Shown here: one piece after another, positions 1 through 64,000 of the stretch | Position numbering within the stretch: the stretch's first letter is position 1 | Layout of the letters: the number at the start of each line of letters is the position of its first letter | Assembly (NCBI GenBank): GCA_027019175.1 | Contig: JALUXB010000019.1 | Span: 1-64,000 of the forward strand | Length of the DNA: 64,000 nucleotides | Reading direction: 5' to 3' | DNA from: Sulfurovum sp. | GTDB lineage: Bacteria; Campylobacterota; Campylobacteria; Campylobacterales; Sulfurovaceae | Notes under the pieces: model-generated | The model's input: only the letters and a program-made list of their open reading frames with translations | Told to the model about the DNA's origin: nothing | The model's database searches: none | Made by a program: the position numbers and the translations under genes

Positions 1-85
1 AGTTGGATATGCAATCAAGATTATTTCAATCTTGCTGTAATCCTAAACGGGAGACGGGGTGCGGCAACACCTCGTCTCTTCTGCT

Positions 86-126
86 TATTCAATCCCACTA
101 AAGGGAATTGAACCCGGTTCCTAAAC
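86..126 (+). repeat. Flanking repeat copy A (ATTCAATCCC-N11-TTGAACCCGGTTCC)
   Basis: Conserved 10-nt and 14-nt blocks shared with copy B at 860-901; the two copies bracket the toxin-antitoxin pair. Confidence 0.55.
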
Positions 127-312
127 CCAAGTGCTACACGAATTGGTACACGCTGAGAGGCTAATAGCCACAAGGCACGCTATAGCGATATAGTTCGGTA
201 GCCGTCACCCCAATACCTCATCTAAACAAATCCACCAATTAAGATATCAACCCTATTTGACAAAACACACATTGTGTGTTATAATGGAGCTGCATCAACA
301 CGAAGGACTAGT

Positions 313-582
313 ATGACTGCAACAGCCAATAACAAGACCAGAACCAATGTATATCTCGATACCGAAATGAAAAAAAAAGCCCAGGAGATCTTCAAGCAGT
401 ACGGCATGGGGCTCAGTGACGCTTTCAATATTTTTCTTGCTCAGGCTGTCATGGAAAAAGGCATCCCCTTTCAAATCAGAATACCCAATGATGAGACCGC
501 AAAGGTGATCAAAGAAGCAAGAGAGGGTAAAAACATGACCAAAGTATCGCTTGAGGAACTCAAAAAGGAAGTCGGTGCTTGA
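313..582 (+). CDS. RelB/DinJ-family type II antitoxin
   Basis: RHH-like N-terminus (NKTRTNVYLDTEMKKKAQEIFKQYGMGLSDAFNIFLAQAV); ATG at 313 preferred over ORF start 274; overlaps the next ORF. Confidence 0.85.
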   Translation: MTATANNKTRTNVYLDTEMKKKAQEIFKQYGMGLSDAFNIFLAQAVMEKGIPFQIRIPNDETAKVIKEAREGKNMTKVSLEELKKEVGA

Positions 583-844
583 TATTGCCATACACAAAGT
601 GTTTGCAAAAGATCTCAAAAAGGCTCAACTCAATCCAACCAATACGGCAAAGCTTTTTATGTATATCTCTTTGCTGCTAAATCAGAAGGAACTGCCTGCC
701 GAAGCAAAAGATCATGATCTTATGGGAAACTATAAAGATACAAGAGAGTTTCATATCAGCGGGGATCTTCTTGTGGTTTACAGAATAGAAGAGAATACTT
801 TAGAACTCTTGAGACTGGGAACACATTCCCAGCTTTTTAAGTAA
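575..844 (+). CDS. YafQ/RelE-family mRNA interferase toxin
   Basis: Short ORF overlapping the antitoxin stop; GTG start at 575 after AAGGA; DHDLMGNYKDTREFHISGDLLVVYRIEENTLELLRLGTHSQLF is typical YafQ. Confidence 0.85.
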   Translation: MLDIAIHKVFAKDLKKAQLNPTNTAKLFMYISLLLNQKELPAEAKDHDLMGNYKDTREFHISGDLLVVYRIEENTLELLRLGTHSQLFK

Positions 845-859
845 AAGGCACTTCTAATC

Positions 860-901
860 ATTCAATCCCTGATCGAGAGAGTTGAACCCGGTTCCCAAAT
901 C
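860..901 (+). repeat. Flanking repeat copy B (ATTCAATCCC-N12-TTGAACCCGGTTCC)
   Basis: Same blocks as copy A, same orientation, between toxin stop and alr stop. Confidence 0.55.
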
Positions 902-1905
902 TATACCACAACTCTCTCAATATCTTTCGACAACGCTGTCATCACTTCATACGAAATCGTCCCCAACTGTTTTGCAGCATCCTGTGCATCATTGAATACA
1001 ACGATCTCATCTTTTTCACTCTCCACTGAAATAAAATCCATCGATACCCGTCCCAAGATAGGCAGACCTTCTGCCGTCACAAAAGGGGCAAAGGTGTTGC
1101 CACGACACCAGCCGTCACCGTAACCGAGGTCGTAGGTAGAAACCGTCATATCACGCGGTGCGGCAAAGTCTCCGCCGTAGCCTACTCTTTCACCCTTTTT
1201 GAGCCTGCGGGTGGCTACTTTTGAAGCGACTAACTGCATCACAGGTTTCAGCGGTGTAGGCGTAAAAGGATCTGGCAGTTCATCATAGCCATAGGCGGCG
1301 ATGCCGACACGCACCAGATCTTCATCGAAACTGCCGCTTCTTAAAATCGCAGCGGAGTTGTGAGAGTGGAAACGAATATCTGAAAAACCGGCGGAACGCA
1401 CCTTGGCTTTGACGCTCTCAAAACGCTTTTTCTGCCAGAAAAACGCCGAACCCATCTCGTCTGCCGCCCTGAAATGGGTCATCACTCCCACCAGTTCCAG
1501 CTGTCTGGCTCCGATCTGCTTCAGGGCATCTCCTACCTCATCCATAGCGATACCGTTGCGGTGCATACCCGTATCGACCTTGAGCTCCACACGAGCACCC
1601 GGCTTGGCCCTTGCTATATCTTCAAGTGAATTAAGGGTAAAGACACACTGCTTGTCCGGTACTGCCCTGTCACCCAGGACAAGAATATCATCAAATTTCT
1701 CTCTAATGCGATCGGCTTCTTTCAGATTGCGTACCACTGCATGGGTTAGACCAAACTCTGAAGCGAGTGAGGCCATCGTCTCCAGTCCATGCCCGTAGGC
1801 ATTGTCTTTGAGGACGATAGAGATCTTCTCTTTTGAGCCGGTTTTCAGTGCGATTTGGTTAAGATTGTGATAGAAATTATCTCTGTTGATGATTATTTTT
1901 GCCAT
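901..1905 (-). CDS. alr: Alanine racemase
   Basis: [14 protein letters not shown]-lysine motif, [25 protein letters not shown] start preferred. Confidence 0.9.
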
Positions 1906-1933
1906 AGATGGATTATACTGTAAAGGGTTTAAA

Positions 1934-2080
1934 ATGGAAGCGATAGACACCATTGGATGGATAAAAATCGTAGGCATGACACTCACAGCCGGATTTGTAC
2001 TCTACCTGCTCAAAGTACTCATCAGCGTGATCAAAGAAGACCGAGACGGACGCCCCAACGAGAAATGCGATCTGGACTGA
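1934..2080 (+). CDS. Small single-TM membrane protein
   Basis: [48 protein letters not shown]; one TM helix, divergent from alr. Confidence 0.5.
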
Positions 2081-2136
2081 TATAGCGGGGCTGCAAATTA
2101 AAAGTTTAAAATTAAAAAATTTGGTATGCTTTTCTA

Positions 2137-3270
2137 TTGAAAAGCTTTTATTATTCAGGGAAACAGCTCATGACTTGTTCTAAAATAGAAGCATTGCAAC
2201 GCAATGCAAACCAACAATCCTCAATCCTTAATCCTCTCTCACAGGAGTACCCTGTGAGAAGAGTTCCCGCCGAGTGGGAGAAGCAGCGCTGTGTGCTAAT
2301 GAGCTTCCCGCACGAAGAGACAGACTGGTACGATCCGGACAATCCAAAGTCACTCAACGAAGCCCTGTCACCCTTTATCCGTATTGCACAGGCAGTTGCC
2401 TACAAAGAGCCTGTTTACATTATCTGTAAAGACAAGGAAAAAATAAGTTCCATGTTCTGCTCGACATTCAACATGATTTTTATCGAGCTGCCTACCAACG
2501 ATACATGGATACGTGACTATGGGTACATCACCGTTGAAGAGGATGGAGAGAAGCGGCTACTTGACTTCACCTTTGACGGCTGGGGCGGAAAGTTTGAAGC
2601 TGCTCTTGACAACAGTGTCAACCAGGCACTCCACAAGAAAGGCTACATGGGTACAACACCGCTGGTGCAGATAGATTTTGTGCTTGAAGGCGGCTCGATT
2701 GAGAGTGACGGAGACGGTACCATTTTGACAACCTCTCAGTGTCTGTGCAATCCCAACCGTAACGGTGGATTGACAAAAGAACAGGTCGAAGAGAAACTCT
2801 CCCAATATCTTGGCGCTAAGCGGATTCTTTGGCTTGACCACGGCTATCTTGCCGGGGACGATACCGACAGCCATATTGACACATTGGCACGATTTGTCAA
2901 CAAAGACACCATTGTCTATGTCAAGTGTGATGAGAGCAGTGATGAGCACTACGAGGCGCTCAAGGCGATGGAGAAGCAGCTGCATACCTTCCGTACAGCA
3001 GAGGGAGCCCCCTATACGCTTATCCCCCTGCCTATGTGCGAAGCCAAGTTTGACAAAGAAGGCAACCGTCTACCGGCAACCTATGCCAACTTTCTCATCA
3101 GCAACGGGGCAATGGTCTACCCTACCTATGGCGACAAAACAAACGATGCCAAAGCAGGTGAGATCTTCAAACAGCTTTTCCCAGACAGGGAGATCATTCC
3201 CGTCAACTGCCTCAAACTCATCGAAGAGGGCGGCAGCCTGCACTGCTCGACGATGCAGATACCTTTTTAG
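2137..3270 (+). CDS. aguA: Agmatine deiminase (N-terminus contains repeat element; native start possibly GTG 2254)
   Basis: VRRVPAEWEKQRCVLMSFPHEETDW, NDTWIRDYG, EGGSIESDGDGTILTT, GGSLHCSTMQIP catalytic Cys region; AGGAG at 2243-2247 before in-frame GTG 2254. Confidence 0.92.
   Translation: MKSFYYSGKQLMTCSKIEALQRNANQQSSILNPLSQEYPVRRVPAEWEKQRCVLMSFPHEETDWYDPDNPKSLNEALSPFIRIAQAVAYKEPVYIICKDKEKISSMFCSTFNMIFIELPTNDTWIRDYGYITVEEDGEKRLLDFTFDGWGGKFEAALDNSVNQALHKKGYMGTTPLVQIDFVLEGGSIESDGDGTILTTSQCLCNPNRNGGLTKEQVEEKLSQYLGAKRILWLDHGYLAGDDTDSHIDTLARFVNKDTIVYVKCDESSDEHYEALKAMEKQLHTFRTAEGAPYTLIPLPMCEAKFDKEGNRLPATYANFLISNGAMVYPTYGDKTNDAKAGEIFKQLFPDREIIPVNCLKLIEEGGSLHCSTMQIPF
2191..2236 (+). repeat. Palindrome-heptamer element, copy 1 (aguA)
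   Basis: GCATTGC-AAC-GCAATGC (2191-2207), AAACC, then AATCCTC AATCCTT AATCCTC (2216-2236). Confidence 0.75.
2237..2259 (+). promoter_or_regulatory. Hairpin over Shine-Dalgarno and candidate start of aguA
   Basis: TCTCACAGG-AGTAC-CCTGTGAGA, perfect 9-bp stem; contains AGGAG and GTG 2254. Confidence 0.6.
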
Positions 3271-3279
3271 GAGTCAACC

Positions 3280-4179
3280 ATGAAAACCGCACTGATACAA
3301 CAGCGTTACCACGGCAGCAAAGAAGCAACCATCGCCCGTACGCTTGAGATGATCGCCCAGACCGATGCCAAACTTGTCATCTTGCAGGAACTCCACCAGA
3401 GCGAATACTTCTGTCAGAGTGAAGAGACAAAATTTTTCGACTATGCCGAAACCTATAAAGAAGATATCACCTTTTGGCAGCAAGTCAGCAAAGAGCGGCA
3501 GATCGTACTGGTTACCTCCCTCTTTGAGAAGCGCACAGCAGGTATCTACCACAACACCGCCTATGTCTTCGACCATGGCGAGATCGCAGGGAAGTACCGA
3601 AAAATGCACATCCCTGACGACCCGGGATACTACGAAAAATTCTACTTTACCCCCGGAGACATGGGCTTTGAACCCATAGATACTTCCGTTGGAAGGCTTG
3701 GTGTACTGGTCTGCTGGGATCAGTGGTACCCCGAAGCGGCACGCATCATGGCACTCAAAGGAGCACAGGTACTCATCTACCCCACCGCCATCGGCTACCT
3801 TGCATGCCCCAAAGAGCGCCACGATGAACTGTGTGAAAAAGAAAATACCCCCGAAGAGAAACGCAAAATGCGCGAAGCGTGGATCGCCGTACAGCGCGGA
3901 CATGCCGTAGCAAACGGCGTTCCGGTACTGACAGTCAACCGTGTGGGAAGCGAAAAAGACCCTTCCGGCGTACTCGAAGGCATCGACTTTTGGGGCAACA
4001 GCTTTGCTTTTGGTCCGCAGGGAGAACTGCTTGCAGAGGGTTCACAGGAGAATGAAGAGATTATCGAACTGGAGCTGGATATGCAAACAGGGGAAGAGGT
4101 GCGCAAGATCTGGCCGTTTCTGCGTGACAGACGCATCGAATCTTACGCTTGTCTTCAAAAACGCTTCTGCGATACGTAA
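3280..4179 (+). CDS. aguB: N-carbamoylputrescine amidase (nitrilase superfamily)
   Basis: Glu/Lys/Cys triad motifs incl. GRLGVLVCWDQWYPEAAR; adjacent to aguA. Confidence 0.93.
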   Translation: MKTALIQQRYHGSKEATIARTLEMIAQTDAKLVILQELHQSEYFCQSEETKFFDYAETYKEDITFWQQVSKERQIVLVTSLFEKRTAGIYHNTAYVFDHGEIAGKYRKMHIPDDPGYYEKFYFTPGDMGFEPIDTSVGRLGVLVCWDQWYPEAARIMALKGAQVLIYPTAIGYLACPKERHDELCEKENTPEEKRKMREAWIAVQRGHAVANGVPVLTVNRVGSEKDPSGVLEGIDFWGNSFAFGPQGELLAEGSQENEEIIELELDMQTGEEVRKIWPFLRDRRIESYACLQKRFCDT

Positions 4180-4201
4180 GGTGTTGTCCCCTGACAACAC
4201 C
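4176..4201 (+). repeat. REP family 2 hairpin
   Basis: GTAAGGTGTTGTCCCCTGACAACACC; carries the aguB stop codon (TAA 4177-4179). Confidence 0.75.
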
Positions 4202-4315
4202 CATATGGAAAACGGAAAATATGATACAGTAACCCCACACAAAAATTTACACTAAGCCAACCTCTAAGTTATATAGCTTATAATCCACAGTAATTTACTA
4301 ATTGAAAGGTTTTCT

Positions 4316-4837
4316 ATGGCAACAAGAAGAGAGATTATGAACCTACCGATGACACCCGTGGAAAAGGGAAAGCCTGTTCATTTCAAAAATCCTCCAAAGG
4401 CTTTTTTTGACGCTATTGGCGGCGAAGAGGGAATGAAAGAGCTGATGTATGATTTTTACGATAAAATCTATGAGAGCAAGATTGCCCACTTCTTTCCTCA
4501 GGATGAAGAAGAATTTGAAGAAGTAAAAAAGAAAAACAGTAAATTTTTCATCCAGATCTGTGGTGGACCAAAAGTCTATGAGGGGGAAAGCAAAGGGATG
4601 GATCTGAATGAATATATGATCCGTATCCATGATGATTTTTCCATCAACGAGAACAACCGTATAGAGTGGCTGGGTACCATGAGAGAGGCTCTGGCAGACA
4701 AGGCACAGCATGTCGATATTGACCTTATTCGTGAATTTTGGGAATACCTTGACAACTTTTCAAAACTGACTGTCAATACATTTGCAGACGGAAGTACTTA
4801 CTACGCAGCATATCAGCAGGCGAAAGAAGAAGGTTGA
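4316..4837 (+). CDS. Truncated-hemoglobin-like globin
   Basis: FFDAIGGEEGMKELMYDFYDKIYES..HFFP..FFIQICGGP..YEG..MIRIHDDFSI..W resembles 2-on-2 globins. Confidence 0.8.
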   Translation: MATRREIMNLPMTPVEKGKPVHFKNPPKAFFDAIGGEEGMKELMYDFYDKIYESKIAHFFPQDEEEFEEVKKKNSKFFIQICGGPKVYEGESKGMDLNEYMIRIHDDFSINENNRIEWLGTMREALADKAQHVDIDLIREFWEYLDNFSKLTVNTFADGSTYYAAYQQAKEEG

Positions 4838-4840
4838 GGA

Positions 4841-5416
4841 TTAAAAACGCGAAGCGTTTTTTTCTCGCCACCACAAAAATGCAAACATCAACCCCGGTGT
4901 TTTGGCAATGCTCTCATCAAAAATAAAATGGTCAATTTCACACACAGGAAGTTCAATGACCTCAATCTGTTCTCCTTCAATGCCCCCGCCTTCTCCAACA
5001 TGCATTTTTTCATCAACTTCCGCATAATAAAGTGTCTGCCTGCTTCCGGCAAACCCCACGGAAGTATGAAATGAGGTAACACGCGTAATCATTTCAAGCG
5101 GTACCTGATAGCCGCACTCCTCCTCTATCTCTTCAACGGCAATCTGTACCAACGGTAGATCTTTGTCTACAATACCTGCACAGAGTTCCACCGTCATTCC
5201 CTTGCCGTCATTCAAATACACTGCCGGGCGGAACTGCTTAACGAGGATAAACGCCTTTTTCTGGGTATGATATATTAAAATGGCTACGCTGTCATGCGCC
5301 TCAACGATCTCCCAGCTCTTTTCTACCCCGTCCTGTCTGTAACAGGCACGTTCCGTTTTAATAAAACGGGCATCCTCCAGCGGTTCTGTTCTAAATGCTT
5401 CAATCTTGCCTGTCAT
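4841..5416 (-). CDS. NUDIX hydrolase (ADP-ribose/UDP-sugar pyrophosphatase type)
   Basis: ELCAGIVDKDLPLVQIAVEEIEEECGY resembles Nudix box. Confidence 0.82.
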   Translation of the reverse strand: MTGKIEAFRTEPLEDARFIKTERACYRQDGVEKSWEIVEAHDSVAILIYHTQKKAFILVKQFRPAVYLNDGKGMTVELCAGIVDKDLPLVQIAVEEIEEECGYQVPLEMITRVTSFHTSVGFAGSRQTLYYAEVDEKMHVGEGGGIEGEQIEVIELPVCEIDHFIFDESIAKTPGLMFAFLWWREKNASRF

Positions 5417-6702
5417 TTATCTTCCCCTAATACTTCTTCATCTTCAAGCTTCCCGTCAAAACGGTCTTTGTCCCAAATATAGGATGGAGTATCATGCATC
5501 AGGTATGCTTCGATCTTTTGACGCTTCTGAGCCGTTCCTTTAATTTCAACTTTTTTGTATTTTGTTGTCTTCACCTTCTCATATCGGGTAAATTTCTTCA
5601 GAACAGACCCGGCAGAGACTGATTTTCGACGGAGTACTTTCATGGGATTAATCCAGCGTCCGTTCTTCATCAGCCCAAAGTGCAGGTGCGGTCCAGTACT
5701 CCGTCCCGAACTTCCCACATATCCGATGATCTGCCCCTTTTTCACATACTGCCCCCGCTTGACACGTATACGGCTCTGATGTGCATAGAGTGAAATATAC
5801 CCTCCGGCATGTTTGATCTTGACAACACGTCCATAACCTCCCATCCAGCCTGCATAGATCACTTTGCCGTCATTCACAGCCAGCAGCGGTGTACCGCGTT
5901 TGGCGCCAAAGTCCGTACCGTGATGGGGACGGTAACGATGGAGAATGGGATGCCAACGCCGGTAGGAGAACCCGGAAGTGATACGTGCGTGACGAAGCGG
6001 CATCCCAAATACCTTTCCCCCTCCTTTTCCGACACGCCGAGTGTAGACAACTTTCTTTTTTCCTGTTACGCTATAGGCAACCTTTTTATTGGCATCACTA
6101 TAACCGGTACCGTCCTCATCAACATAAATGAAAGCATCTTTTCCCCGGGTATGTACCTTGACAATTTCAATACGGGGCATGGAAAAGACAGAACCAAGCC
6201 TCGTTTTCTGTCTGTAAACAAATGCTACCTCATCCCCCTTGCGAAGCTTTTTAATGTTGACAACACCCTTCAGTGCCATCCCAAGCCGTTTGGCTACATT
6301 GGGATAGTGGGTATTTTTCAGTGCATCGGTATAGGGGTTTTTTTCGATCTTGATACGACCGAAATACTCTTTGTCCTGATAGATGATGGGGATGATGTCA
6401 AAACCGTAACCGCTTGTCTGCCCAGCTTGCCTGAAAAGATGAATCTGCATCTCTTCACTGATAGGGATGAGTGCCTGATCGAGTGTTCCATTCCCATCGA
6501 CAGATTCATAATAGCTCCTGTCACTGCGTATCTCAAGTAAAAATTTCTTGTCATCATCGGAAATAGACTGCAGCAGGCTATGGGGAATCCCTTTTTCATT
6601 CAAGTAATCCGAAAACGTTTTGCCCTTTTCCCACTGACGGTACTCCACCTTCATCCCAAATGCCAGACTGATGCACATCAGTGCCGCTATGAATATTCGC
6701 AT
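5413..6702 (-). CDS. M23-family peptidoglycan endopeptidase
   Basis: HHGTDFGAKRGTPLLAVNDGKV...YAHQS...GSSGRSTGPHLHFG. Confidence 0.92.
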   Translation of the reverse strand: MRIFIAALMCISLAFGMKVEYRQWEKGKTFSDYLNEKGIPHSLLQSISDDDKKFLLEIRSDRSYYESVDGNGTLDQALIPISEEMQIHLFRQAGQTSGYGFDIIPIIYQDKEYFGRIKIEKNPYTDALKNTHYPNVAKRLGMALKGVVNIKKLRKGDEVAFVYRQKTRLGSVFSMPRIEIVKVHTRGKDAFIYVDEDGTGYSDANKKVAYSVTGKKKVVYTRRVGKGGGKVFGMPLRHARITSGFSYRRWHPILHRYRPHHGTDFGAKRGTPLLAVNDGKVIYAGWMGGYGRVVKIKHAGGYISLYAHQSRIRVKRGQYVKKGQIIGYVGSSGRSTGPHLHFGLMKNGRWINPMKVLRRKSVSAGSVLKKFTRYEKVKTTKYKKVEIKGTAQKRQKIEAYLMHDTPSYIWDKDRFDGKLEDEEVLGEDK

Positions 6703-6841
6703 ACCTCTTGTCGATGCTCCCCTGTAAAATAGTACAAATTATAGCCGAATAATATTAACCGGCTTACGGAAATCACCTTCTCATCGGACTTTTAATCTTT
6801 TGCCTGTATAATCAGAGATCACTACGCCATAAAGGATCGCA

Positions 6842-7525
6842 ATGCGTAATCTCGCCTTTTTCATGCTTGCCGCACTACCACTTTTTGCAGGCTTTTTCCC
6901 TCCCACAGTACATACAGCCGTCAGCACTTCAAACGGCACTACATTACAACTTGCCAAACCCTTTCCCGTCAATGGTATGAGCGGTATTGTCATTCACAAT
7001 TATGGTCACGATCTCAAAGCTGCCACCGGTTACATTGAACAAACAGCTGCTTCCGGCAGTGCAAAACTGATTGCCAAAGAGATCATCCGCCATGAATCGC
7101 TTCCCACCATCAAAACCCCTGTGACAAAAGGCGATAAAGTAATCGGCGGCTATCTTTATGACAATGTAATGCTGCTCGCTCCCGATGCAGACACATACGC
7201 AAAGATCACCAAATCAACTTCAAAGCACTGGGTACATCCTGATCTTTTCGCTGTTTACCTCTCTGAAACCGGCGACACCTATCCGACAAAAGAAAACCTT
7301 GCACGTTTTGCCAAACAGTATCAGGTAGGACTCATATACATTGTCAAACACAACAGTGCTGTACTGCTCGATCCTATCTCAGGAAAGATCGTTGGCAAAC
7401 GTGCTTTCAGCGGAACACCGGCTAAAGCACAGGCACCTTTTTTCATGCGTATCGGAGAGATCCGTTCCGGATGGTTTTCCGATGATGCACCGGGAGACTA
7501 CTACAAAATCATGGAGCAGTTCTAA
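6842..7525 (+). CDS. Plasminogen-binding protein PgbA N-terminal-like exported protein
   Basis: Signal peptide; N-terminus resembles Helicobacter/Campylobacter PgbA-like proteins. Confidence 0.6.
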   Translation: MRNLAFFMLAALPLFAGFFPPTVHTAVSTSNGTTLQLAKPFPVNGMSGIVIHNYGHDLKAATGYIEQTAASGSAKLIAKEIIRHESLPTIKTPVTKGDKVIGGYLYDNVMLLAPDADTYAKITKSTSKHWVHPDLFAVYLSETGDTYPTKENLARFAKQYQVGLIYIVKHNSAVLLDPISGKIVGKRAFSGTPAKAQAPFFMRIGEIRSGWFSDDAPGDYYKIMEQF

Positions 7526-8907
7526 TGCTTGAAGCAAAACATGTCAAAGCACTGGAAGACCTTGTAGGCAAAGAGAATGTTTACAGCGACAAAGCCCATA
7601 TGATCGCCTACAGCTACGATGCCACCCGTACCCGGTTTGAACCCGATGCAGTTGTTTTCCCACGCAATGAAGAGGATGTCAGCCGCATTCTGGTTTACTG
7701 CAACCATCACGGCATTGTCATCACCCCTCGCGGTGCGGGTAGCGGATTTACCGGTGGTGCCCTGCCAACCAAAGGCGGTATTACGCTTGCAATGGAAAAA
7801 CATATGAACAGGATCCTCGAGATCGATATGGAGAATATGGTTGCGGTCGTACAACCTGGTGTGATCAACATGGATCTGCAAAAAGCGGTCGAAGCAAAAG
7901 GGCTTTTCTATCCGCCTGACCCTGCCAGTGAGGAGTACTCCACCATCGGCGGCAACGTCAGTGAAAATGCAGGCGGCATGCGCGCGGCAAAATACGGCAT
8001 TACCAAAGACTACGTCATGGCACTGCGTGCTGTACGTGCCAACGGTGACATCATCCGTGCAGGCAAACGTACCATCAAGGATGTGGCAGGCTACAATATC
8101 GCCGGTATCCTGACTGCTTCAGAGGGGACACTGGCTGTCATTACCGAAATTACGGTCAAACTGTTGCCAAAACCAAAGTTCCGCAAAGCCTATATGGGCA
8201 TCTTCCCCTCCGTTGAAGATGCGATGAACGCCGTTTTCAAATCGCTTGCGGGTGGAGCCAACCCGGTTGCAATGGAATTTATGGATGCCCTTGTCGTGCA
8301 GGCACTCAAGGAGAAGCTGGGTGTAGCACTTCCTGAAGATGCCGGCGCACTGCTCATTGGCGATGTGGACGGCAATGTTATCGAAGAGGTTGACTTTCAG
8401 TTAAATATTCTGGAACAGTCGTTCAAAGAAAACGGTGCGCAGGACTTTGTCGTTGCCAATACCGATGCCGAGCGGGACAAACTCTGGTTTGCCAGACGAA
8501 ACGCCTCCCCATCCATCACCATTTATGGCAGCAAGAAGCTCAATGAAGATATCTCCGTACCCAGAAGTATGCTCCCTGAAGCACTGAAGAACATTTATGC
8601 TATCGGCGAGAAGTACGGTTTCAAGGTACCCTGTTTCGGTCATGCGGGAGACGGGAATATCCACGTCAACGTAATGGTAGACGGTTCGGATGAAAAGCAG
8701 CTTGAAGAAGGGCATAAAGCCATTGAGGAAATTTTTGAACTTGTCGTCGAAATGGGTGGAACACTCAGTGGCGAACACGGCATCGGCACTTCCAAAGCAC
8801 CGTTTATGAACATCGCCTTCAACGAAGCAGAGTTACAGCTTTTCCGGGACATTAAAAAAGCATTCGATCCCAACGGTATTCTCAACCCCGGAAAGATGGG
8901 ACTGTAA
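7525..8907 (+). CDS. glcD: FAD-linked glycolate/lactate oxidase, GlcD type
   Basis: PRGAGSGFTGGALPTKGGI, TIGGNVSENAGGMRAAKYG, CFGHAGDGNIHVN, SGEHGIG. Confidence 0.92.
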   Translation: MLEAKHVKALEDLVGKENVYSDKAHMIAYSYDATRTRFEPDAVVFPRNEEDVSRILVYCNHHGIVITPRGAGSGFTGGALPTKGGITLAMEKHMNRILEIDMENMVAVVQPGVINMDLQKAVEAKGLFYPPDPASEEYSTIGGNVSENAGGMRAAKYGITKDYVMALRAVRANGDIIRAGKRTIKDVAGYNIAGILTASEGTLAVITEITVKLLPKPKFRKAYMGIFPSVEDAMNAVFKSLAGGANPVAMEFMDALVVQALKEKLGVALPEDAGALLIGDVDGNVIEEVDFQLNILEQSFKENGAQDFVVANTDAERDKLWFARRNASPSITIYGSKKLNEDISVPRSMLPEALKNIYAIGEKYGFKVPCFGHAGDGNIHVNVMVDGSDEKQLEEGHKAIEEIFELVVEMGGTLSGEHGIGTSKAPFMNIAFNEAELQLFRDIKKAFDPNGILNPGKMGL

Positions 8908-8927
8908 AAAATGAAACATTAAAAAGG

Positions 8928-9755
8928 GTGGGAGTGAAAAAGAAGGGTATTCTCAAAGAGTATTACATCTTTTTGCGCGATTTCGTCAAAGATCTTTTTG
9001 ACGACCGTCTTGGCTATTATGCTTCCAGCCTCAGCTGGAACACCATCTTTTCTATCATTCCGCTTCTGGTTATTCTGCTGTACATTTTTACCACCATGCC
9101 TGCTTTCGACCTTTTTTACGAAAAGATACGCCAGCTCATCTTTTCCAATCTCCTGCCCACCCAGTCCGAAGAGATCATGGAGCGTATCAATACGTTTGTA
9201 CATAACTCGGACAAACTGGGAATGATGGGGATTTTCTATGTCACCTTCGCAGCAATCATGTTCTTCAAAAGTTACGATTACATTGTCAATGACATCTTCG
9301 AACTGCCGCCAAGAAGCATTTTGTCGAGTATCCGTATCTATCTGCTGCTCATTACCCTTGTGCCTCTTATGATGGTGGCATCCTTTTTCCTGAGCAGTTT
9401 CATACAAAGCTATCTCGATAAAACCAGTGTAACGAGCTTTATACACCTCTATTATTTTCTCCCCTATCTTATTGTCTGGGGCGCATTTTATATTGCTTAC
9501 CAGCTTTCCGCAAAAACACCCATTAAACCCAAGGCAGCTGCCATGAGCTCGTTTATCGCTTCGCTCATCTGGTATCTTTCAAAAAGCGGCTTTGTCTTTT
9601 ACGTCATGCACAACAAAACCTACACTTCGGTTTATGGCAGCATCAGTACCCTGCTCTTCTTTTTTCTCTGGATCTACATCTCATGGGCCATTTTTCTGCA
9701 TGGTTTGCGCTTTTGTTACCTGCTCAACAAAGGGAAAGAGATAGAAAAAATTTAA
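8928..9755 (+). CDS. YihY/BrkB-family membrane protein
   Basis: Multi-TM; YYASSLSWNTIFSIIPLLVILL and YGSISTLLFFFLWIYISW. Confidence 0.85.
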   Translation: MGVKKKGILKEYYIFLRDFVKDLFDDRLGYYASSLSWNTIFSIIPLLVILLYIFTTMPAFDLFYEKIRQLIFSNLLPTQSEEIMERINTFVHNSDKLGMMGIFYVTFAAIMFFKSYDYIVNDIFELPPRSILSSIRIYLLLITLVPLMMVASFFLSSFIQSYLDKTSVTSFIHLYYFLPYLIVWGAFYIAYQLSAKTPIKPKAAAMSSFIASLIWYLSKSGFVFYVMHNKTYTSVYGSISTLLFFFLWIYISWAIFLHGLRFCYLLNKGKEIEKI

Positions 9756-11014
9756 TGCATACCGAAAAGGTATAGCCCATATATGCCTGCACTCCCAAGC
9801 AAACCGTAAAAAGCCTTTTTGCTGCGGATAGCCCACAGGGCAAGTGCAATATAGCCTGCCCCGAGCCACCATGGTACATACTGTTCAGTTATGGGTGTAT
9901 GGATCTCAAAAAGCCTTGAAAGCACAGGATCCAACACCCCTCCTGCACCAATCAGATGCAGCAGCATCACAACAGGGTAAAAAGGGATAAAGAGCAGTGA
10001 CAGAAGCGGAGAGAGAAGCTGCATCGGCGTGGTCACCGGAAATACCATATGCACGACCGGCAGCATTAAAAGAAAAATACCTACGGGAATCACAGCCAGG
10101 GTAATCACTCTGCTGTCCCACCCTTTGGTATAGTGCAGCAGCAGATAGATAAAAAAGACACCTGCTACCGAGAACCAGAAGCCCAGAGAAACAACCAAAG
10201 AAGGGAAAAGCACCGGTAACAGCAACATGACTGAGGCAAGAAATTCGAAGCTGAGTATCTCTACACCCATGATCAGCATCAGCCATCCAATGAAAAGCAT
10301 CACATACGCTCTCAGCAGTGACGGCGGTGCGCCGGTAAACCAGACATATGCCCCAAGCAACAGCATCGTCACGGCACCCACATCAAGCAACGCAAAGCGA
10401 TACGGGAACCACCGCTGCTGCAACGGGCGGTACAGTGCATAGAGCAGAAAATAGACCATCCCCCATAATATACCAAGATGAAATCCGCTGAGCGCAATCA
10501 AATGGCTGATACCCAACTGCGATACCTTTTGACGCAGTGAAGGCTCAAGCGGGCTGGCAAAAAAGATGGCCTGGTAAAAGTTTGCAAGCCTGTTGTCCCT
10601 GTGTTGTGCAGCGACATGCTCCATTAGACTCTTTTTCCATGAAGCCTCTTTTGGTACTACCCGCTTAATACGACTTTTTACATAGAAAGTACCCAAATAT
10701 TTGCTAAAAGGAATATCCTCATTGGGAAAAATCTGCAGTCGAAGCCTTGTACCGGAAAGATCTTTTTTTTGATGGGTTGTAGTATAAAAATGCAAGCCCT
10801 CATCACTGTGCAGTTTCAATACCTGATAGCTTCGGCTGCCATTGGTTTTACGATAGGCATTCTCAACATTGGCAAATGTAAAATAGAACGGCTTGGAGAT
10901 AAACGCATTGTATTCCCGGTACTCCCAGCCAAGACGCAACAAAAGTAAAAGCAGCATCATCGCTGCAAAAAGGAAAAAGGATCTTGGCGACTCAAAAACC
11001 TTCGGTTTCTCCAT
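9752..11014 (-). CDS. ComEC/Rec2-family competence membrane protein
   Basis: QLGISHLIALSGFHLGILWGMVYFLL, GAPPSLLRAYVMLFIGW. Confidence 0.88.
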   Translation of the reverse strand: MEKPKVFESPRSFFLFAAMMLLLLLLRLGWEYREYNAFISKPFYFTFANVENAYRKTNGSRSYQVLKLHSDEGLHFYTTTHQKKDLSGTRLRLQIFPNEDIPFSKYLGTFYVKSRIKRVVPKEASWKKSLMEHVAAQHRDNRLANFYQAIFFASPLEPSLRQKVSQLGISHLIALSGFHLGILWGMVYFLLYALYRPLQQRWFPYRFALLDVGAVTMLLLGAYVWFTGAPPSLLRAYVMLFIGWLMLIMGVEILSFEFLASVMLLLPVLFPSLVVSLGFWFSVAGVFFIYLLLHYTKGWDSRVITLAVIPVGIFLLMLPVVHMVFPVTTPMQLLSPLLSLLFIPFYPVVMLLHLIGAGGVLDPVLSRLFEIHTPITEQYVPWWLGAGYIALALWAIRSKKAFYGLLGSAGIYGLYLFGMH

Positions 11015-11036
11015 ATGTTCTCAATACAATCTGCTG

Positions 11037-13523
11037 TTAAATAGGAGGAAGCTCAATATTGCCGGTATTGGCAGGAATATCACCATCTTCATAAACGACT
11101 TCAAATGCCGGAGAGTGACTTGCGTCCACAAAGCGGGTAAACTTCTTCTGGAAGATCAGATCTACCGTACCTGTCGGCCCGTTACGCTGCTTTCCGATAA
11201 TCAGTTCCGTCTCTTCATCCGGTTTTCTTTTGAGGTCATTGTACGCATTTTCATACTCACGCACTTTGTCCGCATTCCCCTCGGCTTTGAACTTCTCAAG
11301 TTTCTCTTTAATTTGTGATTCACGATATACATCATCACGGTAGACAAACAGGATAATATCGGCATCCTGTTCAATGGCACCTGACTCCCGAAGATCCGAG
11401 AGCATCGGACGCTTGTTTTCACGTGCTTCAAGCGAGCGGTTCAGCTGCGAAAGTGCCACAATAGGAATAGCCAGCTCTCTTGCAAGCTGCTTGAGTCCTC
11501 TTGAAATTTCAGAAACTTCCTGCTGACGTCCTTCGCGCCCCTCTCCGCTCATCAGCTGCAGATAGTCGATAATAGCCATCGATATTTCCGGGTGCTGTGT
11601 TTTCAATTTTCTCAGTTTACTGCGCACATGATGGATCGTCGCATATCCGCCGTCATCGACAAACAGCTTTTTTTGTGCCATTTCATCTGTTGCCGAAGCA
11701 AGCTGCGACCACTGCTCATCATTGAGATCCCCCACCCGCAACTGCTGCAACGGAATGGAAGTTTTGGCAGAAAGCAGACGCAGCATCAACTGCTCTGCGG
11801 GCATCTCCAGCGAGAAAAACGCTACCCCTTCACCACGCTCTATGGCTCTGAGTGCCATATTCAGCACAAATGCCGTGTTATGTGTTACGGTCATATCCTC
11901 AAGCAGAAAGAGATGATTACCATCAAGTACAAAACCATAATAGTCATCTACTTTGTCAAACTCTACCTTTATACCTGTATGGGTATGGTCACGCCTCGAA
12001 GCAAGCGGTCGTGCCTGTTTGCGCTTGATGCGAGTAGGAATGGTATCGAGTACACCAACGATACGCACGCGATATACATCACTCTCATAGCCGATACTTC
12101 GAATGGTCGCTTTTTTCTTTTTCAGTGAAACCCTGAATCCAAGTGTATCCGCAAGATACTTGATCTGCTCTGCAAGCGTTTTTGATTTTTGTACGATCTC
12201 AAAGACATGATAGCGGTCATCATAGTATCCGTCGCTGTCAATGAGCCCGGCTAAAAGTTGAAGCCTGTTTTTTCTACTGTTTGCAATATAGTGATGCGGG
12301 ATATGTTTATTGTCCAGCACACCAAGCTGTCTTAGCTTCCCTTGCAGGGAGTTACTCAAATCTTTTAGGGCTCCCTCTTTTTGGATATTGGTAATGCCAT
12401 ACATGGTACATTTGCCATCTACAGCATACCGGTGAAGCTTTTTATCAAGCTCAAACGCATAATCTTGCAAATAGGCTACGATCTCTGGATCTTCTGTCGC
12501 GATCCTCACATCACTGCTTCGACCGTCTCCAAGCCACAAACCAAGAAAATAGGGTTCAACCTCCAGCGGTTTTTCCTCAAACTCGATAGCTACCTTGTAC
12601 CCTTTGTAGTTCGATTTGAACTTCTCATTCTTGGTGATGTATTCGGACACCTCTATATTGAGCAGATCACCGTGCTTGTGTTTACCTTCGTTGCGTGAAC
12701 GCTTCAGTGAGAGTATGTGTGATTTGTTGACACGATAGTCAATTCCCTTATTTTGTCTCACCCAGTACATCTCCTCTTGACCTCGTGCAAGAGAGAGTAC
12801 TTTTCTTGGTGTGGAGTCATCTCCCATCAGCAGATCCCCCACTTTAACCTCTTCAACCTTTTTGAGCGTACCGTCATACATAACTACTTTGGTACCTTTC
12901 CCAAGGCATTTCCCCATCGCCGGTCTTGCCGCAATGATAACCAGGTCTCCTTTTCCAAAACCCGATGTTTTGTCATTGAGGTTTTTGAAGCCCGTATCGA
13001 CCCCGATCAGCTTTGAGTTACCCAGCGCTTTAAGACGATTGATCTCATCGAGCATCGAGAGTGTGATCTCTTTGGAATCCCGAAAGTCATCATTGGTGTT
13101 GTTTTGCGTAATCTCGTAGAGTTTTTTCTCCACAAGGTTCATCACCTCTTCTGCAGGGAGATCATCTTCGATGGTCACCTTTTTGATCTCGGTCGCCAGT
13201 GTCGCCAGTGCCCGCTTGCTTGCCTTGGCTTTGATCTCATTAATATATGCAGATGTATTGGTAATGGGGTTGGCAGAGAGCAGATCGAGCATCGCTACCT
13301 CATCGAACTTGCCCATACTCTGCAGCTTGCTTTTCAGAAACTCTTCATCGATCGGCTTTTCTTCCCGGGAAAGCTCTTCCATTGCCACAAATACATGCTG
13401 ATGGAACGGCAGATAAAAATCGTTCGGGTTCAGTTTTGCCGCGATCTCTTCGTAGATTTCAGGATCGAAGATAATTGCCGAAAGTACAGCACGTTCGATA
13501 TTGATGTTATACATATTTTCCAT
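11037..13523 (-). CDS. dnaB: Replicative DNA helicase DnaB containing an intein
   Basis: N-extein ERAVLSAIIFDPEIY...DLVIIAARPAMGK; C-extein TAFVLNMALRAIERGEGVAFFSLEMPAEQL...SQLNRSLE; start ATG 13523. Confidence 0.96.
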   Translation of the reverse strand: MENMYNINIERAVLSAIIFDPEIYEEIAAKLNPNDFYLPFHQHVFVAMEELSREEKPIDEEFLKSKLQSMGKFDEVAMLDLLSANPITNTSAYINEIKAKASKRALATLATEIKKVTIEDDLPAEEVMNLVEKKLYEITQNNTNDDFRDSKEITLSMLDEINRLKALGNSKLIGVDTGFKNLNDKTSGFGKGDLVIIAARPAMGKCLGKGTKVVMYDGTLKKVEEVKVGDLLMGDDSTPRKVLSLARGQEEMYWVRQNKGIDYRVNKSHILSLKRSRNEGKHKHGDLLNIEVSEYITKNEKFKSNYKGYKVAIEFEEKPLEVEPYFLGLWLGDGRSSDVRIATEDPEIVAYLQDYAFELDKKLHRYAVDGKCTMYGITNIQKEGALKDLSNSLQGKLRQLGVLDNKHIPHHYIANSRKNRLQLLAGLIDSDGYYDDRYHVFEIVQKSKTLAEQIKYLADTLGFRVSLKKKKATIRSIGYESDVYRVRIVGVLDTIPTRIKRKQARPLASRRDHTHTGIKVEFDKVDDYYGFVLDGNHLFLLEDMTVTHNTAFVLNMALRAIERGEGVAFFSLEMPAEQLMLRLLSAKTSIPLQQLRVGDLNDEQWSQLASATDEMAQKKLFVDDGGYATIHHVRSKLRKLKTQHPEISMAIIDYLQLMSGEGREGRQQEVSEISRGLKQLARELAIPIVALSQLNRSLEARENKRPMLSDLRESGAIEQDADIILFVYRDDVYRESQIKEKLEKFKAEGNADKVREYENAYNDLKRKPDEETELIIGKQRNGPTGTVDLIFQKKFTRFVDASHSPAFEVVYEDGDIPANTGNIELPPI
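11877..12908 (-). mobile_element. LAGLIDADG-homing-endonuclease intein in the DnaB P-loop (344 codons)
   Basis: Starts Cys1 (CLGKGTKVVMYDGTLKKVEEVKVGDLLMG), ends FVLDGNHLFLLEDMTVTHN with +1 Thr; dodecapeptides PYFLGLWLGDG and LLAGLIDSDG. Confidence 0.96.
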
Positions 13524-13583
13524 CAAATCACCTTTATACACATATTCCAATAGCAAATCTTGTTTTTTTCAAGACGGTTTGAA

Positions 13584-13605
13584 GGTGCGTGATTACGCAC
13601 CCTAC
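13584..13605 (-). repeat. REP family 1 half-element
   Basis: GGTGCGTGATTACGCACCCTAC; ispG stop codon (13602-13604) lies in its GTAG end. Confidence 0.8.
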
Positions 13606-14663
13606 GCATTTTTTTCCGCAAAACGTTCTACCTCTTCTACAAATCTATCCACCAGTTCAGACTCAGGAAGACGTGCCACTACTTCCCCCTTGACCATCAC
13701 AAGCCCTGCCCCTTTGCCATAGGCAATGGCAACATCTGCGTGTTTGGCTTCGCCGATGGCATTGACCACGCAGCCCATGACACTCACGTCCATAGGGGTT
13801 GTAATATGTGCCGTTCGACGCTCCACCTCTGCTACGGCAGAGACCAGATCGGCTTCGATACGTCCACAGGTAGGACAAGAAATAATGTTCAGCCCCTCCT
13901 GCACACGGCCGCTGTCTTTGAGGATCGCTTTGCCGACTTTGATCTCCTCTTCAAGCTCTCCGGTAATGGAAACGCGCATCGTATCACCGATACCGTCAAG
14001 CAGCAGTGCCCCAAGCCCAATAGCGGATTTGACCGTTGCATGAAATATTGTCCCTGCTTCCGTCACCCCAAGGTGGAACGGGTAATTGTTCTTCGGACGC
14101 AGCATCCGGTAGGCTTCAACCGTTCTGTCCACATCAGAAGCCTTGAGAGAGACTTTGATGTCGGTAAAACCAAGGTCTTCCAAAAACTTGATGTTGTACT
14201 CCGCACTTGCCACCATACCCTCGGCAGTTGCGCCGTAGCGGTCTTCGAACTCCTTCTCAAGACTCCCCGCATTGACCCCGACACGGATAGGCAAGTTACG
14301 CTCCTGACACGCTTTGACGATCTCTTTGATCCGCCCTTTCTCTCCGATATTCCCAGGATTGAAGCGTATACAGTCCACCCACTTGGCAGCCTCAAGTGCC
14401 AGCTTGTAATTGAAGTGAATATCGGCAATAAGCGGCAGCGATATCTGCTCTTTGATCGCCTTGAGTGCCAAAGCATCCTCCATCTCAGGTACCGCCACAC
14501 GCACCATATCCGCGCCCGCAAAATGAAGACGGTTGATCTGCTCTACCGTTGCCGCCACATCATGCGTATCGGAATAGGTCATCGACTGTACCGAAATAGG
14601 TGCATCACCGCCTACGGCTACGTTTCCGACGAATATCTTTTTGGTTGGGTATCTTTCTTTCAC
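13602..14663 (-). CDS. ispG: 4-hydroxy-3-methylbut-2-en-1-yl diphosphate synthase
   Basis: [54 protein letters not shown] 14663 start preferred (AAAGG upstream) over ORF start 14723, which would translate the REP. Confidence 0.94.
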
Positions 14664-14684
14664 ACTGTGCCTTTTATTATAACT

Positions 14685-14789
14685 GTAGGGTGCGTACTCA
14701 CGCACCTCTTTAACAATCAACATTGGATATTATCATACATTCCCACCATATGATTGAAACAAAAAACGGTGCGTGGCTACGCACCCTAC
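14685..14789. repeat. REP family 1 inverted pair
   Basis: GTAGGGTGCGTACTCACGCACC (14685-14706) and GGTGCGTGGCTACGCACCCTAC (14768-14789). Confidence 0.85.
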
Positions 14790-14820
14790 ATTTGGCATAT
14801 TTTATCTAAAAATTCTTCAT

Positions 14821-16731
14821 TTACGAGAACTCCACCGGGTCCATATCTACCTCTATCTCCCGACAGTCAACCGCATGCAGGGCTTTAAGCAGCGGTACTC
14901 TGTTTTTGGCACGCAGCAGTATCTGGAAGCGGTACTTGTTGGCAATCCGTTCTACGGGAGCTTTGCCATGTCCGACAATCTCTATCTGCGCAAATGCTTT
15001 GAGTTTTGTGACCGTATCCATCGTCATCTTGGCCGCTTTGGCTTCATTTTTATGTGCAATCAGAATGCGTGCCAACGATACAAAAGGCGGATATTCCGCA
15101 ATCTCCAGAAAGAGCAGCTCATCTTTGAGAAACTGCTCATAGTTTCCCAGGTAGGGTTCAAACTGGGCAGGGTCAGCAGTCTGAATAAGCACTTCTGCCT
15201 GCTTCGCACGCCCGCTTCGCCCGGCAATTTGAAAAAGAAGGCTCATCGCCCGTTCTCTCGAGCGGTAGTCCGCCATCCCCATAATATGATCAAGTCCCAT
15301 GATGACTGCCAGGGTGATATTGGGGTAGTCATGCCCCTTGCTGAGCATCTGCGTGCCCAGCAGCAGATGACTTTCACCGCTTTCGAAGCGTTTAAGTGCC
15401 TTGACTAGTTTATTGGCAGTGGTAATACTGTCTCGGTCGAACTGCTCTATCTTAATGCCCTCTATGGCTTCCTCTATGACTTCAATCGCTTCCTGCGTAC
15501 CAATGCGTTCACTGCTCAGAGGCGTATGTCCGCAGTAGGTACAACTCTCCCGTATGGCTTCGGTGTAGTTACAATAGTGACATTTTAGGTGCCGTCGTTT
15601 TCTGTGCAGAGCCATCCCCACCGAACAGTAGGGGCAGGTATGCGTCTTGCCGCAGTTTTGGCAGTAGAGATACTTGAAGTTGCCCCGAGTAGGCAAAAAG
15701 AGCAACGACTGTCCACCCTCTTCGTAATGTTCCCTGATCGCATACACAATGGGAGCCGTAATACCGTCACCAGGTATGAACCTGTAACGTTTTTGGGTCT
15801 GTACATAGGGTTTGGGGAGCTTTATCACATCATACTTGTAGTAGCTTGTCGTACTCGGGGTTGCAGAGGCAAGCACCACCTTTGCCCCCAGCTTCTGCCC
15901 CATGAGCACCGCAACATCTCTGGCATGGTAACGCGGTCTGGTCTGCGCCTTATAGCTGTCATCATGCTCCTCATCGACGATGATCAGCCCCACATCACGC
16001 ATCGGCGTAAAGAGCGCCGAACGCGCCCCAGCAATGATGCGCACCCTGCCAGACTCAATCCCCTCAAGTATCTCCTCTTTTTTCTTCTTTGTGATCTTTG
16101 AGTGCCACATCGCCACCGTATCACCAAAGTAAGCACGCAGACGCTTCTCCATCTGCGGCGTAAGAGAGATCTCCGGCATCAGAAAGATGGTTGTTTTGCC
16201 CTCTTCAAGCATTTTTGCCATGAGGGTGATAAAGATTTCGGTCTTTCCCGCACCAGTCACACCAAAAAGGAGGGCTTTGTCTTTTTGAAGGAGCTGCTTG
16301 TAGGCTTGTTGCTGCTCAGGAGAGAGGGTAGGGTGTTGTACCCCCATAACACCATTTTCTATTTGAGAAGTCGGTGTTGTCAGGGGATAAGCATCTACAA
16401 TGCCATGCATACGAGGAACTAAATTCCGAGTCGTACAACACCCTACGGAATATGGCAAAAAAAGTGAAATCGCTTCAGAAAAAGAGGAGAAGTAATACTC
16501 CGAAATAAATTTGGCAATCTGCATCTGGATATCGTTATATGCATACTCTGAAACAGCAAGTATCGCTTCTGTCTCAAAGGTGGGTACTTCTATTTTGGCT
16601 AAAACGACTGCCTGCTTTGTGGTAGATTTGAGGGGAACGCTAACGACACTGCCAGACGGCAGTGCCTCAGAAGCACGGTAGGTAAGAACCGGTGCGCTGG
16701 AGTACAGCAGTGCGACTTTGTAAAAGTACAC
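14821..16731 (-). CDS. priA: Primosomal protein N' (PriA helicase)
   Basis: GVTGAGKTEIF, DEEHDDSYKA, zinc-binding CxxC (YCQNCGKTHTCPYCSVGMALHRKRRHLKCHYC), QIAGRSGR. Confidence 0.95.
   Translation of the reverse strand: MYFYKVALLYSSAPVLTYRASEALPSGSVVSVPLKSTTKQAVVLAKIEVPTFETEAILAVSEYAYNDIQMQIAKFISEYYFSSFSEAISLFLPYSVGCCTTRNLVPRMHGIVDAYPLTTPTSQIENGVMGVQHPTLSPEQQQAYKQLLQKDKALLFGVTGAGKTEIFITLMAKMLEEGKTTIFLMPEISLTPQMEKRLRAYFGDTVAMWHSKITKKKKEEILEGIESGRVRIIAGARSALFTPMRDVGLIIVDEEHDDSYKAQTRPRYHARDVAVLMGQKLGAKVVLASATPSTTSYYKYDVIKLPKPYVQTQKRYRFIPGDGITAPIVYAIREHYEEGGQSLLFLPTRGNFKYLYCQNCGKTHTCPYCSVGMALHRKRRHLKCHYCNYTEAIRESCTYCGHTPLSSERIGTQEAIEVIEEAIEGIKIEQFDRDSITTANKLVKALKRFESGESHLLLGTQMLSKGHDYPNITLAVIMGLDHIMGMADYRSRERAMSLLFQIAGRSGRAKQAEVLIQTADPAQFEPYLGNYEQFLKDELLFLEIAEYPPFVSLARILIAHKNEAKAAKMTMDTVTKLKAFAQIEIVGHGKAPVERIANKYRFQILLRAKNRVPLLKALHAVDCREIEVDMDPVEFS
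16328..16446. repeat. Composite REP family 2 pair in-frame inside priA
   Basis: GTAGGGTGTTGTACCCCCATAACACC (16328-16353) and GGTGTTGTCAGGGG...GTACAACACCCTAC (16372-16446). Confidence 0.7.
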
Positions 16732-16740
16732 TTCTGTCTG

Positions 16741-17184
16741 TTATTTCAAAAGTTTTTTACAGTCAGCTGCATCACTATCACAGACAAGGCGGCTTTTATC
16801 CAATTTATATTTGGCATCTCCTCCCCCAGAGAACATATACTTATAGTGTGTTGCATCTACTCTTGTCCAACAACTTGTTTGTCCATTTGAACAGTTCTCT
16901 ATTTTGTATTCCAGTACAGGCAGGTTTGTATTATTATCAAAGTATGAAAAGGCATACGTACTATCTCCCAAGTCACTAATTTGGGTAAAAGTACCTCGTA
17001 ATATTCGCTTTTGCCGCTCTGTCGCCAGTGAGCTTCGTACTGCCGAAAGCGTATCTCTTGCCTTTGCCATTTTGGCATCACTAATGATGGGGGCGAGTTT
17101 TGGTACTGCCACTACTGCTAATATCCCTATTACAACTATCACAAATACCAGTTCAATCATTGTAAATGCATTTTTCATTTTCAT
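16741..17184 (-). CDS. Type II/IV pseudopilin-like protein
   Basis: N-methylation motif KNAFTMIELVFVIVVIGILAVVAVPKL. Confidence 0.85.
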   Translation of the reverse strand: MKMKNAFTMIELVFVIVVIGILAVVAVPKLAPIISDAKMAKARDTLSAVRSSLATERQKRILRGTFTQISDLGDSTYAFSYFDNNTNLPVLEYKIENCSNGQTSCWTRVDATHYKYMFSGGGDAKYKLDKSRLVCDSDAADCKKLLK

Positions 17185-17286
17185 AATAAAACTCCAATTA
17201 TTTTATTTATGTTTGATACTATCGTATTGACTCTGAAAGAGATATTAAAGGAGAAAGGAGAGAGGAATTCTAAAACCATCTATATT

Positions 17287-17319
17287 CTTTGTTCTCAAGC
17301 TAATGGCTTGAGAACAAAG
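17287..17319 (-). terminator. Hairpin downstream of pseudopilin gene, candidate terminator
   Basis: CTTTGTTCTCAAGC-TAATG-GCTTGAGAACAAAG, 14-bp perfect stem 5 nt after the stop; no strong U-tract. Confidence 0.45.
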
Positions 17320-17323
17320 TAGC

Positions 17324-17830
17324 TTAGAATGATGCTTTACTTGTATTCAAGTCACTTGTAGTTGGTGCAGTACTACCCGCTTCATACCAACATCTTGGCA
17401 ATTCTGTTGAGTTCCCATCAACACACCAAATTGTAATATTGTTTGTGCTGTTAGTTAAAAGAGCTGTAGTTGGCGCTGAACCACTGCCCCCATCTCTCGC
17501 AGTTGCATCTCCTAAAGTAGATGTACTAATAGTAGCTACCGTAAAATTTCTTGGTATTTCTATTAATGTGCTGAGTGCTGGTATAGTAGAAAGGTTTGTT
17601 ATTGCATGTGTCCCATCTGTAACGTCAGCAACTACTGCTTTACTATAAAGATTAGGCATAACAATACTGTTTAATTGCCCTACAAACTCACCCGCTTTTG
17701 CAGCATGTGCCTGATCCTTAATACCTGTAAGTTTAGGCAGTGCAACTGCCGCCAAAATACCAATAATTACAATAACAAAGATCAATTCGATCATTGTAAA
17801 TCCGCTTCTCATGTTAGATGTCTCTCTCAT
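17324..17830 (-). CDS. Type II/IV pseudopilin-like protein
   Basis: MRSGFTMIELIFVIVIIGILAAVALPKL. Confidence 0.87.
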   Translation of the reverse strand: MRETSNMRSGFTMIELIFVIVIIGILAAVALPKLTGIKDQAHAAKAGEFVGQLNSIVMPNLYSKAVVADVTDGTHAITNLSTIPALSTLIEIPRNFTVATISTSTLGDATARDGGSGSAPTTALLTNSTNNITIWCVDGNSTELPRCWYEAGSTAPTTSDLNTSKASF

Positions 17831-17932
17831 GATTGAACTCCTGAAAATAAATTAGTACCAATTCAATAATTGGTCTATTCTAATTTTAAACTTATTTGCC
17901 TTAAAAATAGATAAATTAAAATTTCTTATCTT

Positions 17933-18154
17933 CTATAGCCCGTCAAGGGTTTCAATAAGCAATTCTATCTCATTTTCATAGCTTGTCGCCTGTTTGGCAA
18001 GGCGCAGGTAGGCTTTGAGAAGCTTGTCAGGTTTGTTGTCTGTGTGCAGGTTGATTCCCGCCTCTGTCAGATCTTTGTTCACAAAGTCTGCAAAGTCATC
18101 TTCAAGTTTGATCTCGTAACGGTTCCCCGAAACAGTCAGTCCAACGGTTTTCAC
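17933..18154 (-). CDS. Hypothetical protein
   Basis: 73-aa ORF in operon-like position upstream of pseudopilins. Confidence 0.6.
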   Translation of the reverse strand: MKTVGLTVSGNRYEIKLEDDFADFVNKDLTEAGINLHTDNKPDKLLKAYLRLAKQATSYENEIELLIETLDGL

Positions 18155-18212
18155 GTTTACTCCTTTGGAGATTGAAATTAAAGGGGAAAATTAATAAATT
18201 TCCCTCTTACTT

Positions 18213-18240
18213 TAATTTCTAATTTCTCATTTCTCATTTC
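18213..18240. repeat. Heptanucleotide tandem repeat
   Basis: TAATTTC TAATTTC TCATTTC TCATTTC. Confidence 0.65.
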
Positions 18241-18241
18241 C

Positions 18242-18511
18242 TCACGCAAGCAGCGCCTCTACCTGTGCAATGATCTTCTCGATCTCCGCATCTTTCTCCA
18301 GCAGTTCACGCTTGAGTGTCTCTACCGTACTCTCAAGCGACTCTACCTTCTCTGCCTCTGCACGAAGATTGTTGATGAGCATCTCCTGCTCCGATTGCGA
18401 ACTGCTCATGGTCGTAAGCTGATTTCTCAGCTCTTCATTCTGCTGTTTGATTGCTTCATAGCCGGTTTTAAGTTGCGTAATTTTTTCTTGTAATCTGTTC
18501 AAAGCACTCAT
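18242..18511 (-). CDS. Coiled-coil hypothetical protein
   Basis: Continuous heptad-rich sequence. Confidence 0.65.
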   Translation of the reverse strand: MSALNRLQEKITQLKTGYEAIKQQNEELRNQLTTMSSSQSEQEMLINNLRAEAEKVESLESTVETLKRELLEKDAEIEKIIAQVEALLA

Positions 18512-18589
18512 CTATTTCTCCATACAGGTTTGTTGTTGTGTTATAATACCAAAAAATTAAAAACATTAGATAAAAATTAAAGGCAACTT

Positions 18590-20563
18590 TTGTCAAACTT
18601 TATTGTAAACAGTCCTTATAATCCTTCAGGTGATCAGCCTGAAGCCATTAAAGCACTTTCGACATCCATTCTTGAAGGCAACCGCTATCAGACGCTACTG
18701 GGGGTGACGGGGTCGGGGAAGACCTATACCATGGCGAAAGTGATTGAAAAGACCAAAAAGCCCACACTCATTATGACGCACAACAAAACACTGGCGGCAC
18801 AGCTCTACAGTGAGTTCAAAGCCTTTTTCCCCAACAACCATGTCGAGTATTTTATCAGCTACTACGACTACTATCAGCCCGAAGCCTATCTGCCACGGCA
18901 GGATCTTTTTATTGAAAAGGACAGTTCCATCAACCAGGAGCTTGAACGGCTCAGGCTCAGTACCACCGCCAGCCTGCTCAGCCATGATGATGTCATCGTC
19001 ATCGCATCGGTTTCGGCAAACTACGGTTTGGGAAGTCCGGAGGACTACCGCTCCATCGTCCAGAAGCTCTCGGTAGGCGAAGAGTACAACCAAAAGGAGC
19101 TTTTACTGCGGCTTGTGGACATGGGCTACAAGCGTAACGACGAATTCTTCGATATCGGGAACTTCCGTGTCAGTGGTGAAGTCATAGACATCTATCCTGC
19201 TTACTCCGATGAGTTTGCCGTACGCATCGAATTTTTCGGTGACGAGATAGAGGACATTTACACCTTCAACTCACTGACCGGAGAGAAAGAGAAGCACATG
19301 AAGGAAATAACTATCTACGCCGCCAACCAGTTCGTGGTGGGCAAGGAGAAGCTCGCACGCGCCATTAAGAGCATTGAAGAGGAACTGGATGAACGGCTTG
19401 CCTTTTTTCAGCGTGAGGGACGCATGGTGGAGTACAACCGTCTCAAGCAGCGTACTGAGTTCGACCTTGAGATGCTCGAAGCCACCGGTATGTGCAAGGG
19501 TATTGAAAACTACTCGCGGCACCTCACAGGCAAAAAGCCCGGCGAGACCCCCTACTCGATGATGGACTACTTCGAGGTGATGCATGACGACTACCTTGTC
19601 ATTGTGGATGAGTCGCACGTTTCACTGCCGCAGTTTCGGGGAATGTACGCGGGAGACCGCAGCCGTAAAGAGGTACTGGTAGAACACGGTTTCAGACTGC
19701 CAAGTGCACTGGACAACCGCCCGCTCAAGTTTGACGAGTACATCAACAAAGCACCCCACTATCTCTTTGTCTCCGCCACCCCTGCCCAGCTTGAGCTTGA
19801 CCTCTCCGCTACTGTTGCCGAGCAGGTTGTCAGACCCACCGGGCTGCTTGACCCTGAGATCGAAGTTATCGATTCGACTTATCAGGTAGAAAATCTGCAT
19901 GACCGTATGAAACCGGTCATCGAGCGTGGAGAACGGGTGCTTGTTACCGTGTTGACAAAAAAGATGGCAGAGGAGTTGACAACCTACTACAACGACCTTG
20001 GACTCAAGTGTAAATATATGCACTCCGATCTTGACGCCATCGAGCGTAACCAGATCATCCGCTCTTTACGGCTTGGGGAGTTTGACATCTTGGTCGGGAT
20101 CAACCTGCTAAGAGAAGGGCTTGACCTGCCCGAAGTCAGCCTTGTAGCCATTTTGGATGCGGACAAAGAGGGCTTTTTGCGCTCCCAGACGGCACTCATC
20201 CAGACTGCCGGACGTGCCGCACGTAACGCCAACGGTAGAGTGCTGATGTATGCCAAAAAGATGACCGACTCGATGAAGGCTACCATCGAGATCACACAGG
20301 CAAGAAGAAAGAAGCAGATTGCCTATAACAAGGAACACGGCATCACCCCCAAAACCACCATCCGGGAGCTTGACACCAACCTCAAGGTCGAAGACGGCGG
20401 CGAACTCTACAACAAACGCTCCAAACTTGACAAAATGCCCAAAGCCGAACGTCAACAGCTTATCAAAGAGCTCAAAGCCAAGATGCTTGCAGCAGCCAAA
20501 AATCTGGAGTTTGAAGAGGCGGCAAGGCTGAGAGATGAGATAGCGAAGATTAAAAAGCTGTAG
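18590..20563 (+). CDS. uvrB: Excinuclease ABC subunit B
   Basis: [37 protein letters not shown]-terminal UVR motif [15 protein letters not shown] start. Confidence 0.97.
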
Positions 20564-20652
20564 GGTGCGTAGTCACGCACCTTCAAGCCATTATGAAAAA
20601 ACAGCGTTCATTATCGGTTTACGCGTAAACGGTGCGAAATATCGCACCCTAC
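20560..20652. repeat. REP family 1 inverted pair
   Basis: GTAGGGTGCGTAGTCACGCACC (20560-20581, includes uvrB stop) and GGTGCGAAATATCGCACCCTAC (20631-20652). Confidence 0.85.
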
Positions 20653-20717
20653 AAGATATTTTGCTATAATACCTCCAAATATTATAATCACATACTGTCT
20701 AAAAAAGGATATGCAAG

Positions 20718-20798
20718 ATGCCTTCATCAATAAAGGCATTGCAAAGCAATGCAAACCGACACTATTCACCAAATCGCCCATCGGAGTCCCTCCGATGA
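20718..20798 (+). CDS. Putative ppk leader peptide MPSSIKALQSNANRHYSPNRPSESLR
   Basis: AAAGGA 8 nt upstream of ATG 20718; stop TGA overlaps ppk ATG (ATGA). Confidence 0.4.
   Translation: MPSSIKALQSNANRHYSPNRPSESLR
20736..20770 (+). repeat. Palindrome-heptamer element, copy 2 (ppk)
   Basis: GCATTGC-AAA-GCAATGC (20736-20752) then AAACCGACACTATTCACC. Confidence 0.72.
20779..20797 (+). promoter_or_regulatory. Hairpin over Shine-Dalgarno and start codon of ppk
   Basis: CATCGGAG-TCC-CTCCGATG, 8-bp perfect stem; GGAG in 5' arm, ATG 20795 in 3' arm. Confidence 0.6.
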
Positions 20799-22879
20799 TC
20801 GATTTGAACGACCCCCAGCTCTACTTCAACCGTGAACTCAGCTGGCTGCAGTTCAACTCCCGTGTACTGGCACAGGCACTCGATGAAACTCTGCCGCCGC
20901 TGGAGCGTTTGAAATTTCTTGCCATTTACGGTACGAACCTCGATGAATTTTACATGATCCGTGTTGCAGGGCTCAAAGCACTCTTCAAAGCACGTGTTCA
21001 GGAGACCGGACCAGACCGTCTTACGCCTGCCGAACAGTTGGCACAGATCCGTGCCTATCTGCATAAGGAGCATGACATACTCGAATCATGCTACACCTCC
21101 ATTATCTCAGAACTTCATAGCCATGGTGTACATATTAAAAATTTCGAAGCACTCTCGGCAGCACAGCAGGAAGAGGTAAAAGAGATCTTCTTTGAAGAGA
21201 TTTATCCGGTTATCATTCCCATCGCCATCGATGCCACTCACCCCTTCCCTCACCTGAACAACCTCAGTTTTGCGCTGGCCATTACACTGGAGGACGAGTC
21301 GGGGCATATCAAACACGGGCTTATCCGTATTCCGCGTATTCTTCCACGTTTTATTCAGGTCGATCATACGTTTATTCCCATTGAGAGTGTCGTTGAGCAC
21401 TTTACAACCGAACTTTTCCCCGGATTCACTCCGCTGGCATCCACCCCGTTTCGTGTTACACGAAATGCCGATATTGAAATAGAAGAAGAGGAAGCTGATG
21501 ACTTTCTGGAAATTTTGCAGGAGGGACTGCGCTCTCGGAACAAGGGTTCACTCATCCGCCTTGAACTGCTCGAAGGGGTTGATGATGACCTGCTTCAGTT
21601 CCTGCTGACACACCTCAACCTTAACGAACACGATATTTACCCATACAAAAGCCTGCCGCTTAACCTCGGCGCGCTTTGGCAGATTGTCGGAGACAAACAG
21701 CTTTCACACCTTGTACTGCCTACTTTTACGCCAAAAATTCTGCCGCCTTTTGATACCGAAAATGTTTTTGAAGCCATTGAAAAACAGGATGTCGTGCTCT
21801 ACCATCCCTTCGACAGTTTTGAACCGGTCGTACAATTCATTAAACAGGCTGCTGCAGACAAAGATACCATTGCCATTCGCATGACACTCTACCGCGCCGG
21901 ACAGAAATCGCCTATTGTCAAAGCGCTCATCGATGCCGCACGTGACGGCAAGCAGGTTACTGTACTTGTTGAACTCAAAGCGCGTTTTGACGAAGAGAAC
22001 AACCTTCGCTGGGCAAAGGCACTCGAAGATGCCGGAGCACATGTAGTTTACGGCATCCCGGGACTCAAGGTACATGCCAAAATTGCACAGGTCATCAAAC
22101 GCCGGGGCCGCAAGCTGCAAAGCTATGTACACCTCGCAACAGGAAACTACAATCCAAGCACTGCTAAAATCTATACCGATATATCCTACTTTACAGCCAA
22201 AGAGGCATTTTCTACCGACGCAACTCATTTCTTCCACTTTCTGACAGGGTTTTCAACCTACACCAAACTTGGCACGCTGTTCATGTCGCCGGTACAGATC
22301 AAGCCCAAACTCATCAAACTGATTGAAAAAGAGAGCCAATTGGGAAAAAAGGGGCATATTATTCTCAAGGCCAACTCGCTGGTAGACCAGGATATTATTA
22401 AAACCCTCTACAAGGCTTCTCAAAAAGGATGCCGAATCGATCTTATCATCCGTGGTATCTGCTGTCTTAAACCGGGAGTGAAGGGTGTTAGTGAAAACAT
22501 TAAAGTCTCTTCTATCATCGGGAAGTACCTCGAACACCCGCGTATCTACTGGTTTAAGCACCAAAAGGTCAAAACCTACATTTCCAGTGCCGACCTGATG
22601 CCGCGTAACCTCGTACGCCGTGTCGAGCTGATGACACCTATCATAGAACCCAATCTCTCACAGAAGATTGAACAGATACTCATGTTGCAGCTTGCAGACA
22701 ATCAGTTACGCTGGGAACTACAAAAGAGCGGTGAATATGTGAAGGTTCCTGCGCTTGGCAAAAAAATCAACAACCACAAAATTCTTGAGCAGTATGTCAA
22801 CCGTATCCATGACAAAACCAAAAAAGAGACACCCAATTATGTCAGCCGCTTGGCAAACCGTATTTTAAAAGAAGGATAA
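20795..22879 (+). CDS. ppk: Polyphosphate kinase 1
   Basis: LYFNRELSWLQFNSRVL, YHPFDSFEPVV, KLIIRGICCLKPGV-like motif; ATG 20795 preferred over 20711. Confidence 0.95.
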   Translation: MIDLNDPQLYFNRELSWLQFNSRVLAQALDETLPPLERLKFLAIYGTNLDEFYMIRVAGLKALFKARVQETGPDRLTPAEQLAQIRAYLHKEHDILESCYTSIISELHSHGVHIKNFEALSAAQQEEVKEIFFEEIYPVIIPIAIDATHPFPHLNNLSFALAITLEDESGHIKHGLIRIPRILPRFIQVDHTFIPIESVVEHFTTELFPGFTPLASTPFRVTRNADIEIEEEEADDFLEILQEGLRSRNKGSLIRLELLEGVDDDLLQFLLTHLNLNEHDIYPYKSLPLNLGALWQIVGDKQLSHLVLPTFTPKILPPFDTENVFEAIEKQDVVLYHPFDSFEPVVQFIKQAAADKDTIAIRMTLYRAGQKSPIVKALIDAARDGKQVTVLVELKARFDEENNLRWAKALEDAGAHVVYGIPGLKVHAKIAQVIKRRGRKLQSYVHLATGNYNPSTAKIYTDISYFTAKEAFSTDATHFFHFLTGFSTYTKLGTLFMSPVQIKPKLIKLIEKESQLGKKGHIILKANSLVDQDIIKTLYKASQKGCRIDLIIRGICCLKPGVKGVSENIKVSSIIGKYLEHPRIYWFKHQKVKTYISSADLMPRNLVRRVELMTPIIEPNLSQKIEQILMLQLADNQLRWELQKSGEYVKVPALGKKINNHKILEQYVNRIHDKTKKETPNYVSRLANRILKEG

Positions 22880-22881
22880 CT

Positions 22882-23406
22882 ATGCTGTTGAAATTCAAAG
22901 AGTGGACACCCAAACTGGGGAAGAATGCCTGGGTCGCACCCGGAGCTTCAGTCATCGGACGAACTACCATGGGAGAAGACTCCGCCGTATGGTTTGGCTG
23001 CGTGGTACGCGGCGATGTACACTTCATTACAATCGGTGACCGTACCAACATTCAGGATCTGAGTATGATCCATGTCACCCATCACAAACGTGACGATATG
23101 ACAGATGGGCATCCCACGGTCATTGGTAACGATGTCACTGTCGGACACCGGGTTATGCTGCACGGCTGTACCATCGAAGATGCCTGCCTCATTGGGATGA
23201 GCGCAACCATCCTTGACGGTGCTGTCATCGGCAAAGAATCCATTGTAGGGGCGGGAAGTCTGGTAACGAAGAACAAAAAATTCCCGCCGCGCAGCCTCAT
23301 TATGGGAAGTCCCGCAAAAGTGGTACGGGAGCTGACCGATGAAGAGGTAGCGGAACTGTATGCTTCGGCACAGCGGTATGTGGCGTTTAAGGATGAATAT
23401 CAATGA
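22882..23406 (+). CDS. Gamma-carbonic-anhydrase-like hexapeptide-repeat protein
   Basis: WVAPGASVIGRTTMGEDSAVWFGCVVRGDV, HVTHHK, left-handed beta-helix repeats. Confidence 0.9.
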   Translation: MLLKFKEWTPKLGKNAWVAPGASVIGRTTMGEDSAVWFGCVVRGDVHFITIGDRTNIQDLSMIHVTHHKRDDMTDGHPTVIGNDVTVGHRVMLHGCTIEDACLIGMSATILDGAVIGKESIVGAGSLVTKNKKFPPRSLIMGSPAKVVRELTDEEVAELYASAQRYVAFKDEYQ

Positions 23407-24071
23407 CCCAAATCATCACCAAAAGCTTCAAGGACATTTTCTCCAAAACCGTCCTTCTTTTTACACTGAAGGTTACTCTGATCTCTGCAGTTGTTACGGC
23501 AATCATTGCCTGGCTCTTTGGAAGTATGCTGACAGGTTTTGTCAAAAGTTACCTCAGCTGGATCCCCTGGGAGTGGCTACAAACCACAGGAGCATCCGTT
23601 GCAACTGTTGCCATTGCCTATATGCTCTTCATCATTACCATTTCCATCGTCACCTCTTTGATGGTTGAACCGTTGCTCATTAAACTGACAGCCAAACACT
23701 ACCCGGACAAACCTGTTACAGGTTCACCCAATATTGTAAAGTCACTGATGCTGAGTCTTAAAGCCGGTCTTATCTTCCTTGTGATATTTCTTTTCACCTT
23801 CCCTGTGATGTTCATCCCCCTTGTCGGTGCTGTATGGATGCTCTGGCTATGGTCACTGCTGATCAAAGAGCCTACACTTTACGATGTCGGTTCCCTCTTC
23901 GTTAGCGATCCGTCGGAGCTTAAAGCAAAAAAGAAAGGGACGACCATACTTGCCATGATCGCCGCAGCATTCAACTATATTCCCATTGTCAATATTTTTG
24001 CAGCTGTCTTTGCACAGATACTCTTTTTACACCATGTATTGGGGAGTGAGGAAGTAGGAAGTAGGAAGTAG
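23403..24071 (+). CDS. EI24/CysZ-like membrane protein
   Basis: Multi-TM; MVEPLLIKLTAKHYPD..G; stop codon inside heptamer repeat. Confidence 0.75.
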   Translation: MTQIITKSFKDIFSKTVLLFTLKVTLISAVVTAIIAWLFGSMLTGFVKSYLSWIPWEWLQTTGASVATVAIAYMLFIITISIVTSLMVEPLLIKLTAKHYPDKPVTGSPNIVKSLMLSLKAGLIFLVIFLFTFPVMFIPLVGAVWMLWLWSLLIKEPTLYDVGSLFVSDPSELKAKKKGTTILAMIAAAFNYIPIVNIFAAVFAQILFLHHVLGSEEVGSRK

Positions 24072-24077
24072 GAAGTA
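24050..24077. repeat. Heptanucleotide tandem repeat (GGAAGTA)x4
   Basis: GGAAGTA four times. Confidence 0.85.
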
Positions 24078-24137
24078 GGAATGATAATACGCTGTAAACT
24101 TTGGTCAATGGAAATATTGCACTGTTATCGCTTTCGC

Positions 24138-24229
24138 GTAGGGTGCGTAATCACGCACCATTGAGATACATGACAACCAAACATGCTTATTTTACAAACG
24201 GTTTGAAGGTGCGTGGCTACGCACCCTAC
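24138..24229. repeat. REP family 1 inverted pair
   Basis: GTAGGGTGCGTAATCACGCACC (24138-24159) and GGTGCGTGGCTACGCACCCTAC (24208-24229). Confidence 0.87.
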
Positions 24230-24251
24230 GCGTTCTCTCTTGTCAATCAAA

Positions 24252-24304
24252 GCATTGCAAAGTAATGCATACCGAAACTATTCACTCTTCACTCTTCTCT
24301 CTTC
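24252..24304 (+). repeat. Palindrome-heptamer element, copy 3 (3' side of dnaQ-like gene)
   Basis: GCATTGC-AAA-GTAATGC (24252-24268), ATACCGAA, then ACTATTC ACTCTTC ACTCTTC TCTCTTC. Confidence 0.75.
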
Positions 24305-25081
24305 ACTTTTTATTCTCCTGCTCTTCTTACTCGATGTCGAAAACTGCAACAAATCATCGGTCGTTTTAACATACTCCGGCAGGGTTTCAAAGCTCTTTAG
24401 CATCACTTTGGAGGCGCAAAGTGCGTCAGAGTAGGCACGGTGGTGGTTGGTCTCTTCCATACCGAGTGCCTCGATGAGATAGGCAAGCCCGTAACGTTCG
24501 CTTTCGAAGGTGCGTCTGGCAAGGTCGATCGTGCAGAGTTTGGGGTTACCGATACCGCCAAGACCAAAACGCTCAAAAGAGGCATCAAGGAATGTGTAAT
24601 CAAAATTGGCATTGTGTGCAACAAAAACCGCATCACCCATGAAGTGCCGAAGCCCTACAAGTGCTTCCCTTCGGGTCGGCGCACCGATGAGATCTTCAGG
24701 TTCTATGCCGGTGATTTTTGTAATATACTCAGGCAAAAAAGCACACTCTACAAACGTTTCGTACCGGTCAATCACCTCTCCTTTTTCAACCATCACCGCA
24801 CCGATCTCAATGACTTGCGAAGTACCCGGCTTACTGCCGTTTGTTTCAATGTCTATGACACAGTAGCGCTGCATCTGATAGGGAGTAAAATATGTTTTCA
24901 GTCGGTAGACATCTTCCTCTTGTTCAATGGGGTACCCTGACGCCTGCAGGAGCAGAAAGATCGTATCGCTCTCTTCAAGCAGTGTCGTATGCTTTTTGAC
25001 AATACTGCTGTACTGCGTTGCGTTTAATATGCCTCCGTGCTTGCGAAAGGCCTGTGTCAGTTCGTTAAATACTTTTCGCAT
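24278..25081 (-). CDS. DnaQ-like DEDDh 3'-5' exonuclease
   Basis: CVIDIETNGSKPGTSQVIEIGAV, VAHNANFDYTFL, HHRAYSDA; C-terminus runs into heptamer repeat. Confidence 0.9.
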   Translation of the reverse strand: MRKVFNELTQAFRKHGGILNATQYSSIVKKHTTLLEESDTIFLLLQASGYPIEQEEDVYRLKTYFTPYQMQRYCVIDIETNGSKPGTSQVIEIGAVMVEKGEVIDRYETFVECAFLPEYITKITGIEPEDLIGAPTRREALVGLRHFMGDAVFVAHNANFDYTFLDASFERFGLGGIGNPKLCTIDLARRTFESERYGLAYLIEALGMEETNHHRAYSDALCASKVMLKSFETLPEYVKTTDDLLQFSTSSKKSRRIKSEERRVKSE

Positions 25082-25658
25082 TAAGAATGAAGCGCTCCAC
25101 TTTTTCAGGGTCTTTTTGCCCCTTGAACGGCGACTCTACGCCCGAACTGACATCAACACCGTAAAAACCAAAAGGCTTGACCTCTTCCACATTTTCCGGT
25201 GTCAAACCTCCTGCAAGAATGATTTTAGAGCAGTCTATCCCTTCAAACCACTCCAAGTTCAAACGCTTTCCGCTGCCTCCGTAAGCTTCACAGTAGGCAT
25301 CGACAAGCCTGTAACGGTCCGCAAAGCGATGCACATCTTCAGGTGATTTTGCACGCACCACGGGAAGGGTCTTTGTTTCGATGATATCCAGCGACTCCTC
25401 GTCCACATCGAAATGAATCTGCGCCAGGGAGATACCCGTATAGCGGCAGACCGTGTCGATGGTCTCAACACCCTCATTGACAAAGAGCCCCACCCGCTCA
25501 ACAAAAGGCGGCAGCTGATCGATGATATGCTTCGCATTCTTGGGCGTAATATAGCGTGGTGACTTGTTGTAAAAGACAAATCCGAGCGCATCCGCTCCAC
25601 ACGCTACCGCATGCAGCGCGTCACGAAGGTTTGTGATACCGCAGATTTTTACGCGCAC
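25065..25658 (-). CDS. trpF: Phosphoribosylanthranilate isomerase
   Basis: VKICGITNLRDALHAVACGADALGFVFY, ILAGGLTPENV, GVDVSSGVE; GTG 25658 start preferred. Confidence 0.94.
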   Translation of the reverse strand: MRVKICGITNLRDALHAVACGADALGFVFYNKSPRYITPKNAKHIIDQLPPFVERVGLFVNEGVETIDTVCRYTGISLAQIHFDVDEESLDIIETKTLPVVRAKSPEDVHRFADRYRLVDAYCEAYGGSGKRLNLEWFEGIDCSKIILAGGLTPENVEEVKPFGFYGVDVSSGVESPFKGQKDPEKVERFILNAKSI

Positions 25659-25670
25659 AGTTTCAACCTT

Positions 25671-25759
25671 GTAGGGTGCGTAATCACGCACCGTTTATTT
25701 ATTTCAATATATAGCCTTGCGGCAATCTCTTTTAAGTGGTGCGTGACTACGCACCCTAC
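25671..25759. repeat. REP family 1 inverted pair
   Basis: GTAGGGTGCGTAATCACGCACC (25671-25692) and GGTGCGTGACTACGCACCCTAC (25738-25759). Confidence 0.87.
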
Positions 25760-25771
25760 ATTATTTCCTTA

Positions 25772-26413
25772 TTACTTCAATGAAGCAATCGCCTCTTTGA
25801 CCCCTTTGGGGTGCCTGTAGACATACGACCCTGCTACCACGACATCCACGCCGGCCTCGGCAAGCTGCTTGACATTGACATCATTGACACCGCCGTCCAC
25901 TTCAATAAGACAGTCGGGATTGCGTTTTTCGATGAGTGCCTTTAAGCGCTGCGCTTTTTCGATAACAGAAGGGATGAATTTCTGTCCGCCAAAACCCGGG
26001 TTGACACTCATCAACAGCACCATATCGAGATCTTCAAGCAAAAACTCTACCGCTTCGGGCAAGGTATGGGGGTTGAGTACAATAGAAGGGCGGATACCCA
26101 GAGAGCGGATCTTCTGAATGAGGCGATGCGGATGCTTCTCTTCTTCAATATGAAACGAAATAAACTCCGGTTTCAGCGGGGCAAACAGATCGACAAAAAA
26201 GCTGTTGTTCTCCACCATAAGGTGGATGTCAAGCGGTTTTGTCGCCGCTTTGGCAACCGCATCGACCACAACGGGTCCAATGGTCAGATTGGGGACGAAG
26301 TGTCCATCCATCACATCGACATGGACAAGGTCACATCCGCCGTTACAGACAGCCCTGACATCTTCGGCAAGCTTGCCAAAATCTGCCGATAAAATACTTG
26401 GCGCTACTAACAT
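25772..26413 (-). CDS. rpe: Ribulose-phosphate 3-epimerase
   Basis: MLVAPSILSADFGKL, DVMDGHFVPNLTIGP, LMSVNPGFGGQ, EVDGGVN. Confidence 0.96.
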   Translation of the reverse strand: MLVAPSILSADFGKLAEDVRAVCNGGCDLVHVDVMDGHFVPNLTIGPVVVDAVAKAATKPLDIHLMVENNSFFVDLFAPLKPEFISFHIEEEKHPHRLIQKIRSLGIRPSIVLNPHTLPEAVEFLLEDLDMVLLMSVNPGFGGQKFIPSVIEKAQRLKALIEKRNPDCLIEVDGGVNDVNVKQLAEAGVDVVVAGSYVYRHPKGVKEAIASLK

Positions 26414-26578
26414 ATCATGATCCTTCAAATGACTTTCGTGATTATAGCAAAAGCCGGCTTTGGATGCTTTACGTACAGCACTTAAGCGTAATTTATGGAT
26501 TGCTTGTATATAATTCGCCACAAAATATTCGGGGCTGCATAGCATCTATGCCGTCTACATTACACACAAGGTATCACC

Positions 26579-26788
26579 ATGGCAAGAAAATGTTCAGTAA
26601 GTGGCAAAGGTCCACTGGTAGGAAACAACGTTTCACACGCGCACAACAAAACAAAAAGAAGACAGCTCCCAAACCTGAGATCTGTCAAGGTCACACTTGA
26701 AGACGGTACAACAAAACGTATCAAAGTTGCAGCTTCAACACTCAGAACAATGAAGAAAAAAGCAGCTCAGGCAGCTGTTGCTAACTAA
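26579..26788 (+). CDS. rpmB: 50S ribosomal protein L28
   Basis: [33 protein letters not shown]. Confidence 0.97.
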
Positions 26789-26821
26789 TTTCTCAGATAG
26801 GAGAGGGTATACTCTCTTATC

Positions 26822-27952
26822 ATGACCTCACTGGAAAAATTCAAAAAGTTTCTCGGCTGGAGAAGCGCACCCAAACCGCATATTACACTGAATGACGAGT
26901 ATTACGGTCATTTAGCCCCCTTTAGACTTCCGCTTATACTTACCGTATTGATGATGCTGATCGGCACGATCGGTTATATGGTCATTGATCATTTCACTTT
27001 GATGAACGCCATTTACCAGACGGGGATCACCTTTACCACCGTCGGCTACGGAGAGATACAGCCCATTTCCGATTTGGGACGTATTTTTACCATTACCCTG
27101 ATCATCTTCGGTTTTGTCGTCTTTTCCATCGCAGTAGGAATTATTGCTGAAGTTGTCAAAAAGGGAGAGTTTCAAAAAACCGCCAAGGAGCGAAAAATGC
27201 TTTACGAGATTGCCAGACTCAAGCATCACTTTGTTGTCTGCTACCACAACGAATTTACCATACAGGTTACCAAGCAGCTGAGAGCCAACCACATTCCCTT
27301 TGTTGTCGTCGACCCCCGCGAAGACCTTGAAGAGATCGCCAAAAAGCATAAATACCCCTATTATGTTTCGGCAGAACCGCATACCGAAGTGGGTATTTTA
27401 AAATCCCATCTCTCTTCGGCAAAAGGAATGATTACCCTTGCGGACAATGTTGCAGACAACATTGCCACAATTGCTTCTGCACGCCTCTATGAACGTGAGA
27501 TCGGCCGCATGAGGAAGTATCTCATTATTGCCAATGCAAAAAGTTACGAAGATGAACAAAAACTGCAGAAACTTGGAGCGGACAAGGTCGTTACCGCTAC
27601 CAAACTGATGGCACAGCGTATCAATGCCATGGCGGCACGTCCTGATATGGAAAACCTGCTGCAGGAGTTCCTTTACAAAAAAGATACACCGCTTGACATG
27701 GAAGAGGCAAAAGTTTCCAAAACATCCTGGTTAACCCTCAAAAAGATCAAAGCCGCACGTTTCAGGGATATTGCCAATGTTACCATTATCGGCATCCGCC
27801 AAAAGGACGGCAGATTCATTCCTATGCCCAAGGGAGACACTATTATAATGCCTGAATCCAAACTATTGCTCATTGGTACCGGTGACGGTATACGCAAAGC
27901 CAAAAAAATCATTCGGAAAAAAGCCAAACCCGAAGAGCTGAAATATATCTAA
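26822..27952 (+). CDS. Potassium channel family protein with TrkA-N/RCK domain
   Basis: Selectivity filter TTVGYGE, two TMs, RCK domain. Confidence 0.9.
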   Translation: MTSLEKFKKFLGWRSAPKPHITLNDEYYGHLAPFRLPLILTVLMMLIGTIGYMVIDHFTLMNAIYQTGITFTTVGYGEIQPISDLGRIFTITLIIFGFVVFSIAVGIIAEVVKKGEFQKTAKERKMLYEIARLKHHFVVCYHNEFTIQVTKQLRANHIPFVVVDPREDLEEIAKKHKYPYYVSAEPHTEVGILKSHLSSAKGMITLADNVADNIATIASARLYEREIGRMRKYLIIANAKSYEDEQKLQKLGADKVVTATKLMAQRINAMAARPDMENLLQEFLYKKDTPLDMEEAKVSKTSWLTLKKIKAARFRDIANVTIIGIRQKDGRFIPMPKGDTIIMPESKLLLIGTGDGIRKAKKIIRKKAKPEELKYI

Positions 27953-27968
27953 TTCAAAAGGTACTTTT

Positions 27969-29165
27969 ATGTCGAACTATTCAATTACACCGCTTGAAGG
28001 CGGACTTGCCAATGTTAACGGCTTTTACTGTGATGCTGTCAATGTCGGTATGCGCCCGGATGCCTCACAGGGGGATGTTGCCTTTATCCGATCTGAAACA
28101 CTTTGCAATGTCAATGCCGTTTTTACCACAAACCGTTTTCAGGCCGCCCCTATTAAACACTTCCAGCGTTACGAAGAGGGATTTCAAACCAATTTTGTAC
28201 TGGTAAACGCCAAGAATGCCAATGCTATGACGGGAGAAAAAGGCATAGAAGACATTTATACCATTATGTCCGCCCTCTCTTCCAAAATAGAAGTTGTCAA
28301 TCCGGTCATGAGTTCAACAGGGGTTATCGGCTACCGTCTTCCGGTAGAGAAGATTACCTCTGCATTTGGAAAGTTTGATTTTTATGCCAAAAATTCAGAT
28401 GCTGCTGCCCGAGCCATCATGACCACGGACAGCTTCAAAAAAGAACTTGCCTGTCGTGTCACCCTTGAGGATGGTACACACTTTCATCTTGCTGCCATCT
28501 GTAAAGGTGCCGGAATGATCAACCCTGCGATGGCAACCATGCTCTGCTTCGTTATCACTGATGCTGATGTTCCCAAAGCCGATATGGATGCCCTGATTAA
28601 AAGTGCTGCTGACCGCTCCTTTAACCGCATCTCTGTCGATGGAGACACCTCCACTAACGATACGGTGATGCTTCTTGCAAACGGTAACACCGGGAACTAC
28701 AACAAAGAAGCGTTTTCCGAAGCACTCAATGAGATGCTTTTCAAGCTTGCCATGATGATTCTCCGTGACGGAGAGGGAGCCAACAAGCTGGTTGCTTTTG
28801 AAGTTACCGGAGCTGCCAGCAATGAAGAAGCAGAACGTGCCGCCAGAGCGCTGAGCAATTCACTGCTGGTAAAAACAGCACTTTTTGGAGAAGACCCGAA
28901 TTGGGGACGCATCGCCTCTACCATCGGTGCCAGCGGCATTACCTGTGACGACACCACACTTACCATTCACTACGATGACCTGCTCATCTACTCCGACACC
29001 CATCGGGAACTCGACAAAGAGCGTGAAAAGCAGGCCTATGCCATTATGAAACAGGAAGCGTTTGCCGTCCGGTGTGATCTTGGTATTGGGGAAGGGAGCT
29101 TTACCGCCTATGGCTGTGATCTCAGTTATGAGTATGTCAAGATCAATGCCGAATACAGAACATAA
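27969..29165 (+). CDS. argJ: Bifunctional glutamate N-acetyltransferase/amino-acid acetyltransferase
   Basis: KGAGMINPAMATMLCF autocatalytic Thr-region-like motif, DGDTSTNDT, FGEDPNWGRI. Confidence 0.96.
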   Translation: MSNYSITPLEGGLANVNGFYCDAVNVGMRPDASQGDVAFIRSETLCNVNAVFTTNRFQAAPIKHFQRYEEGFQTNFVLVNAKNANAMTGEKGIEDIYTIMSALSSKIEVVNPVMSSTGVIGYRLPVEKITSAFGKFDFYAKNSDAAARAIMTTDSFKKELACRVTLEDGTHFHLAAICKGAGMINPAMATMLCFVITDADVPKADMDALIKSAADRSFNRISVDGDTSTNDTVMLLANGNTGNYNKEAFSEALNEMLFKLAMMILRDGEGANKLVAFEVTGAASNEEAERAARALSNSLLVKTALFGEDPNWGRIASTIGASGITCDDTTLTIHYDDLLIYSDTHRELDKEREKQAYAIMKQEAFAVRCDLGIGEGSFTAYGCDLSYEYVKINAEYRT

Positions 29166-29256
29166 TGCTTTTTATTTTAAATTTGGACATGTGATTTTTC
29201 ACCACTCTGTTATTGCAAAAAAGCTATAATACGGAAAATATACACAGGAGCGCCAC

Positions 29257-29484
29257 ATGTTACATGAATACAGAGACGAAATCCACGAACTCAAACAGCA
29301 GAATGCACACTTTGCAAAAATTTTTGAAAAGCACAATGAACTTGATCAGAAGATCGAAGATGCGGAAGCAGGTCGTATCCCTATGACAGACCTGGAGCTG
29401 GAAACACTGAAAAAAGAGAAACTTCTACTTAAAGACGAAGCATACAAAATGATTCTTGACTATAAAAAAAGCAAAGAAGCATAA
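29257..29484 (+). CDS. DUF465/YdcH-family protein
   Basis: HEYRDEIHELKQQNAHFAKIFEKHNELDQKI...LETLKKEKLLLKDEAYKMI. Confidence 0.85.
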   Translation: MLHEYRDEIHELKQQNAHFAKIFEKHNELDQKIEDAEAGRIPMTDLELETLKKEKLLLKDEAYKMILDYKKSKEA

Positions 29485-29577
29485 CCGCAGCGGGGATACT
29501 CTCCCGCTTGACCCCTTCCATTTTCTCCATTTTTACATTTATGCATTCCTTTTATCTTTTAAGCGAGTACCCTGACC

Positions 29578-30937
29578 ATGGCCACATTCAACACAATTCC
29601 AAATCTTTCAAAAGCACTCAGTGACACACTTCAAGCACAACAGTTTACAACCATGACCATGGTACAGGAACGTTCTATTCCTCTTATTTTACAGGGAAAA
29701 GACCTTTTGGTACAGTCCAAAACCGGTTCAGGCAAAACACTGGCTTTTGCACTTCCTTCTCTTATGATGACCAATCTCGAGAAGAATACCCCTCAGACAT
29801 TAATCATTACTCCTACCCGTGAACTTGCAGAACAGATTGCCACACAGATACAAACCCTTGCCGCTGCCCTCCCTAATTTCAAAACCGTTACACTTTATGG
29901 CGGTGTACCGCTGCGCAATCAGGCAAACTCACTTGTCAAAGGGGGGACATCTGCTTATCGGTACGCCGGGACGGCTTTTGGATCATCTTTCCAAAGGAAC
30001 ACTTGAGCTTAAAAGTATTGAACGCATTGTACTTGACGAAGCCGACCGAATGCTTGAAATGGGGTTTTACGATGATATTTTAAAGATTGTTTCACAGGCA
30101 AAAAATACAAAACAGCGTCTGCTGTTTTCCGCTACCTTCCCCGATAAAATAAAAACACTGGCACAAACATTCCTTCATGCACCGGAAGTCATCTCCGTAA
30201 CACCGGAACATCAAGAGGGACAGATTGAAGCATATGTCATCACAACCCGTGACAAACCCAAAACACTGCAACAGATCATCAATCTCTACAGGCCGAACTC
30301 TCTCCTCATTTTTTGTAACACCAAAGCCGATACCATTGCATTGGCCCAAAGACTGCAACAGGAGGGACATGCAGTCACAACCATACATGGTGATTTGGAC
30401 CAGGAGGCCCGTCAGGAGGCCATTATCAAATTTTCTAACGGTTCTTCTCCCGTGCTTGTTGCGACAGATGTTGCTTCACGCGGTATCGACATTGACAATG
30501 TTAAACTGGTTGTCAACTATGATCTTCCTTTTGACAAAGAGGTTTACACCCATCGCATTGGACGTACAGGACGGGCAGGGAGTACAGGAAGAGCCGTCTC
30601 ACTGTATACATCCGGCAGCACCAAAACAGCATATATTCTAAACGAAGCAAAAAAACTTGAACTTGACAACACCCAAAACAGCCGTAATTTTAAAATAGTG
30701 TCACATGTTGAGACCATCGCTCTAAATGGCGGTAAAAAACAAAAACTGCGTAAAGGCGATATACTGGGTACCTTCTGCAAGGAGATGGGTCTGGAGCCTG
30801 AACAGATTGGTGCCATTACACTGATGGCCAACCGTACCTATATCGCCATTGATAATCATGTTTTGAAAAAGGTACTGAAAATGCTTAAATCAACACGTAT
30901 CAAAAAGAAAAAATATATTGCATGGATTGTAGATTAA
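29578..30937 (+). pseudogene. dbpA: DbpA-type DEAD-box RNA helicase interrupted by a frameshift at ~29941-29946
   Basis: ORF1 (QxxSGSGKT-type motif, PTRELAEQ) and ORF2 (GTPGRLLDHL, DEADRMLEMGF, HRIGRTGRAG, RNA-binding C-terminus) join if one G is removed from AAAGGGGGG. Confidence 0.82.
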
Positions 30938-31551
30938 TCATCACCGAGAATCTCTTTTTTCCGTTTTTGCCGCACCACATAAAACAGTGTAATAAACACA
31001 ATACTCACCAGCGCAATCACCGTTGCCGTGTGCAGATATTGTGAAATGAGTGCTGCATTTGAACCCACCAGGTAGCCCACTGCCACAAGTACAATGACCC
31101 ATATGCCAGCGCCCAGCGCCGAATAAAAAGAAAATTTAAAAAGATTCATACGTGCCAACCCCGCAGGCAGAGAAATGAGCTGTCTGATTCCGGGGATAAG
31201 CCGCCCGTTAAATGTTGAAAGTTCTCCATGCTTTTGGAAGAAAGCTTCAAGTTTATCAAGGGTTTCCCGTTTGACAAAAAAATATCTACCATACTTTAGC
31301 AGAAACCTGCGTCCAAAATGCATTGCAATATAGTAGTTGAAAAGTGCCCCCGCAAGCGATCCTGCAATGCCGATAAGGACAACAAGGTACAGGTTCATCT
31401 CTCCCTGGTAGGCAAGGTAGCCGGCAGGAATCATGATCACTTCGCTGGGAAAGGGGAAGAAGGTACTCTCAAGGAACATCAGTAAGAAAATGCCCCAGTA
31501 GCCCATTGCGCCAATGGTATCGACCAGAAAGGCGGCAATGTCGTGAAGCAT
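30934..31551 (-). CDS. DedA-family membrane protein
   Basis: FLESTFFPFPSEVIMIPAGYLA, FNGRLIPGIRQLISLPAGLARM. Confidence 0.92.
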   Translation of the reverse strand: MLHDIAAFLVDTIGAMGYWGIFLLMFLESTFFPFPSEVIMIPAGYLAYQGEMNLYLVVLIGIAGSLAGALFNYYIAMHFGRRFLLKYGRYFFVKRETLDKLEAFFQKHGELSTFNGRLIPGIRQLISLPAGLARMNLFKFSFYSALGAGIWVIVLVAVGYLVGSNAALISQYLHTATVIALVSIVFITLFYVVRQKRKKEILGDD

Positions 31552-31556
31552 CGGTG

Positions 31557-32492
31557 CTATTCGCTGTAGGCACCCACAGAGGTGAGTCTTTCATAGCGTT
31601 TTTCAAGCAATTCATCTGTCGAAAGTTCCTGTAGTTCCTTGACAGTCTCAAGGAAATAGGTTTTCAACACTTCCGCTGCCGCTTTTTTGTCACGGTGTGC
31701 ACCGATAAGCGGTTCATCGAGCACATCGTCGATCAGCTTGTGCTCAAGGAGATCATTCGGGGTAATCTTGAGTGCTTTGGTCGCAGTTTCCACTTTGCTT
31801 GGGTCATTCCATAGAATTGCAGAACATCCTTCCGGGGAAATGACTGCAAAGATTGAATATCGCATCATTGCCAGTCTGTCCGCCACACCGATGGCAAGTG
31901 CACCACCGGAACCGCCTTCACCGATGACCACAGAAACCATCGGTACTTTCGTTGCAGCAAATTCAAAAAGGTTTCTGGCGATCGCTTCACTCTGTCCGCG
32001 TTCTTCCGCACCCAGTCCGGGGTAGGCACCCGGAGTGTCCACAAGCATCAGAACAGGAATGTTAAATTTTTCCGCAAGTCTGACTGCCCGCAGCGCTTTA
32101 CGGTACCCTTCAGGATTTGGCATACCGAAGTTACGTTTGATCTTGTTTTTGACCCCACGCCCTTTCTGTTCCCCAATGACCATTGTTTTCTGACCGTCAA
32201 TCCATCCCATATAACACAAAATGGCAGGATCGTCGCGGAAAGCACGGTCACCATGAATCTCATAGGGGTTATCGAGGATCATTTTGATATAGTCGAGCGC
32301 ATAAGGTCTGTCAGGGTGTCTGGCTAACTGGAGTTTCTGATAGTCACTCAGTGAACCAAAGGTTTTTTCAACCTCTTTTTGCAGCTCTTTTTGCAGTTTT
32401 TCCACCTGTTCAAGGTTGGCAACGGCATGGGCAGAGACAATCTCTTCTTGTAACTTTTCAATCTTGCTCTCAAAATCCAGATAGGTTGCCAT
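31557..32492 (-). CDS. accA: Acetyl-CoA carboxylase carboxyltransferase subunit alpha
   Basis: [55 protein letters not shown]. Confidence 0.97.
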
Positions 32493-32506
32493 CGCTGATC
32501 CTTCCC

Positions 32507-33724
32507 TTATACTTTTCTGAAAATGACAACACCGTTAGTACCGCCAAATCCAAAGGAGTTGCTCATTACTGTATTGAGTTCTGCTTTTCTCGCTTCATTT
32601 GGTACATAGTCAAGATCACAGTTCTCATCAGGTGTCGTGTAGTTAATAGTTGGAGGCAGAACACCGTCTCTCATAGCCATAAGTGAAACAACAGCTTCAA
32701 TGGCTCCCGCAGCACCAAGACAGTGACCGACCTGCCCCTTGATAGAACTGACAGGAGGACAGTTTTCCTTACCGCCGAAGAGCTCTTTAAGCGCTGCAGT
32801 TTCATTTTTGTCATTGACCGGTGTAGAAGTACCGTGTGCATTGACATAATCAACTTTTGGATTACCTGCCATGTTGTAGGCCATTTTCATTGCACGCAGC
32901 GGGCCGTCCATTGTCGGTGTAGTAATATGGTTCGCATCACCACTTTCACCAAAGCCTATGATCTCGCCATAAATGGTTGCACCACGCGCTACAGCATCTT
33001 CATAGGTTTCAAGTACCAAGGCTGCGGCACCTTCGCCCATCACAAAACCGTCACGATCCGCATCGAATGGTCTGGAAGATGCTTGCGGGTCATCATTTCT
33101 GGTTGACAGGGCTTTCATTGCAGCAAAACCGCCGACACCGGCTGCACAGATCGCCGCTTCGGCACCCACAACCAGCATTTTGTCCGCGGTTCCGATCATA
33201 ATCGATTTGGTCGCTTCACCAATCGCATGGGTTCCTGCTGCACAGGCAGTGACAGAAGAGAGATTCGGCCCTTTGAGTGTATGGTCGATAGAGACAAATC
33301 CGCCCAGCATATTGACAAGAGAAGAGGGAATGAAGAATGGAGAGATTCTTCTCGGACCGCGTGTTGCCGCGATTACCGAATTTTTTTCAATATTGATCAG
33401 ACCGCCGATCCCTGAAGCTGACGCTACACCAAAACGGTCTTTGTCAATATCATCACCAAAATTGGCATCCGCCATCGCTTCCTGTGCCGCTTTGAGGCCA
33501 AGTTGAATGAAGCGGTCGGCTTTTTTAACCTCTTTAGGATCCATTACCGTTGTCGGATCAAAATCAGTGATCTCTCCGGCAATTTTTACACTGTGTTTTT
33601 CTGTGTCAAAAGACTCAATCAGTTTAATACCGCATTTTCCCTCTACGATTGCAGAAAATGAACTCTCTTTGTCCAACCCCAGAGAGTTGATCATTCCCAA
33701 ACCTGTTACCACTACTCTTTTCAC
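32507..33724 (-). CDS. fabF: Beta-ketoacyl-ACP synthase II
   Basis: [13 protein letters not shown] active-site region, [25 protein letters not shown]. Confidence 0.97.
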
Positions 33725-33817
33725 TGCTGCTCCTATCTGTTATTCATAAGATATAGACGAATATTCCGTACAAATACTCATCTATCTCTTACCGCTCCGC
33801 AAGGGAGGGGTAAAGGC

Positions 33818-34051
33818 TTACGCCTGTGCGCTCTCAATGAATTTGATTGCATCCGCGACAGTTGCGATCGCTTCTGCCTGATCGTCAGGAATTTCGATAT
33901 CGAACTTCTCTTCAAGTGCCATAACAAGCTCAACGACATCAAGACTGTCAGCCCCGAGATCTTCTACGAACTTAGACTCTTCTTTTACCTCATCAGGGCT
34001 CACGTTCAGTTGCTCAACAACTACCTCTTTTACATCATCAAATAATGCCAT
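33818..34051 (-). CDS. acpP: Acyl carrier protein
   Basis: [27 protein letters not shown]. Confidence 0.98.
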
Positions 34052-34406
34052 TGATTACTCCTTAAGTGTGTTAAAATACACAATAGTATAGCAAAAAGTT
34101 CATAAAAAGCAGCAATTTTTCCCTGGTAGAAGAGTCATAAATACGCTTTATAGGATGTCCGGACAATCTTGACATGGCATCGTTGTATTGTCTACCAAAG
34201 ATGCATATGCCGGCTTCAAAAAAGAAAACATCCTCTAATCATGTCAGAAAGTATCTATCCAATATATTAAAATATTTGAAAGATACGAGACCTATTTGCA
34301 TATTCTTCTTACATTATTTTAAAAATTTTACTAAAATACAATAACTTTTGCTATACTTACGCATAAATAAAATATATAATCTTCATAAAGACAGGTAACG
34401 ATTACG

Positions 34407-36404
34407 ATGAAAAAATTTCTCCTTCTGACGATAGCCGCTTCGCTTCTTCATGCCGAAGAGTCAACCTCGCCGTATATGGCACTGGCCTATGGAGTGGTAC
34501 TTCTGTTGGTCGCCATTATTGGCTTTATTATTTTCTCTCGTTTTAAGAAACCTGCCGCAAAGAAGCGGATGCAAAAAGAGAACAGTACGCTCAAGGCATC
34601 CAAAAGTGCTGATCCTGAACTGGTCGAACAGTATCGTATCGATATGAAAAAGATTAAAATAGAAAACCAGCCTTTCAGGCTTAGCGGTATGTTGCATATC
34701 CTGACAAACAAGATCAGTGAGCCACTCAAAGCAAGCGGTCACCAGCTTCATTACGATGTTGACAATGAGGTAGGACGGTATATTGTAGGAGACAATGACT
34801 ACATCGAACAGGTTCTCGAAGCACTCATGGAAGATGTCATTGCGATGAACAGCAATCAGGAAGTTGTTCTCCATATTTCCAAAGAGAAAGAACAGCACAT
34901 TGTTTTTGATGTCTACAATCCTACCGCGGTACTGTCAAAAACCGAACTTGCACATTATATGGATACGATAGCAGGAAAGGAAGCGGACGAACGCTTTAGT
35001 GCCTTTATTAAAGCACGCAATATTGCGGAAGCAATGGGCGGCTCCATCGAAGTCAAAAGCAGTAAACGAAACGGAACACACTTTCTTTTCAAAATTCCCT
35101 ATATCGAAGACCGTGACAACCGCAGTAATCAAGAAAAGCTGAAAAAATTTCTTACCGGGAAAAAGGCACTTTTTATCGGTAAAACAAAGTATGAAACCAA
35201 ACGTGCGCAGTATATTTTCGATACATTCGGCATTAAAATAGAGCATATGAATCTCAGTGACTTCGAAAACAAGAAACCGGATCTTAAAAAATATGATATG
35301 GCCATTCTTCGCTCTTCAAGCCTCACACCCAAACATATCAGTTTTTTCAAAAAGATCCATCAAAGCGGCAAGAAAGACTTCAAGACCATCATCGTCCACG
35401 AACTCTTCGAGGATGAAAAAACAATCAACTTCTCCAAATCTATTGCAGATGCCGAACTCTACAACCCTACCATTATCGGTGATGTCGAGGAGATTCTTTA
35501 CCAAATGTTCATTCTTAAAAGCAAAGCGGTCAAGGGTATCAGCAACATGGATACATTCAGTACCGATGCATTTGCCATCAAAGGCAACCATGACTTCAGT
35601 GAAGAAGATCTGCAAAAATTCCGGGGTGCCCACATTGCCGTAGCCGAAGACAGCAAGGTCGATATGCGTGTCATGCGGAATATCCTCAACAATATTGATG
35701 GCATCAAACTGTTTACGGTAAATAACGGAATCGAATTAATGGATCTTCTTGAAAAGGAAGAGATTGATTTCATCTTTGCCGATATTAACATGCCGCTGCT
35801 TGACGGACTGACCATGACACGAAGAATACGCTCCAAACCGAAGTGGGAGCATATCCCTATTATCTCTATCTCATCGATGGCATTCAAACAGGAAGTACGT
35901 GCCATGCAGCTTGCCGGGATGAATGCTGCAATCACCAAACCTATCACTGCACAGGATGTCTATACGGCACTTGAAAAATTCCTTGTCATCACACCAAAGA
36001 TAGAGATGCATCTGACACAGTGCCACAGCCAAGACCTCGACTACAAATGCAATACCTATGTGCTCAATGTTGAAAAAGGGGTTGAAGATGCTGGAAGTCC
36101 TGAAAACTACCTTGAACTACTCCAGGAGACAATGGACCTGCTGCAAGGAAGCGATGAAAAGCTTAAAGCACTGATCAAAAATGAAGAGTATACTGCCCTC
36201 AAGGAGTTTTCACACTCCATGCTTGAACTTTACGGCAACATTCAGGCCAACGAAATGGTTAAGATGTTTGAAGAACTCACGTACTACCTCTCCAGCAGGA
36301 AAAAACCCTACCTGATGGAATATACGATGCTTTACAAGAAAAATATGCAGCGCCTGCAGGATGAAATAGACGCGCTGGAGCAACACTTGCACAAAAAGGG
36401 CTAA
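34407..36404 (+). CDS. Hybrid signalling protein: TM, HATPase-like (degenerate), REC, C-terminal Hpt-like
   Basis: C-terminal REC (IAVAEDSKVDMRVMRNIL, FADINMPLLDGLTMTRRIR, ITKPI); HATPase-like C-terminal block AMGGSIEVKSSKRNGTHFLFKIP; FSHSMLELYGNI Hpt-like. Confidence 0.8.
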   Translation: MKKFLLLTIAASLLHAEESTSPYMALAYGVVLLLVAIIGFIIFSRFKKPAAKKRMQKENSTLKASKSADPELVEQYRIDMKKIKIENQPFRLSGMLHILTNKISEPLKASGHQLHYDVDNEVGRYIVGDNDYIEQVLEALMEDVIAMNSNQEVVLHISKEKEQHIVFDVYNPTAVLSKTELAHYMDTIAGKEADERFSAFIKARNIAEAMGGSIEVKSSKRNGTHFLFKIPYIEDRDNRSNQEKLKKFLTGKKALFIGKTKYETKRAQYIFDTFGIKIEHMNLSDFENKKPDLKKYDMAILRSSSLTPKHISFFKKIHQSGKKDFKTIIVHELFEDEKTINFSKSIADAELYNPTIIGDVEEILYQMFILKSKAVKGISNMDTFSTDAFAIKGNHDFSEEDLQKFRGAHIAVAEDSKVDMRVMRNILNNIDGIKLFTVNNGIELMDLLEKEEIDFIFADINMPLLDGLTMTRRIRSKPKWEHIPIISISSMAFKQEVRAMQLAGMNAAITKPITAQDVYTALEKFLVITPKIEMHLTQCHSQDLDYKCNTYVLNVEKGVEDAGSPENYLELLQETMDLLQGSDEKLKALIKNEEYTALKEFSHSMLELYGNIQANEMVKMFEELTYYLSSRKKPYLMEYTMLYKKNMQRLQDEIDALEQHLHKKG

Positions 36405-36415
36405 GAACCCTTCTT

Positions 36416-38437
36416 TTAGAATTTATAACGCAGGTTTGTATAAACATAACGGCCGGGTTCATTCATCAACATAACCGGTCCGCCTCCTGAAACAAGCGTC
36501 AAATCCTCATAAGTATTACTGACTGCATAGGTTTTGTCAAAAAGGTTGTCCACCCCAAGTGTGATTTCAAAGTTTTTCGTAAGGTGCTTACTTGCTTTTA
36601 CGTTGAATACAGCATACCCGGGCAGCTCCTGCTCACCGTTTTCTTCATCGTAATCGTTCCACCCTGCTGCGGCAACCATCTCTGCACGCAGCATAAAGTC
36701 TTCTTCCGTGCCATAGTTGATTGAAGCGGTAAATTTCAACGGCTCAATCTCGGGCATATTTGTACCATTTTGTCCGCTTAGAGGGTGGTCTTTCCTGCCG
36801 CGCTGGTATGCAATCCCGGCATCCGCATAGAGCATGTCGCTGAAGAGGTAGCTGCCGCTCAGCTCAAAACCGTAGATCGACGCATCCATATTTTCAAATC
36901 GATTTTGCATTTTGTTCGCATTGTAAAAAATGAAATCTCCAAGGTCACTGTAAAATACCTTTCCTTTCACAATACCGTTGCCAATTACTGTTTCCATTCC
37001 CAGGTCGAACTCCGTATTGGTTAGCATCTTCAGGTCATCTGTACCGATAGCCTTTCCTTTTTTCCGGAAATAGAGTTCACGTGCATCCGGTACCCTTGAA
37101 GAGCGTCCTACGCCACCGTAAATCTTTGTCTGATCATCAAGGTGATAGGTGATAAACAGATTCCCGCTGAGGGCATTGTAGTCGTTTGAACGATACTTTC
37201 CGATACCCGGCGTAACAGACGTGTCGTCATAGCGCAGTCCCAGTTTCACCTCTGTTTGGTCAAAGTGCATTCTGTCTTCGGCAAAGAAACCGACATTTTT
37301 TGTATCGACATCCGGAATACTTACACCTTTATACACATCATTCTTTCCATAATAGGCACCATCCCAGTTTCTGAGAGAATAGTCAACTCCCAGGGTAATC
37401 TCATGGTTTTGTACATCAAAGCGGTTTTTGATCTTTGCACCCTCTGTCTGTGTCGTCAGCCAGTTTTTCATCAACATCATATTTGAAGCTTTACGATACT
37501 GGTTGCTCATTGGGTGATCCACATCGGAGCGGTAGAGCTGAATATCAAATTGTTTGGAATAGGTACCCAGTTCCTTTGCCGTATATTCGATGTTGTAGAT
37601 ATTGGAATCATCATACAGTGCATCCATCGGTGTGGAGGGATAGAGTACATCGTCACTGCGGTTGGCCGTGTAACTGAGTCTCAACTGCTGCGTATCGGTG
37701 ATGTCCCAAAAAAGTTTGGCAAGCAGTGTCTTTTTGGTGAAAGCATTCATATTTCGATACTGAGGCAAAAAAGCATTTCCTTTCAACTTTTTGTCATGCA
37801 GCATATTACCGTTCAAATTATCTGTGATATAATTGTCGACCTGCTGTGCAAAGGTATTTCCGTCACCATCTTCATACTGCCCCCCCTGCTCTGCAGAGGT
37901 ACTGAGAAGAAAACGTACCGTATCGGTTCCTCCGCTGAGCATCAGTGCCGCCTTCTTGTAGTTCCAGCTTCCAAATCCAAAATTAAGATCACCGTGAAAC
38001 GCCTTTTCGGGCTTGAGTGTCTTTATTTTTACATCCGCACTGAGGACACCGAAATCCTCAACATCGAAAGGCCCTTCGTCGATCTGTACATAGTCGACAT
38101 TGTTCGTCAGGACATGTGAAATTGGCGGATCCATCCGGTTAGGGCATGCACCGTAAATCTTCGCACCGTCTATCGTGACATTAATGTTGTCTTTCTTCTG
38201 ACCGCGCACAATAATATCATTGGCGATACCGGAGCGCCGGACAATGGAGACACTTGGCGACTGTTTGAAGAGTGCTTCGGCAAGATCGGCAGACTTGATC
38301 TCATCACCGTGAATATCCTGAACCACTTCTGTATCGACCTTTCCTTCAACATCGATGTTTCCCAGCTGTGCCTCTGCCGCAAAGAGCGATGTTGCACATA
38401 TCAGCGAGAATGTCATTGCCTGTGTTGTATAACGCAT
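36416..38437 (-). CDS. TonB-dependent outer-membrane receptor, copper-receptor (OprC/NosA)-like
   Basis: Plug motif IVRGQKKDNINVTIDGAKIYGACPNRMDPPISHV; C-terminal barrel ending VYTNLRYKF. Confidence 0.85.
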   Translation of the reverse strand: MRYTTQAMTFSLICATSLFAAEAQLGNIDVEGKVDTEVVQDIHGDEIKSADLAEALFKQSPSVSIVRRSGIANDIIVRGQKKDNINVTIDGAKIYGACPNRMDPPISHVLTNNVDYVQIDEGPFDVEDFGVLSADVKIKTLKPEKAFHGDLNFGFGSWNYKKAALMLSGGTDTVRFLLSTSAEQGGQYEDGDGNTFAQQVDNYITDNLNGNMLHDKKLKGNAFLPQYRNMNAFTKKTLLAKLFWDITDTQQLRLSYTANRSDDVLYPSTPMDALYDDSNIYNIEYTAKELGTYSKQFDIQLYRSDVDHPMSNQYRKASNMMLMKNWLTTQTEGAKIKNRFDVQNHEITLGVDYSLRNWDGAYYGKNDVYKGVSIPDVDTKNVGFFAEDRMHFDQTEVKLGLRYDDTSVTPGIGKYRSNDYNALSGNLFITYHLDDQTKIYGGVGRSSRVPDARELYFRKKGKAIGTDDLKMLTNTEFDLGMETVIGNGIVKGKVFYSDLGDFIFYNANKMQNRFENMDASIYGFELSGSYLFSDMLYADAGIAYQRGRKDHPLSGQNGTNMPEIEPLKFTASINYGTEEDFMLRAEMVAAAGWNDYDEENGEQELPGYAVFNVKASKHLTKNFEITLGVDNLFDKTYAVSNTYEDLTLVSGGGPVMLMNEPGRYVYTNLRYKF

Positions 38438-38520
38438 TGTTTTCCCTTGCATAAAAAATGTATGCAAGTATGACAAGCTTGTGTTAAATTAGTGTTAATT
38501 TTTACATGATAAAGCAAACA

Positions 38521-39270
38521 TTATCGAAGTCTGTAATGGAGTGAAAGATTGATTGTCGCAGGCAGCGGCAGCGTTGCCCGTTTTATATTGACAGGAAAGG
38601 CGCTTTCAATAGCCTTTTGGGCAGAATGGTAAAACACTTTAGGACCGGAGAGTACGATATTTCCTACATGCCCGTTTGCAAGAATTGTAAAACGTGCCTT
38701 TACTGTTCCCTGCATACCGCGCCGCTGTGCAATGCGGGGATAGGACTTGGCACGGTTGATACGCGCTCTGATGCGTGCCAGAAAACTGTTGCGCTGTGCC
38801 GCACTGTAATGCGGGGAACCTCCTCCGCTGACACGCCTTTTTTGTCGCACTTTTTTCTTTTTAGTGTGCTTCTTTTTTGTATGTTTCTTTGCAACTGTTT
38901 TTTGCTTAACCTGCTTCTGTTTTCGTTTAACGATCGGCTTGGGAACAGGCACCTCTTTCAATACCGGTACAGGCTCCGGTTTTGGTTCTTCCTGTATCGG
39001 CTCTGCCGGTTTTGGCGGCAGCGGTTTCTCTTTGGGTTTCTCTTCAGGTTCTGTTTCCTCCTCTGTCAGTGTTTCAGGCTGTACAGGTGCCTTGACTGCA
39101 GAAGGCGGTGCCTGAGGGGCAAACTGAGAAAGCGCAAGTTCAACAGTGTGTTCTTTAGGTATATCAGAGACGATGATTGTTTTTTTGATCCAGTAAAGGT
39201 AGAACAGTATAGGGATGATATACAAAAGCGCCGTAATAAAAAAGGAAACTTTATAGCGATGTTTTTTCAC
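38521..39270 (-). CDS. tonB: TonB energy transducer
   Basis: N-terminal TM, Pro/Glu/Lys-rich region, C-terminal YPRIAQRRGMQGTVKARFTILANGHVGNI. Confidence 0.9.
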   Translation of the reverse strand: MKKHRYKVSFFITALLYIIPILFYLYWIKKTIIVSDIPKEHTVELALSQFAPQAPPSAVKAPVQPETLTEEETEPEEKPKEKPLPPKPAEPIQEEPKPEPVPVLKEVPVPKPIVKRKQKQVKQKTVAKKHTKKKHTKKKKVRQKRRVSGGGSPHYSAAQRNSFLARIRARINRAKSYPRIAQRRGMQGTVKARFTILANGHVGNIVLSGPKVFYHSAQKAIESAFPVNIKRATLPLPATINLSLHYRLR

Positions 39271-39278
39271 ATCATCCT

Positions 39279-39656
39279 CTACTGCTTGGTAACGATAGAG
39301 ATGTTCTCGAAACCTTTGGCCTTCATAATATCGATAACCTTGACAAAATAATTAAACGGTGTCAGCTTGTCCGTATGTAGCGATACAATATCTTTTTTGG
39401 GATCAAGTGTATTGAGTTTGGCCTTAAGTGCAGCATATTCCATGGGGGTTTTGTCGTAGAAGTACTTCCCTTCCTTATCGATGGAAATGACAATACTCTT
39501 CTTCTCTTCCGCTTTTTTGCTGCTGGCTGCCGGCAAGTCTATCTTGATGCTTTTATTTTGTACAAAACTCGCCGTAGCGAGCACTATGACAAGCAATACA
39601 AGGACAATATCGATGAACGGAACAACGTTCATCTTGTCAAAGCGTTCGCGTCTCAT
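39279..39656 (-). CDS. exbD: ExbD/TolR-family biopolymer transporter
   Basis: MNVVPFIDIVLVLLVIVLATASF. Confidence 0.93.
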   Translation of the reverse strand: MRRERFDKMNVVPFIDIVLVLLVIVLATASFVQNKSIKIDLPAASSKKAEEKKSIVISIDKEGKYFYDKTPMEYAALKAKLNTLDPKKDIVSLHTDKLTPFNYFVKVIDIMKAKGFENISIVTKQ

Positions 39657-40102
39657 CCGCGCAATTTCCCCTCGTCACGCAGGATCTCCCACTGCGCGAT
39701 CAGCTTGTCTACTTTTGTCAACAGTGCATTGTAAATGGCTGTTGCAGGTATGGCAACGACCAGTCCCGCCGCAGTTGCTTTAAGCGCAAGGGCAAGGTGT
39801 TTCATGATCTCACCGGCATTGACATCATTTGCCTGCTCACCGATAATGTAGAATGTCAAAATGATCGCCAATACCGTTCCAAGCAGCCCGATATAGGGGG
39901 CATTGACACCAATAGAAGCAATGGTTGACAAATGCTTGCCAAGGTCAAGTTCAAGTGCTTTAATGTGATTGTATTCTTCCAGTTTTATACTACGGTAAAA
40001 AAGCAGACGTTCAATGGCGAATGCAAAGGTTAGAAAACTCAAAAAGAGCAGGAAGCCGATAATTCCGTAATCGACAATATGTTTGATCTGTTCTACTGGC
40101 AT
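39653..40102 (-). CDS. exbB: ExbB/MotA/TolQ-family proton channel
   Basis: SIGVNAPYIGLLGTVLAIILTF, ALKATAAGLVVAIPATAIYN. Confidence 0.93.
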   Translation of the reverse strand: MPVEQIKHIVDYGIIGFLLFLSFLTFAFAIERLLFYRSIKLEEYNHIKALELDLGKHLSTIASIGVNAPYIGLLGTVLAIILTFYIIGEQANDVNAGEIMKHLALALKATAAGLVVAIPATAIYNALLTKVDKLIAQWEILRDEGKLRG

Positions 40103-40160
40103 TGGACCTCTTTTGCAGATATTGCTTCTGCGATTATATTGGAACTTTGATTATAAGCCG

Positions 40161-41054
40161 CTATAGTTTGAGCGTAGGGCAGCCTTCGGGAAGTACCAGC
40201 TCGATCGCACCCGGTACTATCTCGAAACGGATCGTATCCGCTTCGTAGGGCTCTCCGTCAAGATTGACAGAACGACGCTGATAGGGAATCGACTCTACCC
40301 ATTTTTTTTGATAACGCTTCACATAGGTTCCGGAATGTTCATAGTCGATGATTTCGGCGATTACTTCTCCAAGATCAACCAGCGGGAACTCCAGAATCAC
40401 TACAATGTCAAGCAGTCCGTCATTGATGTAGGCCGTAGGGGCGATGAGCTGCCCGCCGCCTGCCTGTCTGCCGTTACAGATAAGTCCTGCAATACTTTTA
40501 CCTTTAATATCCAATCCGTCTGAAACCAAACGGCCATCGTGACTGGTGAAGTTAAGTGCCTTAATCACAGCCGAGAGTGTGTAGGCACCCCCGCCAAGAA
40601 AGTTTTTCAGCGATGGCGGGGTGTCTGCAACAATCTGCGCACCAAAACCGCTGGAGGCGACATTGAGAAAGTAACGTTCATTGGCTTGCACAATATCGAC
40701 ACGATACGCCTGACCCTCTATGGCCAAACGTAACGCTTCAAGTGCCGTACACGGAATCTCACAGGCAGTGGCAAAATCGTTTGCTGTTCCCATCGGCACG
40801 ATCGCCATCTGCGGACGCCTCTCTTTTGGAAGCGTAGCCAATCCGTTGACCGCTTCATTGAGTGAGCCGTCTCCGCCGGCAACAACAATGCGTTCCACAC
40901 CATCCCTGCTCGCTTCATGTACCATACGCAGCGCATCACCTTTTTCCCAGGTTACACGCACTTCGATGGTTTCCCCTTCTTGACGCAGCCGCATTACCGC
41001 TTCACGAAACAGTTCGTCCTGTGCTTTCTTTCCGTTAAGAATTACCCGTATCAT
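40161..41054 (-). CDS. YegS/DgkB-family lipid kinase
   Basis: VVAGGDGSLNEAVNGL, VPMGTANDFA. Confidence 0.92.
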   Translation of the reverse strand: MIRVILNGKKAQDELFREAVMRLRQEGETIEVRVTWEKGDALRMVHEASRDGVERIVVAGGDGSLNEAVNGLATLPKERRPQMAIVPMGTANDFATACEIPCTALEALRLAIEGQAYRVDIVQANERYFLNVASSGFGAQIVADTPPSLKNFLGGGAYTLSAVIKALNFTSHDGRLVSDGLDIKGKSIAGLICNGRQAGGGQLIAPTAYINDGLLDIVVILEFPLVDLGEVIAEIIDYEHSGTYVKRYQKKWVESIPYQRRSVNLDGEPYEADTIRFEIVPGAIELVLPEGCPTLKL

Positions 41055-41089
41055 CAGTCACCTCGCTTGAGAAAGTATAGCATAACGGA

Positions 41090-41926
41090 CTAAACAATAA
41101 TTTCCCCCAAACCGAGTGTCACTGTTGTACCTTCACCTTTCCCCGACTCAATCTGTATAGCAATATTCTCACGGTCACAATATGCTTTTACCAGAGCCAG
41201 CCCGATGCCTTCTCCCTCTTTCTGGCTGTCTTCCTGATAATATTTTTCATAAATTTTTACAATCTGCCCTTCATCCATTCCGATCCCATGGTCAATGATC
41301 TTTAAAAAAGGCACATCGAGTATAATCTTTACAGATGCTTCTTTCGGAGAGTACTTCATCGCATTGTTGACAAGGTTGTCCACGATCTGTTCAAAACCGA
41401 TACGGTCGGTATGTACCATACAGGAACAGATATTCACACTAAAGGGGTTGCGCCCCTGCTCTTTAAAAATAGCCACCCGTTCTTCTATCAGATCTTTCAG
41501 ATCGAATGTTTCACGCTCAATCTCATGTATCTCTTTTTTAATAGTATAGACCAGCTCATCGTAAAGACGGGCAAGACGCTTTGAAGCATCTTCAATACGT
41601 GTCAGCCGTTTTTGTGCCTTTGTATCCTCTATGTTTCGGCGCAGCATACTGCTGTTTGCCTGAATGGTTGCCAGGGGAAGATTGAGCTCATGGACAATCT
41701 CTTTTGTCAAATGCAGCAGATGTTCCTGTGTTTTTTTCTGTGGTACCAACAGGTGTGATGCAATAATATACCCCCATGCTACACTGAGGAAGAGGGCAAT
41801 AAGTGCCGCAAGAAGGAAAGATGATTCTGAAAAATTTTCATTTTTCATAAACCAGTAGATAAAGCTGAGCAGCATTGCTACACTCAGTACATACCCAAAT
41901 GCCGCCAGCCAAATCTGCTTTTTCAT
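41090..41926 (-). CDS. Sensor histidine kinase
   Basis: TKEIVHELNLPLATIQAN H-box, NLVNNAMKYSP, DHGIGMDEGQ, GEGIGLALVK. Confidence 0.93.
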   Translation of the reverse strand: MKKQIWLAAFGYVLSVAMLLSFIYWFMKNENFSESSFLLAALIALFLSVAWGYIIASHLLVPQKKTQEHLLHLTKEIVHELNLPLATIQANSSMLRRNIEDTKAQKRLTRIEDASKRLARLYDELVYTIKKEIHEIERETFDLKDLIEERVAIFKEQGRNPFSVNICSCMVHTDRIGFEQIVDNLVNNAMKYSPKEASVKIILDVPFLKIIDHGIGMDEGQIVKIYEKYYQEDSQKEGEGIGLALVKAYCDRENIAIQIESGKGEGTTVTLGLGEIIV

Positions 41927-42576
41927 CTACACCACTTATACCCGACACCACGCACATTGACGATAGCCTCGGGAAAATGCTTTTTGAGTTGAGTAATATA
42001 GACCCGAAGCGCTCCGTCACTGGCACTCTGACCCGCAGCCCAAAGCCGCTGCTTGATTGTCTCAGCCGTAACTACCTCGCCCCCCGCTTCAATAAGCAGC
42101 TGCAGAAGCTCAACCGTTTTTTTGCTTATCTCTACGGCATTACCCTCTTTGTAGAGTGTCTTGGCAAACATATCAAGCATATATGGGCCTATTTCTATAC
42201 GTTCCTGGCGCACTTGCCGGCGTAAGACCGCATGTACACGCAGCAGCAGTTCATCCAGATCGACCGGTTTTCTAAGGTAGTCATCTGCACCCGTTTCAAA
42301 TCCCTCCTGCAAAGAAGCTTTGTCTTCTCTTGAAGTCAGAAAAATAGCAGGCGTCATATCGTTACTCTGGCGCAGTTTGCCAAGCAGATCAAAACCGCTT
42401 TCATACGGCAGGTTCACATCAAAAAGATAGAGGTCGTAAGTATGCTCGTAAGTTAGATCCAGTGCCGTATAGGGGTCAAGTGCGACATCCACACTGAAGC
42501 CCTCCTCTTCGAGAAAGTCCTGCAGGGTTTCATTGAACAAACGGTCATCTTCAAGAAGGAGGAGTTTAGCCGACAT
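41923..42576 (-). CDS. OmpR-family response regulator
   Basis: LLEDDRLFNETL, YLFDVNLP, RKPVDLDELLLRV, winged-helix C-terminus; overlaps the kinase. Confidence 0.94.
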   Translation of the reverse strand: MSAKLLLLEDDRLFNETLQDFLEEEGFSVDVALDPYTALDLTYEHTYDLYLFDVNLPYESGFDLLGKLRQSNDMTPAIFLTSREDKASLQEGFETGADDYLRKPVDLDELLLRVHAVLRRQVRQERIEIGPYMLDMFAKTLYKEGNAVEISKKTVELLQLLIEAGGEVVTAETIKQRLWAAGQSASDGALRVYITQLKKHFPEAIVNVRGVGYKWCR

Positions 42577-42603
42577 GGGTGCCTCGGGCGAGAGAAAAGA
42601 GCA

Positions 42604-43347
42604 TTACATATACATCCCGCCGTTAACTTTCAGTGTTTCGCCGGTAATATAGGAAGCGTGGTCGGAAAGCAGGAAGGCAACCGCTTCGGCAACCTCTCTT
42701 GGCTCACCAAAACGCCCCAGAGGGATTTTGGCAATAAAGGCTTCCTTGACCTCATCTTTGAGAACATCGGTCATCTCAGTGGCAATGAACCCCGGCGTGA
42801 TCGTATTGTAGCGAATGTTCCGGGGAGCAGCTTCAAGGGCAAAGCTTTTTGTCATCGCGATGGTACCGCCTTTGCTCGCACTGTAGTTGGTCTGTCCTGC
42901 ATTGCCTGTCTCTCCGACAATGGAAGCGATGTTCACTACTGAACCAAAACGCTTTTTACCCATTACTTTCAGTGCTTCACGGCATCCGATAAACGTTGAC
43001 TTGAGGTTGGCTTCTATCACATCCATAAACGCTTCTGTCTTCATGCGCATTGCCAGTCCGTCTTTGGTGATACCCGCATTATTTACCAGATAGCTCAGTT
43101 CACCGTCTGCTGCAACAATCTCTTTTACCGCTGCAACAAATGCCGCTTCATCACTGACATCAAACCCGATGGTCTCTGCCTGTCCCCCTGCCGTTTCGAT
43201 TTCTGCTTTGACTGCTGCCGCTTCAGCTTCTCCGCTGCGGTAGTTCACCCATACTTTCAGTCCCATTCCTGCCAGTGTTTTGGCAATTTGTGCACCGATA
43301 CCGCGGCTTGCACCTGTTACAAGTACATTTTTTCCTGAAAATTTCAT
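42604..43347 (-). CDS. fabG: 3-oxoacyl-ACP reductase
   Basis: VTGASRGIGAQIAKTL, NNAGIT, NYSASKGG. Confidence 0.95.
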   Translation of the reverse strand: MKFSGKNVLVTGASRGIGAQIAKTLAGMGLKVWVNYRSGEAEAAAVKAEIETAGGQAETIGFDVSDEAAFVAAVKEIVAADGELSYLVNNAGITKDGLAMRMKTEAFMDVIEANLKSTFIGCREALKVMGKKRFGSVVNIASIVGETGNAGQTNYSASKGGTIAMTKSFALEAAPRNIRYNTITPGFIATEMTDVLKDEVKEAFIAKIPLGRFGEPREVAEAVAFLLSDHASYITGETLKVNGGMYM

Positions 43348-43418
43348 TTGTTTCCTTTATAATATTTTTACTACGTTCTTCCTACATTCGTATGTAAGGA
43401 TTACAACCCATTTAAAAC

Positions 43419-43772
43419 TCAGCAGCTAAAAAGCCGCTTTTTAATATCTTCGAAGATCTTATAATCCTCTTCACTGATTTTATCCGAATAGATAATATGG
43501 TTAAGCTGTTCAAGCAGATGGTACTTTGAAAGTTTATCTTCGCAGAGCGCCTGGTTGATAATATCAATATGCTTGTCCAGATCATACTCCCGGTCAATCA
43601 CTTCTTCAAGGAATGCCCGGGCTTCCTCTTCGGTACAATCGAAATTCTGCCCCATTATCTCACAAAAGAGCGGTGCCTCTTTCTCTATGTCACGATGATC
43701 TACCTTGATAATATGCGCCAGCAGGGTACCCACCGACTCTTTGATACGTTTTTCCATTGCATTCGACCTCAT
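43419..43772 (-). CDS. Conserved hypothetical protein, possibly TerB-like
   Basis: Acidic helical ORF upstream of fabG. Confidence 0.6.
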   Translation of the reverse strand: MRSNAMEKRIKESVGTLLAHIIKVDHRDIEKEAPLFCEIMGQNFDCTEEEARAFLEEVIDREYDLDKHIDIINQALCEDKLSKYHLLEQLNHIIYSDKISEEDYKIFEDIKKRLFSC

Positions 43773-43844
43773 TTATGCATCATTCATAACCAGGGGCAGT
43801 ACCCCAAAAGATCTCTTGCATCATTGTACCAAAAAATTCGGACG

Positions 43845-45326
43845 CTATGCAATCAGCGGTTTATCCATTTCTTCCGGGATCGGCAATCCCATCAGTTTAA
43901 GCACTGTAGGCGCAATGTTGTTGAGACCGCCCCCCTCTTTGACCTCACTGACACCATCTGCAAGAATGTAACACCAGACATCTCCTACGGTATGGTTTGT
44001 CAGCACATGCCCCTGTCCGTCGCACATCTCTTCGCAGTTGCCGTGATCGGAAGTCAGTACAACGGCGTAGCCCGCCTCTTTGGCTTTAGCGATGATTTTT
44101 CCAAGTTCCGTATCTACCGCTTCAACTGCCTTCTTTGCTGCATCATAGTTACCCGTATGCCCAACCATGTCACCGTTTGCAAAGTTGACCACAATAAAGT
44201 CATATGCTTCATCCATAGCCGTACGTACCGCCTCACCTACTTCAGGGGCAGACATTTCCGGTTTAAGATCATAGGTCTTTACATCAGGGCTGGGAACAAG
44301 CACACGGCTCTCGCCTACCATCGGCTCTTCGATACCGCCGTTTAAAAAGAAAGTTACATGCGCATATTTTTCCGTTTCTGCTGTATGCAGCTGCCGGAGT
44401 CCTGCATTGGAGACAACTTCTGCCAGTGTATTTTTGGGCGCCTCCTTGGGAAAGAGTACCGGGTAGGGGAATGATGCATCATACTGCGTCATGGTCGCAA
44501 TATGCAGCGGAATGTAGGTTCGTTCAAATGCATTGAAGTCAGGATCACCCAATGCTGTTGTGATTTCACGCACCCTGTCGGAACGGAAGTTGGTCACAAT
44601 AACCGCATCCCCCTCTTTCATGCCGTCATATCCTGCAAAGGCTACCGGTTCGATGAATTCATCAGTCTCTCCCTTTCCGTAACTTGCCTCAATATATGCT
44701 TTGGGAGAAAGATCGGTCTTCGGTTTGGCTTCGGCAATAGCACGATACCCTTTTTCAACACGTTCCCAGCGGTTATCCCTGTCCATCGTATAGAAACGTC
44801 CGCCAATCGTTGCAATTTGAATATCTTCATCGCAGATCGCTTCAATCTGCTCCAGATACTGCACGGCAGAAGTTGGACTGACATCCCTACCGTCTGTGAT
44901 GAGATGCAAAAAGACCTTTTTGCCTCTTGCTTTGGCCAACTTTGCAAAACCGATGGTGTGTTTGATATGTGAATGAACCCCGCCGTCACTCATCAGTCCG
45001 ATCAGATGCACACGGTCACTGGTTTCAAGAATATTTTTAAGTACTTCATTCTGCTCAATGCTGCCATCTTCAAGCGCCAGAGAGATTTTCACAAGATCCT
45101 GGTAAAGCACCCTGCCTGAACCGATCGTCATATGCCCGACTTCAGAATTTCCCATTTGCCCCTCGGGAAGTCCTACACTTAATCCATACGTAGAAATAAG
45201 CGCTCGGGGAACATTCTCCAATGCTTCAAAAGTCGGTTTTTCCGCATCAGCAAACGCATTGCAGGCACTTTCGGGTTTGTGCCCGATACCGTCAGTGATA
45301 ATCAGTAGTGTTTTCTGTGTATCCAT
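43845..45326 (-). CDS. gpmI: 2,3-bisphosphoglycerate-independent phosphoglycerate mutase
   Basis: [48 protein letters not shown] start preferred. Confidence 0.96.
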
Positions 45327-45527
45327 ACTCTCTTCTTCCCTCACAACGCGCCATCGTACTTTTTTGTCCGGTGCATTCAAGATGCATCCAAACCTGCCAC
45401 GGAACTTGCCGTTGGCGATGTCCGGGCACTGGACAAAAGAGTACCATCCAGGCACTGCGCTGTTTTTTATTGAAATCATAGTAAAATAAGCTTTTGTACA
45501 CCTAAATCTTTATCACGAAAGACTGTT

Positions 45528-46586
45528 ATGCTCTATACCATCTCCCAACTTTTCGATATCAACCTTTTTGGCTACATCACCGTACGTGCCGGCTTTGCCT
45601 TTATGATCGCTTTTATTTTCACCCTGATCGCAATGCCGAAATACATCCGCTGGGCAGCATCCAAAGAGGCCAATCAGCCTATCAGCAAATTCGTCAAGGC
45701 ACACGAGGGCAAAAGCAAAACAGCCACTATGGGGGGCGCTGTCTTTTTAACAGGTACTCTCCTTGCCGCACTCCTAACGGTCAACCTTGCCAACCCCTAC
45801 ATCTGGGGCGGCATCATCACTCTTGTGGGCTTCGGTGCCGTAGGCATGAAAGACGACCTCGGCAAGATCCTCTCGGGAGACAACCTTGAGGGTCTCAGCC
45901 CAAAAGCAAAAATGGCACTGCTTGCCGTCATCGCGTCAGCAGCGACCGGATTGCTCATTTACACCGGTTTCCCGACAGAGTTTTACATCCCATTTTATAA
46001 AAAACCGCTCTTTGACATGGGCTTTTTTGCAATCTTCTTCTGGGTCATCATCTTCCTTGCAACCACCAATGCCGTCAACCTTACCGACGGACTGGACGGA
46101 CTGGCTACAGTACCGAGCATCATTGCACTCTTTACACTGGGAATCATTGTCTACATTACCGGACACGCTATCTTCTCAAGCTACCTGCTCATTCCCAATA
46201 TCAAAGGGGTTGGGGAGGTCATGATCCTCGCAGCTGCTCTTGGCGGCGGGCTCATGGGCTTTTTATGGTACAACGCCTACCCCGCCGAAATCTTCATGGG
46301 TGATACCGGCAGTCTCGCCATAGGCGGCTTCCTTGCCTATCTTGCTATCCTCGGGAAAAGTGAAGTGCTGCTTGTTCTCATCGGCTTCATCTTCGTCATC
46401 GAAACCATTTCGGTCATTGTCCAGGTAGCCAGTTTTAAACTTCGCGGAAAACGCGTCTTCCTCATGGCTCCCATCCACCACCACTTCGAACTCAAAGGCT
46501 GGCCTGAGAACAAAATCATCGTCCGCTTCTGGATGATCGCCTTTATTACGAATATTTTGGCACTGATCAGTTTCAAGTTTAGATAA
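45528..46586 (+). CDS. mraY: Phospho-N-acetylmuramoyl-pentapeptide transferase
   Basis: [46 protein letters not shown]. Confidence 0.97.
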
Positions 46587-46618
46587 TTAAGTTAAACACT
46601 GGGCACTGAGGGGTTCGC

Positions 46619-46711
46619 GTAGGGTGCGATATTTCGCACCTTCATATCGTTGATCAAAAATAACCGCTACTATTACCATACACTTCAAGGGTGCGTGACT
46701 ACGCACCCTAC
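46619..46711. repeat. REP family 1 inverted pair
   Basis: GTAGGGTGCGATATTTCGCACC (46619-46640) and GGTGCGTGACTACGCACCCTAC (46690-46711). Confidence 0.85.
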
Positions 46712-46764
46712 GAAAACAGCAACATTGTGCTAAAATCACAAAACATACTATAAAAGAGCGGACA

Positions 46765-48078
46765 ATGAATACCCCATCAAAAAAAGCATCGCAAAGCGAT
46801 GTATACCAACACTCCTCACTCCTCACTCCTCATTCCTCACTATCCAAACAAAGTATCACTTTGTTTGGATATGGTTTGACCACCAAAGCCATTGCCAAAA
46901 AGCTTGGCGGGGGCTGCACCTTCTTTGACGATAACTGCAAGGAATCCTACACCGATGATATGGGAAACCGTATTCTGCCTTCACACCTCTTCGACCCGGA
47001 CACAAGTGAACTGGAAATTACCACCCCCAGTCTCAAACCCGATCATCCCCTCATTAAAAGTGCAAAGCATCTGTTGAGTGAATACGACTACTTTCTTGGC
47101 AGGGTATTGTCGGGGGACAACACCCTGCAAAAAAAACCGTTCACAGTTTGGATTAGTGGCACCAACGGTAAGACCACCACGACACAGATGCTCACCCATC
47201 TCCTTGAAAAACGCGGTGCGGTAAGCGGAGGAAACATCGGTACACCCTTGGCAGAGCTGAATCCTGAAGCGAACATCTGGGTACTGGAAACAAGCTCTTT
47301 CACTCTCCACCATACCCGCTACGCTTCCCCCAACATCTACCTTCTGCTTCCCATTACTCCCGACCATCTTGACTGGCATGGAACACCGGAAGCCTATGAG
47401 GCGGACAAACTCCGCCCGCTTAAAATGATGCAAGAAGGGGAACTGGCACTCGTTCCAAAAGGGCTGACTCTTCCTGAAACCGATGCCTTTGTCGTTGAAT
47501 ATGACAGCAATGATTTTCTTTGTGAATACTTTGGCCTCGATGCTTCACAACTCAACTATCGGGGTGCTTTTTTACAAGATGCTCTACTCTCGCTGGCCAT
47601 TGCCAAAGTACTGTTTGACGAAACAGACTACAACCTGCTTAACCGTTTCAAACGTGATGCCCACCGACAGGAAGAGTTTACCGATGCCAAAGGGCGCCTT
47701 TGGGTCAATGACTCCAAAGCAACTAACCTCGATGCGGCAGTACAGGCCGTCAAAGGGTATGCCGACCGTCACATCCACCTTATCATTGGCGGTGATGACA
47801 AAGGAGTTGACCTTACACCCCTTTTTAAACTTATTGCACCAATGGACATCACCCTTTACAGCATTGGCGCCAACAGCGAAAAAGTAAGAGCACTCTCAGA
47901 AAAATTCGGCATCGATCTCAAAGAGGCCGGTACACTTGAGAATGCCGTAAGAATGATAGATAAGGTTCTTGATGAAAAGAGCATCGCACTGCTCTCCCCT
48001 GCCGCAGCAAGTTTTGATCAGTTCAACTCCTATAAACACCGAGGTGAAGCGTTTGTTGATCTTGTGAAAGCACTTTGA
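46765..48078 (+). CDS. murD: UDP-N-acetylmuramoylalanine-D-glutamate ligase with repeat-derived N-terminus and internal insert
   Basis: ITLFGYGLTTKAIAKKL, VWISGTNGKTTTTQML, VNDSKATN, GGDDKGVDL; repeat-encoded NTPSKKASQSDVYQHSSLLTPHSSL and LGRVLSGDNTLQ. Confidence 0.95.
   Translation: MNTPSKKASQSDVYQHSSLLTPHSSLSKQSITLFGYGLTTKAIAKKLGGGCTFFDDNCKESYTDDMGNRILPSHLFDPDTSELEITTPSLKPDHPLIKSAKHLLSEYDYFLGRVLSGDNTLQKKPFTVWISGTNGKTTTTQMLTHLLEKRGAVSGGNIGTPLAELNPEANIWVLETSSFTLHHTRYASPNIYLLLPITPDHLDWHGTPEAYEADKLRPLKMMQEGELALVPKGLTLPETDAFVVEYDSNDFLCEYFGLDASQLNYRGAFLQDALLSLAIAKVLFDETDYNLLNRFKRDAHRQEEFTDAKGRLWVNDSKATNLDAAVQAVKGYADRHIHLIIGGDDKGVDLTPLFKLIAPMDITLYSIGANSEKVRALSEKFGIDLKEAGTLENAVRMIDKVLDEKSIALLSPAAASFDQFNSYKHRGEAFVDLVKAL
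46786..46841 (+). repeat. Palindrome-heptamer element, copy 4 (murD)
   Basis: GCATCGC-AAA-GCGATGT (46786-46802), ATACCAAC, then ACTCCTC x3, ATTCCTC, ACT. Confidence 0.78.
46841..46871 (+). promoter_or_regulatory. Perfect 14-bp hairpin at the native murD start region
   Basis: TATCCAAACAAAGT-ATC-ACTTTGTTTGGATA. Confidence 0.6.
47099..47128 (+). repeat. REP family 2 hairpin in-frame inside murD
   Basis: GCAGGGTATTGTC-GGGG-GACAACACCCTGC, one A-C mismatch. Confidence 0.68.
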
Positions 48079-48162
48079 GCATTAAAAATGCAAAAAGTGC
48101 TTGATTTCTAAATATTCTTTAAGGTTACATAGCTATAATTTCATCCACTTCACAACAACAGT

Positions 48163-48238
48163 GGCTCCGTAGCTCAGTTGGTAGAGCAATGGATTGAAAA
48201 TCCATGTGTCGGCGGTTCGATTCCGTCCGGCGCCACCA
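48163..48238 (+). tRNA. tRNA-Phe (GAA), CCA encoded
   Basis: GGCTCCGTAGCTCAGTTGGTAGAGCAATGGATTGAAAATCCATGTGTCGGCGGTTCGATTCCGTCCGGCGCCACCA; anticodon loop TTGAAAA. Confidence 0.95.
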
Positions 48239-48575
48239 TTTTAAACCCTTCAAATCATGAACTTTTCATAAAAATATCCAGACTAACATAAATCTTCATT
48301 TATCTATGACTGTAGGTAAGGTACCTTCTCTTTTATTAACCAATCCATTGATATTTTGCTAATACGATACACTTTTCCTACCAGTTTAGTGATTCACCAT
48401 AAAAACAAAAATAGCCAATACACGGTCACTTTCCTGAATGTTTCTTTAAATCAGCAGTAAAATCTTGATATACATCAAGAATATTAACAATTTATTAACT
48501 TTTTGTTTATTTTTATTGACATACCGTTTTCTTTTCTGTTATGATTCACTTATCATTACTATAAGGAGAAATAAA

Positions 48576-49793
48576 ATGAAAAAGACGCTTTTACTTTCAG
48601 TAGCAGCTTCAGCAATGCTGATGGCGGGTGGGGATATTGCCCCGGTAGTACAGGAGGAAGCTCCGGCAGCATCAGAGTTCCTGATCTTTAACAACATCTA
48701 TGCAAAAGGTGAGATCAGACCAAGATATGAGTATGTCGATGTATCAGATAATGGGCTTGATAAAGCCGATGCCTATACCAACAGACTGACACTCGGTATT
48801 GGTGCAGACTTCATGCAAATTGACGGTCTTTCTGTTTATTTGGAAGGTACCAATGTTATGGGTTCAGGAGATTTTTTCAGTACTAATAATAATAAGGTAA
48901 ACTATGAAACAGTAGTTGATCCTGATCAGACAAGAATCACACAAGCCTATATGGACTACAAATTCAGTGATACACTTATCCGTGTCGGTCGACAGGGTGT
49001 TAACCTCGACAACCAGCGTTTCATAGGTACTGTCAACTGGAGACAAATGCCGCAGACTTATGATGCTGCTGCTATCATTAACAACTCTATTGATAACCTG
49101 AGCCTGATGGCTGCATATGTATGGAGAGTAAACAAAGTAAATACAACTGACTTTGATACAAATACTGTGCTTCTGCATGCAGCATATACTTTTATGCCGG
49201 AACTGACACTCACTGCCTATGACTATATTGTTGAAAACTTTGCAGATACCTACGGAATCGCAGCAACCGGTAAAGTTGCAGTGGGTGGAGCAAATGTGAC
49301 TTACCGTGCAGAGTATGCTCATGAAAAAGATCCAAGCAACGGTACAGGAAAAGCAGACGCAGATTACTATAATCTACAAGCAACTGCAAATATGAGCGGT
49401 TTCCTTGTAGGTGCACAGTATGAAGTACTTGGAGCTGGAGATAATAATGGGAACGGTGCTTTTTATACACCACTTGCAACACTCCATGCACATAATGGTT
49501 GGGCTGATATCTTCCTTGGCGGTACACCACTTAATGGTCTTGTTGACGTAAATGGTATGGTTGGATACAAAGCAGAAGGATTTGGAGTTGCAAAAGTAAT
49601 TTACCACGATTTCTCTTCAGACAAAGGAAGTACAGACTATGGTACAGAGTGGGATGCACTTTACAAAAACAAAATTCCTGGGGTAAAAGGTCTTACTGGT
49701 ATGCTGAAAGCTTCTTGGTATAATGCAGACCAATACAAAAAAGACACAACAAAATTCTGGGTAATGCTCGACTACAAGTTCAGCACCAAGTAA
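48576..49793 (+). CDS. OprD-like/major outer-membrane porin
   Basis: Signal peptide MKKTLLLSVAASAMLMAGG; beta-barrel pattern, terminal WVMLDYKFSTK; strong RBS AAGGAG. Confidence 0.82.
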   Translation: MKKTLLLSVAASAMLMAGGDIAPVVQEEAPAASEFLIFNNIYAKGEIRPRYEYVDVSDNGLDKADAYTNRLTLGIGADFMQIDGLSVYLEGTNVMGSGDFFSTNNNKVNYETVVDPDQTRITQAYMDYKFSDTLIRVGRQGVNLDNQRFIGTVNWRQMPQTYDAAAIINNSIDNLSLMAAYVWRVNKVNTTDFDTNTVLLHAAYTFMPELTLTAYDYIVENFADTYGIAATGKVAVGGANVTYRAEYAHEKDPSNGTGKADADYYNLQATANMSGFLVGAQYEVLGAGDNNGNGAFYTPLATLHAHNGWADIFLGGTPLNGLVDVNGMVGYKAEGFGVAKVIYHDFSSDKGSTDYGTEWDALYKNKIPGVKGLTGMLKASWYNADQYKKDTTKFWVMLDYKFSTK

Positions 49794-49907
49794 TTTTAAA
49801 AATAGCGAACCACTCTTTCTCTGAAAGGGTGCTCGCCCCCTTCCCTTTCTTTCTTCCCATTTATGCTATACTTCCATCATATATAACCCCATTTTTAACG
49901 GATACCT

Positions 49908-51221
49908 ATGTCAAAAAAACTACACCTTGTCAGCCTTGGCTGCACCAAGAACCTCGTCGACTCTGAAGTCATGCTCGGGCGGCTGCAAGAGTACGAGATC
50001 ACCGACGACAACACCGAAGCGGACGTCATCATTGTCAACACCTGCGGTTTCATCGATGCGGCAAAAGAGGAGAGCATCAATACCGTGCTCAATCTTCATG
50101 ACGAACGCAAGAAAGACTCTGTACTGGTCATGGCAGGCTGCCTCTCGGAGCGCTACAAAGAGGAGCTGATGCAGGACCTCCCCGAAATCGACATCTTCAC
50201 CGGAGTGGGTGACTACGAAAAAATCGATGCACTCATCGCCAAAAAACAGAGTACCTTCTCTCCGGAAGTTTACCTTGCTACCGAAGAGAGCGGCAGGGTC
50301 ATCACAGGTTCAAACTACCATGCCTACATCAAAATAGCCGAAGGGTGCAACCAGCAGTGCAGTTTCTGTGCCATTCCAGGCTTCAAGGGTAAGCTCCACT
50401 CGCGAAGCCTTGAATCGATTGTCAAAGAGGTGACCATGCTTGCGCAAAAAGGCTTTTTTGACTTTTCCTTTATCTCACAGGACAGCTCGAGCTACGGGCG
50501 TGACATGGGACTCAAGGACGGCCTGCGTGATCTCATCAAAGCAGTAGAAGCCGTCGAGGGGGTACGAAGTGCCCGCATCCTCTACCTTTACCCCTCTACC
50601 ACTACATTCGAGCTCATCGACGACATTGCCGACTCGAAAGTCTTTCAGACCTACTACGACATGCCCATCCAGCATATCGACGACCGTGTGCTCAAAACAA
50701 TGAAGCGCGGCTTTGGCGAAAAGCAGACCATCGCCCTGCTTGAGCATATGAAGAGCAAACCGGATGCTTTTATCCGTACTTCTGTCATCGCCGGGCATCC
50801 GGGAGAGAGTGAAGAGAGTTTCCAAAAACTCTGTAACTTCATGGAAACTTTCGGTTTCGACCGCTTTAATGTCTTTGCCTACTCCAACGAAGAGACTACT
50901 GCCGCCTACACAATGGAACAGCTACCGCAAGAAGTTATAGAAGCGCGTACCCTAAAACTGGGGGAGATCGCAGAAAAGACGACAAAGGCTTCTCTTGAAA
51001 AAATGGTCGGCAAAACGGTTGAACTTGTCATAGACGGCGAAAGCGATGAACATGAATTTCTCCTCTCTGCACGTCCACTGCAATGGGCCGTCGATATTGA
51101 CGGAGAAGTACTTGTGAATGATACGAACGATCTCCCTGTAGAATATGGCAAATTGTATAAAGCGAAGATCACTGAGTTGGCAGGCATGCAGCTTTTGGCA
51201 ACGCTGATTAGTGAGGAATAA
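49908..51221 (+). CDS. rimO: Ribosomal protein S12 methylthiotransferase
   Basis: LVSLGCTKNLVDSEVMLG, KIAEGCNQQCSFCAIPGFKG. Confidence 0.97.
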   Translation: MSKKLHLVSLGCTKNLVDSEVMLGRLQEYEITDDNTEADVIIVNTCGFIDAAKEESINTVLNLHDERKKDSVLVMAGCLSERYKEELMQDLPEIDIFTGVGDYEKIDALIAKKQSTFSPEVYLATEESGRVITGSNYHAYIKIAEGCNQQCSFCAIPGFKGKLHSRSLESIVKEVTMLAQKGFFDFSFISQDSSSYGRDMGLKDGLRDLIKAVEAVEGVRSARILYLYPSTTTFELIDDIADSKVFQTYYDMPIQHIDDRVLKTMKRGFGEKQTIALLEHMKSKPDAFIRTSVIAGHPGESEESFQKLCNFMETFGFDRFNVFAYSNEETTAAYTMEQLPQEVIEARTLKLGEIAEKTTKASLEKMVGKTVELVIDGESDEHEFLLSARPLQWAVDIDGEVLVNDTNDLPVEYGKLYKAKITELAGMQLLATLISEE

Positions 51222-51241
51222 TGTATATCCCTCTTATCTGC

Positions 51242-51316
51242 AGGGAGTTGTTCCTTGACAACACCAATAACCACAAACCTTATTTACAATTGGTGTTGTG
51301 AGACACAACACCCTAC
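51242..51316. repeat. REP family 2 inverted pair
   Basis: AGGGAGTTGTTCCTTGACAACACC (51242-51265, degenerate) and GGTGTTGTGAGACACAACACCCTAC (51292-51316). Confidence 0.7.
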
Positions 51317-51328
51317 AAAGCATAAACG

Positions 51329-52327
51329 ATGAAACCTGAACTACTCACTACTCACTGCTCACTGCTCACTAAAAAAAACTTATTGGCTTTCTCTTCCGGC
51401 ATTGATTCTTCTGCACTCTTTTTTCTCCTCATAGAAAACAATATCAAATTTGATATTGCCATCGTTGATTACGGCTTACGTAAACAGAGCAACGAGGAGA
51501 TACAGCACGCCAAAGCTCTGGCAAGACAGTACAACCTTACTTGTCATACAGCAACAGCACCAAAATTCACATCACATTTTGAACAGCAGGCACGTGCCTT
51601 TCGTTATGCTTTTTTTGAGAGCCTCATACGAGAATACCACTATGATAATTTACTGACTGCCCATCAACTCAACGACCGGCTGGAATGGATGCTGATGCGG
51701 CTTGCCAAAGGTGCTGGTGTGGTAGAGATGACCGGTCTGGAAGCTGTAACACAGAAAAAAGGCTACACACTGCTGCGTCCACTGTTAGACTACAGCAAAG
51801 ACGAACTGCTGGCTTACCTTAATGTGAATAAGCATCCCTATTTTGTCGATGAGAGCAACAGCGACGAACGATACGAGCGTAACGCTTTTCGCAAACATTT
51901 CTCCGATCCGATCATTGCCAAATACAAAGAAGGCATCAAACGTAGTTTTGATTACCTTGAAACGGACAGGGAACAGCTTCTTTCAGGCTATGAAACTATG
52001 TATCACGAAAAAGAGCTCTATGTACTCAGAATATATGATTCAAAAGTGAAAACAAGGGCAGTCGACCGAACCCTTAAACGGCTTGGCTACCTTCTCTCTG
52101 CCGCACAGCGTCAGGAGATTGCTACAAGTGATTCTCTTGTCATCGGTCGTACATGGGCCGTTGCGTATCAAGAGAAGGTTCTCTACATCGCCCCTTACCT
52201 CACTGCCGATATGCCCAAAGACTTTAAAGAACAATGCAGAATCAACAAAATACCGTCAAAAATAAGACCCTATCTCTTCAAAGCGAAGATCGATCCGGAA
52301 ACAATACGCCAATTACACCATCCGTAG
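51329..52327 (+). CDS. tilS: tRNA(Ile)-lysidine synthase
   Basis: LLAFSSGIDSSALFFLL PP-loop, DYGLRKQSNEE, TAHQLNDRLEWMLMRLAKG. Confidence 0.93.
   Translation: MKPELLTTHCSLLTKKNLLAFSSGIDSSALFFLLIENNIKFDIAIVDYGLRKQSNEEIQHAKALARQYNLTCHTATAPKFTSHFEQQARAFRYAFFESLIREYHYDNLLTAHQLNDRLEWMLMRLAKGAGVVEMTGLEAVTQKKGYTLLRPLLDYSKDELLAYLNVNKHPYFVDESNSDERYERNAFRKHFSDPIIAKYKEGIKRSFDYLETDREQLLSGYETMYHEKELYVLRIYDSKVKTRAVDRTLKRLGYLLSAAQRQEIATSDSLVIGRTWAVAYQEKVLYIAPYLTADMPKDFKEQCRINKIPSKIRPYLFKAKIDPETIRQLHHP
51340..51370. repeat. Heptanucleotide tandem repeat in tilS N-terminus
   Basis: ACTACTC ACTACTC ACTGCTC ACTGCTC ACT. Confidence 0.8.
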
Positions 52328-52349
52328 GGTGTTGTCCCCCGACAACACC
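52324..52349 (+). repeat. REP family 2 hairpin
   Basis: GTAGGGTGTTGTCCCCCGACAACACC; tilS stop TAG 52325-52327 is within its GTAG. Confidence 0.82.
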
Positions 52350-52414
52350 GAAACATCAAACGAAAAACACACAACAATAAATTCAAAGCACATTCAAAAC
52401 ATTTTGGCAAACGC

Positions 52415-52508
52415 GTAGGGTGCGAAATCTCGCACCTTCATACTATTCTTAAGAAATAACGGTTATTTCTATTTATGCATTTCAAAGGTGCGTGACTACG
52501 CACCCTAC
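52415..52508. repeat. REP family 1 inverted pair
   Basis: GTAGGGTGCGAAATCTCGCACC (52415-52436) and GGTGCGTGACTACGCACCCTAC (52487-52508). Confidence 0.87.
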
Positions 52509-52529
52509 AATTTTTTCAGCACTCAATAC

Positions 52530-53378
52530 TTAACGCTCATCACTTCCTTTTGCCAACGGGTGTGCCTTCATATATTCCTGCATCTTCTTGACACTTCCCA
52601 GCTTTGTGTAAACCTGTGTTGTCGCCATTGTCTCATGTCCGAGCAGTTCACTTACATCGGCAATACGTGCGCCATGGTTGAGCAGGTGGGTGGCGAAGGA
52701 GTGACGCAGCTGGTGCGGGGTGGCTTTAATGCCCGAAGCTTTGAAAAGTTTGGTCAGTTTGTAGCGCAGCTGCGCGGCATTGAGCGGAGCGTTGCCCTTT
52801 TCAAAAAGATACTTTTTAGGTTGTGCCTGTGCCAAATGCACCTCCAAAAGGTCTCTAATAGAGGTCAGCAGCGGCAGTTCGCGTACCTTGTTTCCCTTTC
52901 CGTGTACCTGCACCCATTCGGACTTGATATCTTCAAGCTTTAATGATGCCAGTTCGGAGATACGCAGTCCAAGCCCATAAAGCATTGAGACCAGCAACTT
53001 CTCTTCTACAGTCGCCTTCTCCAGTACCTCATCGATGTAAACCTCCTCAATGGGTTTAGGAAGACTCTGGGGAACTTTAATAGACTCATCTCCAATCATA
53101 TGAACATGCAGCTGCCGCTGATCTTCAAGGTATTTGACAAACGAACGCACCGCAGAGAGTTTTTTGACAATGGTCTTTTTATTATTTTTAACAATCTTAA
53201 AGCGAAACAGTGTCAAGTCAAGCACCCATATCCCATCCTCTTCATAGAAATGTGCCGAAGATGCCATTTGGGAAAGTGCGATCTCATAGGTTTGTACCGT
53301 CACCTCCGAATACCCCCGTACACTCAGCAGGTAGTCCAGAAACGCTTCGATATACTCCCCTAACGCTTCACACTTCAT
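52530..53378 (-). CDS. xerH: Tyrosine recombinase, XerH-like
   Basis: GLGLRISELASLKLEDI, KVRELPL, TPHQLRHSFATHLLNHGARIADVSELLGHETMATTQVYT. Confidence 0.88.
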   Translation of the reverse strand: MKCEALGEYIEAFLDYLLSVRGYSEVTVQTYEIALSQMASSAHFYEEDGIWVLDLTLFRFKIVKNNKKTIVKKLSAVRSFVKYLEDQRQLHVHMIGDESIKVPQSLPKPIEEVYIDEVLEKATVEEKLLVSMLYGLGLRISELASLKLEDIKSEWVQVHGKGNKVRELPLLTSIRDLLEVHLAQAQPKKYLFEKGNAPLNAAQLRYKLTKLFKASGIKATPHQLRHSFATHLLNHGARIADVSELLGHETMATTQVYTKLGSVKKMQEYMKAHPLAKGSDER

Positions 53379-53392
53379 GCTTCACTCTTCAC
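53365..53392. repeat. Heptanucleotide tandem repeat containing the xerH start codon
   Basis: GCTTCAC ACTTCAT GCTTCAC TCTTCAC; minus strand GTGAAGA GTGAAGC ATGAAGT GTGAAGC. Confidence 0.75.
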
Positions 53393-54012
53393 TATACAAT
53401 CGTGTGTTCAAGCATCTTTGACTTCAAAAACACTTTCGCCTCTTCCAGTGTCATCCCCTCCAGTGAAACACTTTGCATGTAAAAGTCGATCTTCCCAAAA
53501 GGCTTGGGAATGACAAACCTGTCCCAACTGCCAAGCTGCCAATAGGAAGTAGCTTGATAGTTCATTACAAAAATGGGCAAACTGCTCTTGAGTGCAATAC
53601 CGATAGCACCGTCACTCATGCTGTAGCGCGGCCCTCTTGGGCCGTCAGGTGTAATGAGCACCTCTTCACCGTCTCTGATACGCTTGAAGGCCTGCAAAAG
53701 CACCTGCCGTGCGCCCTTTTTACTTGACCCTCTCAGGGCATCGATACGCAGCAGTTTCAGTGTACCCGCAATAAGGGAGCCGTCAAAGTGTGCGGAAATA
53801 ATGGCGGAAGCTTTATGTTTGGGATGGATTTTTCGGTATGCCTGAGGGCTCATCAGCAGTTCGGCATGCCAGCAGACACAGACATGCTGACACGCGTCAA
53901 TGGGGGTAATAAAGTGAAAGGTTTTACGGTTGGTGTACCACAGCAGACGCATAATCACATAGAAAAGCGGCGGCAGCACTACCACTCCAAGCTTTCTGAT
54001 AAACTGCTTCAT
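53392..54012 (-). CDS. DUF374 lysophospholipid acyltransferase-like protein
   Basis: CWHAELLMSPQAYRKIHP, ISAHFDGSLIAGTLKLLRIDALRGSSKKGARQVLLQ, ITPDGPRGPRY. Confidence 0.9.
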   Translation of the reverse strand: MKQFIRKLGVVVLPPLFYVIMRLLWYTNRKTFHFITPIDACQHVCVCWHAELLMSPQAYRKIHPKHKASAIISAHFDGSLIAGTLKLLRIDALRGSSKKGARQVLLQAFKRIRDGEEVLITPDGPRGPRYSMSDGAIGIALKSSLPIFVMNYQATSYWQLGSWDRFVIPKPFGKIDFYMQSVSLEGMTLEEAKVFLKSKMLEHTIV

Positions 54013-54014
54013 CG

Positions 54015-55322
54015 TTATGCTTGGTTAAGAACCACTCCGTCAAGTGCACCGCGAGAGGCTTTGAGAATTTCAACTTCGACAATCTTCCCAAGCAACTCTT
54101 CACTGCCCTCAACAAAGACAAGCTTGCCGTCATCACTGCGCCCGGCAACACGGTTACCCGGCTTGAGCTCGTCAAAATAGACTTTGTGCACCTTCCCTAC
54201 CTGGGCATCCATCACTTCATCAAGAATTTCTGTATGACGTTTTTGCAGCCTTGTCAACCGTGCAGACGCTACTTCATCGGGTACCTGATTGTCGTACTCT
54301 GCTGCTTCAGTATGTGGTCGGGGAGAGTATTTGAAAGAGAAAAGTTGCTCAAAACGTACTTTTTCCAATACCTCCATGGTATCTTCAAAGTCTGCATCAC
54401 TCTCTCCGGGAAAGCCGACGATGATATCTGTAGAGATAGCAGCCTCCGGACAGAGGGTACGTATCTTTTCACAGCGGTTGAGAAACCACTCTTTCGTATA
54501 ACCGCGTTTCATCGCTTTAAGTAACTGTGTCGACCCGCTCTGCAGCGGTACGTGAATCTGCTTACAAATTTTCGGGTTGGAAGCGAACTCATCAAGGAAT
54601 GCATCATCCATGTGCAGCGGATGGGGAGAGGTAAAACGAATGCGCTCCAGCCCGTCGATAGCCGAAATTTTCTGCAAGAGTCCTGTAAAGTCAATCTTCT
54701 CCTCGGCAGCACCAAAACGTCTGCCGTAATTGTTGACATTCTGCCCCAGCAGCATCACCTCTTTGGCACCGCTATTGACCGCTTTTGTAATCTCCTGCAC
54801 CAGAAGATCGCTCGGAATGGAGATTTCGTCACCGCGTGTAGCAGGTACAATGCAGAAGGTACATGCCTTGTCGCACCCAATGGAAATATTCACCATCGCC
54901 TTGAACGGATTGGTTCGGTACTCACCGAATGCATAGGTACTCTCATCATAGTCTGTACTCACTTCGACAGCATGTTTTTTCTCCACTACTTCGGTAATTT
55001 TGGAAACATTGCGTGCCCCAAGGACAAAATCGACCGAAGGCGCACGCTTAATGATCTCTTCACCAAGATGGCTTGCCGTACAGCCGGCAACACCGATCTT
55101 GGCACCTTCCTTCTTCTTTTTGTTGAAAACCCCTATCTCGGAAAAGAGCTTTGCCACAGGCTTTTCACGCACCGAACAGGTGTTAATAATGATCAGGTCT
55201 GCTTCTTCAAGCGTTTCTGTCAGTTCATAATCTTCTTTGGTACTCAGTTCTGCGATCATATGCTCTGTATCACGCACATTCATGGCACATCCAAGTGTTT
55301 CGATAAACAGTTTTTTACTCAT
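54015..55322 (-). CDS. miaB: tRNA-2-methylthio-N6-dimethylallyladenosine synthase
   Basis: [53 protein letters not shown] domain. Confidence 0.96.
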
Positions 55323-55416
55323 TTTAAATACTCGTTTTCAGTCAGGGATATTTTAGATAATTTGGAAGAAAAACAGGGGAAGCAGCTGGTTGGAAGCAGT
55401 GCACTATACATCTGCT

Positions 55417-55656
55417 CTATGCGATGATGTGCACTTCATAAATATATTCATTGTCATCGAGACCATACTTGACCTCTCTCATATACACCGAGTAGCCCTT
55501 CTCTTCAAAATATTCAATCATCTCTTTGAGCTCTTTGTGAGAGTTGTCTTTGTCAAAATAGAAGATGGAACGGTTTGCCAATTCATCTTCAATCTTTTTG
55601 AGCTCTATGGTTTTAGGCTTTGCTTTGAGCGTGGTTCTCGCCAGTTTCAATTTCAT
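55417..55656 (-). CDS. HP0268-family nuclease
   Basis: MKLKLARTTLKAKPKTIELKKIEDELANRSIFYFDKDNSHKELKEMIEYFEEKGYSVYMREVKYG resembles H. pylori HP0268. Confidence 0.85.
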   Translation of the reverse strand: MKLKLARTTLKAKPKTIELKKIEDELANRSIFYFDKDNSHKELKEMIEYFEEKGYSVYMREVKYGLDDNEYIYEVHIIA

Positions 55657-55844
55657 TCATTGTCCTTTTTAGTCGTCGCTTTTCGTTATGCATGCTATTG
55701 TGACTGATTATACTTTATTTTCAGTAAAGGTTTGGTTAGCTATAATTTTATACTTCAAAAAAAGACCCTCCCAGACGTACTTGACACTGTTATGTTACCT
55801 CTTGTAGCGGTAGAATTGAAGCGTAACCATAGAAGGATTTTGCA

Positions 55845-56975
55845 ATGGAAAAAATACTCGATATTATCGAAGCGATCGCACACGAAAAAAATATTTCAAG
55901 AGAGAATGCCATCGAAGCGTTCAAAGATGCCCTTGTCAATACGGCAAAGAGACTGACAACACCTTCAAGTGACTTTGAAGTGATCATAGACAACGACACG
56001 AAAACCTACAGTGTCAACAAAGTCATTACGGTTGTACCCGATGATGATGAAAGGCTTGAAGAAGAGCCTGACAGCTATATTTCGCTGAGTGAAGCCAAAG
56101 AGTTCGATGATTCTATAGAAGTGGGCGACCAGCTCAAAGAGGAGTTTGTCCTCGAAGACTACGGCCGTACCGCTTCTGCAAACCTCTTTAGAGAACTCGA
56201 GTATCATGTGCAAAGACGTATCGAACAGGATCTTTTTGAAAAATACAGAGAAAAAGTCGGTACTGTCATGCTTGGTACTGTCAACCGTATTGACAATGAA
56301 GACAATACCCATGTTGAAATCGGTGAGCTCAAGGGAATCATGTCGCGAAGAAACCGTATCAAAGGTGAGACCTTTAAGCGTGGAGACACTATCAGGGCAC
56401 TCCTGCGCTACGTCAGTGTAGACCCGCAGTACGGACTCTTTTTGGAGCTGACACGTACCTCTCCAAAATTTCTTGAAGCATTGATGGCAAATGAAGTCCC
56501 GGAAATTGCAGATGGTGTCGTAGAGATCGTTGCTGCTTCAAGAATTCCCGGAGAGAGAGCGAAAATCGCACTCAAAACGGATCAGATGAATGTCGATCCA
56601 ATCGGTGCGGCTGTCGGTGTCAAAGGGGTTCGTATCAATGCAGTCAGTGAAGAGCTCAACGGTGAGAATATCGACTGTATTGAATACTCGCCTATCCCTG
56701 AGATCTTCATCACCAGAGCACTTTCCCCTGCAATTACACAGAATATCAAAGTCGATGCAGACGCTAAAAAAGCTGTTGTTGACATCACAGGAGACCAGAA
56801 AGCCAAAGCGATTGGAAAAAGCGGTATCAACATCCGCCTCGCTTCAATGCTGACAGGCTATGACATTGAGCTTAATGAAGTCGAAGGTATTACCGAAAGA
56901 CAAAGTGAAGGCGGCAACACGGCAGAAGCAGAAAAAACAAAAGATACAGCAGCATTGGAAAGCCTATTTAAATAG
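55845..56975 (+). CDS. nusA: Transcription termination/antitermination factor NusA
   Basis: S1 and KH motifs; SRIPGERAKIALKT, DPIGAAVGVKGVRINAVSEELNGENID. Confidence 0.97.
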   Translation: MEKILDIIEAIAHEKNISRENAIEAFKDALVNTAKRLTTPSSDFEVIIDNDTKTYSVNKVITVVPDDDERLEEEPDSYISLSEAKEFDDSIEVGDQLKEEFVLEDYGRTASANLFRELEYHVQRRIEQDLFEKYREKVGTVMLGTVNRIDNEDNTHVEIGELKGIMSRRNRIKGETFKRGDTIRALLRYVSVDPQYGLFLELTRTSPKFLEALMANEVPEIADGVVEIVAASRIPGERAKIALKTDQMNVDPIGAAVGVKGVRINAVSEELNGENIDCIEYSPIPEIFITRALSPAITQNIKVDADAKKAVVDITGDQKAKAIGKSGINIRLASMLTGYDIELNEVEGITERQSEGGNTAEAEKTKDTAALESLFK

Positions 56976-56999
56976 GCTCAGTGCAGAGGCTGTTTCTCT

Positions 57000-57689
57000 C
57001 TACTTCAGTATCATTTCCGAAAAACTTTTCACATCGAGTGCTGCAGAACCTACCAGAACACCGTCGACATTGTCAATTGCTGTAATTTCAGCAATATTGG
57101 CAGGTTTTACAGAGCCGCCATAGAGCAGCGGACAGGAAAGCGTTGTACGCAACAGCCCATGGGTGGCAGCGATCTCTTCACTCTTGGCAGAACGTCCTGT
57201 TCCGATCGCCCAGATCGGTTCATACGCGACAATCAGCTTTTCGTATGAAAGATCAATGCCTTCAAACTCTGCAAAGAGATATGTTTTTACGGCATCTTCT
57301 CCGGCTTCACGTACTTCAAGCGGTTCACCGATGCAGTAGATAATCTCAAATCCGTTCTCTTTGAAAAAAGCGAACTTCTTGGCAACTGTCTCCTGAGATT
57401 CCCCCAGCAGTTCACGCCGTTCGCTGTGACCGATAAGAATGGTTTTTATGCCGAACTCTTCAAGCTGTTCCAAGCCGATCTCTCCGGTCACAGCGCCATT
57501 ACGTACAGGGTAGGCATTCTGTGTACCTATGGTAACATCACCTTCATATTTGTCAAGAGCAGTTGCAGGAGGAAAGACCAGTACACGGTCATCCGGACGC
57601 TTGGAAGCGAGTGTCTGAGCCAGCTGTTCCATGTAGGCTCGGGTTGAGCTGCGTGTGTGGTTGGTTTTGAAGTTGGCTGCAAAGATCAT
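57000..57689 (-). CDS. tpiA: Triosephosphate isomerase
   Basis: ILIGHSERRELLGE, VAYEPIWAIGTG, LYGGSVKPAN. Confidence 0.96.
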   Translation of the reverse strand: MIFAANFKTNHTRSSTRAYMEQLAQTLASKRPDDRVLVFPPATALDKYEGDVTIGTQNAYPVRNGAVTGEIGLEQLEEFGIKTILIGHSERRELLGESQETVAKKFAFFKENGFEIIYCIGEPLEVREAGEDAVKTYLFAEFEGIDLSYEKLIVAYEPIWAIGTGRSAKSEEIAATHGLLRTTLSCPLLYGGSVKPANIAEITAIDNVDGVLVGSAALDVKSFSEMILK

Positions 57690-57697
57690 TGTAAGCC

Positions 57698-58894
57698 CTA
57701 ACTTTCAAGTGCTTCAATGCCGGGAAGGGTTTCCCCTTCGATCAGCTTCAGACTTGCACCGCCGCCGGTACTCACAAAGGTCATCTCATCTACATCGCCG
57801 GCACGCTGTGCCACATCGGCGGTATCTCCTCCACCGACAATCGTAGTTGCATGGGTTTCGGCGATATGATGCGACATCATAATGCTTCCCTTGGAGAACT
57901 TATCCATTTCATACACACCCATAGGGCCGTTCCACATAATGGTCTGCGCATCATTCAGTACTTCTCTGAAGAGACGGGAAGAGGCCGGACCGGTATCGAG
58001 TCCCATCCAGTCATGCGGTATTTCCTGAGACGGAAGATACTTCACTGCCGTATTTTCAGAAAATTCCGGAGCGACAACAAAGTCTACAGGCAAATAGAAC
58101 TTAACACCAAGCGAGTGGGCTTTCTCCATAATATCCCTTGCTTCATCAAGCAGGTCATCTTCAACCAGTGATTTACCAATCTCGTATCCCTGTGCTTTAA
58201 GGAATGTAAATGCCATGCCTCCGCCAATGATGACTTTATCGACTTTGTGAATAAGGTTGGTAATTGCCTGAAGCTTGCCGGAGACTTTGGAACCGCCGAT
58301 GACAGCAATGAACGGCCGAACCGGGTTTTCAAGTACTTTGCTGAAAAAATTGACTTCTTTGCTCAGCAGGAATCCTGCCGCCTTATGTTCTTTGTCAAAA
58401 AACTTGGTAATCGCATAGATGGAAGCGTGCTTTCTGTGACAGGCACCAAAGGCATCATTGATATAAACATCGGCAAAAGAGGCCAGTTCTTTGGCAAACC
58501 CTTCATCATTCTTCGTTTCACCAGGCTCAAAACGGAGATTTTCCAGAAGTAAAATATCTCCCGCTTCCAGCTTTGCTGCTTTCGCTTTAGCATCGGGACC
58601 GACAACATCTTCTGCCATATAAAGCTCGTTTTTGATCTTCAGCAGCGTATGCAAACGCTTTGCTACCGGTTTCAGAGAATACTTCTCATCAAACTTACCC
58701 GGCTCAGGACGCTCAAAATGGGAAGCGAGGACAATCTTGCAGTCACGATCGATACAGTAACGGATGGTGTGCAGTGCAGCACGAATACGCCGATCGTCCG
58801 TAATATTGCCAAACTCATCTTTTGGTACGTTAAAGTCACATCTGATAAAAACGCGTTTACCTTCAATATCAATATCTTTGATTGTTCTTAACAT
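57698..58894 (-). CDS. pgk: Phosphoglycerate kinase
   Basis: [46 protein letters not shown]. Confidence 0.97.
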
Positions 58895-58906
58895 AAATTC
58901 CCTTTT

Positions 58907-59905
58907 CTATTTTTTACTGATGTGTACAGCCATGTCGACCAGTCTGCAGGAGTATCCCCACTCATTGTCATACCAGGAGAGTACTTTTACCATTTTTTCA
59001 CCAATGACCTGAATCGTATCGAGCGGTACGACAGTACTAAGCTCTTCACCGACAAAGTCCTGAGAGACACGATACTCCTCATCGACACCGAGAATACCTT
59101 TATGAGATCCTTCTGCCGCCATTTTGAACGCCGCTTTCACTACCTCTTCTGTGACACTCTGATTCAGCGTCACAGTCAAGTCAACCATCGAAACATCCGC
59201 CGTGGGGACACGCACCGCCTGCCCATTGAGTCTGCCGGCAAGATTGGGCAGTACTTTCGAGATCGCTTTTGCAGCACCGGTGGTTGTAGGTACAAGGTTG
59301 GTCGCTCCGGAACGCCCTTTGCGAGGATCTTTTTTATGTTTTGCATCAAGAATCGGCTGGGAAGAGGTATAGGAGTGGATAGTCGTCATAAGGCCATGTT
59401 CAATGCCAAACGCATCATCGAGAACCTTGGCGACAGGCGCCAAACCGTTTGTAGTACAGGATGCATTGGAAACCACAGGCTCTCCTGCATACGCATTGGC
59501 ATTTGCGCCAATTACAAATGTCGGGGTATCATCTTTTGCCGGTGCAGAGAAAAGTACCTTTTTGATGCCGTTGTCAAGATAAGGCTGCACACTCTCCTGT
59601 GTCAGGAAGGCACCGGTACATTCCAGAACCAATTCGGCACCATAATCTGCAAAATTGAGTTTGGCAGGGTCTCGCTCGGAAAGAATTTTCGCTTTGTCGT
59701 TGCCGATACAAAGGTAACCGTCACTGACCCGAACATCTTTGCGGGTACCGTGTACAGAGTCATATTTAACGTTATATTCGATCATCTCTTCTTTGCCGCT
59801 GGCATTGACTGCAACCAGTTCTATATCGTCTCTGTCGGCAATGATGCGTGCAACACATCTTCCGATCCTTCCCAGTCCGTTTATCGCTACTTTTACTGCC
59901 ATCAT
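58907..59905 (-). CDS. gap: Glyceraldehyde-3-phosphate dehydrogenase
   Basis: INGLGRIGRCVARII, SNASCTTNGLAPVAKVL, YDNEWGYSCRLVDM. Confidence 0.97.
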   Translation of the reverse strand: MMAVKVAINGLGRIGRCVARIIADRDDIELVAVNASGKEEMIEYNVKYDSVHGTRKDVRVSDGYLCIGNDKAKILSERDPAKLNFADYGAELVLECTGAFLTQESVQPYLDNGIKKVLFSAPAKDDTPTFVIGANANAYAGEPVVSNASCTTNGLAPVAKVLDDAFGIEHGLMTTIHSYTSSQPILDAKHKKDPRKGRSGATNLVPTTTGAAKAISKVLPNLAGRLNGQAVRVPTADVSMVDLTVTLNQSVTEEVVKAAFKMAAEGSHKGILGVDEEYRVSQDFVGEELSTVVPLDTIQVIGEKMVKVLSWYDNEWGYSCRLVDMAVHISKK

Positions 59906-60035
59906 TGTCCTTCAATAACTCTTGTGGTGTAATATGCTAAAATGCGGTCAATCGGAAAGTGGGGTGTAGTAGCCCTTTCTTGCCGGAAACAGCGCATCTG
60001 AGTGTGTGCAATTTTACTGTAAATGAGGTTAGCAT

Positions 60036-60602
60036 TTGGTTAATAGCCCGGGGCTTGAAGTCGCCATTTTCGGAGGAAGTTTCGATCCGCCCCATGCGGG
60101 ACATCAACAGATTGTAGAGGCGTGTATATCACAGCTTGACATCGACCGTCTGATCATTCTGCCTGCCTACCTTAATCCGTTCAAGTCAGGTTCGCTTGCC
60201 GATGCCAATATGCGTCTACAGTGGTGCCGAGCACTTTTTGGCACACTGCCCAATGTCATTGTAAGTGATTATGAAATACAACAGGGGCGCAGCGTCAAAA
60301 CGGCTGAAAGTATCAAATACTTTCAAAAGTTTTACCGTGTCAAATACCTTGTCATCGGTGCTGACAACCTGTCAACATTAACGAAATGGCATGACTTTGC
60401 ATGGCTCAACGAGCAGATCACCTGGGTCATTGTCAGCCGTCCCGGATATGCCATAGAAACAGACGCGCTGCGAAACTGGCGCCTGTTGACGCTCAATGTA
60501 CCTGTCAGCTCCTCCCAGATTCGTCAGGGACAGGATGTCAGCAGTGTTGACACAAAAATTGCACCCTCTGTCAAAGAGATATTAAAAGGAAACAACATAT
60601 GA
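60036..60602 (+). CDS. nadD: Nicotinate-nucleotide adenylyltransferase
   Basis: VAIFGGSFDPPHAGHQ, PVSSSQIRQG; non-ATG start. Confidence 0.93.
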   Translation: MVNSPGLEVAIFGGSFDPPHAGHQQIVEACISQLDIDRLIILPAYLNPFKSGSLADANMRLQWCRALFGTLPNVIVSDYEIQQGRSVKTAESIKYFQKFYRVKYLVIGADNLSTLTKWHDFAWLNEQITWVIVSRPGYAIETDALRNWRLLTLNVPVSSSQIRQGQDVSSVDTKIAPSVKEILKGNNI

Positions 60603-60943
60603 CCATAGAAGAGAGAATTGAAACCATCGTAAATGTACTCGATGAGAAAAAAGCAGAAGAGATCGAAGTATTCAACCTTGATGATGCAGACTACATTGCT
60701 GACCGCGTCGTCATTGCCAACTCACTTAACCTCAAACATACACAAGCACTTTTTGACCAGCTCAAAGAGGCACTCAAACCCAAAGGAGAGACCTTTCTGC
60801 ACGCCGATACCAGCGACGAGTGGGTCGTAGCAGATCTTGGGGACATTCTGGTACACATTATGATTCCCGAATACCGCCAGCGCTACAATCTCGAGCAGTT
60901 TTTAAGTGAACTGGTCGCCAATCAGCGCCAGTCTGATCAATAA
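60599..60943 (+). CDS. rsfS: Ribosome silencing factor
   Basis: DYIADRVVIANSLNLKHTQALFDQL, DEWVVADLGDILVHIMIPEYRQRYNLE. Confidence 0.95.
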   Translation: MTIEERIETIVNVLDEKKAEEIEVFNLDDADYIADRVVIANSLNLKHTQALFDQLKEALKPKGETFLHADTSDEWVVADLGDILVHIMIPEYRQRYNLEQFLSELVANQRQSDQ

Positions 60944-60956
60944 ACATCATTTCACG

Positions 60957-61059
60957 GTAGGGTGTTGTCCCCCGACAACACCAACAGTTTATTCCGGTAA
61001 TAGAATTTGGTATAGTGAGTGCGACCAAAGGAAGTGCCTGTGGTGCACAGCACCCCTGC
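60957..61059. repeat. REP family 2 element with degenerate partner
   Basis: GTAGGGTGTTGTCCCCCGACAACACC (60957-60982); GGTGCACAGCACCCCTGC (61042-61059). Confidence 0.65.
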
Positions 61060-61065
61060 AAAGCA

Positions 61066-61410
61066 TTAAAAGAGTGAACTCCACACATCTTCATAACGTG
61101 ACCCTTCCAGCAGAGAAAGTGCAATAAACAACACAATTGTTATCACTGGAGAGAAGATCAGCCACCAGACATATTTATCCCGGAAAAAATAGTAAAGCAA
61201 TCCCAGCCATGCAAAAACGATCAGTACAATATGGGCAAGAAAAAGCGGAATGATCGGACGGGTAATATTACCCATAATCCCAAGCGAGATCAAGGCAATA
61301 AAGGTTAGGAGTGAAATCAACAGTTTTTTGCTATCCCTGTTCCGGCGATAGAGAAGAAAAATCAGGCCAAACGTAAGAAGTACTGCAAGAATCAAAAGTG
61401 CTTTCATCAT
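61066..61410 (-). CDS. Hypothetical membrane protein
   Basis: About four predicted hydrophobic segments. Confidence 0.65.
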   Translation of the reverse strand: MMKALLILAVLLTFGLIFLLYRRNRDSKKLLISLLTFIALISLGIMGNITRPIIPLFLAHIVLIVFAWLGLLYYFFRDKYVWWLIFSPVITIVLFIALSLLEGSRYEDVWSSLF

Positions 61411-61453
61411 ATTTTCCTCTCTATCTTTTTAGCTGAAACTTTGCCCAATACCA

Positions 61454-63151
61454 TTACAGTCTGTCAACCACCTGTATACCGAGTATAGCCAGTCCCTGCT
61501 TAATGGTTCTGGCTGTCAAATCGGCAAGCATCAGGCGGGAGATACGTGTCTGCTCATCAACCCCTTCTTTGAGTATCGGGTTACGTTCATAAAAACGCAT
61601 AAAGAGCGTTACAAGCTCGTAGAGATAGGTTGTAATCTGATTTGGCGCTGCATCCTCGGCCGCTTTGTTCAGTACATCTTCAAAACGAAGCAGCATCACT
61701 GCCAACTTATGTTCAAGTTCGTCTCCGATGACAATTTCACCCTCAACGTCTTTTCCGTATTTGCGGAAAATACTCTGAATCCTTGCATAGGCATACTGCA
61801 TATACAGTGACGTATTCCCTTCAAATGAGAGCATTTTATCCCAGTCGAAGATGTAGTTGGACTCACGGTTGATCGCAAGATCGGCATATTTGACCGCCCC
61901 AATACCCACGATACGTGCAATCTTCTCAAGCTCTTCCTCACTATAGTTCTCTTTGGAAGTGATGGCTGCTTTGGCGCGTACCACTGCTTCGTCAAGTAGA
62001 TCGATCAGCTTGACGGTTCCACCGTCACGTGTCTTGAAGGGTTTGCCGTTCTTGTCCATCATGGTTCCAAATGCCACATGTTCCAGTTTAACATCTTCAG
62101 GTACGAACCCTGCCTCTTTCGCAACGCGGAAGACCTGTTTGAAGTGCCCGCTCTGGCGTGCGTCGACCACATAGCTGATACGCTTGGCGCCGAGTACGTT
62201 GGCGCGGTAGTAAAGTGCGGCAAGGTCGGTTGTGGCATAGAGGTAGCCGCCATCACTCTTACGCACGATAACCGGTACCTCATCACCCTCAAGGAAGACA
62301 CATTGCGCACCGTCACTCTCCTGCAGCATACCTGCTTTGTCGAGATCTTCCACAACTTTGGCAAGTGTTTCGTTATAAAAACTCTCAGCACGGACATCGT
62401 CACGGCTCAAATTGACATCGAGCTTTTCATATACCTCTTCACAGTGACCCAGAGAAATATCGATGAATTTTTTCCAGAGCGTCAGGCAGTGGGCATCACC
62501 ACTTTGGATCTTCACAACATATTCACGCGCCTTGTTAGCGAATGATTCATCTGCATCAAAACGGCTCTTGGCATCTTTATAGAACTGTTCAAGGTCTTTA
62601 AGCGAACCGTTACCCTCTTCCCCCATCTCTTCGAGGTAAGCGATGAGCATACCAAACTGTGTTCCCCAGTCTCCGATGTGGTTCTGGCGTATCACATCAT
62701 CTCCGAGAAATTCAAGCAGGTTTGCCAGGGTATCCCCGATGATCGTAGAACGTAAATGTCCCACATGCATCTGCTTGGCCATATTCGGGCCGGAGTAGTC
62801 TACAACTGCCTTAATAGGATTACTGCGGGTTCCTATGCCAAGTCTTTCGTTCTCTTCTGCATTCTGGCAGGAAGCAGCAATCCATTCAGGATTGAGCCAC
62901 AGGTTAATAAAACCGGGGCCGGCAATTTCAGCCTTTTGAATCATACCGCCGGTTTCCAGGTTGTCCAAAATTGTCTGTGCAATCTGACGCGGGTTCTGTT
63001 TCAGCTGTTTGGCAAGTGCCATCGCACCATTAAACTGATAATCACCAAATTCCGGCTTGGTTGCATCGGTTACAGTGATAGGTTCTGCTTCAATGCCTGC
63101 ATTGGCAAAAGCCTTTTTAATAAGGGTGTTGACTTCTTCTTTAAGTTTCAT
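61454..63151 (-). CDS. argS: Arginyl-tRNA synthetase
   Basis: DYSGPNMAKQMHVGHLRSTIIGD, VDARQSGHFKQVF, C-terminal QGLAILGIQVVDRL. Confidence 0.97.
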   Translation of the reverse strand: MKLKEEVNTLIKKAFANAGIEAEPITVTDATKPEFGDYQFNGAMALAKQLKQNPRQIAQTILDNLETGGMIQKAEIAGPGFINLWLNPEWIAASCQNAEENERLGIGTRSNPIKAVVDYSGPNMAKQMHVGHLRSTIIGDTLANLLEFLGDDVIRQNHIGDWGTQFGMLIAYLEEMGEEGNGSLKDLEQFYKDAKSRFDADESFANKAREYVVKIQSGDAHCLTLWKKFIDISLGHCEEVYEKLDVNLSRDDVRAESFYNETLAKVVEDLDKAGMLQESDGAQCVFLEGDEVPVIVRKSDGGYLYATTDLAALYYRANVLGAKRISYVVDARQSGHFKQVFRVAKEAGFVPEDVKLEHVAFGTMMDKNGKPFKTRDGGTVKLIDLLDEAVVRAKAAITSKENYSEEELEKIARIVGIGAVKYADLAINRESNYIFDWDKMLSFEGNTSLYMQYAYARIQSIFRKYGKDVEGEIVIGDELEHKLAVMLLRFEDVLNKAAEDAAPNQITTYLYELVTLFMRFYERNPILKEGVDEQTRISRLMLADLTARTIKQGLAILGIQVVDRL

Positions 63152-63247
63152 GCGTGATTCCGAAAATTGTTTTTGTTAAACTGTATGGAGAGTGCAAATG
63201 CACAGGAGGGGTTTACGACGCTCGGCGCCTTGCGCCCGGCACCGCTG

Positions 63248-63481
63248 TTACGCGTTTTCGCTCTTTTTCTCTTCGCTCTTTGTCTCGACCTGCTTCTCTT
63301 CAGTCTGAGCGATCTCTTTGACATCCTCTTTCTCTTCTTCCTCTTTCATGGCACCTTTGAATTCTTTGATACCTTTACCCATTCCTTTTGCAAGTTCTGG
63401 TATTTTTTTCGCTCCGAACAGCAGTACAACGATCGCTAATACGATCAAAAGTTCCGGCATACTTGGCATACCCATAATCAA
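63248..63481 (-). CDS. tatA: Sec-independent translocase TatA
   Basis: [36 protein letters not shown]. Confidence 0.96.
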
Positions 63482-63545
63482 TCCTTTGAACTCGTTACCG
63501 AGTGTTGTTAAAATTTGAATAATTATACTTAAATTTGTTTAAGCC

Positions 63546-64000
63546 CTACTGCAGCCACTGGGTAATGAACGCTTCTTCCTCTTCTCTGCTCTGCTTCAGT
63601 CTTGCCGCCTTGGCGACAATAACAAATTCGCTTGCAGCTTCTTCTACAGTGTCATTGATGATTGTGAAGTCATATTCACTCAGTGCCAGAATCTCCTCTT
63701 TAGCATTCTCGATGCGGCGGTTTATCACATCGTCGCTGTCGGTACTTCTTGAACGCAGCCGCTGCTCAAGCTCCCTGAGAGTCGGCGGTGTGATGAACGC
63801 TGAGGTGGTGATGTCGTTCATCTTCGCACGCACAAGCCGATGCCCCTGCACATCAATATCGAAAATAACCAGTTTTCCCGCTTCCAGCGCCTCTCTTACA
63901 GGTTTAAGCGATGTGCCGTAGTAATTCCCGTGCACCTGTGCATACTCCAGAAAGTTACCTGCTTTGATATCCTCTTCAAACTCCTCTTTCGTAACAAAAA
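63546..64000 (-). CDS. gmk: Guanylate kinase (partial, 5' end outside window)
   Basis: In-frame reading continues to the window edge (FVTKEEFEEDIKAGNFLEYAQVHGNYYGTSLKPVREALEAGKLVIFDIDVQGH). Confidence 0.93.
   Translation of the reverse strand, partial: FVTKEEFEEDIKAGNFLEYAQVHGNYYGTSLKPVREALEAGKLVIFDIDVQGHRLVRAKMNDITTSAFITPPTLRELEQRLRSRSTDSDDVINRRIENAKEEILALSEYDFTIINDTVEEAASEFVIVAKAARLKQSREEEEAFITQWLQ

Follow-up and report, generated by a model that had tools for sequence, protein, structure and literature searches.

In this study, we identified a dispersed family of short palindromic repeats that is limited to the Sulfurovum clade, and its existence was confirmed. It is probably a clade-specific element resembling REPs and RPEs, which is coupled through a leader ORF to the genes, many of them housekeeping genes, at whose starts it lies, and whose heptamer tail and inverted repeat would have originated at the DNA level. 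A typical copy consists of AATAAAAGC-hairpin-GCATACC, four locus-specific heptamers and, often, a unique inverted repeat that is made partly of flanking gene sequence. Four copies are present in the window, that is, the whole stretch of 64,000 nucleotides that was analyzed, together with several related features:

2123..2152, minus strand: inverted partner element, GGTATGC-TTTTC..GAAAAGC-TTTTATT, which makes up a REPIN-like pair together with the core at 2188 (sequence and coordinates)
2170..3270, plus strand: aguA-type ORF (Pfam PAD_porph) opened by an upstream ATG, with the element as in-frame N-terminal extension
2188..2212, plus strand: core palindrome, copy 1, GAAGCATTGCAACGCAATGCAAACC (pattern match)
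2215..2236, plus strand: heptamer tail of copy 1, CAATCCT units (TRF)
2237..2259, plus strand: locus-specific inverted repeat TCTCACAGG-agtac-CCTGTGAGA, over the GTG (hairpin scoring)
20718..20798, plus strand: 26-codon leader ORF across copy 2, whose terminal TGA (20796-20798) forms an ATGA overlap with the ATG of ppk
20733..20757, plus strand: core palindrome, copy 2 (pattern match)
20758..20769, plus strand: short tail of copy 2, about one heptamer
20770..20806, plus strand: locus-specific inverted repeat with arms at 20770-20786 and 20790-20806, over the start codon of ppk
20795..22879, plus strand: ppk (polyphosphate kinase)
24249..24273, plus strand: core palindrome, copy 3, with no gene start and no ATG leader here
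24277..24307, plus strand: heptamer tail of copy 3, ACTCTTC (TRF)
46765..48078, plus strand: murD ORF, to whose N-terminus the element is fused in frame (Mur_ligase_M; orthologues)
46783..46807, plus strand: core palindrome, copy 4, GCATCGC/GCGATGT (pattern match)
46810..46841, plus strand: heptamer tail of copy 4, CACTCCT (TRF)
46841..46871, plus strand: locus-specific inverted repeat with 14-bp perfect arms, the right arm being murD coding sequence
47101..47128, plus strand: a different REP-type palindrome, GRVLSGDNTLQKK, in frame within murD at the site where congeners carry the element
51340..51370, plus strand: array of heptamers lacking a core, located in frame at the beginning of an ORF resembling tilS (51329 onward)

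A repeat family of the Sulfurovum clade

An earlier, sequence-only reading of this DNA had claimed four core sites, all of which are in place as 25-nt cores. The 7-nt repeats that it placed after every core were found by TRF in copies 1, 3 and 4, but the ppk copy retains only about one unit. The inverted repeats at 2237-2259, 20770-20806 and 46841-46871 and the partner element at 2123-2152 were absent from that reading.

The window was scanned with the core pattern GCAWYGCAAMGYRATGY, allowing up to two mismatches, and compared with shuffled sequences. Six matches were obtained versus 0.73 by chance, and no shuffle reached six; the two surplus matches, at 10387 and 60389, have no tail. In the host genome, which has 2.2 Mb in 87 contigs, 19 matches were obtained at up to three mismatches, versus none for a backwards control, and about 15 of them show the WACC-heptamer context by inspection. 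Four candidates (L014, L015, L017 and L018) were rejected as copies because they resemble chance matches to coding sequence. The earlier statement that all copies lie on the plus strand is true within the window but not genome-wide, where 11 cores are forward and 8 reverse. Among 60 related genomes the pattern was detected in 16, every one of which belongs to the 36 congeners, with up to approximately 30 copies per positive congener, and it was found in none of the 23 genomes from other families of the order. Further copies are thus not few, as the sequence-only reading had allowed that they might be. All these counts derive from pattern searches and fetched loci in genomes that are mostly MAGs, and orthologous copies are numerous, so that the counts are not independent.

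A search for the exact 22-base core in 85,462 species retrieved 71 stretches, all from the Sulfurovum clade or from Campylobacterota MAGs (some labelled Nitratifractor or Campylobacterales) with the exception of one Sphaerochaeta match. The latter, in Sphaerochaeta halotolerans (L100 3958-3979), lacks heptamers, lies in apparent coding sequence and is probably due to chance. The exact core was not found in viral contigs, and carriage by phage was rejected on this ground. Our search for literature on this element in Sulfurovum returned just the general REP paper.

Based on 139 distinct copies, the unit comprises AATAAAAGC-stem-loop-GCAWACC, a RACACT-type linker and the heptamers, which are followed in most gene-facing copies by a locus-specific inverted repeat. 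In the 7-bp core stem, 98.6% of cells are standard pairs among 50 distinct copies, and both sides are changed in 30 cells. The covariation score of this stem was 0.342 versus 0.150 in shuffled data, none of 500 shuffles scored as high, and slid controls were also far below, which bears out the stem covariation proposed earlier. Mismatches in this stem lean toward G-U (13 versus 3 A-C), in a set for which some copies had been fetched with a pattern permitting G-U changes. Four aligned heptamers are present in 99 of the 139 copies, with an identity of 92% within a locus versus 68% between loci. On the G-rich strand, the most frequent units are AGTGAAG, AGTGAAT and AGTGAGG, none of which contains a run of three G as G-quadruplex-capable tracts would. 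In several loci (L013, L031 and L118; L037, L049 and L019), two more repeats, AGAAGGTGAATTGCGAAGCAAGAG.. and TACCCCAAGGGCACTTGTC..GGGCGCAC, are nested within the heptamer arrays. A core-less heptamer array also appears to be fused in frame onto an ORF that looks like tilS in the window (51329-51400, predicted to encode MKPELLTTHCSLLTKKNLLAFSSG...).

In about a quarter of the copies (33/137, versus 0/137 control windows), an inverted partner is located no more than 140 nt upstream, with the form GGTATGC-hairpin-GCTTTTATT preceded by purine-rich heptamers. Such pairs, with two inverted units close together, are therefore REPIN-like. An autonomous element lying between two copies was also considered and rejected, as inverted pairs are in excess only at close range and not at 0.6-2.8 kb. 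At coaD the left heptamers start where the upstream gene has its stop codon, and in three coaD loci (L105, L076 and L022) the first of the inverted partner's purine-rich heptamers apparently provides this stop.

Leader ORFs and orthologous sites

The usual layout at gene starts is an out-of-frame leader ORF that stops on the gene's own start. An ATG located 12-30 nt before the core, with a frame open through it, occurs in 54 of the 91 copies at gene starts versus 4 of 42 other copies, which implies that this ATG belongs to the host gene and not to the element. Placement is thus non-random, in agreement with the bias to gene starts suggested by the sequence-only reading. The heptamer strand and the core have no stops in the frames used. 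With respect to the core, the 54 leaders are in phase 0 in 29 copies, in phase 1 in 24 and in the third phase in 1; in the third phase ATAAAAGC would give TAA. The single conserved reading frame that had been claimed from the window was therefore a small-sample effect.

The distance between the leader ATG and the gene start takes 24 values from 77 to 182, and it is 2 mod 3 in 44 of the 54 copies (p 5e-13 per copy; 0.002 by gene family). Accordingly, 44 leaders are in the +2 frame, 7 are fused to the gene and 3 are in the +1 frame, or 14, 5 and 2 when counted by gene family. Leaders in the +2 frame stop on the start codon as ATGA (+4) or TAATG (+1), or else at +7 and +13, and the three in the +1 frame stop one base ahead of the start. 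All leaders of hisA and coaD (26 copies with a leader) are in the +2 frame. Gene starts were picked by a heuristic script, and two loci (L022 and L054) were scored at the wrong start; on inspection, both are GTGA overlaps.

It had been proposed that the element starts aguA, ppk and murD in one frame. This is correct for aguA and murD, both of which are fused, but the ATG at 20718 opens a 26-codon ORF that stops at 20798, over the ppk ATG at 20795. The PAD_porph match of the aguA-type ORF starts at residue 31, past the extension, and an alternative GTG start is located at 2254 within the hairpin. For MurD, the predicted fused peptide is, for example, MNTPSKKASQSDVYQHSS. The overlapping form of aguA, and not the fusion, was observed in a Sulfurovum relative (L054). 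Start-codon annotation of murD, aguA, hisA, coaD, ppk and other genes should be regarded as unreliable in this clade.

Orthologous sites were then compared. In congeners with an empty site, hisA reads ...SD-ATGACAATACTACC, and the coaD ATG is located a few codons ahead of the conserved RAIYPG. In filled hisA and coaD sites an SD and ATG are still found upstream and are separated from the core by approximately 12-20 nt; heptamers come next, frequently with a hairpin after them, and the gene then begins at a new or retained start. The empty sites thus indicate that the native start has been turned into the leader start. As to the target-site duplication expected of a MITE, ATG or ATGA is present on both flanks at hisA and coaD, and no longer duplication was seen by eye.

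The comparison of starts with and without the element, which had been suggested earlier, found murD sites that are filled in some congeners and empty in others. A second, internal murD site, between SEYDYF and FTVWISGTNGK, carries an in-frame insertion in about 20 of 40 congeners and is mostly empty or nearly so in the remainder. Several of the insertions that were read contain the core, and others contain heptamers only or different REPs, such as GRVLSGDNTLQKK in the window. In-frame insertion into protein-coding genes, a feature of RPEs, was found in both internal and N-terminal copies, with empty orthologues, and the internal murD insertion is RPE-like behaviour at a tolerant protein site. 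It is likely that the element was mobile in the past, considering its presence or absence at orthologous sites and its multi-copy dispersal.

The locus-specific hairpin and its possible origin

The unique inverted repeat mostly begins 33-35 nt past the core end and has a 3-4-nt loop and arms of 7-20 bp, the sequence of which differs at each locus. Using our own scoring script, hairpins with a score of at least 8 were detected at 52 of 75 filled starts versus 6 of 216 control starts, and at 6 of 16 heptamer-only starts versus 22 of 591 starts with neither feature. Among orthologues of hisA, coaD and the two murD sites, filled sites had a hairpin in 29 of 40 cases versus 10 of 80 for empty sites (p 7e-11). 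Copy 3 in the window has no unique hairpin (score 4). In 36 of 68 cases, 5 nt or more of the right arm lie within the gene, which effectively makes the left arm a copy of the flank in inverted orientation.

We consider it probable that these features belong to a clade-specific REP/RPE-like element. At gene starts, the native SD and ATG remain upstream with the element lying between them and the gene, and the leader ORF ends on a re-made gene start (ATGA or TAATG) or is fused to the gene. Termination-reinitiation coupling of overlapping genes, including ATGA coupling, has been experimentally established in other prokaryotes (PMC6728339). Ribosomes translating the leader might be passed to the gene in the same manner, and such coupling would leave expression almost unaffected by the element, as has been proposed for MIRUs. 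The heptamers may arise at the DNA level by slippage, which would account for their homogeneity. The flank could be copied in inverted orientation by template switching, which is known both to generate such stems and to perfect them (PMC8794818), or by snap-back synthesis in the course of insertion. Neither the heptamers nor the inverted repeat would then be primarily a selected RNA switch.

A more specific proposal is that the family represents a new kind of mobile element that inserts just behind start codons and turns the native start into that of a coupled leader, with snap-back joining at the heptamer end and with heptamers and inverted arm as footprints of the insertion enzyme. We regard this as possible but rather unlikely.

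It is also rather unlikely that the unique hairpin was selected as a regulatory RNA switch, masking the SD or start so that the gene is expressed only upon translation of the leader. In most gene-start copies the hairpin does cover the start codon or the SD, with stable folds of -17 to -21 kcal/mol; hairpins in this position have been described as coupling devices (PMC12548453, PMC6728339), and ppk orthologues with altered sequence retain the pairing. However, the unique hairpin is not merely a start-codon device. It occurs in 16 of 39 copies that face gene 3' ends or otherwise do not face a start, versus 5% of control gene ends, and an equal hairpin is present at the internal murD site, where there is no start codon; both observations speak against a switch that acts purely on translation. 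Among the mismatches of the unique stems, 7 are G-U versus 18 A-C, the opposite of what is expected under selection for mRNA pairing, which also argues against such a switch and favours a putative DNA-level origin. Moreover, several filled coaD sites have no hairpin, and Rfam families matched only a tRNA in the window and no cis-regulatory RNA. Hence, of the two options that the sequence-only reading had left, a mobile in-frame palindrome or a translated leader or regulatory RNA, the dispersed palindromic family stands and is compatible with translation, but a match to a regulatory-RNA family was not obtained.

Relation to known repeats

Tests for the terminal tags of known REPs failed, and the likeness to other systems is partial; the element was therefore filed as a separate dispersed palindromic repeat, which is a member of neither the MIRU, RPE, GTAG/CGTC REP nor Xanthomonas/Nostoc heptamer families. 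MIRUs, according to a 2025 review, have an internal ORF coupled to the downstream gene at -4 (ATGA) spacing, which lowers their effect on expression (PMC12548453). The Sulfurovum element is similar by this description, not by sequence, as a gene-start repeat with an ORF coupled at ATGA spacing, but it differs in its palindromic core, its heptamer tail, its locus-specific inverted repeat and the use of the host ATG by the leader. This suggests MIRU-like tolerance of repeats at essential gene starts in a second, unrelated phylum.

Rickettsia RPEs, which the sequence-only reading had named as the nearest analogy, and CGTC repeats (PMC3733652, PMC10969869) are also palindromes read in frame in protein genes, as in the internal and N-terminal murD copies. 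The analogy is appropriate for in-frame insertion. In the Sulfurovum element, however, no CGTC terminal tag is present in the core consensus, leaders are mostly out of frame rather than fused, and a heptamer tail is attached. The G-rich heptamers of Xanthomonas and Nostoc (PMC4692102) resemble the tail in unit length, in having four units most commonly, and in the G-rich strand being antisense just before ORFs or sense just past stops; those of Xanthomonas also form inverted pairs. In contrast, the Sulfurovum units mostly contain runs of one or two G, from which no G-quadruplex is expected, and they are joined to a palindromic core and a unique hairpin.

GTAG REPs and REPINs mobilized by RAYT (PMC3733652) share with the element the short palindrome, the inverted dimers and the intergenic spread, and canonical GTAG REPs are also present in the window. 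That the element is an ordinary RAYT-mobilized REP/REPIN family is nevertheless improbable. The GTAG tetranucleotide is found at neither end of the core consensus (AATAAAAGC..GCATACC, or GGTATGC..GCTTTTATT on the reverse strand), and a heptamer tail is foreign to REPs. No consistent RAYT association was observed either: Y1 transposase (PF01797) is patchily distributed and does not track the element, with no match in the carriers G020 (100% complete, 13 copies) and G034 (99%).

It is very improbable that the element inserts like a retrotransposon, with a reverse transcriptase making the tail repeats and a snap-back copy of the primer strand. The geometry would fit target-primed synthesis with a repeated 3' tail, but RVT_1, which likewise does not track the element, has no match in four carriers (G000, G016, G020 and G034). 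Chance or assembly artefact can be practically dismissed, for even though most genomes are MAGs, the control gave no matches and the element is present in two genomes that consist of a single contig (G016 and G024) as well as in numerous independent assemblies. With its target-derived inverted arms, homogenized heptamers and filled and empty sites, the family represents a natural system for studying how hairpins originate, whether by template switching or by insertion chemistry.

Two further palindrome families were observed in the window. A canonical GTAG-type REP family, GTAGGGTGCGTNNNNACGCACC, is abundant, often as inverted pairs 50-80 nt apart, with copies at 13584-13605, 14684-14707, 20559-20582, 24136-24160, 25669-25692, 46617-46641, 52413-52437 and other positions. 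The second, a GTAG-like family, GTAGGGTGTTGTCCCCYGACAACACC, was found at 4175-4202, 16327-16390, 47101-47128 (in frame in murD), 52323-52350 and 60956-60983.

Follow-up and report, generated by a model that had tools for sequence, protein, structure and literature searches.

The gene for polyphosphate kinase 1 (ppk) in the genome of a deep-sea Sulfurovum sp. is preceded by a short open reading frame that ends on the ppk start codon, which itself lies in a hairpin, and this raises the question of whether translation of ppk depends on that of the leader and, if so, whether polyphosphate synthesis is what the arrangement controls. We approached this question in the 64,000-nucleotide stretch that contains the gene (contig JALUXB010000019.1, positions 1 to 64,000; here, the window), in the rest of the source genome, and in other members of the genus. 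The answer that we consider probable is that a dispersed palindromic element, REP/MITE-like in character, supplies many Sulfurovum genes with short translated leaders, each coupled to the gene behind it, and that the ppk leader is one of its copies.

Direct reading of the forward strand bore out every coordinate that the first-pass annotation of this locus had given: a leader Shine-Dalgarno (SD) sequence, AAAGGA, at 20704 to 20709; a leader ATG at 20718; a 26-aa frame, MPSSIKALQSNANRHYSPNRPSESLR, spanning 20718 to 20798, whose TGA (20796 to 20798) overlaps the ppk ATG (20795 to 20797) as ATGA at 20795 to 20798; and a stem core formed by CATCGGAG (20779 to 20786), TCC, and CTCCGATG (20790 to 20797). 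The same annotation had proposed that this hairpin masks the ppk start, which agrees with our predictions, but it understated the extent of the structure. The full stem is an inverted repeat at 20770 to 20806 with 17-nt arms and 2 mismatches, and its predicted RNA fold, at -20.7 kcal/mol, compares with a mean of -7.2 for shuffles (z = -6.2; 0 of 200 shuffles were as stable). The ppk SD, GGAG at 20783 to 20786, lies in the 5' arm, 8 nt before the ATG in the 3' arm. Pfam and NCBIfam identify the 694-aa product of the gene (20795 to 22879) as polyphosphate kinase 1, and a start at MIDLN agrees with those of relatives. A plus-strand transcription terminator at 20770 to 20806 was considered and rejected, as no T-run follows the stem and a terminator scan lists none there. 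A search for riboswitches and other Rfam RNAs gave no match above the gathering score, the only hit being a 16-bit chance match against a gathering score of 50.

The leader is probably present on the ppk transcript, because promoter-like TATAAT boxes lie upstream of its SD. These comprise a probable -10 box in a TGCTATAAT context at 20665 to 20670 and a second TATAAT box at 20683 to 20688, with a promoter scan match at 20661 to 20688, and TTTTGCTATAAT-like boxes are found upstream of ppk in most members of the genus. Farther upstream, the interval between uvrB and ppk holds a paired GTAG-type REP-like repeat, GTAGGGTGCG...CGCACCCTAC, at 20560 to 20652, with about 40 matching places in the genome.

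Going beyond the earlier description of the locus, we found that a copy of a dispersed palindromic element (model R1, 64.6 bits) makes up the body of the ppk leader (20725 to 20769), with its core stem, GCATTGC-AAA-GCAATGC, at 20736 to 20752. The element has a core, AATAAAAGCATTGCAAAGCAATGCATACCAACACT, with a tail of heptamer repeats (e.g., TTCACTC), and it is open in two reading frames; in the reverse orientation, the core is similar to an intrinsic terminator. Searches with a covariance model derived from 14 copies recovered 36 copies in the source genome at E <= 0.05, 14 of them strong, and identified the element in 39 of 61 Sulfurovum genus genomes, mostly fragmented MAGs, at 0 to 90 copies per genome. 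Named records with the element belong to Sulfurovum and other Campylobacterales MAGs, one of which is labelled Nitratifractor. Many copies form head-to-head inverted pairs and others are single halves. It is this dispersed and patchy distribution that leads us to infer that the element is mobile, and our literature searches found no published description of it. One further copy in the source genome (C87:12670 to 12714, minus strand) lies in frame inside an anmK-like gene, as is seen with Rickettsia palindromic elements.

The ppk copy is not the only one in the window. When the window was scanned for hairpins enclosing the SD-preceded start of a long open reading frame, the only genes to score were ppk and that for agmatine deiminase, while murD has a perfect 14-bp hairpin over its N-terminal codons; each of these three genes lies downstream of a copy of the one shared repeat. 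At the agmatine deiminase gene, the plus-strand copy (2170 to 2259) comprises a leader ATG at 2170, the element at 2180 to 2224, and a hairpin at 2237 to 2259 that holds the GTG start at 2254, and it is preceded by an inverted (left) half of the element on the minus strand at 2111 to 2156. At murD, the plus-strand copy (46765 to 46871) comprises a leader ATG at 46765, the element at 46775 to 46819, and the 14-bp hairpin at 46841 to 46871 over the first codons. The leaders of both of these copies are fused in frame with the gene, as is the case for a minority of leaders overall. A fourth plus-strand copy, at 24241 to 24285, lies at the 3' end of a convergent gene and lacks a strong hairpin.

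To place these loci in context, we examined 100 element copies with their flanks, mainly the best matches and stretches chosen around matches. At gene starts, a hairpin begins right where the element ends, usually 21 to 23 nt beyond the modelled core; the gene itself contributes the 3' arm, in the form of its SD or start region, the 5' arm mirrors that sequence, and the SD regularly lies inside. Hairpins scoring at least 8 occur at 60% of starts versus 0.8% of dinucleotide shuffles, and those scoring at least 10 occur at 37% of starts versus no shuffles, with the longest stems (19 to 20 perfect pairs) found at an acyl-CoA dehydratase activase gene. The start regions of the analyzed copies have a median folding energy of -13.4 kcal/mol, compared to -6.7 for control genes from the same stretches (p ~1e-12), and an independent gene call gave medians of -15.3 and -6.7 kcal/mol, respectively (p = 5e-5). 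The hairpin also tracks the element among orthologues: the median energy at the ppk start is -2.7 in 19 genus members without the element versus -22.8 in three species with it, and the corresponding values for coaD are -3.9 and -17.1, a comparison in which one element-bearing copy (L159) was grouped by the motif rule as lacking the element, which works against the difference.

The hairpins at coaD and ppk have been maintained while their own sequence changed, as judged from pairs in which both positions differ among species, although the same covariation could arise through templated correction of palindromes. At coaD, a 32-nt hairpin is common to eight species, with 7 of 14 pairs changed on both sides and 94.6% of cells pairing, a covariation score reached by no shuffle; at ppk, 5 of 16 pairs are changed on both sides among three species. 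Prediction and covariation together indicate that the SD or start of the gene would be sequestered by RNA structure. In one genome (G065), only the left half of the element lies upstream of coaD (L162), and this gene uses as its own the SD and ATG from which a leader starts elsewhere, suggesting that the start of the leader was once that of the gene.

The leader frames also bear on coupling. Where a start has a recognizable SD-preceded leader, with gene starts and leaders assigned by rules, 36 of 48 copies have it in the frame that stops, in nearly all cases, on the gene start or no more than a few nucleotides away from it, and the commonest junction is ATGA. Orthologues are related, making family counts the safer numbers, and by this measure 18 of 25 gene families have the leader in the start-overlapping frame (binomial p = 9e-5). 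Moreover, the element is read in either of its two frames, chosen to match the distance to the gene so that overlap results (19 of 25 families, in a slightly different family grouping; Fisher p = 0.001). Because the frame choice goes with distance to the gene, it seems to be the leader-gene junction, not the peptide, that is under selection. A conserved function of the leader peptide was rejected on similar grounds: the peptide varies and is encoded in either of two element frames, and its sequence is therefore probably unimportant. Phase variation driven by the heptamers is likewise not favored: most hairpins lie at one distance from the core (offset 21 to 23), heptamer number is fairly constant, and the ppk copy of the source genome, although shorter in its heptamers by about 21 nt than those of two relatives (G009 and G002), has its frame preserved. 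Some starts, including uvrB and most aat copies, have no recognizable leader; these, and the leaders fused in frame with their gene, count against the coupling account.

The predicted translational coupling of leader to gene is well supported by these comparisons of sequence and predicted structure. Ribosomes would load at the exposed leader SD and ATG and translate through the element, and termination at the ATGA overlap would bring them onto the hairpin that otherwise hides the SD and ATG of the gene, where either the terminating ribosome or one behind it would initiate. The gene would then be expressed to the extent that its leader is translated, few ribosomes initiating independently. The simplest reading is an RNA-unfolding and/or reinitiation model of translational coupling, and we infer both the coupling itself and that selection for it is what maintains the start hairpins. 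The first-pass annotation had arrived at a leader that opens the ppk hairpin, and for this mechanism the covarying hairpins, their association with the element, and the tendency of leaders in front of unrelated genes to stop where the following gene starts provide comparative backing. Its suggestion that polyphosphate synthesis in particular is the target did not hold up, as the same module precedes coaD, hisA, apaH, murD, aat, holA, and others. No specific signal is apparent, the genes behind the element including ppk, coaD, hisA, apaH, aat, and holA, so that a general expression arrangement is more likely than a regulon.

Several other accounts of these structures have to be weighed against coupling, and the element copies that are not at gene starts bear most directly on them. 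Junction hairpins are found at 39% of the 38 copies not classed as starts, mostly at the 3' ends of convergent genes, at or adjoining the stop codon (e.g., at L114, L130, L104, L143, L110, and L118, which include purH-like, argF-like, and other genes), and coupling cannot be the reason for these. Mirrored hairpins could be a by-product of insertion, or of templated (strand-switch) repair that copies the flanking gene end in inverted form at each junction, in which case coupling would not be what they were selected for and leaders would persist only as ribosome passage. That the 5' arm begins directly at the element end (offset 21 to 23) in both the start and non-start classes, that non-start element ends carry hairpins at all, and that orthologous argF-like 3' ends (L143 and L104) have different, equally perfect hairpins all point in this direction, but hairpins are commoner at starts (60% versus 39%), the SD regularly falls within them, and the leader frame bias points to selection on coupling. 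We regard this account as possible though rather unlikely; it accounts for the origin of the hairpins and does not conflict with coupling. Insertion or repair may generate a hairpin at every junction, those at starts being then put to use, or the 3'-junction hairpins may have a separate role at RNA ends; coupling at starts is compatible with both options. A further reading, also rather unlikely, is that a mobile palindrome takes over translation starts, its insertion at a gene end copying the flank such that the inverted duplicate locks the start in a hairpin and translation of the element's leader unlocks it; if true, dozens of housekeeping genes would have become dependent on element-encoded leaders.

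A role in RNA processing or stability, in which border hairpins shield neighboring mRNAs from exonucleases and the element acts as a terminator or cleavage site, would fit the terminator-like reverse of the core and the 3'-end hairpins at or adjoining stop codons. It predicts neither leaders that end at the start codon in most families nor an SD and ATG inside the hairpin, however, and we consider it improbable. At ppk itself, the frame of the gene is open back to an ATG at 20711 (a 722-aa open reading frame), and PPK might be N-terminally extended and the leader frame meaningless, but the spacing of that ATG from the SD is 1 nt, two element-bearing relatives (G002 and G009) have no in-frame upstream start, all relatives start near the same N-terminal residues, and the extension would be the repeat itself; this alternative is very unlikely. 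Finally, short open reading frames are common in any sequence, and one could coincide with a random hairpin, yet the hairpin z score of -6.2 and the covariation make such chance negligible, and recurrence in unrelated genes already refutes it.

Coupled leaders of this general kind have precedents at individual loci. In Escherichia coli, the stop codon of a 27-aa leader, ORF27, overlaps the start of iraD, whose SD is sequestered in a hairpin, and coupling was shown with a start-to-stop mutation (PMC5574718). The Sulfurovum ppk locus resembles this system in its SD-preceded short leader overlapping the gene start and in the predicted hairpin that holds the SD and start, whereas ORF27 is a single locus under CsrA control and is not carried by a dispersed repeat. 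Coupling by ATGA or TGATG overlap and RNA unfolding has been reviewed (PMC12548453 and PMC6728339) and is known from phage f1 genes VII and IX; the -4 and -1 overlaps and the masking structure opened by upstream translation are shared, but the upstream partner there is normally a functional gene, the place of which is taken in Sulfurovum by a leader carried on a repeat. Rickettsia palindromic elements, like other MITE-borne open reading frames (PMC10969869), are also dispersed, translated palindromes, sometimes in frame inside genes, but that paper does not describe them as start-coupled leaders that have gene-specific hairpins. The GTAG and CGTC superfamilies of REP elements (PMC3733652, where Sulfurovum sp. 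NBC37-1 is listed) are likewise short palindromes that occur singly or as inverted pairs in many copies and are patchy between species; the Sulfurovum element differs from them in lacking a GTAG or CGTC tag in its modelled core consensus and in having a heptamer tail and a leader role. Bicistronic design cassettes (e.g., PMC5995908) place a short leader cistron before a target gene, but they are engineered and have no gene-specific masking hairpin, and the element leaders may be their natural counterpart.

Coupling of a gene with a hairpin-masked start to a short leader is known from single genes such as iraD; here a repeat appears to have spread the arrangement over many unrelated genes in one genus. 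These natural replicates, with element-free orthologues as controls, offer a way of testing whether coupling is driven by RNA unfolding or by reinitiation, and how translation could be rewired by a repeat that leaves promoters untouched. Automated annotation may also misplace starts and miss leaders in element-bearing genomes.

Two minor observations concern further repeats in the window. Inside murD, at 47092 to 47135, there is an in-frame repeat that has a GACAACACC arm, and two other genomes (G009 and G054) have the heptamer element in frame at approximately the same place. Another dispersed palindrome, GGTGTTGTC-N4-GACAACACC, is present at 4180 to 4201, 51292 to 51312, 52328 to 52349, and 60961 to 60982.
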